A stretch of DNA of 32,188 nt from contig NZ_CAMTIK010000025.1 in the NCBI RefSeq assembly GCF_947072685.1, positions 1 to 32,188 of the forward strand. The letters run 5' to 3'. The notes under the pieces were generated by a model. The model ran no database searches, was not told the DNA's origin, and worked only from the letters and a program-made list of their open reading frames with translations. This stretch comes from an uncultured Cetobacterium sp. Its GTDB lineage: Bacteria > Fusobacteriota > Fusobacteriia > Fusobacteriales > Fusobacteriaceae. Below are positions 1 through 32,188 of this stretch, piece after piece (within the stretch, counting starts at the first letter, position 1; the number at the start of each line of letters is the position of its first letter). The translations under genes and the position numbers were made by a program.

Positions 1-885
1 AGCTCTAGAAGCTTTTCCTGTAACAGTAATATAAGATTTTTTATTGATATAGTTTCTTTGAAGAACGAAAATATTTATTGATATAGTTAATAGAATCATA
101 GCTAAAGCTGTTGCAACTCCAAGTTGGAAATTTCCGATTCCTTCTTGATAAATTTTAACGGATATTGTAGTAAAGTTTCCACCAATAACAACTGGATTTG
201 AAAAATCAGCAATAGACTGAATAAATACAAGTAAAAAAGCATTGGCTATACCAGGAAGCATAAGAGGGAAAGTAATAGTTGAAAAAACTTTACCCCTAGA
301 AGCACCCAAATCTCTTGCAGCTTCTTCAACAGATGGATCTATGTTTTTAAACAGCCCTACAAGCATCAAATAAGCAATGGGAAAAAAACTTAGAACTTGG
401 ACAAGGACTAGCCCGTGAAAACCGTAAATTTCAAAGTTACGAAGCCCTAGAAGCCCTCTAGTTATAAGTCCAACTCTTCCAAAGAGAAGAATTGCCGACA
501 TAGCAACAACAAAAGGAGGGGATATTATAGGCAAAGTGGCTATGAAATCAAATACTTTTTTTCCTTTTATATCTAAGTATGATGTTGCATAGGCAAAAAG
601 AAAGCCGAAAGCTAAAGAGAGTGTAGATGAAACAAATCCAAGTTTTAATGTGTTCCAGATAATTCTCACATTTCCACTTCTAGAAAATGAATCTATATAA
701 TTTTGTAAAGAATAACGTCCATTGGACGTGATACTTTCTAAAAAAATATTATATAGGGGTAGTAGCACGAAAAATGCTACTACTAAAATAGAAAACAAAA
801 TAGAAAAAAATAGAAACTTATCTTTGTATAACTCTTTTAAAAGTTTTTTTTTATAACTTAATGTTGAGTTTATTTTATTTATCAT
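1..885 (-). CDS. ABC transporter permease, 3' end outside window
   Basis: Inner-membrane permease of an ABC importer, probably for the ligand bound by the lipoprotein encoded just upstream. Reading the minus strand from ATG at 885 gives 295 uninterrupted codons to the window edge, so the C-terminal part is missing. Hydrophobic segments lie near residues 25-47, 80-102, 112-135, 155-178 and 212-232. The cytoplasmic EAA loop is clear at about 187-212, with EEAARDLG followed by a proline-rich FPLMLPGI. This is the FbpB/AfuB type of BPD transport permease, which is often double length, so a second permease half may follow outside the window. It starts 20 bp after the binding-protein stop. A GTG at 894 is an in-frame alternative start. 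Family call is firm; substrate is not known. Confidence 0.88.
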   Translation of the reverse strand, partial: MINKINSTLSYKKKLLKELYKDKFLFFSILFSILVVAFFVLLPLYNIFLESITSNGRYSLQNYIDSFSRSGNVRIIWNTLKLGFVSSTLSLAFGFLFAYATSYLDIKGKKVFDFIATLPIISPPFVVAMSAILLFGRVGLITRGLLGLRNFEIYGFHGLVLVQVLSFFPIAYLMLVGLFKNIDPSVEEAARDLGASRGKVFSTITFPLMLPGIANAFLLVFIQSIADFSNPVVIGGNFTTISVKIYQEGIGNFQLGVATALAMILLTISINIFVLQRNYINKKSYITVTGKASRA

Positions 886-905
886 TTTTTTCACAGATCC
901 TTTTA

Positions 906-1928
906 TTATTTTTGTGGGATATCAGTCTCAGTTTCAGTTGTAAATTTTTCAACAAGTCTAACTCTGTTGTTACCAGCCCAATCAAAATCGTAATTGATAA
1001 GCTTTGTACCTTTTAATTGCATAGCTTCTTCAGGAGGGTTAGCATTTGAGTTAGTTAGGAATTGATATGAACCAACAGTTTTTCCCAATTCTTGTACCTC
1101 TTTTGAAAGAACCCAGTCAATAAACATTTTTCCTGCTTCAGGATTAGGAGCATTTTTTAATAGAGCTACTCCTCCAATTTCAAATCCAGTTCCCTCTTCA
1201 GGGGCAGAAATTATAATATCACTAAAACCTTCTTTTTTATATTTTATAGCATCATGTAAGAAAGTGATTCCAACAGTAACCTCACCTTGTCCAGCCATTC
1301 TTCCAGGGGCTGTTCCAGATTTAGTGTACTGTCTCACATTTTGGTTCAGTTGTTTCAAATATTCCATAGCTTTATCTTCACCCATTAATTGAACAAGAGT
1401 AGCAACCATTGTGTACGCAGTTCCAGATGAACCAGGATGAGCCACAACAATCTCCCCTTTGAATTTAGGATCCAAAAGATCATTCCAAGATTTTGGCATC
1501 TCAAGCCCTTTTTCAGCTAACATCTTTTGATTTCCAACAAAACCTAAATATCCAACGTAGATGCCTGTCCAGTAATTACCTGGATCTTTTAAGTTAGCTG
1601 GGATATATTGATCTTCTTTAGATTTGTAAGGTTCTAAAAGACCTTCTGCTTGAGCCGCAACAAATGCATCAGCTGGACCCCCGTACCAAACTGAAGCTGT
1701 CATATTGTTTTTTTCTGCTTTAAGTCGAGCTAAAACTTCCCCGCTACTCATCCTAACATAATCGGTTTTAATACCTGTTTTGGCTTGAAACTCTTTAGCA
1801 ATCATAGCGGCGTGATCATCTTGCAGACCAGCATAGAACGTAAGTGTTTTATCAGGTTCTTTAGACCCACCACATGCCATTAACAAAAGTGTTGCCGAAC
1901 CGATTAAAATATTTTTTAATTTTTTCAT
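906..1928 (-). CDS. ABC transporter substrate-binding lipoprotein, AfuA/FbpA-like
   Basis: Extracytoplasmic binding protein of 340 aa feeding the downstream permease. The N-terminus is a lipoprotein signal with lipobox LMAC (Cys19), so it is probably membrane-anchored. The fold type is the ferric/hexose-phosphate class of solute-binding proteins: LTFYAG near residue 29, WYGGPADAFVAA near 81 and a GSSGTAY ligand loop near 166. The paired tyrosines that hold iron in classical FbpA proteins are not evident. Instead there is a His-Asp pair (225-226) and Glu250, with spacing like the residues reported to hold sugar phosphate in AfuA. A phosphorylated-sugar ligand is therefore possible but only inferred. 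AGGAGGG lies about 7 nt before the ATG. It probably shares an operon with the YdcF-like gene 47 bp upstream. Confidence 0.85.
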   Translation of the reverse strand: MKKLKNILIGSATLLLMACGGSKEPDKTLTFYAGLQDDHAAMIAKEFQAKTGIKTDYVRMSSGEVLARLKAEKNNMTASVWYGGPADAFVAAQAEGLLEPYKSKEDQYIPANLKDPGNYWTGIYVGYLGFVGNQKMLAEKGLEMPKSWNDLLDPKFKGEIVVAHPGSSGTAYTMVATLVQLMGEDKAMEYLKQLNQNVRQYTKSGTAPGRMAGQGEVTVGITFLHDAIKYKKEGFSDIIISAPEEGTGFEIGGVALLKNAPNPEAGKMFIDWVLSKEVQELGKTVGSYQFLTNSNANPPEEAMQLKGTKLINYDFDWAGNNRVRLVEKFTTETETDIPQK

Positions 1929-1975
1929 TTAATACCCTCCTATTTTTTTATTTTGAAAAGGTTTAAATACATGAG

Positions 1976-3037
1976 TTATTGTTGGATTCCAGGATATGCC
2001 CAGATTCCAGAAGTTCTAATTAAATCTCTATAGATAACTAATTTTTCAGCGTCAGAAACTACTTGAGCTTCTTCAAGAGTTGGATAATCTAGTTGAACTA
2101 AATTGGTATATTTAATATTTAATCCTTTTAATTTAGCAGCCTCTTCAAAAACAGAAAGTCCTCTTCTAATATGACTAGCACTAGAGATAAGAGTTACATT
2201 TTCAGGAGATAATTTAGCTAAGATTTCAGTAGAATAAATAGCATTTCCAACAGTATCTTTAGCCAAGTCATCCATATGGATAAGATATGCGGGAACTCCA
2301 TTGGAAACTAACCAATTCTTCATAACATAGGCTTCAGTAACGCCACCTTTTTGAACACCACCAGAAACTATAATAGGTGATTTTGGATTTTTTCTGTGAA
2401 GAGCTAATCCCTGTTTAAGTCTTTCAATCAATGTCGGTTTCATAGTTCCATTTTCACCCAGAGCATAACCAAGTATAACGATAGCGTGCTTACCTTCAAC
2501 TTTGAAAGCTTCTGTATTTAGTTTAATAGCCATATTTTTATCAGCATTTTCAAACTTCTCTAAATAAGCTTGAGTTTTTTTAGGGTGAGTTTTTTTTAGA
2601 TTCTCTATAGTTTCAGAGTAAGTTTTTATATCCCCAGTCTGTTTAGAGTATCCTGCTAAAAGAATGCTTGCTTCAAAATTTTCAGGATAAAGAACTAAAA
2701 TTTCTTTATAGGTATTTAAAGCTTCGGTAGTTTTCTTTTGTATAATTTGGGTTGATGCAACTCCAAATCTTAAATCAGTTCTGTATGGACTGATATCGCT
2801 GGCTTCTTTGAAAGAGTTTTCAACGACATCATATTTACCTTTTAATGTAATTCCTCTAAAAAATTCTTTTTCAACTTTACCTAAATCTCCACCATGCCAA
2901 TAGTAGTGAATACCAGTTTGAGTAAGTTGAGCGATATTGTTTTGTTCTTGTGAAGATGGGTACTTGTTTGTAGATGTGCATCCAGTTAAAAGAATAAATC
3001 CAAGAATGCTCGATACTAATTTCATTTTGTTGTTCAT
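1976..3037 (-). CDS. Lipoprotein with TPR-like region and YdcF/DUF218 domain
   Basis: Predicted exported lipoprotein of 353 aa. The signal peptide ends in LLTGC (Cys20). Residues about 85-165 look helical and TPR-like (DISPYRTDLRFG, then LVLYPENFEASILLAGYS). Residues about 184-345 form a YdcF-like domain: AIVILGYAL, then IIVSGGVQKGGVTEAYVMKN, GVPAYLIHMDD and a TVGNAIYS motif that corresponds to the usual T-x-EN. YdcF/SanA-type proteins are linked to cell-envelope processes and some bind SAM, but no reaction is established for this architecture. It is the first gene of a likely operon with the binding protein and permease, though a functional link to transport is not obvious. CAGGAGG lies 6 nt before the start. 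Confidence 0.8.
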   Translation of the reverse strand: MNNKMKLVSSILGFILLTGCTSTNKYPSSQEQNNIAQLTQTGIHYYWHGGDLGKVEKEFFRGITLKGKYDVVENSFKEASDISPYRTDLRFGVASTQIIQKKTTEALNTYKEILVLYPENFEASILLAGYSKQTGDIKTYSETIENLKKTHPKKTQAYLEKFENADKNMAIKLNTEAFKVEGKHAIVILGYALGENGTMKPTLIERLKQGLALHRKNPKSPIIVSGGVQKGGVTEAYVMKNWLVSNGVPAYLIHMDDLAKDTVGNAIYSTEILAKLSPENVTLISSASHIRRGLSVFEEAAKLKGLNIKYTNLVQLDYPTLEEAQVVSDAEKLVIYRDLIRTSGIWAYPGIQQ

Positions 3038-3110
3038 AATTTCCTCCTGATAAAACCCCTTAGGGATATATTTAAATGCTTTTAAAAATTTTTATATTGT
3101 AGATAATTAG

Positions 3111-3139
3111 ATTCTATGACATTTAAGGAATAATTACAA
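3111..3139 (-). promoter_or_regulatory. Sigma-70-type promoter for the ydcF-like/ABC operon
   Basis: On the minus strand TTGTAA (3139-3134) and TAGAAT (3116-3111) are separated by exactly 17 bp. It lies about 75 bp upstream of the YdcF-like start, within a gene-free divergent region. Confidence 0.55.
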
Positions 3140-3208
3140 TACTAAAAAAAATTATTTTGTATCACAAATTGAACTTAAATACATTTAACAGAACAGCATA
3201 TTATTTTT

Positions 3209-3237
3209 TTGATTTTATATAGAGTATATGGTAAAAT
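3209..3237 (+). promoter_or_regulatory. Sigma-70-type promoter upstream of the purine riboswitch
   Basis: TTGATT at 3209-3214 and TAAAAT at 3232-3237 with a 17-bp spacer. The expected transcription start near 3244 precedes the riboswitch P1 helix by about 16 nt. Confidence 0.6.
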
Positions 3238-3259
3238 TATTTTGTGAAATAGTTACTAA

Positions 3260-3324
3260 ACTTATATAGATTCGTGATAAGGACGAAAGTTTCTACGCTA
3301 AACCGTAAATTTGGCACTATAGGT
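3260..3324 (+). promoter_or_regulatory. Purine riboswitch aptamer, guanine class
   Basis: The three-way junction aligns with the Bacillus xpt guanine aptamer. P1 pairs ACTTATA (3260-3266) with TATAGGT (3318-3324). P2 is short (TTCGT with ACGAA) and closes loop GATAAGG. The junction GTTTCTAC (3289-3296) is the canonical J2/3. P3 is GCTAAA with TTTGGC around loop CCGTAAA, whose CC can make the loop-loop pairs with GG of L2. The specificity base is C (3317, xpt position 74), which in this family pairs with guanine or hypoxanthine; adenine sensors have U. P2 seems one base pair shorter than xpt, with an A-A mismatch at its base. The residues U47, U51 and A52 are all conserved. Confidence 0.9.
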
Positions 3325-3382
3325 GAAAGTGAATTGGGAATATTTACCCCAGTGGGCTTTTGCTTGCTGGGATTTTTTATTT
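3322..3382 (+). terminator. Riboswitch expression platform: intrinsic terminator and antiterminator
   Basis: Terminator arms CCCAGTGGGC (3348-3357) and GCTTGCTGGG (3362-3371) form about 10 pairs with G-U wobbles around a TTTT loop, followed by ATTTTTTATTT. An alternative pairing, GGTGAA (3322-3327) with TTTACC (3343-3348), uses the 3' side of P1 and runs into the terminator arm. TTGGG (3334-3338) can also pair with the CCCA of that arm. Ligand binding would hold P1 and free the terminator, so the predicted logic is OFF with guanine. Confidence 0.8.
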
Positions 3383-3393
3383 GGGAGGATTTT

Positions 3394-4788
3394 ATGAAAA
3401 AGTGTTTGAAAGGAATTATGTTGTTAGGGAGTTTTTTAGTATTGGGTTGTACGCCATTACAAACGAAAAAAGAAGAAGCAAGTATTATAATAAAAAATGG
3501 AACTCTTTTAACAATGAATAAGGAGAGGGAAATAATAAAAAATGGAGTTGTGGTTATAAGAAATAATAAAATAATTTCAGTGGGCGATGAAAGTTTATTA
3601 AATAATTATTCAGCTAAAAAAATAATAGATGCTAAAAATGGAATTGTTATGCCCGGGATGATAAATACTCATACACACGCCTCAATGACAGTATTTAGAT
3701 CTTTAGCAGATGATGTACCTGATAGATTAAATAGATATATATTTCCTTTAGAAGCTAAAATGGTAACACCTGAACTCTCATATTTGGGAGCAAAGCACGG
3801 AGCAATGGAGATGGCTTTAGGTGGGGTTACAACTATGGTAGATATGTATTTGTATGAAGAGAATGCAGCAGTAGCTGTAAAAGAGGTTGGACTTAGAGGA
3901 ATAATGACACAAAATATCATTAAATACCCTACTGCTGATGGACAAAATAAAGGAGAGACATTGGATAGGGCAATAGCTTTTGTTGAAAAATATAAAAATG
4001 ATGAGTTAATAACACCTGGATTTGGCCCACATGGTCCACATACTGTGACAAAAGAGGAGCTTTTAAAAATAAAAGAGCTTTCTAAAAAATATAATGTACC
4101 TGTTTCTATGCACGTGGCAGAAACAGATGTAGAGTTTGATAAAATAAAAAAAGATTATGGAATGACACCAGTTGAATATTTAGATTCAGTAGGGCTTTTA
4201 AATGAAAGATTCATATCAGCTCACAATATATTTATAACTGATAGTGATATTGAACTTATGAAAAAAAGAGATGTTGGGGTTGCACATAATATGGTTGCTA
4301 ATATAAAATCTGCAAAAGGGATATCACCAGCATTGAAAATGCATGATGAGGGATTAAGAGTAGGGTTAGGAACAGATGGTCCAATGAGTGGGAATACATT
4401 AGATATAATTGGGCAGATGGGATATGTAGCTAAACTACATAAACTTGCGAATAAGGATAGATCTGCAATGCCACCAAAGAAAGTGGTTGAGATGGCTACA
4501 ATAGGTGGAGCAAGAGCAATTCATAGAGAGAATGAGTTGGGAAGTCTAGAAAATGGTAAATTAGCTGATATTGTTATTGTAGAGACAGAATCTGTGAATA
4601 TGAATCCGATTTTTGATCCATACTCTGCACTTGTTTATTCAGCTAATGCGAGCAATGTTAACACTGTTGTAGTGAATGGAAAAATTATTGTTGATGATAA
4701 GCAATTAAAAACTGTAGATGTTAAAAAATCAATAAAAGATATCACTGATTTTAAAGAAAAAGTTCAAAAAGTGGCGGATACTCTATAA
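3394..4788 (+). CDS. Lipoprotein amidohydrolase, MTA/SAH- or nucleobase-deaminase-like
   Basis: Metal-dependent hydrolase of 464 aa from the TRZ/ATZ amidohydrolase family, which includes 5-methylthioadenosine/S-adenosylhomocysteine, adenosine and guanine deaminases. Metal and catalytic residues are visible: HTHASM (His93, His95), GPHGPH (His213, His216), HVAET (His240, Glu243), AHN (His277) and GTDG (Asp328). The start at 3394 follows GGGAGG and gives a lipoprotein signal ending LVLGC (Cys19). A longer frame from GTG at 3274 would run through the riboswitch and is rejected. The lipobox implies an extracytoplasmic enzyme, which is unusual for this group. A guanine riboswitch precedes it, so its product or substrate probably touches purine salvage. 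The exact substrate cannot be read from the sequence. Confidence 0.88.
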   Translation: MKKCLKGIMLLGSFLVLGCTPLQTKKEEASIIIKNGTLLTMNKEREIIKNGVVVIRNNKIISVGDESLLNNYSAKKIIDAKNGIVMPGMINTHTHASMTVFRSLADDVPDRLNRYIFPLEAKMVTPELSYLGAKHGAMEMALGGVTTMVDMYLYEENAAVAVKEVGLRGIMTQNIIKYPTADGQNKGETLDRAIAFVEKYKNDELITPGFGPHGPHTVTKEELLKIKELSKKYNVPVSMHVAETDVEFDKIKKDYGMTPVEYLDSVGLLNERFISAHNIFITDSDIELMKKRDVGVAHNMVANIKSAKGISPALKMHDEGLRVGLGTDGPMSGNTLDIIGQMGYVAKLHKLANKDRSAMPPKKVVEMATIGGARAIHRENELGSLENGKLADIVIVETESVNMNPIFDPYSALVYSANASNVNTVVVNGKIIVDDKQLKTVDVKKSIKDITDFKEKVQKVADTL

Positions 4789-4803
4789 AATTAGTAAAAA
4801 TTA

Positions 4804-4812
4804 TGTTATAAT
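4804..4812 (+). promoter_or_regulatory. Extended -10 promoter for the GH108-like gene
   Basis: TGTTATAAT has the TG-n extension and a perfect TATAAT. No good -35 is seen 17 bp upstream, which is acceptable for an extended -10. It lies about 60 bp before the gene start. A nearly identical string occurs at 22944-22952 before the YwbE-like gene. Confidence 0.45.
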
Positions 4813-4872
4813 ATACCCTGTTTTAAAAAAGTCGAAAACTTATTTAAATTTAGGGAGGAAAGTAAATAAAGC

Positions 4873-5475
4873 ATGCTAGAAAAATTTGTCGTTATAATTA
4901 CTTTGTTTTATTCAATTGCCGTATTTGGGGCAGAAGATACTCGGGTTAGGGAGAGAATCATAAGTGAGGTTTTATCTCATGAAGGAGATAAGCTAGTTAA
5001 AAATCAAAAAGAAATGTCAAAATATGGAATAAGAAATTTTTTGTTGTTGGATTACAATAAGAAATTTAATAAAAAATATTCTGTAAAAAGTTTAACAGAG
5101 GAGCAAGCCAGAGAGATTGCTGAACATCTATTAGTAGAATATAGACTAAATGAGATAGAAAACTCATATTCACAGATGATGATATTTGATATATTTTTTA
5201 ATAGTGGTTATAAAGCGGGAGCTGTTATAACTCAAAGAGCATTGAAAAAATATCATGAATCAAAAGAGGTAGAAGTGGATGGAGTATTAGGAAGCAAAAG
5301 TATAACTCTTTTGAATAGGGTACAAAACTATGAGAAGTTTGTAGATATAATAACTGAGGAGAGAATAAGTTATTATAAAAGCCTTGAAAGTTGGGTGAAA
5401 TATGGAAAGGGTTGGGAGAAAAGAATCAACTCTTACAGAGAGAAAGTTAGGGATGTTGTAACTATAGAGATATAG
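4873..5475 (+). CDS. Exported GH108-like muramidase with PG-binding domain
   Basis: Protein of 200 aa with a short signal peptide (hydrophobic 5-19, likely cut after VFGA). Residues about 25-100 resemble the glycoside hydrolase 108 N-acetylmuramidase domain, with a HEGD motif whose Glu37 fits the catalytic acid. The usual EGG followed by a D-x-GG-x-T stretch is shortened here. Residues about 105-175 match the PG_binding_3 domain of the same family: FDIFFNSGYKAG, then VDGVLGSKS and an LLN. Phage endolysins and secretion activators share this layout, but no phage genes surround it. It probably remodels or cuts peptidoglycan outside the membrane. GGGAGG lies 15-20 nt before the ATG, rather far. 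It is downstream of the amidohydrolase without an obvious terminator. Confidence 0.75.
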   Translation: MLEKFVVIITLFYSIAVFGAEDTRVRERIISEVLSHEGDKLVKNQKEMSKYGIRNFLLLDYNKKFNKKYSVKSLTEEQAREIAEHLLVEYRLNEIENSYSQMMIFDIFFNSGYKAGAVITQRALKKYHESKEVEVDGVLGSKSITLLNRVQNYEKFVDIITEERISYYKSLESWVKYGKGWEKRINSYREKVRDVVTIEI

Positions 5476-5476
5476 A

Positions 5477-5505
5477 TTGACATTGAAAGTTAATTGTAGT
5501 ATATT
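5477..5505 (+). promoter_or_regulatory. Sigma-70-type promoter for thiD-thiM
   Basis: Consensus TTGACA (5477-5482), 17-bp spacer, then TATATT (5500-5505). It begins two bases after the stop codon of the preceding gene. The start site would fall about 20 nt before the TPP aptamer. Confidence 0.7.
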
Positions 5506-5528
5506 ATTTTTAAAATTATATAAAAATT

Positions 5529-5608
5529 ACTAGGGGAGCCTTTTGGCTGAGAAGTTTTTAACTGACCCTTTGAACCTGATCTGGATAGTACCAGCGTAGG
5601 GAAGTATC
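5529..5608 (+). promoter_or_regulatory. TPP (THI-box) riboswitch aptamer
   Basis: The signature elements of the thiamine pyrophosphate aptamer are present in order: GGGG near 5533, GGCTGAGA (5544-5551), ACCCTTTGAACCTGATCTGG (5565-5584) and ACCAGCGTAGGGA (5590-5602). TACT and AGTA close the P1 helix. Bound TPP is expected to favour the downstream terminator and lower thiD-thiM expression. Confidence 0.97.
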
Positions 5609-5652
5609 AAATTGAAGTTAAGCATAATTTTATTATGTACTTTATGTATTTG

Positions 5653-5681
5653 AAGCTATCCTTTTGGGGTAGCTTTTTTTT
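5653..5681 (+). terminator. Intrinsic terminator of the TPP riboswitch
   Basis: Arms AAGCTATCC (5653-5661) and GGGTAGCTT (5667-5675) enclose TTTTG and are followed by a run of T. It lies 28 bp before thiD. AAGTA at the end of the aptamer can pair with TACTT near 5639, a possible part of the antiterminator. Confidence 0.85.
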
Positions 5682-5709
5682 ATGAAAAATTTCTATAGGA
5701 GTTGAAAAA

Positions 5710-6516
5710 ATGAAGAAAATTTTAACAATAGCAGGATCAGATTCTTGTGGTGGAGCAGGAATACAGGCGGATTTAAAAGCTATGAGTGCCCATGGAGTTT
5801 ACGCAATGAGTGTGATAACAGCAATTACAGCTCAAAATACAAAAGGAGTTTTTGCGGTTCAAGAGCTTGGAAATGATATTATAAAAAAACAGATAGAAGT
5901 GATATATGAAGATATTCAAGTTGATGCAGTGAAAATAGGTATGCTTTCAAGTATTGATATTATAGAAATTGTTGCAGAGAGTTTGAAAAAAGTTAATGCT
6001 AAAAATATAATTATAGATCCAGTTATGGTTTCTAAAAGTGGGTATTATTTGTTACAAGAATCTGCAGTCGATGCGTTGAAAGAATTGCTGAAAATAGGAA
6101 CTTTGGTGACTCCAAACATACCAGAAGCAGAAATACTTTCAGGGATAACTATAGAGAGTGAAAAGGAAATGATAGAGAGTGCTTTTATAATAAAAAAAAT
6201 GGGTGTGAAAAATGTTTTAATTAAAGGTGGTCATCGAAACGATAACTGTACGGATATTCTTTTAACAGAAAGTGGAGAGATTATTAAATTTTTAGGCGAG
6301 AGATTTGAGACAATAAATACTCATGGAACAGGATGTACACTGTCATCGACAATAGCTTCTTACATTGGAAAGGGTATGAGTATAGAAGAATCTGTAAAGC
6401 AGGGGAAAAACTATATAACAAAAGCAATAGAGAACTCATTTTCAATAGGAGAGGGAGTTGGACCAGTAGGTCATTTTATAGAACTGTATAAAAAAGCGGG
6501 TGTTGACTATGAATAG
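5710..6516 (+). CDS. thiD: Hydroxymethylpyrimidine/phosphomethylpyrimidine kinase
   Basis: Cytoplasmic kinase of 268 aa, the usual family length, that phosphorylates HMP and HMP-phosphate to give HMP-PP for thiamine assembly. The ribokinase-like fold shows AGSDSCGGAGIQADLK at the N-terminus (8-23), QNTKGV near 42, DPVMVSKSG at 103-111 and the anion-hole motif HGTGCT at 205-210, whose Cys209 matches the catalytic position. TATAGGAG lies 7 nt before the ATG. Expression is expected to be controlled by the TPP riboswitch just upstream. It overlaps the next gene, thiM, by 8 bp, so the two are probably translationally coupled. Confidence 0.96.
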   Translation: MKKILTIAGSDSCGGAGIQADLKAMSAHGVYAMSVITAITAQNTKGVFAVQELGNDIIKKQIEVIYEDIQVDAVKIGMLSSIDIIEIVAESLKKVNAKNIIIDPVMVSKSGYYLLQESAVDALKELLKIGTLVTPNIPEAEILSGITIESEKEMIESAFIIKKMGVKNVLIKGGHRNDNCTDILLTESGEIIKFLGERFETINTHGTGCTLSSTIASYIGKGMSIEESVKQGKNYITKAIENSFSIGEGVGPVGHFIELYKKAGVDYE

Positions 6517-7318
6517 AGAGAAAAATTTAGATGAGATTGTATCAAGTTTAGAGAAGGTACGAAAAAAGACTCCATTAGTTTATCATTTAACTAATACAGT
6601 GACAATGAATGATTGTGCAAATGTAACTCTTGCTGTAGGTGCTTCACCATTGATGTCATTTTGTTTAGAAGAGATGGAAGAAATTATAGGATTTGCATCA
6701 AGTGTTGTTATAAATATAGGAACTATGGAAGAAAGTATGGTTAAAATGGCTGTTAAAGTTGGAAAAATTGCAAACAGATTAGATAAACCGATAGTTTTAG
6801 ATCCGGTAGGAGCTGGAGCAACACAAGCTAGAAAAAATCTTTTGAAAGAGTTGCTATCTAAAGTTAAATTTTCAGTTATAAAGGGAAATGTAGCTGAAAT
6901 AAAAGCTATTTTAGGTTTAGATTCAAATACTAGAGGGGTAGATTCTTTAGAGAATGAAGTGAATGGGGTAGAATTAGGAAGAAAAATAGTAGAAAAATAT
7001 GGTGCTGTAGCAGCAATAACAGGTAAAGTAGATTATATTATTGGAAGTGATAGAAGTATAAAAGTAAAAAACGGATCTTCTAAAATGGCTAAAGTTACAG
7101 GAACAGGATGTATGACAGCATCTTTAATAGCTAGTTTTTTAGGAGCTGGAGTAGAGAGTTATACATCAGCTATATCAGGAGTTTTAATAATGGGAATCTC
7201 TGGAGAAGTTGCATCTGAAAAATTTATAGGAACAGGAAGTTTGAAGGTATCTATAATTGACAATATTTCGACTATAGATAAAAAAATGATAGAAATAAAA
7301 GCGAATCTGGTATCCTAA
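6509..7318 (+). CDS. thiM: Hydroxyethylthiazole kinase
   Basis: Phosphorylates 4-methyl-5-hydroxyethylthiazole so it can be joined to HMP-PP. The 269-aa protein carries TPLVYHLTNTVTMNDCAN (21-38), GASPLMS (44-50), VLDPVGAGAT (97-105) and the catalytic VTGTGCM (Cys201). ATG at 6509 overlaps the thiD stop within ATGAATAG. A GTG at 6500 is in frame but would enter thiD further without a better ribosome site. With thiD it forms a salvage pair for the pyrimidine and thiazole halves. Thiamine-phosphate synthase (thiE) and the de novo genes are not in the window. The last codons form the left arm of a terminator whose loop holds the stop codon. Confidence 0.95.
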   Translation: MNREKNLDEIVSSLEKVRKKTPLVYHLTNTVTMNDCANVTLAVGASPLMSFCLEEMEEIIGFASSVVINIGTMEESMVKMAVKVGKIANRLDKPIVLDPVGAGATQARKNLLKELLSKVKFSVIKGNVAEIKAILGLDSNTRGVDSLENEVNGVELGRKIVEKYGAVAAITGKVDYIIGSDRSIKVKNGSSKMAKVTGTGCMTASLIASFLGAGVESYTSAISGVLIMGISGEVASEKFIGTGSLKVSIIDNISTIDKKMIEIKANLVS

Positions 7319-7337
7319 TAGGATACCAGATTTTATT
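7304..7337 (+). terminator. Intrinsic terminator overlapping the thiM stop codon
   Basis: Perfect 12-bp stem: AATCTGGTATCC (7304-7315) and GGATACCAGATT (7321-7332), loop TAATA, then TTTTATT. The thiM stop TAA (7316-7318) sits in the loop. Confidence 0.85.
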
Positions 7338-7423
7338 AAAATTATAAAATATAAAATCAAGGAAAATGTCAGTAGAGATAGTATTTTTAAAATAGGAAAA
7401 AAAATTAAGAAAGGACAGGTGTC

Positions 7424-8935
7424 ATGGGAATTTTTAAAATATATATATTGGCAATATTGACTGGTTTTATGACTGGAGTTATAACAATACCTTATAGGTG
7501 GATTATAGAAAAATCTTTTTATGTAAGAAAAATGATTTTTAATTTAGATAATTCTAAATATTATTTAATTTTAGGTTTTTTAGGAATTTATATAATCGGG
7601 TTAATTATAAATAGGATAGTTGAAGAGATGCCAGTGATAACAGGAAGTGGCATACCACAGGTAAAGGGACAAATATACGGAAGAGTATCGATGGTGAACT
7701 CCCTAAAAGGAATAGTCTTAAAATTTTTAGGTGGTGTTATGGGAATATCAAGTGGATACTCTTTAGGAAGAGAAGGACCATCAGTTCAAATGGGAGCACT
7801 TATAGGGGATGAAATATCCAAAGTTTTTAAGGTAAGTAAAGTGGAGAGAAAATACTTGATAATGAGTGGAGCAAGTGCGGGATTATCCTCAGCTTTTACA
7901 GCCCCACTAGCTTCAGCAATATTTGTTGCCGAAGAGTTACAAAAATATTTTAATTCAAGATTGGTGATGTTTTCTTTTTTAGGGGCTATAACCTCTGGAT
8001 ATATGTCATCTAAAATATTTTTAAAAAATGATTATTTAAATATAAAAATAGTTTATCCAGAGGGATTAAATTATTTAGAGTATTTATATATATGTATAGC
8101 CTTTTCTATATTTATGAGTTTTGTAGGAAAGATATTTTCGAATCTATTGATGTTTTTTCAGAAAAAAAATAATGAAATAAAAATTTCAAAGTATATAAAA
8201 ATATTTTTATATACAGCTATGATCTTTATAATAGGTATATTTTATATAGATTTAACAGCAGGTGGAGAGAGTTTTTTAATAAAGGTGGCTTTAGAAAACT
8301 CAACAGGTATTTTAATGTTAGTTTTCTTTATCTTACTAAAAATACTGTTTACAACACTATCTTATTCAACAGGATTTCCAGGAGGTATATTTTTACCACT
8401 TTTAGTTATAGGAGGACTTTCAGGAAAACTTTTTGGTTTGTTATTGGTTTATTTTAATATTTTAACAATAGAAAATATAGGGGTGTTTATATTTTTAGGA
8501 ATGGCATCAGTGTTTGTAGTTGTAGTGAGGTCCCCAGCTACAGGGATCATATTGATATTGGAGATGACTTCAGATTTTACATTACTACCAAGTATGATAG
8601 TTGTTGTAGGGTTAGCTTATACAATAAGTAATTTTCTAAAAGTTGTTCCAATATATGATTTGTTATATGAGGTTTTAGTAAAAAATGATAAAGCGAAAGA
8701 TGAAGTTGAGTTGGTCTATGAACTGGGAAGAGAGTCATATCTTATAGATAGGGACATTTTAAATTTAGAGTTACCAGGAAAATTACAATTAGCTTCCCTA
8801 GAGAGGGATGGGAATGAAATAGAGATTAAAGATGGAGTGAAACTGAAGCAAAATGATATAATAGGTGTTTTAGTACCCAGAAAAAATATAGAGGAATTTT
8901 ATGACTCTTTGAGATCATTGGCCAAAGAGGATTGA
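7424..8935 (+). CDS. CLC-type H+/Cl- antiporter with C-terminal TrkA-C-like domain
   Basis: Integral membrane protein of 503 aa. CLC signature motifs are present: GSGIPQVKG (74-82), GREGPSVQMG (115-124) with gating Glu117, and GFPGGIFLP in the second half. The pair Glu170-Glu171 after SAIFVAE matches the inner proton glutamate of the E. coli antiporter, so exchange of chloride and protons is more likely than a passive channel. No fluoride-CLC substitution is seen. From about residue 430 the chain is soluble and resembles a TrkA-C/RCK-C domain (DGVKLKQNDIIGVLVP), a possible ligand-sensing site. AAGGAC precedes the ATG. It is monocistronic, between the thi terminator and a convergent alkaline phosphatase. 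Confidence 0.93.
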   Translation: MGIFKIYILAILTGFMTGVITIPYRWIIEKSFYVRKMIFNLDNSKYYLILGFLGIYIIGLIINRIVEEMPVITGSGIPQVKGQIYGRVSMVNSLKGIVLKFLGGVMGISSGYSLGREGPSVQMGALIGDEISKVFKVSKVERKYLIMSGASAGLSSAFTAPLASAIFVAEELQKYFNSRLVMFSFLGAITSGYMSSKIFLKNDYLNIKIVYPEGLNYLEYLYICIAFSIFMSFVGKIFSNLLMFFQKKNNEIKISKYIKIFLYTAMIFIIGIFYIDLTAGGESFLIKVALENSTGILMLVFFILLKILFTTLSYSTGFPGGIFLPLLVIGGLSGKLFGLLLVYFNILTIENIGVFIFLGMASVFVVVVRSPATGIILILEMTSDFTLLPSMIVVVGLAYTISNFLKVVPIYDLLYEVLVKNDKAKDEVELVYELGRESYLIDRDILNLELPGKLQLASLERDGNEIEIKDGVKLKQNDIIGVLVPRKNIEEFYDSLRSLAKED

Positions 8936-8950
8936 TTTTTAAATAAAAAT

Positions 8951-8985
8951 AGGGTGAAACTTTAAGTTTCACCCTGTTTTTATTT
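8951..8985. terminator. Bidirectional terminator between clc and alkaline phosphatase
   Basis: AGGGTGAAACTT and AAGTTTCACCCT (8951-8975) form a nearly perfect stem with A-rich and T-rich flanks on the two sides. It can stop transcription from both convergent genes, and its right flank runs into the phosphatase stop codon. Confidence 0.85.
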
Positions 8986-10632
8986 GATTTCGTCAAGAGC
9001 AGCTTGTGGAATATAAAACTCTTCGTCATTAAAAATAACAACACCATTGAAGTGTTTTTTTTGATTATTCAACTCATAATAATTTTTATTTTCAAAGAAT
9101 ATATAATCTTTATTCTTTGAGGTAATAATAAATTTAGGATTGCTTGGAGTGGAAGTATCAACTTTTGTTTTTAAACCAGATTTTGCAATGTTTTTTCCAG
9201 GAACAAACAATTTTTCGGTGACACTGTCTAAATCTGTATTAAGAGCTTTGGCTATATATAAAGCTAAATCAGAATTTTGAATAGTTCCAGTTAATTGATT
9301 TTTTGAATCGGAAGTATAAATATAAAATGGAACATCTTCACCGGTATGCCCACCAGTAGTCCAAGCTAGATTGGAACGCTCACTTACTATTTTAGCAATA
9401 ATAGACTGCAAATCACGTTCGTTTTTAGTATTTGAAATCTCCTTTAATTCTTCCTCTTTAGGTTCAAATCCAAGTTTTTCTTTTATAATATTTGAAGTGT
9501 TCTCTTTATTTTGCATAATCTCTTTTGCGATAGCCTCTTCGGAAGCCTTGGCATTTTTTAAAACAGTCACAAAATTTTCAATAGGTATTTCAGGATAATT
9601 TTTAGCTGTATTTTGATTTCCAATGCTCAATCCACCTGTTCCGTGATCTGTAGTTACAACAACAAGAGTATCATTATTTTTTTTAGCAAAATCTAAAGCC
9701 ACGCCTACTGCGTTATCAAAAGCCTTAAAGTCTGAAATTTGAGCGATAGGATTGTTTGCATGACTAGCCCAATCAACTTTAGATCCTTCAACCATTAAAA
9801 AAAATCCATCTTTATCTTTAGACAGTAAATCGATTGCCTTTTCAGTCATCTGTGCAAGGGAAGGAATATTGTTTGAATCTCGATCTATATCGTTGGGCAT
9901 ATCTTTTTCAGCAAAGAATCCCCAAACTTTATCTCCATTACTATCTTCTAGTTCTTTGAGATTAGACACAATACTATATCCCTCATCTTTGATTACTGAT
10001 AACATATTTTCCCCATCAATTCTATTTTTTGATTTAGGGTCTTGGTCATTATTTGGCATAAAAAAGTTTTTACCCCCACCTAAAACAACGTTCATATTTT
10101 GGTAAACTTGTTGTTCTCCAATATCAGAATAGTTATTTCTATGAGTACTATGTGCACTAAAATCTGCTGGAGTGGCATGAGTTATCTCAGAAGTAGCAAC
10201 GATACCAACAGCTTTTCCCATAAGTTTAGACGCTTCTAAAACAGATGCGACAGGGGCTAGTTTGTCATTTTCTTTAACTTCTCTTGCCCCGTATAAAGTT
10301 GCAGCTGTTGGTTTCACACCAATTAGTTTGTCCTGTGTTTTCCATCCAGTAGCTAAAGCAGTCCCTGCGGGAGCAGAATCGGCAATAGGAGTATCAGAAT
10401 TGTGTGTTCTAGCTAATCCGGAAGTGATTTCGTCTACATTTAAAGGTTTTCCATCGTTGTATACCCATCTAGCAAGTGTAGATGTTGTAACGGGAGTTCC
10501 ATCACTGATTAAAAAAATAACATTTTTAGCAAAACCAGGCTTGATATTTTCTAGTTTTTCAGAAAAAGCAATATTATTTTGTGTTAAAAAAGTTACTGCA
10601 AGAATAAAAGAACAAATTTTAATTCTATTCAT
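8980..10632 (-). CDS. phoA: Secreted alkaline phosphatase
   Basis: Phosphomonoesterase of 550 aa acting outside the cytoplasm; the signal peptide ends near IAFS (24). Active-site elements are in order: FLISDG (Asp44), ADSAPAG with nucleophile Ser86, THATPA (151-156), VEGSKVDWASH (Glu282, Asp287, His291), TTDHGTGG (Asp329, His330) and GGHTGED (His429). After about residue 470 there is an additional region ending in VVIFNDEEFYIPQAALDEIK, which looks like a copper-amine-oxidase-N-type repeat found at the ends of surface enzymes. A good AGGAGG lies 7 nt before the ATG. A consensus promoter and phosphate-type repeats lie upstream. Symbol given for the family; true orthology to E. coli phoA was not tested. 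Confidence 0.93.
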   Translation of the reverse strand: MNRIKICSFILAVTFLTQNNIAFSEKLENIKPGFAKNVIFLISDGTPVTTSTLARWVYNDGKPLNVDEITSGLARTHNSDTPIADSAPAGTALATGWKTQDKLIGVKPTAATLYGAREVKENDKLAPVASVLEASKLMGKAVGIVATSEITHATPADFSAHSTHRNNYSDIGEQQVYQNMNVVLGGGKNFFMPNNDQDPKSKNRIDGENMLSVIKDEGYSIVSNLKELEDSNGDKVWGFFAEKDMPNDIDRDSNNIPSLAQMTEKAIDLLSKDKDGFFLMVEGSKVDWASHANNPIAQISDFKAFDNAVGVALDFAKKNNDTLVVVTTDHGTGGLSIGNQNTAKNYPEIPIENFVTVLKNAKASEEAIAKEIMQNKENTSNIIKEKLGFEPKEEELKEISNTKNERDLQSIIAKIVSERSNLAWTTGGHTGEDVPFYIYTSDSKNQLTGTIQNSDLALYIAKALNTDLDSVTEKLFVPGKNIAKSGLKTKVDTSTPSNPKFIITSKNKDYIFFENKNYYELNNQKKHFNGVVIFNDEEFYIPQAALDEIK

Positions 10633-10660
10633 AGAATACCTCCTAAAAGTTTATATTCAA

Positions 10661-10689
10661 GTATTACCATAATTTTTTAACAATGTCAA
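10661..10689 (-). promoter_or_regulatory. Promoter of the alkaline phosphatase gene
   Basis: Minus strand: TTGACA (10689-10684), 17-bp spacer, TAATAC (10666-10661), a near-consensus promoter about 28 bp before the start codon. Confidence 0.7.
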
Positions 10690-10692
10690 GAT

Positions 10693-10723
10693 AACATAAA
10701 TTATGTTTAAAATTAGTTTAAAA
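10693..10723 (-). promoter_or_regulatory. Candidate Pho box: 11-bp-spaced repeats and palindrome
   Basis: On the minus strand TTTTAAAC occurs twice at an 11-bp period (10723-10716 and 10712-10705), just upstream of the -35. PhoB/PhoP-type regulators bind direct repeats at this period. A perfect 15-bp inverted repeat, AACATAA-A-TTATGTT (10693-10707), overlaps the second copy. The assignment is inferred from spacing and from the phosphatase gene it precedes. Confidence 0.45.
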
Positions 10724-10792
10724 TGAAGGATAAAACTGTATAATTGAGTATAATAAAATAGGGGTAGTTTAAAAAATAAAAGGAGGGCTAAG

Positions 10793-11310
10793 ATGGATTT
10801 GATGGGTCGAAAGATAATTTAATTAGAGATGATAGAATTAAGAGGTTTGAAAAGATTCTTTTAAAGTCGGGAAAACTACTTAATTTGTTATCTGAAGAGA
10901 GTGAGACTAGTAGATATTTTATAAAAAAAGGTTATGATGTAAAAAATTTAAAATTATCACCTAGTTTTAAAGATGATACAAAAGAGTATATCGGAAGAGA
11001 AACAGTGATAAAAGATATGAAATGTTTATATTCACAAGAAGGTTTTATCGGAATTTGGGCCGAAAATGCACTACTTCATCTTGATAGATTGGACATATAT
11101 TATATTTTAAATAAATTTTATAGTGCCCTTATAGACAAAGGCATTGTCTATATGTCTTTTAAGTATGGTGAAGAGGATTATTTAAGTGATGGGCATTGGT
11201 GTACTTGTTTCACAGAGAGAGATTTTTCAGATTTAGTAGGTTTTACTGATTTTAATATTGTTGAATTTTTTAGTGAAAATAATCAATTGGAAGTAATTTT
11301 AAAAAAATGA
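10793..11310 (+). pseudogene. Methyltransferase-like gene, apparently frameshifted after the start codon
   Basis: AGGAGG (10781-10786) sits 6 nt before ATG 10793, but that frame stops at a TAA after nine codons. The next frame is open from 10792 to the stop at 11310 and reads coherently from FDGSKDNLIRDD onward, with no ATG of its own. A single missing base just after the start codon would explain both facts. A TTG at 10885 gives 141 aa. The C-terminal half looks like a class I SAM methyltransferase: FIKKGYDV, GIWAENALLHL, ALIDKGIVYMSFKYG and TERDFSDLV. At the place of the glycine-rich SAM loop it reads LLNLLSEESETS, so SAM binding is doubtful. It could be a decayed gene, a sequencing error, or a short protein from the TTG. 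Confidence 0.55.
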
Positions 11311-11341
11311 GGCGGTATTAAATTACTACCTCATTTTATTT
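11304..11341. terminator. Bidirectional terminator between the methyltransferase-like gene and malQ
   Basis: AAAATGAGG (11304-11312) pairs with CCTCATTTT (11329-11337), with A and T runs on either side. The left arm overlaps the stop codon of the methyltransferase-like frame. Confidence 0.75.
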
Positions 11342-11363
11342 TAAAAGATATTTTTAGAACATA

Positions 11364-12863
11364 TTACCTATTGTATTTAATGGTTAACTCCTTAATTTTT
11401 TTAGAAAGTTCATCGGTTAAATCTTCAATTTTAACCCTCCATTCCCAATTCCCACCAAGAGTTGAAGGAGTATTCATTCTAGCTTCGTCTCCTAATCCTA
11501 AACAGTCTTGTAACGGGACTATAACTAGATTTGAATTTGAAGCCCAAAGAGACTCTATAAAATTCCAATTAATACATTCAGTTGAATTAGAACCATTATT
11601 TTTTAAATATTGAGTTAAATATTGATTGCAAAATGTTCGATCATCTCTATTAAGAGTATTGTACCATCCAATAATAGTTTGATTGTCATGAGTTCCAGTA
11701 TATGCAACACTATTTTTTTTATATTTATGTGGAAGGTAGTCGCTATCTTCTTTTGAACTGAATGCAAATTCCAATATTTTCATTCCAGGGTATCCAGATT
11801 CTTTTAAAAGTTTATGGACTTCTGGAGTTAAAAATCCAAGATCTTCTGCAATGATATTAAGATTTCCTAGTTTACTTCTAACACTATAAAAAAAATCAAT
11901 ACCAGGACCTTTTTCCCATCTCCCTTCTCTGGCAGTTTTATTTTTAAAAGGAATAGACCAATATGATTCAAAACCTCTAAAATGGTCGATTCTAACCACA
12001 TCATAAAGAGTAAAGCAATTTTTAACTCTTCTTATCCACCAATTATAGTTATTTTTTTTTAAAGATTTCCAATTGTAGAGTACATTGCCCCAAAGTTGCC
12101 CATCATCACTAAAAATATCTGGAGGACATCCAGCAACTCTTCTAGGTTTATTCTTTTTATCGAATTGAAATATTTTAGGGTTTTCCCAGGTGTCGGCACT
12201 ATCAGTAGCAATAAATATAGGAATATCACCAATAATTTTTATTCCATTCTCATTTGCATATTTTTTAAGCTTATTCCATTGTTTGGAAAAAAAATATTGT
12301 AAAAATAGATGATATAGAATGTCATCTTGAAGCTCAATTTTGGCATTTTTTATAGTTGATTTATCTTTTATTCGATATTTTAGAGGCCAATCAATCCAAG
12401 ATATTCCATTAAAATAATTTTTTATAGCCATGAAAAGTGTATAATTCTCAATCCAATCAATATTTTTATTTTTATAAATTTTCAGTTCGTTTAAATTTCC
12501 AATTTGTTTAAAGCGGTTATAGGCAATTTTTAGAACTTTATATTTTTCAATATAAAGTTTACTATATTCAACTTTTTCTTTGTTTAGAGCTTTGAGAGAG
12601 TCTAAATCAGATAGTTCTAAAAATCCATTTTCGATAAAGTAGTTCAAATCTATGAAATAAGGATTCCCAGCAAAGGCAGAAAAACATTGATAAGGAGAGT
12701 CACCATAACTAGTTATTCCTAAAGGAAGAATTTGCCAATATTTTTGCTTAGCTTGTTTTAAAAAATCTATGAAATTAAAAGCTTCTTTTCCAAAATCTCC
12801 GATACCGTATTTTCCAGGTAATGAAGTTATATGTAGAAGTATACCACTTGATCTTTCTATCAT
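11364..12863 (-). CDS. malQ: 4-alpha-glucanotransferase (amylomaltase, GH77)
   Basis: Cytoplasmic enzyme that transfers maltosyl or longer glucan units between maltodextrins. The 499-aa length is typical for the compact GH77 type. The N-terminus ERSSGILLHITSLPG and the SPYQCFSAFAGNPYFIDL stretch (56-73) are family hallmarks. The catalytic triad sits at Asp293 (VRIDHFRGF), Glu340 (AEDLGFLTPEV) and Asp393 (TGTHDNQT), almost the same positions as in Thermus amylomaltase. GAGGTC precedes the ATG by about 7 nt. It appears to be transcribed alone. Functionally it fits the maltose PTS genes further along, though those are 11 kb away. Confidence 0.95.
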   Translation of the reverse strand: MIERSSGILLHITSLPGKYGIGDFGKEAFNFIDFLKQAKQKYWQILPLGITSYGDSPYQCFSAFAGNPYFIDLNYFIENGFLELSDLDSLKALNKEKVEYSKLYIEKYKVLKIAYNRFKQIGNLNELKIYKNKNIDWIENYTLFMAIKNYFNGISWIDWPLKYRIKDKSTIKNAKIELQDDILYHLFLQYFFSKQWNKLKKYANENGIKIIGDIPIFIATDSADTWENPKIFQFDKKNKPRRVAGCPPDIFSDDGQLWGNVLYNWKSLKKNNYNWWIRRVKNCFTLYDVVRIDHFRGFESYWSIPFKNKTAREGRWEKGPGIDFFYSVRSKLGNLNIIAEDLGFLTPEVHKLLKESGYPGMKILEFAFSSKEDSDYLPHKYKKNSVAYTGTHDNQTIIGWYNTLNRDDRTFCNQYLTQYLKNNGSNSTECINWNFIESLWASNSNLVIVPLQDCLGLGDEARMNTPSTLGGNWEWRVKIEDLTDELSKKIKELTIKYNR

Positions 12864-12961
12864 AAAATGACCTCGCTTTACTATTAAAATTGGGTTATAA
12901 ATAATTTTACTGATTTAATTGTTTAAATCCTTGAAAAAATGAAAAAAGGAATTAAGAAAAG

Positions 12962-12990
12962 TTGAAGTAAGTAAATAAATATTGTTAAAT
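12962..12990 (+). promoter_or_regulatory. Candidate promoter of the yfcC-pepD operon
   Basis: TTGAAG (12962-12967) and TTAAAT (12985-12990) with a 17-bp spacer, in an AT-rich gap. The implied leader of about 90 nt includes a strong purine-rich ribosome site at 13041-13050. Confidence 0.4.
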
Positions 12991-13087
12991 ATACCAAACG
13001 CAAGAAAAATTTTATCTGATAGAACAATAAAATTAACTAAAAGGAGGAGGTATATAGGGGGAATTTGAACTATATACAAAACAGGGA

Positions 13088-14599
13088 ATGAAAGAGAAGA
13101 AAAAACGTAGTTTTCCAACAGCATTTACAGTACTTTTTATTATTTTAATTTTAGCATCAGGGCTCACTTATCTAGTGCCTTCTGGTAAATTTTCAAGATT
13201 GGGTTATGATAGTCAGACAAACGAATTTAGTATAACGAATTATAATGATGAAGTAATAAGTGAACCAGCCACACAAGAAATTTTAGATAAATTAAATATT
13301 CATTTAAAATTAGATAAATTTCAGGATGGGGTAATAAAAAAACCGATTGCGATTCCAGGAACATATACACAAATAGAGCAACATCCACAAGGCGTAATGG
13401 AAATACTAAAAGCTCCGATCATAGGTGTTACAGATACAGTAGATATTATGATTTTTGTTTTAATTTTAGGTGGGATAATAGGATTAGTAAATAAAGTAGG
13501 AGCGTTTGATGCTGGAATAGCAGCTCTTTCTAAAAAAACTAAAGGGAAAGAGTTTTTATTAGTTACTTTGGTATTTTTTTTAACTACGTTAGGAGGAACA
13601 ACATTTGGGCTTGCAGAGGAAACAATAGCATTTTATCCCATTTTAATGCCAATTTTTCTAGTGAGTGGATTTGATGCGATTACTTGTATAGCTGCAATTT
13701 ATATGGGGTCTTCAATAGGAACTATGTTTTCAACAGTTAATCCTTTTTCTGTAGTTATAGCGTCGAATGCAGCAGGAATAAGTTTTACATCAGGATTAAC
13801 GTATAGAATTATAGTTTTATCTATTGGATTTTTAATAACTTTGGGATATATGTATTGGTATGTTAAAAAAGTAAATAAAAATCCAGAGGCATCTCTTGTG
13901 TATGAAGATGAAAAATCTATTCATTCAAGATTTTTAGGAAATTTTGAAAAAGATTCAGCAGTTGAATTTACTATTAGAAGAAAACTTATATTATTGGTAT
14001 TTTCATTGGCATTTGTAGTTATGATTTGGGGTGTTTCACGTGGTGGATGGTGGTTTGAAGAAATGTCCGCTCTATTTTTAGCGGTTTCTTTAATTATAAT
14101 GTTCTTATCAGGATTGACAGAAAAAGATGCTGTCAATACCTTTATATCTGGTGCGGCAGATTTAGTAGGAGTTGTCTTAACAATAGGATTAGCAAGATCC
14201 ATTAATATAGTTATGGATAATGGATTTATTTCAGATACTCTATTACACTATTCTATTAATTTAATATCTGGAATGAGTGGAAGTATTTTTGCAATAGCTC
14301 AGCTTTTGGTATTTTCTTTCTTGGGATTCTTTATTCCGTCATCTTCAGGATTAGCAGTTTTAACAATGCCTATAATGGCTCCTTTAGCTGACAGTGTTGG
14401 ACTATCAAGAGAAGTAGTAATCAATGCTTATAACTGGGGACAAGGATTAATGTCGTTTATAACTCCAACAGGATTAATTTTAGTAACATTAGAAATGGCT
14501 GAAACAACATTCGATAAATGGTTGAAATACATTCTTCCATTGATGGGAATAATGGCAGTATATGCTATAATTATGTTGGTTATAAGTACTTTTATATAA
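13088..14599 (+). CDS. YfcC-family membrane transporter
   Basis: Polytopic membrane protein of 503 aa from the YfcC/DcuC-like carrier family, annotated variously for C4-dicarboxylates, amino acids or peptides. The N-terminus KRSFPTAFTVLFIILILASG and YLVPSGKF are typical of YfcC proteins. About twelve hydrophobic segments follow, interrupted by GGTTFGLAEETIAFYP (near 163-178), GSSIGTMFSTVNPFS and FFIPSSSGLAVLTMPIMAP (near 414-432). It is 12 bp before pepD, so the likely role is uptake of peptides or amino acids to be processed there; this is inferred from context. The start codon lacks a well-placed Shine-Dalgarno and overlaps the stop of a possible eight-codon leader frame. Confidence 0.88.
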   Translation: MKEKKKRSFPTAFTVLFIILILASGLTYLVPSGKFSRLGYDSQTNEFSITNYNDEVISEPATQEILDKLNIHLKLDKFQDGVIKKPIAIPGTYTQIEQHPQGVMEILKAPIIGVTDTVDIMIFVLILGGIIGLVNKVGAFDAGIAALSKKTKGKEFLLVTLVFFLTTLGGTTFGLAEETIAFYPILMPIFLVSGFDAITCIAAIYMGSSIGTMFSTVNPFSVVIASNAAGISFTSGLTYRIIVLSIGFLITLGYMYWYVKKVNKNPEASLVYEDEKSIHSRFLGNFEKDSAVEFTIRRKLILLVFSLAFVVMIWGVSRGGWWFEEMSALFLAVSLIIMFLSGLTEKDAVNTFISGAADLVGVVLTIGLARSINIVMDNGFISDTLLHYSINLISGMSGSIFAIAQLLVFSFLGFFIPSSSGLAVLTMPIMAPLADSVGLSREVVINAYNWGQGLMSFITPTGLILVTLEMAETTFDKWLKYILPLMGIMAVYAIIMLVISTFI

Positions 14600-14611
14600 A
14601 GGAGAGCGACT

Positions 14612-16042
14612 ATGAACTTAATATTGAAACCAGAAAGAGTATTTTATTATTTTGAAGAGATTTCAAAAATACCGAGGGAGTCTTATAAAGAAAAAAAAAT
14701 TAGTGATTATTTGGTAGCATTCGGAAAAATAAATAATTTGGAAGTATACCAAGATGAAAGAAATAATGTAGTTTTAAGAAAAAAAGCCTTTAAAGGTTAT
14801 GAAAATCATAGAGGAGTAATACTACAAGGACACATGGATATGGTCTGTGAAAAAACAGAGGGAAGTTTACACAATTTTGATAAGGAGCCAATTCAGTTAA
14901 GAGTTGAAGATAATTACTTAAAAGCTAAAGATACAACACTGGGTGCAGATAATGGAGTAGCTTTAGCGATGGCAATGGCAATATTAGAGGATAAAGGTTT
15001 AGAACATGGACCTTTAGAATTTTTAGCTACAACATCTGAAGAGACTGATTTAGGGGGAGCATTATTCCTAAAAGAAGGAATCTTAAAAGGAAACTTGTTG
15101 ATAAATTTAGATTCAGAAGATGAAGGAATAATAACAGTTGGATCAGCTGGAGGTGTTGAAATTGATATATCACTGCCTATAAAAAAGGAACCTTTATTAG
15201 CTGGGGAGAATTATAAAATTAAAATATCAAATCTTTTAGGTGGTCACTCTGGTATTGAAATTGATAAAAATAGAGGGAATGCAAATAAAATATTAGGTGA
15301 GGTTTTGGAGATACTCCAAGAAAAAACTTCAATAAAACTTATTGATATATCTGGAGGATCAAAAGATAATGCTATTCCTGTAAATTCAGAGGCTATAGTT
15401 TTTTCAGAAGAGAATATAGATGGGAAAATAAAAGAAATAATTTCTAAAATAAAAGAAGATTATGCTCAAGTTGAACCAGATTTAGAGATTACATCTGAAA
15501 TTATAGAGACAAAGTTTTATGAAACTTTTTCAGAAAAGAGTTTTTTAAGATACTTAAAGGTTATAAAAACTCTACCTACAGGTGTTTATAGTTGGATGGA
15601 AGAATATAAAAATGTGGTAGAATCATCTGATAATTTAGCTATAGTAAAAACAGAAAATTCTGATATAAAAATAATTATCTCTTTAAGAAGTTCAGATAGG
15701 TCAGTTTTAGAGAGATTAAAAAATAAAATTTTTTCAATTTTAGAAGAAAATAATGCAAATTATGAACTTTCAAACGGCTATCCTGAATGGAAATTTAAAA
15801 AAGAATCATACTTAAGAGATGTAGCTTTAAAAGTATATAGAAAATTATATAACAAAGATATGAAAATAGAGGTTATACACGCAGGACTTGAGTGTGGGGC
15901 CATATCACAGAAATATCCAAATATAGATTTTATAAGTATTGGACCGAATATAAAAAATGTTCATACTCCAAGAGAGATTTTAGATATTAAATCTACGGAA
16001 AGAGTCTATAATTATTTAATTGAACTACTAAAAGAACTTTAG
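14612..16042 (+). CDS. pepD: Aminoacyl-histidine dipeptidase (Xaa-His dipeptidase, M20C)
   Basis: Cytoplasmic zinc dipeptidase of 476 aa, family length, with broad activity on dipeptides such as carnosine. Metal and catalytic residues are visible: LQGHMDMV (His74, Asp76), TLGADNGVA (Asp113), TSEETDLGGA (Glu143, Glu144), NLDSEDEG (Asp167) and NVHTPRE (His451). The dimerisation insert covers about residues 185-400, with GGHSGIEI marking its start. GGAGAG lies 8 nt before the ATG. It follows the YfcC carrier by 12 bp and is followed by a terminator, so the two genes form a unit for import and cleavage of small peptides. Confidence 0.95.
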   Translation: MNLILKPERVFYYFEEISKIPRESYKEKKISDYLVAFGKINNLEVYQDERNNVVLRKKAFKGYENHRGVILQGHMDMVCEKTEGSLHNFDKEPIQLRVEDNYLKAKDTTLGADNGVALAMAMAILEDKGLEHGPLEFLATTSEETDLGGALFLKEGILKGNLLINLDSEDEGIITVGSAGGVEIDISLPIKKEPLLAGENYKIKISNLLGGHSGIEIDKNRGNANKILGEVLEILQEKTSIKLIDISGGSKDNAIPVNSEAIVFSEENIDGKIKEIISKIKEDYAQVEPDLEITSEIIETKFYETFSEKSFLRYLKVIKTLPTGVYSWMEEYKNVVESSDNLAIVKTENSDIKIIISLRSSDRSVLERLKNKIFSILEENNANYELSNGYPEWKFKKESYLRDVALKVYRKLYNKDMKIEVIHAGLECGAISQKYPNIDFISIGPNIKNVHTPREILDIKSTERVYNYLIELLKEL

Positions 16043-16052
16043 TTAAAACAGT

Positions 16053-16085
16053 AAAAAGGAGAGGTTTTAAGCTCTCCTTTTTTCG
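16053..16085. terminator. Bidirectional terminator between pepD and mobAB
   Basis: AAAAAGGAGAG (16053-16063) pairs with CTCTCCTTTTT (16072-16082). The stem overlaps the last codons and stop of the convergent mobA-mobB gene. Confidence 0.85.
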
Positions 16086-17167
16086 TTTAAATAGTTTAAT
16101 ATTCTATTGAAAATTAAATCTATATTGTTCAAGTTTATAGCTTCTTTTGAAGAATCATTTAAAATGTTTTCAATATCTGTTGCATAGAAAAGAAGGTTTT
16201 CTGAATTTGACACAGGAATATTAGAAATTCCATTTCGAATAATCTCTATTTTAGGAGATGAGATATATTTAAATCCTTCTAAAAGAATAAAATCATAATT
16301 TTTAAAAAAATTTAAATATTTTTCCAAAGAGTCTTCAGGGGATTTTTCTAAGTACATAAATTGAGATTTTGAAAAAATTAATGTTCCAAAAGCACCGGAT
16401 TTAATATGTCTATCTGTATCACTGTTTAGATTATCCATTTGAAAATCGTGTCCATCGTGTTTTATCGTGCCAACTTTGTATTCCAATTCATTAAACTTTT
16501 CTAAAAGTTTAGTAATTAAAGTTGTTTTTCCAGAGTTTTTAACTCCTGAAATTGCGATAAAAGGTGGGTAAGATTTTTTATATGAAAATAAAGAGTTGTA
16601 GTCCTTTTCAGTATTAATGTTAGCTAATAAAAATTTATCATCAAAGATTGTATAAGAAAGATCAATGTATTTAACATTAATTTTATCTAAAATATTTAAA
16701 ACTTTATAGTCGTTATTTTCAATAGATTCTTTTATAATAGAAGAAATTCGTGTGTTATAAACTCCCATTAACGGATGAACTAAGCCTTTTTTATCTTTTA
16801 TAAGAAAAGCATCATACTCATCGGAAACAAATTGTACTATGTATTCAACAAACTCTTTAGTTATATTTGGAGTATCACAGGGAACTACAAAAACATAATC
16901 TAGAGTGCTCTCCTTTAAACCCTCGTATAAACCAGAAATAGGTCCAATATCTTCAAAGTTATCATCAACTCGTATTAATTTATCAGTAATTAAATCTTGA
17001 GAAGAGTTTAAAGATATATATATGTTATTAAAGTTTGAAAAAGCATCAACAATTTTATCTAAAAATGTTTGGTTATTATATTTTAAAAGAGCTTTATTAC
17101 AATAGTTTAAACGTCTTCCTTTCCCTCCGGCTAATATAAGCGTATTGATATTAAAAGTTTTAATCAA
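16067..17167 (-). CDS. MobA-MobB fusion, molybdenum cofactor nucleotide transfer
   Basis: Fused protein of 366 aa. Residues 1-195 match MobA, the GTP:molybdenum cofactor guanylyltransferase: TLILAGGKGRRL (9-20), a lysine in NKALLKY, and FVVPCDTP (93-100). Residues about 200-366 match MobB, a GTP-binding partner: AISGVKNSGKTTLI with P-loop 208-216, GTIKHDGHDF, DRHIKSGA and DFILLEGFK. MobA attaches GMP to Mo-molybdopterin to form the bis-MGD cofactor of DMSO reductase-type enzymes; MobB assists but is not essential in E. coli. It overlaps the 3' end of moeA by 8 bp, so both are made from one transcript. No molybdoenzyme gene is in the window. Confidence 0.93.
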   Translation of the reverse strand: MIKTFNINTLILAGGKGRRLNYCNKALLKYNNQTFLDKIVDAFSNFNNIYISLNSSQDLITDKLIRVDDNFEDIGPISGLYEGLKESTLDYVFVVPCDTPNITKEFVEYIVQFVSDEYDAFLIKDKKGLVHPLMGVYNTRISSIIKESIENNDYKVLNILDKINVKYIDLSYTIFDDKFLLANINTEKDYNSLFSYKKSYPPFIAISGVKNSGKTTLITKLLEKFNELEYKVGTIKHDGHDFQMDNLNSDTDRHIKSGAFGTLIFSKSQFMYLEKSPEDSLEKYLNFFKNYDFILLEGFKYISSPKIEIIRNGISNIPVSNSENLLFYATDIENILNDSSKEAINLNNIDLIFNRILNYLNEKRRA

Positions 17168-18374
17168 TTAAAATCACCTTCACTTTATCTCCATCAATTA
17201 AAAAAGGAGTTCCTGAAGAAATTTCGACAATTGAATTTTTACCTAAAAGAGAGGAGATTGTACCAGAGGAATGTTTATCGTTGTTGATATAAACTTTTCC
17301 TTCTGAATAATATCCTCTAATAAAACGTCTTTTAATACTTTTTTTACTAAAATTACCAACAACTTCAGCTAAAATTGTAGAGGTTTTTTTTATAGTGCCC
17401 GAACTTAACTTATCTAAGACAGGTCTACCTAAAAGTTCAAAATTGACTAGAGAAGCAAATGGATTTCCTGAAAGAGAAAGTATAAGCTTTTCATTTTTTA
17501 AAGAAGCTAAAACAGGTGTACCAGGTTGGATATCCACTTTCCAGAATAATCTTTCAGCATTAATTTTTTTTAAAACATCGTGCATAATATCTTTTTTTCC
17601 AACAGAAACTCCTCCTGTAGTTATAAGCAGATCGATTTCATCAAGATGAATGTCTATAAAATTAGATACTTCATCTATATCATCTTTTAAAGGTGGATAT
17701 AAAATTGCTTCAACGCCAAGATAATTTAATTTGCTAGCAATTGTAAAAAGGTTACTGTTATAAATTTGTCCATTTTTCAACTCAGTTCCAGGCATAGTGA
17801 GTTCGCTTCCTAAACTTAAAATACCAATTTTAGGTTTTTTGAAAACTTTAGCATTTTCAATACCTAAAGAAGCTAAAACACCGATATGGCTATAGGTTAT
17901 TATCTCTCCACGATTCATAACTAAATCTCCAAGAGACAAATCTTCACCTAAAAAACAAAAATTTTCATATTTTTTAAGTTCTCTAAAAATTGTAAGCAGA
18001 TTACTATTTTCATTAAAAATAACCTCTTCTTGTTTTATAACACAATCACATCCATTAGGAATAGGTGCTCCCGTCATTATTCTGACAGCCATATTGCTAG
18101 GAACGTCTTCGTAAAGGTGATCTCCAGCATAAATTTCATTGTGAACTGTGAGAGTTTTTGGGTTATTCTTTGAAGCTCCAAGAGACAAATCAGAATTAAA
18201 TGAAAAACCATCTAAAGGAGATCTATTAAATGGTGGATTGTTAATAGGAGAGTAAATATCTTCACTTAAAATAAATCCTAAACTGTCTAAAATTGATTTT
18301 TCTTCAATCTGCTTAATAGGTGATATATGTTGTAATAAAATATTAATAGCGTTTTCTAAACTTATTAATTCCAT
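17160..18374 (-). CDS. moeA: Molybdopterin molybdenumtransferase
   Basis: Cytoplasmic enzyme of 404 aa that inserts molybdate into adenylated molybdopterin. The four-domain MoeA layout can be followed: RSPLDGFSF (51-59) for the usual S-x-DG(Y/F)A, IMTGAPIP (99-106), KPKIGILSLGSEL (180-192), TTGGVSVGKKD (252-262), and SLSGNPFASLVNF (300-312), with a beta-rich C-terminal domain after about 325. GAGGAGG lies 6 nt before the ATG. It is the first gene of a two-gene unit with mobA-mobB; the earlier moa steps must be encoded elsewhere. A tungsten rather than molybdenum role cannot be excluded. Confidence 0.95.
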   Translation of the reverse strand: MELISLENAINILLQHISPIKQIEEKSILDSLGFILSEDIYSPINNPPFNRSPLDGFSFNSDLSLGASKNNPKTLTVHNEIYAGDHLYEDVPSNMAVRIMTGAPIPNGCDCVIKQEEVIFNENSNLLTIFRELKKYENFCFLGEDLSLGDLVMNRGEIITYSHIGVLASLGIENAKVFKKPKIGILSLGSELTMPGTELKNGQIYNSNLFTIASKLNYLGVEAILYPPLKDDIDEVSNFIDIHLDEIDLLITTGGVSVGKKDIMHDVLKKINAERLFWKVDIQPGTPVLASLKNEKLILSLSGNPFASLVNFELLGRPVLDKLSSGTIKKTSTILAEVVGNFSKKSIKRRFIRGYYSEGKVYINNDKHSSGTISSLLGKNSIVEISSGTPFLIDGDKVKVILID

Positions 18375-18516
18375 AACTCCTCCTCGTAGAACTGATGTAT
18401 TAAATAATTATTCTGAAATTTATAAAAAAATCCTTTTCTTAATAATATATCATAGAAAAAATAAAAAGCACATCTCAAATATCAATAAAAACAAACATTA
18501 GTTATCTTTATTGCTC

Positions 18517-18545
18517 TTTACAAATCTGGGATTATGAGGTATATA
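18517..18545 (+). promoter_or_regulatory. Promoter of the CUT2 sugar ABC operon
   Basis: TTTACA (18517-18522), 17-bp spacer, TATATA (18540-18545), 31 bp before the start codon. The 202-bp gap to moeA also must hold the moeA promoter on the other strand, but no convincing pair was found for it. Confidence 0.5.
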
Positions 18546-18576
18546 AAATAAAGAATAAAAAAAAGAGAGGTGTTTT

Positions 18577-20076
18577 ATGAATGACTATCTTTTAGAGTCT
18601 AAAAATATACGAAAAGAATTTCCTGGAGTAGTTGCTTTAGATGGTGTATCTTTTAATTTAAAACCAGGAGAAGTTCATGCTCTTTTAGGAGAGAATGGAG
18701 CGGGAAAATCAACGATGATGAAAATATTTTCAGGTGTTTATCAAAAAAATAGTGGTGATATTTATTTGAAAGGAAAAGAAGTGACGATAGCTTCACCAAT
18801 TCAAGCCGCAAAATTAGGGATTGGAATAATATATCAAGAATTAAACTTATGTCCCCATCTTTCAGTAGCGGAAAACATATTTTTAAGTAGGGAGTTTTTA
18901 AATGGTATTAGATTAGACAGAGAAAAAATGGAAAGTGAATCATTAAAAATATTGTCTGTTTTACATTCTGATATTGATCCTAAGGAAAAAGTAAAGAATC
19001 TTTCAATATCAAAACAACAGATTGTAGAGATAGCAAAAGCACTGTCGCAAAATGCAGATATCATAATAATGGATGAACCTACATCATCCTTAAGTGAACG
19101 AGAGGTGGCTCAGTTATTTGAAGTTATAAAGGAGCTAAAAAAAAGAGGTAAAGGAATTATATATATATCACATAAGTTGGATGAACTCAAAGAGATAGTA
19201 GATAGAGTAACGATTTTTAGAGATGGAAAATGGATAAAAACTGCAATGTTCAGTGAATTGACTTTAGATGAAATAATATCATATATGGTGGGAAGAAGTA
19301 TAGATGAAAAATTTCCGAGATTGGATACAGAGATAAAAACTAGAAGAATTTTAGAGTTAAAAAACTTTTCAAAAGGGGAGTATTTTAAAAATATAAATTT
19401 AGAGCTATTTGAAGGAGAGGTACTAGGAATAGCTGGACTCGTTGGAGCTGGACGAACAGAGCTGTGTAAAGGCATATTTGGAGCTTATGGAAAATGTAGT
19501 GGAGAAATTTCAATAGATGATAAAAAAGTCGAAATAAAGTCTCCAATAGATGCTATAAAAAATGGGATTTCTTATATAGCCGAAGATAGAAAAAAAGAAG
19601 GATTAGCCATAAATATGAGTGTTTCACAAAATATGAGCTTTCCTATTTTAGATATGATTAGCTCTAAAATTATAGGGTATATAGATAAAGGTAAATTAGT
19701 TGAGAAAAGTAATAGCATGATAGAAAAATTGTCAATAAAAACACCATCGATTTCACAAAAAGTTAAGAATTTGAGTGGTGGAAATCAGCAGAAAATAGTT
19801 ATTGGAAAATGGATTTTAAAAAATCCAAAAGTTATAATATTCGATGAACCAACAAGAGGTATAGATGTAAATGCAAAAATAGAAATTTATAAGATAATAA
19901 ATGAGTTAAAAGCTAATGGAATAGGAGTTGTTGTTATATCTTCTGAGCTGCCAGAGATACTTGGGATTACAGATAGAATAGTCGTTATGTGTAACAAATC
20001 AATTAGAGCAAATTTAGAGACGAGAAAAACAAATCAAGAAGAGATAATGAATTTTGCTACAAAATTTAATGATTGA
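18577..20076 (+). CDS. Sugar ABC transporter ATP-binding protein, RbsA/MglA family
   Basis: Tandem ATPase of 499 aa that drives a CUT2 monosaccharide importer. The first nucleotide-binding domain has Walker [10 protein letters not shown] (38-46), a weak signature LSISKQQ and Walker B IIIMDEPTSS. The second has a degenerate Walker A, GLVGAGRTE (about 288-296), a canonical LSGGNQQK signature and IIFDEPTRGID. This asymmetry is normal for RbsA-type proteins. It opens an operon with permease, binding protein and sugar kinase. GAGAGG lies 7 nt before the ATG. It is a paralogue of the RbsA encoded at 28967-30457. The substrate is unknown; a hexose is likely because a ROK kinase follows. Confidence 0.93.
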   Translation: MNDYLLESKNIRKEFPGVVALDGVSFNLKPGEVHALLGENGAGKSTMMKIFSGVYQKNSGDIYLKGKEVTIASPIQAAKLGIGIIYQELNLCPHLSVAENIFLSREFLNGIRLDREKMESESLKILSVLHSDIDPKEKVKNLSISKQQIVEIAKALSQNADIIIMDEPTSSLSEREVAQLFEVIKELKKRGKGIIYISHKLDELKEIVDRVTIFRDGKWIKTAMFSELTLDEIISYMVGRSIDEKFPRLDTEIKTRRILELKNFSKGEYFKNINLELFEGEVLGIAGLVGAGRTELCKGIFGAYGKCSGEISIDDKKVEIKSPIDAIKNGISYIAEDRKKEGLAINMSVSQNMSFPILDMISSKIIGYIDKGKLVEKSNSMIEKLSIKTPSISQKVKNLSGGNQQKIVIGKWILKNPKVIIFDEPTRGIDVNAKIEIYKIINELKANGIGVVVISSELPEILGITDRIVVMCNKSIRANLETRKTNQEEIMNFATKFND

Positions 20077-20085
20077 GGAGGAAAA

Positions 20086-21051
20086 GTGAGTTCAAATACA
20101 GGTGTTTTAAAGGATATCAGAAAAAAAGTAGGGGAAGAAAATTTTCAGATACTTTCGGTGTTGAGCGGATTAGTGGCTATGATGGTGTTTTTTTCGATGG
20201 CATCTCCATATTTTTTTACAATGAATAATATGATGACGGTTGCACTTCAAACATCAATAATTGCAATAATAGCTATAGGACAAACGTTTGTTCTGATTAC
20301 AACAGGAATAGATTTATCAATAGGTTCAAATATGGCAATTGCAGGGATAATAACCTCTCTTTGTTTAGTAAATGGAGTACCTATGGTTATAGCTATTTTA
20401 CTAGGTCTTTTATCCGGAATAATTGCAGGATTAGTAAATGGACTTTTGATTGTTTTGGGGGATTTACCGCCGTTTGTTGTAACTTTAGGAACTATGAGTA
20501 TTGTTAGAGGATTAGCTCTTGTTATAACAAAAGGTATTCCTGTTAGTGGACTACCAAAGGCTTTTAGATATATAGGAAATGGAAAAGTATTCGATATACC
20601 ATTTTCAGTGATTATAATGTTATTACTGACAGGAATTTTTGGATTTATTCTATCTAAAACAAAATTGGGAACACATATATATGCTTGTGGTAGTAATATA
20701 GAAGCCGCAAGACTTTCAGGGATAAATACAAAAAAGACATTGATACAAGTATATATATTTTCTGGATTTTTAGCAGCTTGTTCGGGGATAGTTTTAGCTT
20801 CAAGGATAGCTTCAGGACAACCAAGTGCAGGGATGGGATATGAACTTTTTGCTGTTGCATCTGCAGTTATAGGTGGAACAAGTCTAGCAGGAGGAGAAGG
20901 GATTATTACTGGAACACTTATTGGAGCATTAGTTATAGGTGTTTTAAGAAATGGATTAAATTTGATGGGAGTATCTGCATTTTTACAAGAGATATTAATT
21001 GGAGTAGTTATTATACTGGCAGTTTTTGCTGATAGAATAAAAAGAAGATAA
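20086..21051 (+). CDS. Sugar ABC transporter permease, RbsC-like
   Basis: Membrane permease of 321 aa with eight to ten hydrophobic segments. RbsC-family markers include AIIAIGQTFVLITTGIDLS, PPFVVTLGTMSIVRGLALV, ACGSNIEAARLSGIN and the cytoplasmic-loop stretch GTSLAGGEGIITGTLIGA. The start chosen is GTG at 20086, 7 nt after GAGGAGG and 9 bp after the ATPase stop; ATG alternatives come only downstream, in the first membrane segment. It pairs with the adjacent ATPase and periplasmic binding protein as a CUT2 importer. Substrate specificity cannot be read from the permease. Confidence 0.93.
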   Translation: MSSNTGVLKDIRKKVGEENFQILSVLSGLVAMMVFFSMASPYFFTMNNMMTVALQTSIIAIIAIGQTFVLITTGIDLSIGSNMAIAGIITSLCLVNGVPMVIAILLGLLSGIIAGLVNGLLIVLGDLPPFVVTLGTMSIVRGLALVITKGIPVSGLPKAFRYIGNGKVFDIPFSVIIMLLLTGIFGFILSKTKLGTHIYACGSNIEAARLSGINTKKTLIQVYIFSGFLAACSGIVLASRIASGQPSAGMGYELFAVASAVIGGTSLAGGEGIITGTLIGALVIGVLRNGLNLMGVSAFLQEILIGVVIILAVFADRIKRR

Positions 21052-21065
21052 AATAGGAGGGAAAA

Positions 21066-21977
21066 ATGAAAAAGACTTCAAAATTATTACTTTTATCATC
21101 ATTATTTTTAGGATTAGCAACAGGTGCTTTTGCTCAGAAAAAGTTTGTATTAATTACAATGGACTCAATGGATGAGCACTGGCTATCGGTTAAGAAAGGG
21201 GCAGAAACAAAAGCAAAAGAGTTGGGGGATGTAGAAATTTTATTTAGAGCACCAGCTGGAAAAGTAGACCCAAATGAACAGACAAGAATGGTTGAAGACG
21301 CAATAAACCAAAAGGTGGATGCAATATTATTAGCTCCATCTGATAAATCAGCTTTAGCACCAGTTGTAGAAAGAGCTTTAGAAGATAAAATTCCTGTAGT
21401 AATAATAGATTCTCCAATTGATACAGAGGGATATGTTACATTTTTATCAACAGATAATTATGCAGCGGGAGCTTTGGCGGCGGATACTCTTGCAAAACTT
21501 GTAGATGAAAAAGGAAAAGTTGGAATAATTAATGCTCAACCAGGTGCAGGAACAGCTATAGCAAGATCTTCAGGATTTGAAGATAGAGTTAAAGAAAAAT
21601 ATCCAAATATGAAAGTAGTGGCAATTCAATATTCAAATGGGGATAAAGCAGTTGCATTGAATCAAGCTACTGATATAATGACTGCAAATCCAGATTTAGC
21701 AGGATTTTATGGTTCAAATGAAGGATCAACAGTTGGTATTTCTAGAGCATTAGAAGAAGCTGGGAAAGGAGGGACAGTAAAATTAGTAGGATTTGATTTT
21801 TCAAAAGATACAATAACTGGATTAAAAAATGGAACTATACAAGCATCGATGGTTCAAAATCCAGAAATGATGGGATATGAAGGAGTAGGATCTGCATATG
21901 ATTCAATTCAAGGTAAAAAAGTTTCAAAGCATATAGATACAGGGGTAAAAGTTGTAACTGCTGGAGATTTAAAATAA
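21066..21977 (+). CDS. Periplasmic sugar-binding protein, RbsB/AlsB-like
   Basis: Type I periplasmic binding protein of 303 aa that delivers the sugar to the neighbouring permease. The signal peptide has a basic start and hydrophobic core and is probably cut after FAFA-like GAFA (23). The mature part follows the two-lobed pattern: FVLITMDSMDEHW, EDAINQKVDAILLAPSDKSA, VVIIDSPID, STDNYAAGALAADTL, and GFDFSKDTITGLKNGTI. It differs clearly from the RbsB encoded at 27135-28010, so a different sugar is expected. With a kinase of the ROK family joined to it, allose or another hexose is a reasonable guess. AGGAGG lies 7 nt before the ATG. Confidence 0.92.
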   Translation: MKKTSKLLLLSSLFLGLATGAFAQKKFVLITMDSMDEHWLSVKKGAETKAKELGDVEILFRAPAGKVDPNEQTRMVEDAINQKVDAILLAPSDKSALAPVVERALEDKIPVVIIDSPIDTEGYVTFLSTDNYAAGALAADTLAKLVDEKGKVGIINAQPGAGTAIARSSGFEDRVKEKYPNMKVVAIQYSNGDKAVALNQATDIMTANPDLAGFYGSNEGSTVGISRALEEAGKGGTVKLVGFDFSKDTITGLKNGTIQASMVQNPEMMGYEGVGSAYDSIQGKKVSKHIDTGVKVVTAGDLK

Positions 21978-22937
21978 ATGAAACTTTATATTGGAATAGA
22001 TATTGGTGGAACTAAAATAGCTACAATAATTGGTGATGAAGATTTTAATATAAAGAGTAAGGAAATATTTTTAACTAAAAAAACAATAACACCTGAAAAA
22101 ACTATGGATAAAATAGTAGAAAATATTGGGAATCAACTTCAAGAGTTAAATTTAGATGAAAATTATATTAAAAGTATTGGAATAAGCTGTGGTGGACCAT
22201 TAAATAGTAAAGAAGGAGTTATACTTTCACCACCTAATCTTCCTGGGTGGGATAATGTTAAAATAGTAGAAAACTTTCAAAAAATTTATAAAAAACCGGT
22301 ATTTATTCAAAACGATGCCAATGCATGTGCTTTGGCGGAGTGGAAGTTAGGAGCAGGAATAGGATATGAAAACTTAATATTTTTAACTTTTGGAACAGGG
22401 ATGGGTGCTGGTTTAATACTAAATAATAAGCTTTATACAGGAAAGCAAGATACTGCTGGAGAGGTTGGACATATAAGACTATCAGATACGGGACCTCTAG
22501 GATTTGGAAAGATGGGGTCTTTTGAAGGGTTTTGTAGTGGTGGCGGAATAGTAAAATTAGGTGAAATATTTTTAAATAAAGCCATAAAAGAAGGATATAA
22601 TGGAAAACTTGTAGAACTATATAAAAATAAAATTGAAGCAAAAGAAATTTTAGATTTAGCTCAAAGTGGAGAAGAGCTGTCGCTAAAGATAATAGATGAA
22701 AGTGCTAAACGTTTGGGGCAGGGGCTATCAATACTAATTGATATACTTAATCCAGAGGCTATAATAATTGGAAGTATATATACAAGATGTGAGAATCTTT
22801 TTAATGAAAAATTAGAAATGGAGTTAGAAAAAGAAGCTTTAGATATATCCTTTAGAGAGTGTAAAATCCTTCCAGCTAAGTTAAATGAAAATATAGGGGA
22901 TTTAGCATCTTTAATTGTAGCTACTGGTAACTATTAA
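21978..22937 (+). CDS. ROK-family sugar kinase without the zinc-binding cysteines
   Basis: Cytoplasmic sugar kinase of 319 aa, expected to phosphorylate the sugar brought in by the preceding importer. ROK features are present: phosphate loop IGIDIGGTKIA (5-15), catalytic Asp113 in QNDANACALAEW, FGTGMGAG (138-145) and sugar-binding GEVGH (Glu162, His165). The usual zinc motif C-G-C-G-x-x-G-C-x-E reads L-G-F-G-K-M-G-S-F-E at 174-183, so all three cysteines are lost while the glycines and Glu183 stay. ATG follows the binding-protein stop directly, with GGAG 11 nt upstream. No DNA-binding domain is present, so it is not a ROK repressor. Confidence 0.9.
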   Translation: MKLYIGIDIGGTKIATIIGDEDFNIKSKEIFLTKKTITPEKTMDKIVENIGNQLQELNLDENYIKSIGISCGGPLNSKEGVILSPPNLPGWDNVKIVENFQKIYKKPVFIQNDANACALAEWKLGAGIGYENLIFLTFGTGMGAGLILNNKLYTGKQDTAGEVGHIRLSDTGPLGFGKMGSFEGFCSGGGIVKLGEIFLNKAIKEGYNGKLVELYKNKIEAKEILDLAQSGEELSLKIIDESAKRLGQGLSILIDILNPEAIIIGSIYTRCENLFNEKLEMELEKEALDISFRECKILPAKLNENIGDLASLIVATGNY

Positions 22938-22943
22938 AAAATA

Positions 22944-22952
22944 TGTTATAAT
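22944..22952 (+). promoter_or_regulatory. Extended -10 promoter before the YwbE-like gene
   Basis: TGTTATAAT, only 7 bp after the kinase stop, with no strong -35. It could give the YwbE-like protein and the RpiR regulator expression independent of the sugar operon. Confidence 0.45.
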
Positions 22953-22989
22953 ATTCATATTAAGATAGTTTAGAAGGAGTGTATTAAAA

Positions 22990-23181
22990 ATGTTGGGATC
23001 TAATAGGAAAAATATAAAAGCAGGAATAAAAGTTAAAGTAGTTAAAAAAGAACATCAAAGAACAGGGGAATTAACAGAAGGAGTTGTTAAAGATATTTTG
23101 ACTAACTCTCAGAATCATCCACACGGAATAAAAGTAAGGTTAACTGATGGAACTGTGGGTAGAATTAAAGAGATTATTTAA
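22990..23181 (+). CDS. YwbE-like small protein (DUF2196)
   Basis: Basic protein of 63 aa. The pattern GSNRKNIKAGIKVKVVKKEH, GVVKDILTNSQNHPHGIKVR and DGTVGRIKEI matches the small YwbE/DUF2196 family, which looks like a KOW or SH3-type beta barrel. Its function is not established; an RNA or ribosome link is only a guess from basic charge and fold. AGAAGGAG lies 10 nt before the ATG. It sits between the sugar kinase and an RpiR regulator and has its own likely promoter, so a role in sugar metabolism should not be assumed. Confidence 0.8.
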   Translation: MLGSNRKNIKAGIKVKVVKKEHQRTGELTEGVVKDILTNSQNHPHGIKVRLTDGTVGRIKEII

Positions 23182-23201
23182 TTGGTTTTGGGGGGAAGAA
23201 G

Positions 23202-23903
23202 TTGGAGATTGATATATATAAATTAGGAGAGAGATATAATCTTACAGAATCGGAAGAATTAGCTCTTAGCTATATTGTAAACAATATAGAGAAAGCTTTA
23301 GAAGTAGGGGTTAGAGGAGTTGCGAAAGAGTGTTTTGCGTCCACTTCTGTAGTTATGAATCTGTCTAAAAAACTTGGGTATAAAGGTTTTATAGATATGG
23401 TTTATAGATTAGAAAGCAGTTTACTTACGAATCATGAAAACTCAGTTAGAGGAAATGATTATTGCTTGGACTTTTCACTTCAAAAAAGTATGAAATTCAA
23501 AAATTTATTGCGACAAAGTAAAAAAGGACCAATATTTATACATGGTGTGGGGTTTTCAAATCATATAGCGAGATATATAAAAGATAAACTGATGATTTTA
23601 GGGTATTATGCAATGATGTCAGAATATATGGAAAATGTTGAAAGAGGATATCAAGAGCAACCCTTGTTGATTGTTGTATCTAAATCTGGTGAAACATCAG
23701 CACTGCTTAATCTTTGTCAGAAAGCGAAGGCAAAACAGATTTCGTTAATTTTATTGTGTGGAATACCTAATAGCAGTATAGAAGAAATCTCTGATTTAAC
23801 TTTTATTATTAAAAATAGTAATATTTTAGATGATAGAAACTTGGATGATAATGATTTTTTTGGAAATACAATTCTTTTTTTTGAAAAAGTTATAAGCCAA
23901 TAA
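23202..23903 (+). CDS. RpiR/MurR-type transcriptional regulator with SIS domain
   Basis: Regulator of 233 aa. Residues 1-78 form the RpiR helix-turn-helix (VGVRGVAKECFASTSVVMNL, LGYKGFIDMVYRLE). Residues about 100-225 form a sugar-isomerase (SIS) domain with IFIHGVGFSNHIARYIK and VVSKSGETSALLNLCQKAK, which binds phosphosugars. The start is TTG at 23202, chosen because GGGGGGAAG lies just upstream. It is convergent with malH. B. subtilis MalR/GlvR, an RpiR-type activator, controls a similar maltose PTS and GH4 gene set, so control of malB-malH is plausible. Control of the upstream ABC-kinase operon is the alternative. Confidence 0.88.
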   Translation: MEIDIYKLGERYNLTESEELALSYIVNNIEKALEVGVRGVAKECFASTSVVMNLSKKLGYKGFIDMVYRLESSLLTNHENSVRGNDYCLDFSLQKSMKFKNLLRQSKKGPIFIHGVGFSNHIARYIKDKLMILGYYAMMSEYMENVERGYQEQPLLIVVSKSGETSALLNLCQKAKAKQISLILLCGIPNSSIEEISDLTFIIKNSNILDDRNLDDNDFFGNTILFFEKVISQ

Positions 23904-23905
23904 AG

Positions 23906-23943
23906 AAAAGTAGGAGATGTAATCGTTTACATCTCCTACTTTT
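23906..23943. terminator. Bidirectional terminator between the RpiR gene and malH
   Basis: A 17-bp perfect stem: AAAAGTAGGAGATGTAA (23906-23922) with TTACATCTCCTACTTTT (23927-23943), loop TCGT. A and T runs allow termination in both directions. Confidence 0.9.
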
Positions 23944-23958
23944 TTGATAATTTAAAAA

Positions 23959-26906
<2,948 letters not shown>

Positions 26907-26948
26907 AAATTTTACCTCCAAAATTTTGATAGGGTTCTTATTAATTGG

Positions 26949-26977
26949 AGTATATAACAAAATTCATACTAAATCAA
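26949..26977 (-). promoter_or_regulatory. Promoter of malB-malH
   Basis: Minus strand: TTGATT (26977-26972), 17-bp spacer, TATACT (26954-26949). The predicted start near 26942 gives a leader of about 36 nt. Confidence 0.6.
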
Positions 26978-27010
26978 TACTTTGAGAACTAAAAACACAC
27001 ATTATGCAAA

Positions 27011-27026
27011 ACGTAACATGTTACGT
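27011..27026. promoter_or_regulatory. 16-bp palindrome, candidate activator site for malB-malH
   Basis: ACGTAACATGTTACGT is a perfect palindrome flanked by GCAAA on both sides. Its centre lies about 76 bp upstream of the predicted malB start site, a position that suits an activator more than a repressor. The nearby RpiR regulator is the first candidate to bind it. Confidence 0.45.
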
Positions 27027-27081
27027 GCAAAATAAAAACTTGCTAGAATATATTTGATCTGGTAATAAAAGATTTTGGAGT

Positions 27082-27120
27082 TGAAATATAAAAAGCTGGG
27101 AAAATTCCCAGCTTCTTATA
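27082..27120 (-). terminator. Terminator of the rbs operon
   Basis: Arms AAGCTGGGA (27093-27101) and TCCCAGCTT (27106-27114) form the core hairpin. The pairing continues outward through GAAATATAA and TTATATTTC, giving about 19 bp with one mismatch. A T-rich run follows on the minus strand. Confidence 0.85.
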
Positions 27121-27134
27121 TTTCAAAGTATTTG

Positions 27135-28010
27135 TTATTGAATTATTAACTCTAGATCAACAGGAGTGTACTCAGGAACAGGTTGCTTCTTAGAGATCAT
27201 ATCAGCAGTTTCAATACCTTTAGCTCCTATAAGTTCAGGTTTTTGAGCAACTGTAGCAGTTAACTTACCGTCTTTAACAGCTTTAACAGCATCATCAGTT
27301 GCATCAAAACCAACAATGATGATACCTTCTCTACCAGAAGCTTCAATAGCTCTTAATGCACCCAATGCCATCTCATCATTATGGGCAAAAACAGCATTGA
27401 TTTCAGGTTGTGCTTGAAGAATATTTTCCATTACATTTAACCCTTTTGTTCTATCGAAATCGGCAGCTTGTTTAGCAACGATATCAAGTTTTCCATTGAT
27501 AGCTTTATTGAATCCTTCTCCTCTATCACGAGCAGCAGTAGTTCCAGGGATTCCTTCAAGTTCAACAACTTTTCCATTTCCATTTAATTTAGTGATGATG
27601 AATTCACCCGCCATAACACCGCCAGCAACATTATCAGATGCGATATGAGACGCAACTTTACCACCGTTAGCAGCTCTATCCAGAGTAACTACAGGAACCT
27701 TACTACGGTTAGCAGCTTTAATAGCGGAAGTGACAGCATCCGAATCTGTTGGGTTGATTAAAAGAACATCAATTCCTTTAACAAGTAAATCTTCAACATT
27801 CCCTAGTTCTTTTGAAGGGTCATTTTGAGAATCTAGAACAACGATTTCATGCCCCATCTCCTTAGCTTTAGCGACAGCACCATCTTTTAAAGTAACAAAG
27901 AAGGGGTTATCTTGAGTAGAAACTACAAGACCAATTTTAGCAGCTTCAGTTACAGAAAATAAACCCAAAGCTAAAATAGTTAAACTTAAAAATCTTAATT
28001 TGTTTTTCAT
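27135..28010 (-). CDS. rbsB: Ribose ABC transporter substrate-binding protein
   Basis: Periplasmic ribose-binding protein of 291 aa, normal for the family. The signal peptide ends at VTEA (near 23). The mature protein starts [20 protein letters not shown] and has [66 protein letters not shown] and [15 protein letters not shown], all positions that line the ribose pocket or hinge in RbsB. GGGTGGT precedes the ATG. It is the last gene of the operon, 26 bp after rbsC, and is followed by a strong terminator. Confidence 0.96.
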
Positions 28011-28036
28011 TATACACCACCCATTTTTAATCTTTT

Positions 28037-28963
28037 TTATTTCGAAGACTTTTTGTCTATTAAAACCGCTACAAGAATGACAACTGCTTTTATCATCATT
28101 TGGTAGTATGATGATACATTTAAAAGGTTTAATGCATTTCCTAAGACACCAATTATAACAGCACCTAACGCTGTACCTGCAATGGTCCCAACGCCACCAG
28201 CAAGAGATGTACCACCAAGAACAACGGCTGCGATAGCATCCAGTTCATAACCAGACCCAGCTGTTGGTTGCGCTGAACCAAGTCTTGATGTTACAATGAC
28301 ACCAGCAAGGGCTGAAAGAGCTCCACAAGCACCATAAACTAAAGTTTTATACTTTGCTGTATTAACTCCAGAAAGTTTGGTAGCTTCTTCATTTCCACCT
28401 ATAGCGTAAACATACCTACCGAACTTTAAATTGTTTAAAATGTAGTATGCCCCAACAAATAAGGCTATCATAATATAGATAGGGACTGGAATATCAAAAA
28501 GATATCCGCCACCAATATTATCAAAGAATTCTCCACCATTTCTAACAGGAATAGGCTTTCCATCAGTGAAGACAAGAGTGGCTCCCCTTAAAAGAGTCAT
28601 TGTAACTAAAGTAACAATGAATGGTTGTAATTTAGCATAGGAGATTAAAACTCCGTTAAACATACCAAATATAGCTCCAATAATGATAGAAATAATAACT
28701 GCTAAAATAGGATTCATTCCACTAGAAATTAAACTAGCACCAAAAGCTCCAGTTAAAGCTAAAATAGAACCTACCGAAAGATCGATTCCACCAGTTAGGA
28801 TAACTAAAGTCATTCCTATAGCAATTACAGAATTGATAGATGTTTGTCTCAAAACATTTAAAATATTATTTAATGACAAAAATCTAGGGTTTAATATGGA
28901 AACAATAACTGCAAAAACAATTAGACCAATTAATGGTTTATTGTTATAAATTTTTTTTAACAT
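28037..28963 (-). CDS. rbsC: Ribose ABC transporter permease
   Basis: Inner-membrane permease of 308 aa. RbsC hallmarks: [20 protein letters not shown] followed by [51 protein letters not shown] and [17 protein letters not shown]. About eight to ten hydrophobic segments can be counted. It starts 3 bp after the rbsA stop, so translation is probably coupled, and it works with RbsA and RbsB in one complex. Confidence 0.96.
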
Positions 28964-28966
28964 TAT

Positions 28967-30457
28967 TTATTCAACTCCTACTGCATATCTCATTATTTTT
29001 TCTTGTGAAAACTCATCTTTAGAAAGTATTCCACTGATTTTATGTTCGTGTATAACCATTATTTTATCACTCAGCCCCATAACTTCAGGCATTTCAGATG
29101 AAATCATAATGATACTAAGACCTTTTGCTTTAAGTTCATTAATAACATCATAAATCTCTTTTTTAGCTCCCACATCTACACCTCTAGTAGGCTCATCTAA
29201 AATTAAAATTTTTGGATTTGTCAATAAGGCTTTAGCAATAGCAACTTTCTGTTGATTTCCACCACTTAAATTTTTAATAATTTGATCGGCCGAAGGGGTT
29301 TTTACTCCAAATTTTTCAATATATTCTTGAACAGCTTTATTTTCTGATGTTTTTTTTAAGCCAAGTTTACTAGAAAAATATTTAAGAGAAGAAAGTGTCA
29401 TATTTTCTTTTACACTTAGGCCTAAAACTAGCCCATCCCCTTTTCTATCCTCAGAAACATATGCAATACCGTTATTAACTCCTTCTTCAGGGGAACAAAT
29501 ATTGACCTCAGTCCCTTCGATATAAACTTTTCCAGAAGATTTTTTGTAGTATCCATATATAGTTTTTACCAACTCACTTCTTCCAGCTCCCATCAATCCC
29601 GCTACCCCAAGAATTTCTCCTTTTTTTAATGAGAAATTGGCACTGTTCACATATTTTCCACAAAGGTTTTCAACTTTGAGGACTTCTTCACCAGGAGTAA
29701 CATTGATGTTAGGAAACTGCTCAGTTAAAGTTCTCCCAACCATTTTTTCAATAATATAGTTTTGATCGATATCTTTAACTTCAGCTTCAGCAATAAATTT
29801 ACCGTCTCTTAGGATGGTAATATCATCACAAATTTCTGGAATTTCTTTTAGTCTATGAGAGATATAGATAATACTTTTCCCTTCAGAAGTTAGTTCTTTA
29901 ATAACTTTAAAAAGACTTTCTGTTTCTTTATCAGTAAGAGCATCTGTAGGTTCATCCATAACTATAAGCTTTGCATTTTGAGATAAAGCTTTTGCAATTT
30001 CAATCATTTGCATTTTTCCAATAGTCAAATCTTTCACCAAAGTTTTTTCACTATCACTTACATTTAAAAGATTGAGGATTGCTCTAGCTTCTTTATGCAT
30101 AATCATCCAGTCAATTTTTCCAAATTGATTAGTAATCTCTCTTCCTAAAAAAATATTTTCTGTTATGCTCATATGGTGGATAAGATTTAGTTCCTGATGT
30201 ATAATAGATATTCCTGCATCTTGGGAGTCTTTTGTTTTTGAAAAAATAACTTCTTGCCCATGATATATAATTTTACCGGAATCTTTGGAATAAATTCCAG
30301 TCATTATTTTCATCAGAGTGGATTTTCCAGCTCCATTCTCTCCCATAAGAGCCATTACTCTTCCTTTGTATACATTTAAACAAGCTCCGTCTAAAGCTTT
30401 TACACCAGGAAAACTTTTATAGATATCGGTCATTTGTAAAATAATATCTTTATTCAT
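28967..30457 (-). CDS. rbsA: Ribose ABC transporter ATP-binding protein
   Basis: Tandem ATPase of 496 aa. Domain one has Walker [10 protein letters not shown] (39-47), IHQELNL and [12 protein letters not shown]; domain two has [18 protein letters not shown] in place of Walker A, then [16 protein letters not shown] and [14 protein letters not shown]. The order of genes and the presence of RbsK and RbsD in the same operon support ribose as the substrate. The ATG directly follows the rbsD stop. Confidence 0.96.
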
Positions 30458-30865
30458 TTAAAATACTACTCCTGATTTTAAAATAATATTTGCATATGGA
30501 GTACATTCTCCAGTTCTAACAATAGCTTCACTTTCTTTTGTCATTGATTTAAAATTTTCATGAGATATTTCAACAATTTTAGGAGACATTCCATTTTTTT
30601 TAAAAGTTTCTAAAATTTCATTATATATTTTTTGATTAATAGTTTTGATTTCAGAAGCAATGACAATTTCCTCTACCATCATTTCACTTAAAATTGCATC
30701 TAATGTTTTTATAAAACTAGGAAATCCAGCTTCAATAGCTAAATCTATTCTTTTGATATCTTTTGGGATAGGAAGACCAGCATCACAAAGAGTGATATGG
30801 GATGTATGCCCTATTTTAGAAATTTCGTAGGAAAGTTCGCTATTTAATAATCTACCTTTTTTCAT
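30458..30865 (-). CDS. rbsD: D-ribose pyranase
   Basis: Cytoplasmic 135-aa enzyme that interconverts beta-pyranose and furanose forms of ribose so that ribokinase can act. The N-terminus MKKGRLLNSEL and the motif IGHTSHITLCDAGLPIP (18-34) include the catalytic His20 and Asp28. The C-terminal TGECTPYANIILKSGVVF is typical. It lies between rbsK and rbsA, with only a 3-bp gap to rbsK and direct contact with rbsA. Confidence 0.97.
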   Translation of the reverse strand: MKKGRLLNSELSYEISKIGHTSHITLCDAGLPIPKDIKRIDLAIEAGFPSFIKTLDAILSEMMVEEIVIASEIKTINQKIYNEILETFKKNGMSPKIVEISHENFKSMTKESEAIVRTGECTPYANIILKSGVVF

Positions 30866-30868
30866 ATT

Positions 30869-31780
30869 CTATTCTCCTTTAAAATTTAATACTTCTTCAA
30901 GTGTTGGAATAGATGTTTGTGCACCCATTCTAGTCACAGATATTGCAGCAACTTTAGTTCCTCTGTCAATAGACTCTTCAAACGTCAGTCCTGTGGCTAT
31001 TCCATTTACAAATCCACCAATAAAGCTATCGCCAGCGGCAGTGGTATCAACAGCTTTAACTTTATAAGCATTAAATTTTCTATGACTATTTTTATCAATA
31101 AACATAGATCCTTTATTTCCAAGTGTAACAATTAATCCTTTAACACCTTTGTTTAAAAGGAATTGTGCAGCTTTTTCAACCCCTTCTTCATCGGTTGTAG
31201 GGATCCCAGAAAGCAGTTCAAGTTCAGTTTCGTTAGGAATAATATAGTCAGAGTTAGCAATAATCTCATCATCTAATTTAACTGCAGGCGCAGGATTTAA
31301 AATAGTTATTTTTCCAAGTTCTTTAGCTTTTTTAAAAACATATTTAACAGTTTCTATAGGTATTTCAAGTTGAGCCACAACAATATCACTATTTTTAATA
31401 GCATCCATGTGTCTATCTATATAATTGTTATCAACAGAATAGTTAGCACCAGGTACAACTAGAATTCTATTTTGACCGTTTTCTTCAACAATGATTTTAG
31501 CAATTCCTGTTGATTCTTCTGAGTACTCAATATTAGATATATTTACTCCATCATTTTTCATAGAGTTTAAAAGAATATCTCCCATTCCCTCTTTTCCAAC
31601 TTTTCCAAGCATGGTAACATCACTGTGCATTTTTCCGATAGCAACCGCTTGGTTAGCTCCTTTTCCTCCAGGTATTTGCATGAATTTTTTACCTAAAAGA
31701 GTTTCACCACCACGAGGGGCTCTTTCACAGATAGTCACTAAATCCATATTAATACTTCCAACAACAACAATTTTTTTCAT
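30869..31780 (-). CDS. rbsK: Ribokinase
   Basis: PfkB-family kinase of 303 aa that converts ribose to ribose 5-phosphate. N-terminal VVGSINMDLV is followed by the sugar-binding GGKGANQAVA (38-47). NPAPAVKLDDEI and IPNETELELLSG sit mid-protein. The C-terminal DTTAAGDSFIGGFVNG holds the catalytic base Asp251 and the anion hole. It is the first gene of the rbs operon, with GGAGAT 4 nt before its ATG. Unlike many rbs operons no RbsR repressor gene is seen next to it; one could lie to the right of the window. Confidence 0.97.
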   Translation of the reverse strand: MKKIVVVGSINMDLVTICERAPRGGETLLGKKFMQIPGGKGANQAVAIGKMHSDVTMLGKVGKEGMGDILLNSMKNDGVNISNIEYSEESTGIAKIIVEENGQNRILVVPGANYSVDNNYIDRHMDAIKNSDIVVAQLEIPIETVKYVFKKAKELGKITILNPAPAVKLDDEIIANSDYIIPNETELELLSGIPTTDEEGVEKAAQFLLNKGVKGLIVTLGNKGSMFIDKNSHRKFNAYKVKAVDTTAAGDSFIGGFVNGIATGLTFEESIDRGTKVAAISVTRMGAQTSIPTLEEVLNFKGE

Positions 31781-31799
31781 ATAATCTCCTTAAAAAGTC

Positions 31800-31826
31800 T
31801 ATTGTGATTAAATAGTGTACACAATT
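31800..31826 (-). promoter_or_regulatory. Candidate operator of the rbs operon
   Basis: ATTGTG and CACAAT form an inverted repeat with 13 bp between (31801-31825), and GTGTACAC inside it is a perfect 8-bp palindrome. It lies just downstream of the predicted start site, where a repressor would block transcription. The regulator is not in the window. Confidence 0.4.
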
Positions 31827-31847
31827 AACTAAAATATTCTTACTTTT

Positions 31848-31876
31848 AATTTAACATACACAAAAAACAATGTCAA
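31848..31876 (-). promoter_or_regulatory. Promoter of the rbs operon
   Basis: Minus strand: consensus TTGACA (31876-31871), 17-bp spacer, TAAATT (31853-31848). The transcription start would be near 31841. Confidence 0.7.
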
Positions 31877-31898
31877 TAAAATAAAAGAAATTTTAAAA

Positions 31899-32188
31899 AA
31901 AGAGGCTACCTAAAAAGTCTTGAGAAAAAATAAATAAACGATACCTGAATTCAAAAACAATAAAACCTTGTATTTTTCTATTAATTTAAAATTCAAGTTA
32001 TTATCACTATAGCTTCAAACTCTTTATCAAAACGCCCTGAGAGGTTTTCTCAGGGCGATCTTTTTAGTTTTTAAATTTTGCATTAAAACATTCATGAGGT
32101 TGCTAGAAATCTACTGAAATATATATCGGGATAGGAACTCCCATAGAGAGTGATTAACGTATTTGACATAAGTCAGATACTTCCCACG
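31899..32188. other. Gene-free stretch, possibly the edge of a decayed insertion sequence
   Basis: No intact gene is seen. On the minus strand a frame enters from the right edge (from 32188), meets TAG at 32113-32111 and continues in the same frame to TGA at 32029-32027; the second part reads SNLMNVLMQNLKTKKIALRK. The string GAGGCTACCTAAAAAGTC near 31902 resembles the terminal repeats of some insertion sequences. Together these suggest a broken transposase-like gene and an element end just upstream of the rbs promoter. The family cannot be named, and the right boundary lies outside the window. Confidence 0.3.
32027..32064. terminator. Strong hairpin in the right-hand non-coding stretch
   Basis: CGCCCTGAGA (32033-32042) and TCTCAGGGCG (32048-32057) form a perfect 10-bp stem with loop GGTTT. 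ATCTTTTTAG follows on the plus strand and TTTTGATAA on the minus strand, so it could end transcription in either direction. Confidence 0.7.

Follow-up and report, generated by a model that had tools for sequence, protein, structure and literature searches.

Why a purine riboswitch of the guanine class should precede the gene of an exported enzyme is the question raised by the leader and gene at positions 3260–4788 of the window, the 32,188-nucleotide stretch of Cetobacterium DNA analysed here (Table 1). The reading we favour, with a probability of roughly 0.63, is that a guanine-I OFF switch controls an exported COG0402 lipoprotein that deaminates an adenosine-type nucleoside outside the cytoplasm, with feedback from the product.

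Table 1. Features of the riboswitch-controlled gene (window positions)
Feature	Position	Strand	Details and basis
Candidate promoter	3209–3237	+	TTGATT-17-TAAAAT, extended -10 (TGG before it); consensus scan, weak
Predicted guanine-class purine riboswitch aptamer	3260–3324	+	RF00167 match; pocket bases invariant in 15 leaders
Helix P1	3260–3266/3318–3324	+	
Helix P2	3271–3275/3283–3287	+	
Helix P3	3297–3302/3310–3315	+	
Antiterminator	3321–3365	+	3321–3329 with 3357–3365; inner helix 3334–3338/3348–3352; folding at growing 3' ends
Intrinsic terminator	3348–3378	+	Stem 3348–3357/3362–3371 (10 bp), T-run 3373–3378; same place in homologous leaders
Shine-Dalgarno GGGAGG	3383–3388	+	Sequence
Exported lipoprotein amidohydrolase, predicted adenosine-type nucleoside deaminase	3394–4788	+	464 aa, COG0402; PF01979, PDB matches, lipobox

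A search with the Rfam Purine covariance model (RF00167), the check proposed by an earlier sequence-only reading of this locus, returned a match at 3242–3339 (+) with 60.2 bits and an E-value of 3.3e-8, above the gathering cut-off of 37 bits. The specificity base is the C at 3317 (C74 when aligned with the RF00167 family), and the pocket, computed directly for 15 leaders from three genera, is invariant throughout (U20, A21, U22, A23, G46, U47–A52, A73, C74, U75, and A76). P2 and P3 covary across these leaders, with the helices retained and several of them maintained through compensatory changes. Less favourably, P1 of the window aptamer is A/U-rich with one G-U pair. Folding of the whole leader is modestly better than that of shuffled sequences (z = -2.0, with 7 of 200 shuffles equally good), and the case therefore rests on the covariance match and conservation. 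Judged by these, the leader RNA is an ordinary guanine-I (C74) purine riboswitch, in agreement with the guanine-class assignment of the sequence-only reading, whose limits for the element (3260–3394) correctly span the first base of P1 to the start codon.

A terminator scan of the 380-nt region gave two terminator-like sites, with 0.1 expected from shuffles. The OFF-type 10-bp terminator described earlier is recovered with its T-run, and to it can now be added an antiterminator that is mutually exclusive with both P1 and the terminator. The 5' strand of this element, AGGUGAAAG, overlaps the 3' strand of P1, and its partner, CUUUUGCUU, is drawn from the loop and 3' arm of the terminator; the inner helix is UUGGG/CCCAG, and three pairs of the window antiterminator are G-U. 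In folding at growing 3' ends, P1 is closed for RNAs ending up to 3357, the minimum-energy structure at 3365 is the antiterminator with P1 open (-25.0 kcal/mol), and from 3371 onward P1 and the terminator fold. As the antiterminator forms with a partial 3' arm of the terminator, and the terminator with a complete one, the decision would be co-transcriptional, and an OFF response to ligand is therefore predicted. Terminators and antiterminators were assessed leader by leader rather than counted per alignment column, since the MAFFT alignment misregisters the terminator of L030 and the hairpin finder errs in L015 and L017. Thirteen of the 15 leaders fold the antiterminator; the other two, L015 and L017, where the wrong hairpin was picked automatically, are near-identical to L016, which does fold it. 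The pairing survives changes of sequence, being AAGUAAAAG/CUUUUGCUU in a large part of the genus, AGUUAAAG/CUUUAACU in L022, and AGCAAAGGUC/GACUUUUGCU in L030. A transcriptional switch of OFF type is supported by both conserved sequence and the mutually exclusive antiterminator; its direction in vivo we infer from these structures. Further upstream, the promoter consensus scan gave four sites, with 2.4 expected by chance.

The gene starts at the ATG at 3394, preceded by GGGAGG. An alternative GTG start at 3274 (504-aa frame) was rejected, as it lies inside the aptamer and its frame crosses the riboswitch. The product belongs to Amidohydro_1 (PF01979, 5.4e-75), and its nearest PDB entries, both by sequence and by the fold of an AlphaFold2 model (mean pLDDT 89.8), are adenosine, MTA, and SAH deaminases. 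The HxH, H, H, E, H, D metal and catalytic set of the amidohydrolase fold is present, with H93, H95, H213, H240, E243, H277, D328, and E120, aligned to the metal and ribose sites, invariant in 23 homologues. E120 aligns with a Glu of 4F0R and 3LNP that binds ribose in the solved enzymes. Where the solved adenosine deaminases have a Trp in the motif 'WL..Y.WP', the family has an invariant Arg, R111, after a two-residue deletion; in view of this replacement the substrate may differ, for example at its 5' end.

Export is indicated by the lipobox LVLGC, with the Cys at residue 19, a pattern present in all 14 lipoprotein sequences checked. Fusobacteriota are diderms, and so a lipoprotein signal alone does not imply surface anchoring of the protein; for lipoproteins with T or S at position +2 the default destination is the periplasmic face of the outer membrane, which would by default be the site of this enzyme. 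The earlier proposal of an exported deaminase is borne out insofar as the protein is a lipoprotein placed in the adenosine/MTA/SAH-deaminase branch of COG0402. The protein shares 52–73% identity with homologues in Vibrionaceae, Moritella, other Gammaproteobacteria, and Opitutae, most of which carry an apparent signal sequence; those in two Bacillota and in one other Fusobacteriota genus (g8) are without one. In 18/18 Opitutae loci fetched, the homologue is preceded on its own strand by a nucleoside hydrolase gene, which usually adjoins it, and an adenine deaminase gene lies directly upstream of both Bacillota homologues. In several Opitutae (L060, L080, L106, L085, L086, L061, and L081) the nucleoside hydrolase and exported deaminase genes form a row with one for a large exported protein resembling TonB-dependent receptors.

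Among 98 Fusobacteriota genomes, 24 encode a relative of the protein at E <= 1e-100. A survey of homologous genes for the same aptamer, also suggested by the sequence-only reading, found a purine riboswitch upstream of the orthologue in every one of the eight other genomes of the genus that have one (L014–L021), and likewise in two other genera, in a single genome of each (L022 and L030); none was found before the relatives in five further genera (g8, g11, g13, g14, and g24). With eight switches in 2.15 Mb, the chance of one lying within 150 bases of a given gene is near 5e-4. Four changes are required to explain where the switch occurs on the tree, including one for the distant cytoplasmic row, and separate gains and losses are indistinguishable. 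Exported orthologues without a purine switch occur in other Fusobacteriota, Vibrionaceae, and Opitutae, the covariance model having been run on the Fusobacteriota loci only, and the role of the enzyme would thus be independent of the switch. A second lipoprotein paralogue (~50% identical) lies behind a purine riboswitch in four genomes (L037–L040). Direct comparison, used for the paralogue leaders because position-by-position identity is blurred by indels, shows that the aptamers of the two paralogues of one genome (G005; L015 and L038) differ at 3 of 70 bases. The first 90 residues of the two paralogues are 67–73% identical, compared with 38–49% over the next 270, and a 5' module shared or exchanged between them could account for both similarities.

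Three other explanations of the locus were considered, two of which concern the RNA. An aptamer adapted to another purine (adenine, xanthine, 2'-deoxyguanosine, or guanosine) is very unlikely: variants of this scaffold do exist, often beside unusual genes (PMC9295807), and position 24 varies here (A/T/G among the 15 leaders), but C74 argues against adenine, and U22, U47, and U51 are canonical and invariant. Guanine is contacted in this RNA family by U22, U51, and C74, and the xanthine-II variant is defined by insertions in J2-3 and J3-1 (PMC9295807), joining regions that are free of insertions in 15/15 leaders; the variant ligand classes were rejected for the window aptamer on its pocket bases. 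Marginally less probable still is a decayed riboswitch without regulatory effect, leaving the gene constitutive. The window copy is among the weaker matches of its own genome (60.2 bits in a range of 59.3–77.9), and its antiterminator includes the G-U pairs noted above; however, pocket, terminator, and antiterminator are intact, both in the window and in a relative with a 95%-identical protein, as well as across the genus.

A more serious alternative, to which we give about two fifths of the weight of the favoured reading, keeps the same switch and gives the exported enzyme a different substrate, be it a free base, a pterin, 8-oxoguanine, or an anionic molecule like AMP. In its favour, the protein reaches no NCBIfam equivalog cut-off (best 399.7 vs 609; MTA/SAH and 5'-deoxyadenosine deaminases 235.4 vs 779 and 315.1 vs 522), R111 takes the place of the Trp, and COG0402 also holds guanine and 8-oxoguanine deaminases, among others. 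Against it, the protein matches the guanine and 8-oxoguanine deaminase profiles much less well (147.6 and 245.2 vs 399.7 bits), and guanine deaminase as an identity was discarded (TIGR02967, 147.6 vs a cut-off of 375.4). Adenosine deaminases head the fold ranking, the neighbouring genes of homologues are those of nucleoside hydrolase and adenine deaminase, and the homologues all keep the Glu that aligns with the ribose-binding one. An adenosine-type nucleoside is thus the likely substrate rather than a free base, and the product is most likely a deaminase of adenosine, 5'-deoxyadenosine, MTA, or SAH; given the missed equivalogs and R111, the substrate is predicted as a class rather than as one compound.

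With a guanine-I switch and an adenosine-type substrate, the locus would operate as follows. When guanine or hypoxanthine, the predicted ligands, is bound, P1 would hold 3318–3324 and leave 3357–3371 free for the terminator, so that polymerase would stop near 3378; when ligand is absent, 3321–3329 would leave P1 to pair with 3357–3365, and the gene would be read through. Low guanine or hypoxanthine would thereby lead to production of the exported deaminase, which would convert 6-aminopurine nucleosides to 6-oxopurines outside the cytoplasm. The inosine-type product would presumably be imported and cleaved to hypoxanthine, itself a switch ligand, closing a feedback loop. The genome also encodes a NupC-type transporter, PNP-superfamily enzymes, and a nucleoside hydrolase.

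The switch resembles the guanine-I xpt-pbuX riboswitch of Bacillus subtilis in its three-stem junction, in C74 and U22/U47/U51, in the conserved L2 and L3 bases, and in being a predicted transcriptional OFF switch with terminator and antiterminator; it differs in lying in a Fusobacteriota genome and controlling an exported lipoprotein deaminase. The add riboswitch of Vibrio vulnificus is an ON switch with U74 that senses adenine and controls a cytoplasmic enzyme of the A_deaminase family. It shares with the window switch its RNA family and a target that deaminates adenosine (here predicted), whereas the window switch has C74, an OFF-type terminator, and an exported COG0402 enzyme. In Cetobacterium relatives, add follows a purine aptamer of its own (L149, L172, and L176), as does an ade-like gene in Propionigenium maris (L144); the two read, L149 and L144, are of the adenine type, with U74. 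The protein, in turn, is comparable to the COG0402 deaminases 4F0R/4F0S, 3LNP, 4DZH, 4GBD/4DYK, and TM0936 in fold (the first five give TM-scores of about 0.9), metal site, and ribose-binding Glu, and is set apart by 28–31% identity, its lipoprotein signal, and R111 for W with the two-residue deletion. Variant guanosine and 2'-deoxyguanosine riboswitches, which sense nucleosides, precede purine nucleoside hydrolases (PMC9295807); they are alike in placing a purine-scaffold RNA over a nucleoside-processing enzyme, but are predicted ON switches of Firmicutes with altered joining regions.

Eight purine riboswitches occur in the genome of the window. Seven precede purE-purK, guaA, four purine permeases directly, and the window gene, and the eighth precedes an operon of a cytoplasmic COG0402 enzyme with a fifth purine permease downstream of it (purE, purK, and guaA being identified by reading of sequence). 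The contrast drawn earlier with the usual targets of guanine riboswitches therefore stands for the exported enzyme, but not for the genome as a whole, as its other switches serve synthesis genes, permeases, and a cytoplasmic enzyme. In the same genome, a U74-type aptamer at L006 1450–1600 (-) has its P1 3' strand over the Shine-Dalgarno of a purine permease and looks translational, and a cluster resembling the ygeX/ygeY/hydantoinase/ssnA/xanthine permease genes of purine degradation lies at L043 166–7762 (+), a stretch in which no purine riboswitch was found.

Sampling of the regulon in six Fusobacteriota genomes revealed purine aptamers in relatives (G007, G010, and G012) before exported MtnN-type nucleosidases and BMP/PnrA-type binding proteins, in some also before Ade and Add. 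The nucleosidases (PNP_UDP_1 behind a signal peptide) follow aptamers at L147 and L155 (G010), L185 and L189 (G007), and L188 (G012), and BMP/PnrA-type substrate-binding proteins at L139, L186, L177, L136/L148, and L146. In G010, the aptamers read upstream of exported genes have C74, including two before MtnN-type genes, and P. maris (G053) has one BMP/PnrA-type gene behind two U74-type aptamers in tandem. Purine riboswitch numbers are high, with 15 in G010 and 17 in G053. What the C74 set has in common, as read from its predicted targets, is the supply of 6-oxopurines, the putative ligands of the switches. Tentatively, and at slightly less than even odds, purine (mostly guanine-class) riboswitches of Cetobacterium and near relatives may run an exported purine-nucleoside salvage system, in which extracellular 6-aminopurine nucleosides are turned into 6-oxopurines and these end products in turn shut the system down. 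Its proposed members, under the same reservation, are two lipoprotein deaminases, two exported MtnN-type nucleosidases, BMP/PnrA-type proteins, Ade, the cytoplasmic COG0402 deaminase, and purine permeases.

In the open-licence literature, no report was found of the window gene or of an exported purine regulon, and as far as the searched literature shows, a guanine switch in charge of predicted exported deaminases, and in relatives of a broader group of exported nucleoside-salvage proteins, would be new. Guanine riboswitches would then control enzymes outside the cytoplasm as well as cytoplasmic synthesis and uptake, and a hypothesis of function is offered for exported amidohydrolases that form a broad, uncharacterised family in Fusobacteriota, Vibrionaceae and relatives, and Opitutae. 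If adenosine-type nucleosides are what the enzyme removes, the bacterium would destroy adenosine in its surroundings at a rate set by its guanine status.

Other elements were noted around this locus. Divergent from the gene, at window 1976–3037 (-), lies a further lipoprotein that combines a TPR-like part with a DUF218 (ElyC-like) domain. Additional riboswitches include a TPP riboswitch at window 5522–5619 (+; 80.4 bits), upstream of thiD-like (5710–6516) and thiM-like (6500–7318) ORFs, and, elsewhere in the same genome, a fluoride riboswitch at L044 2165–2224 (+).
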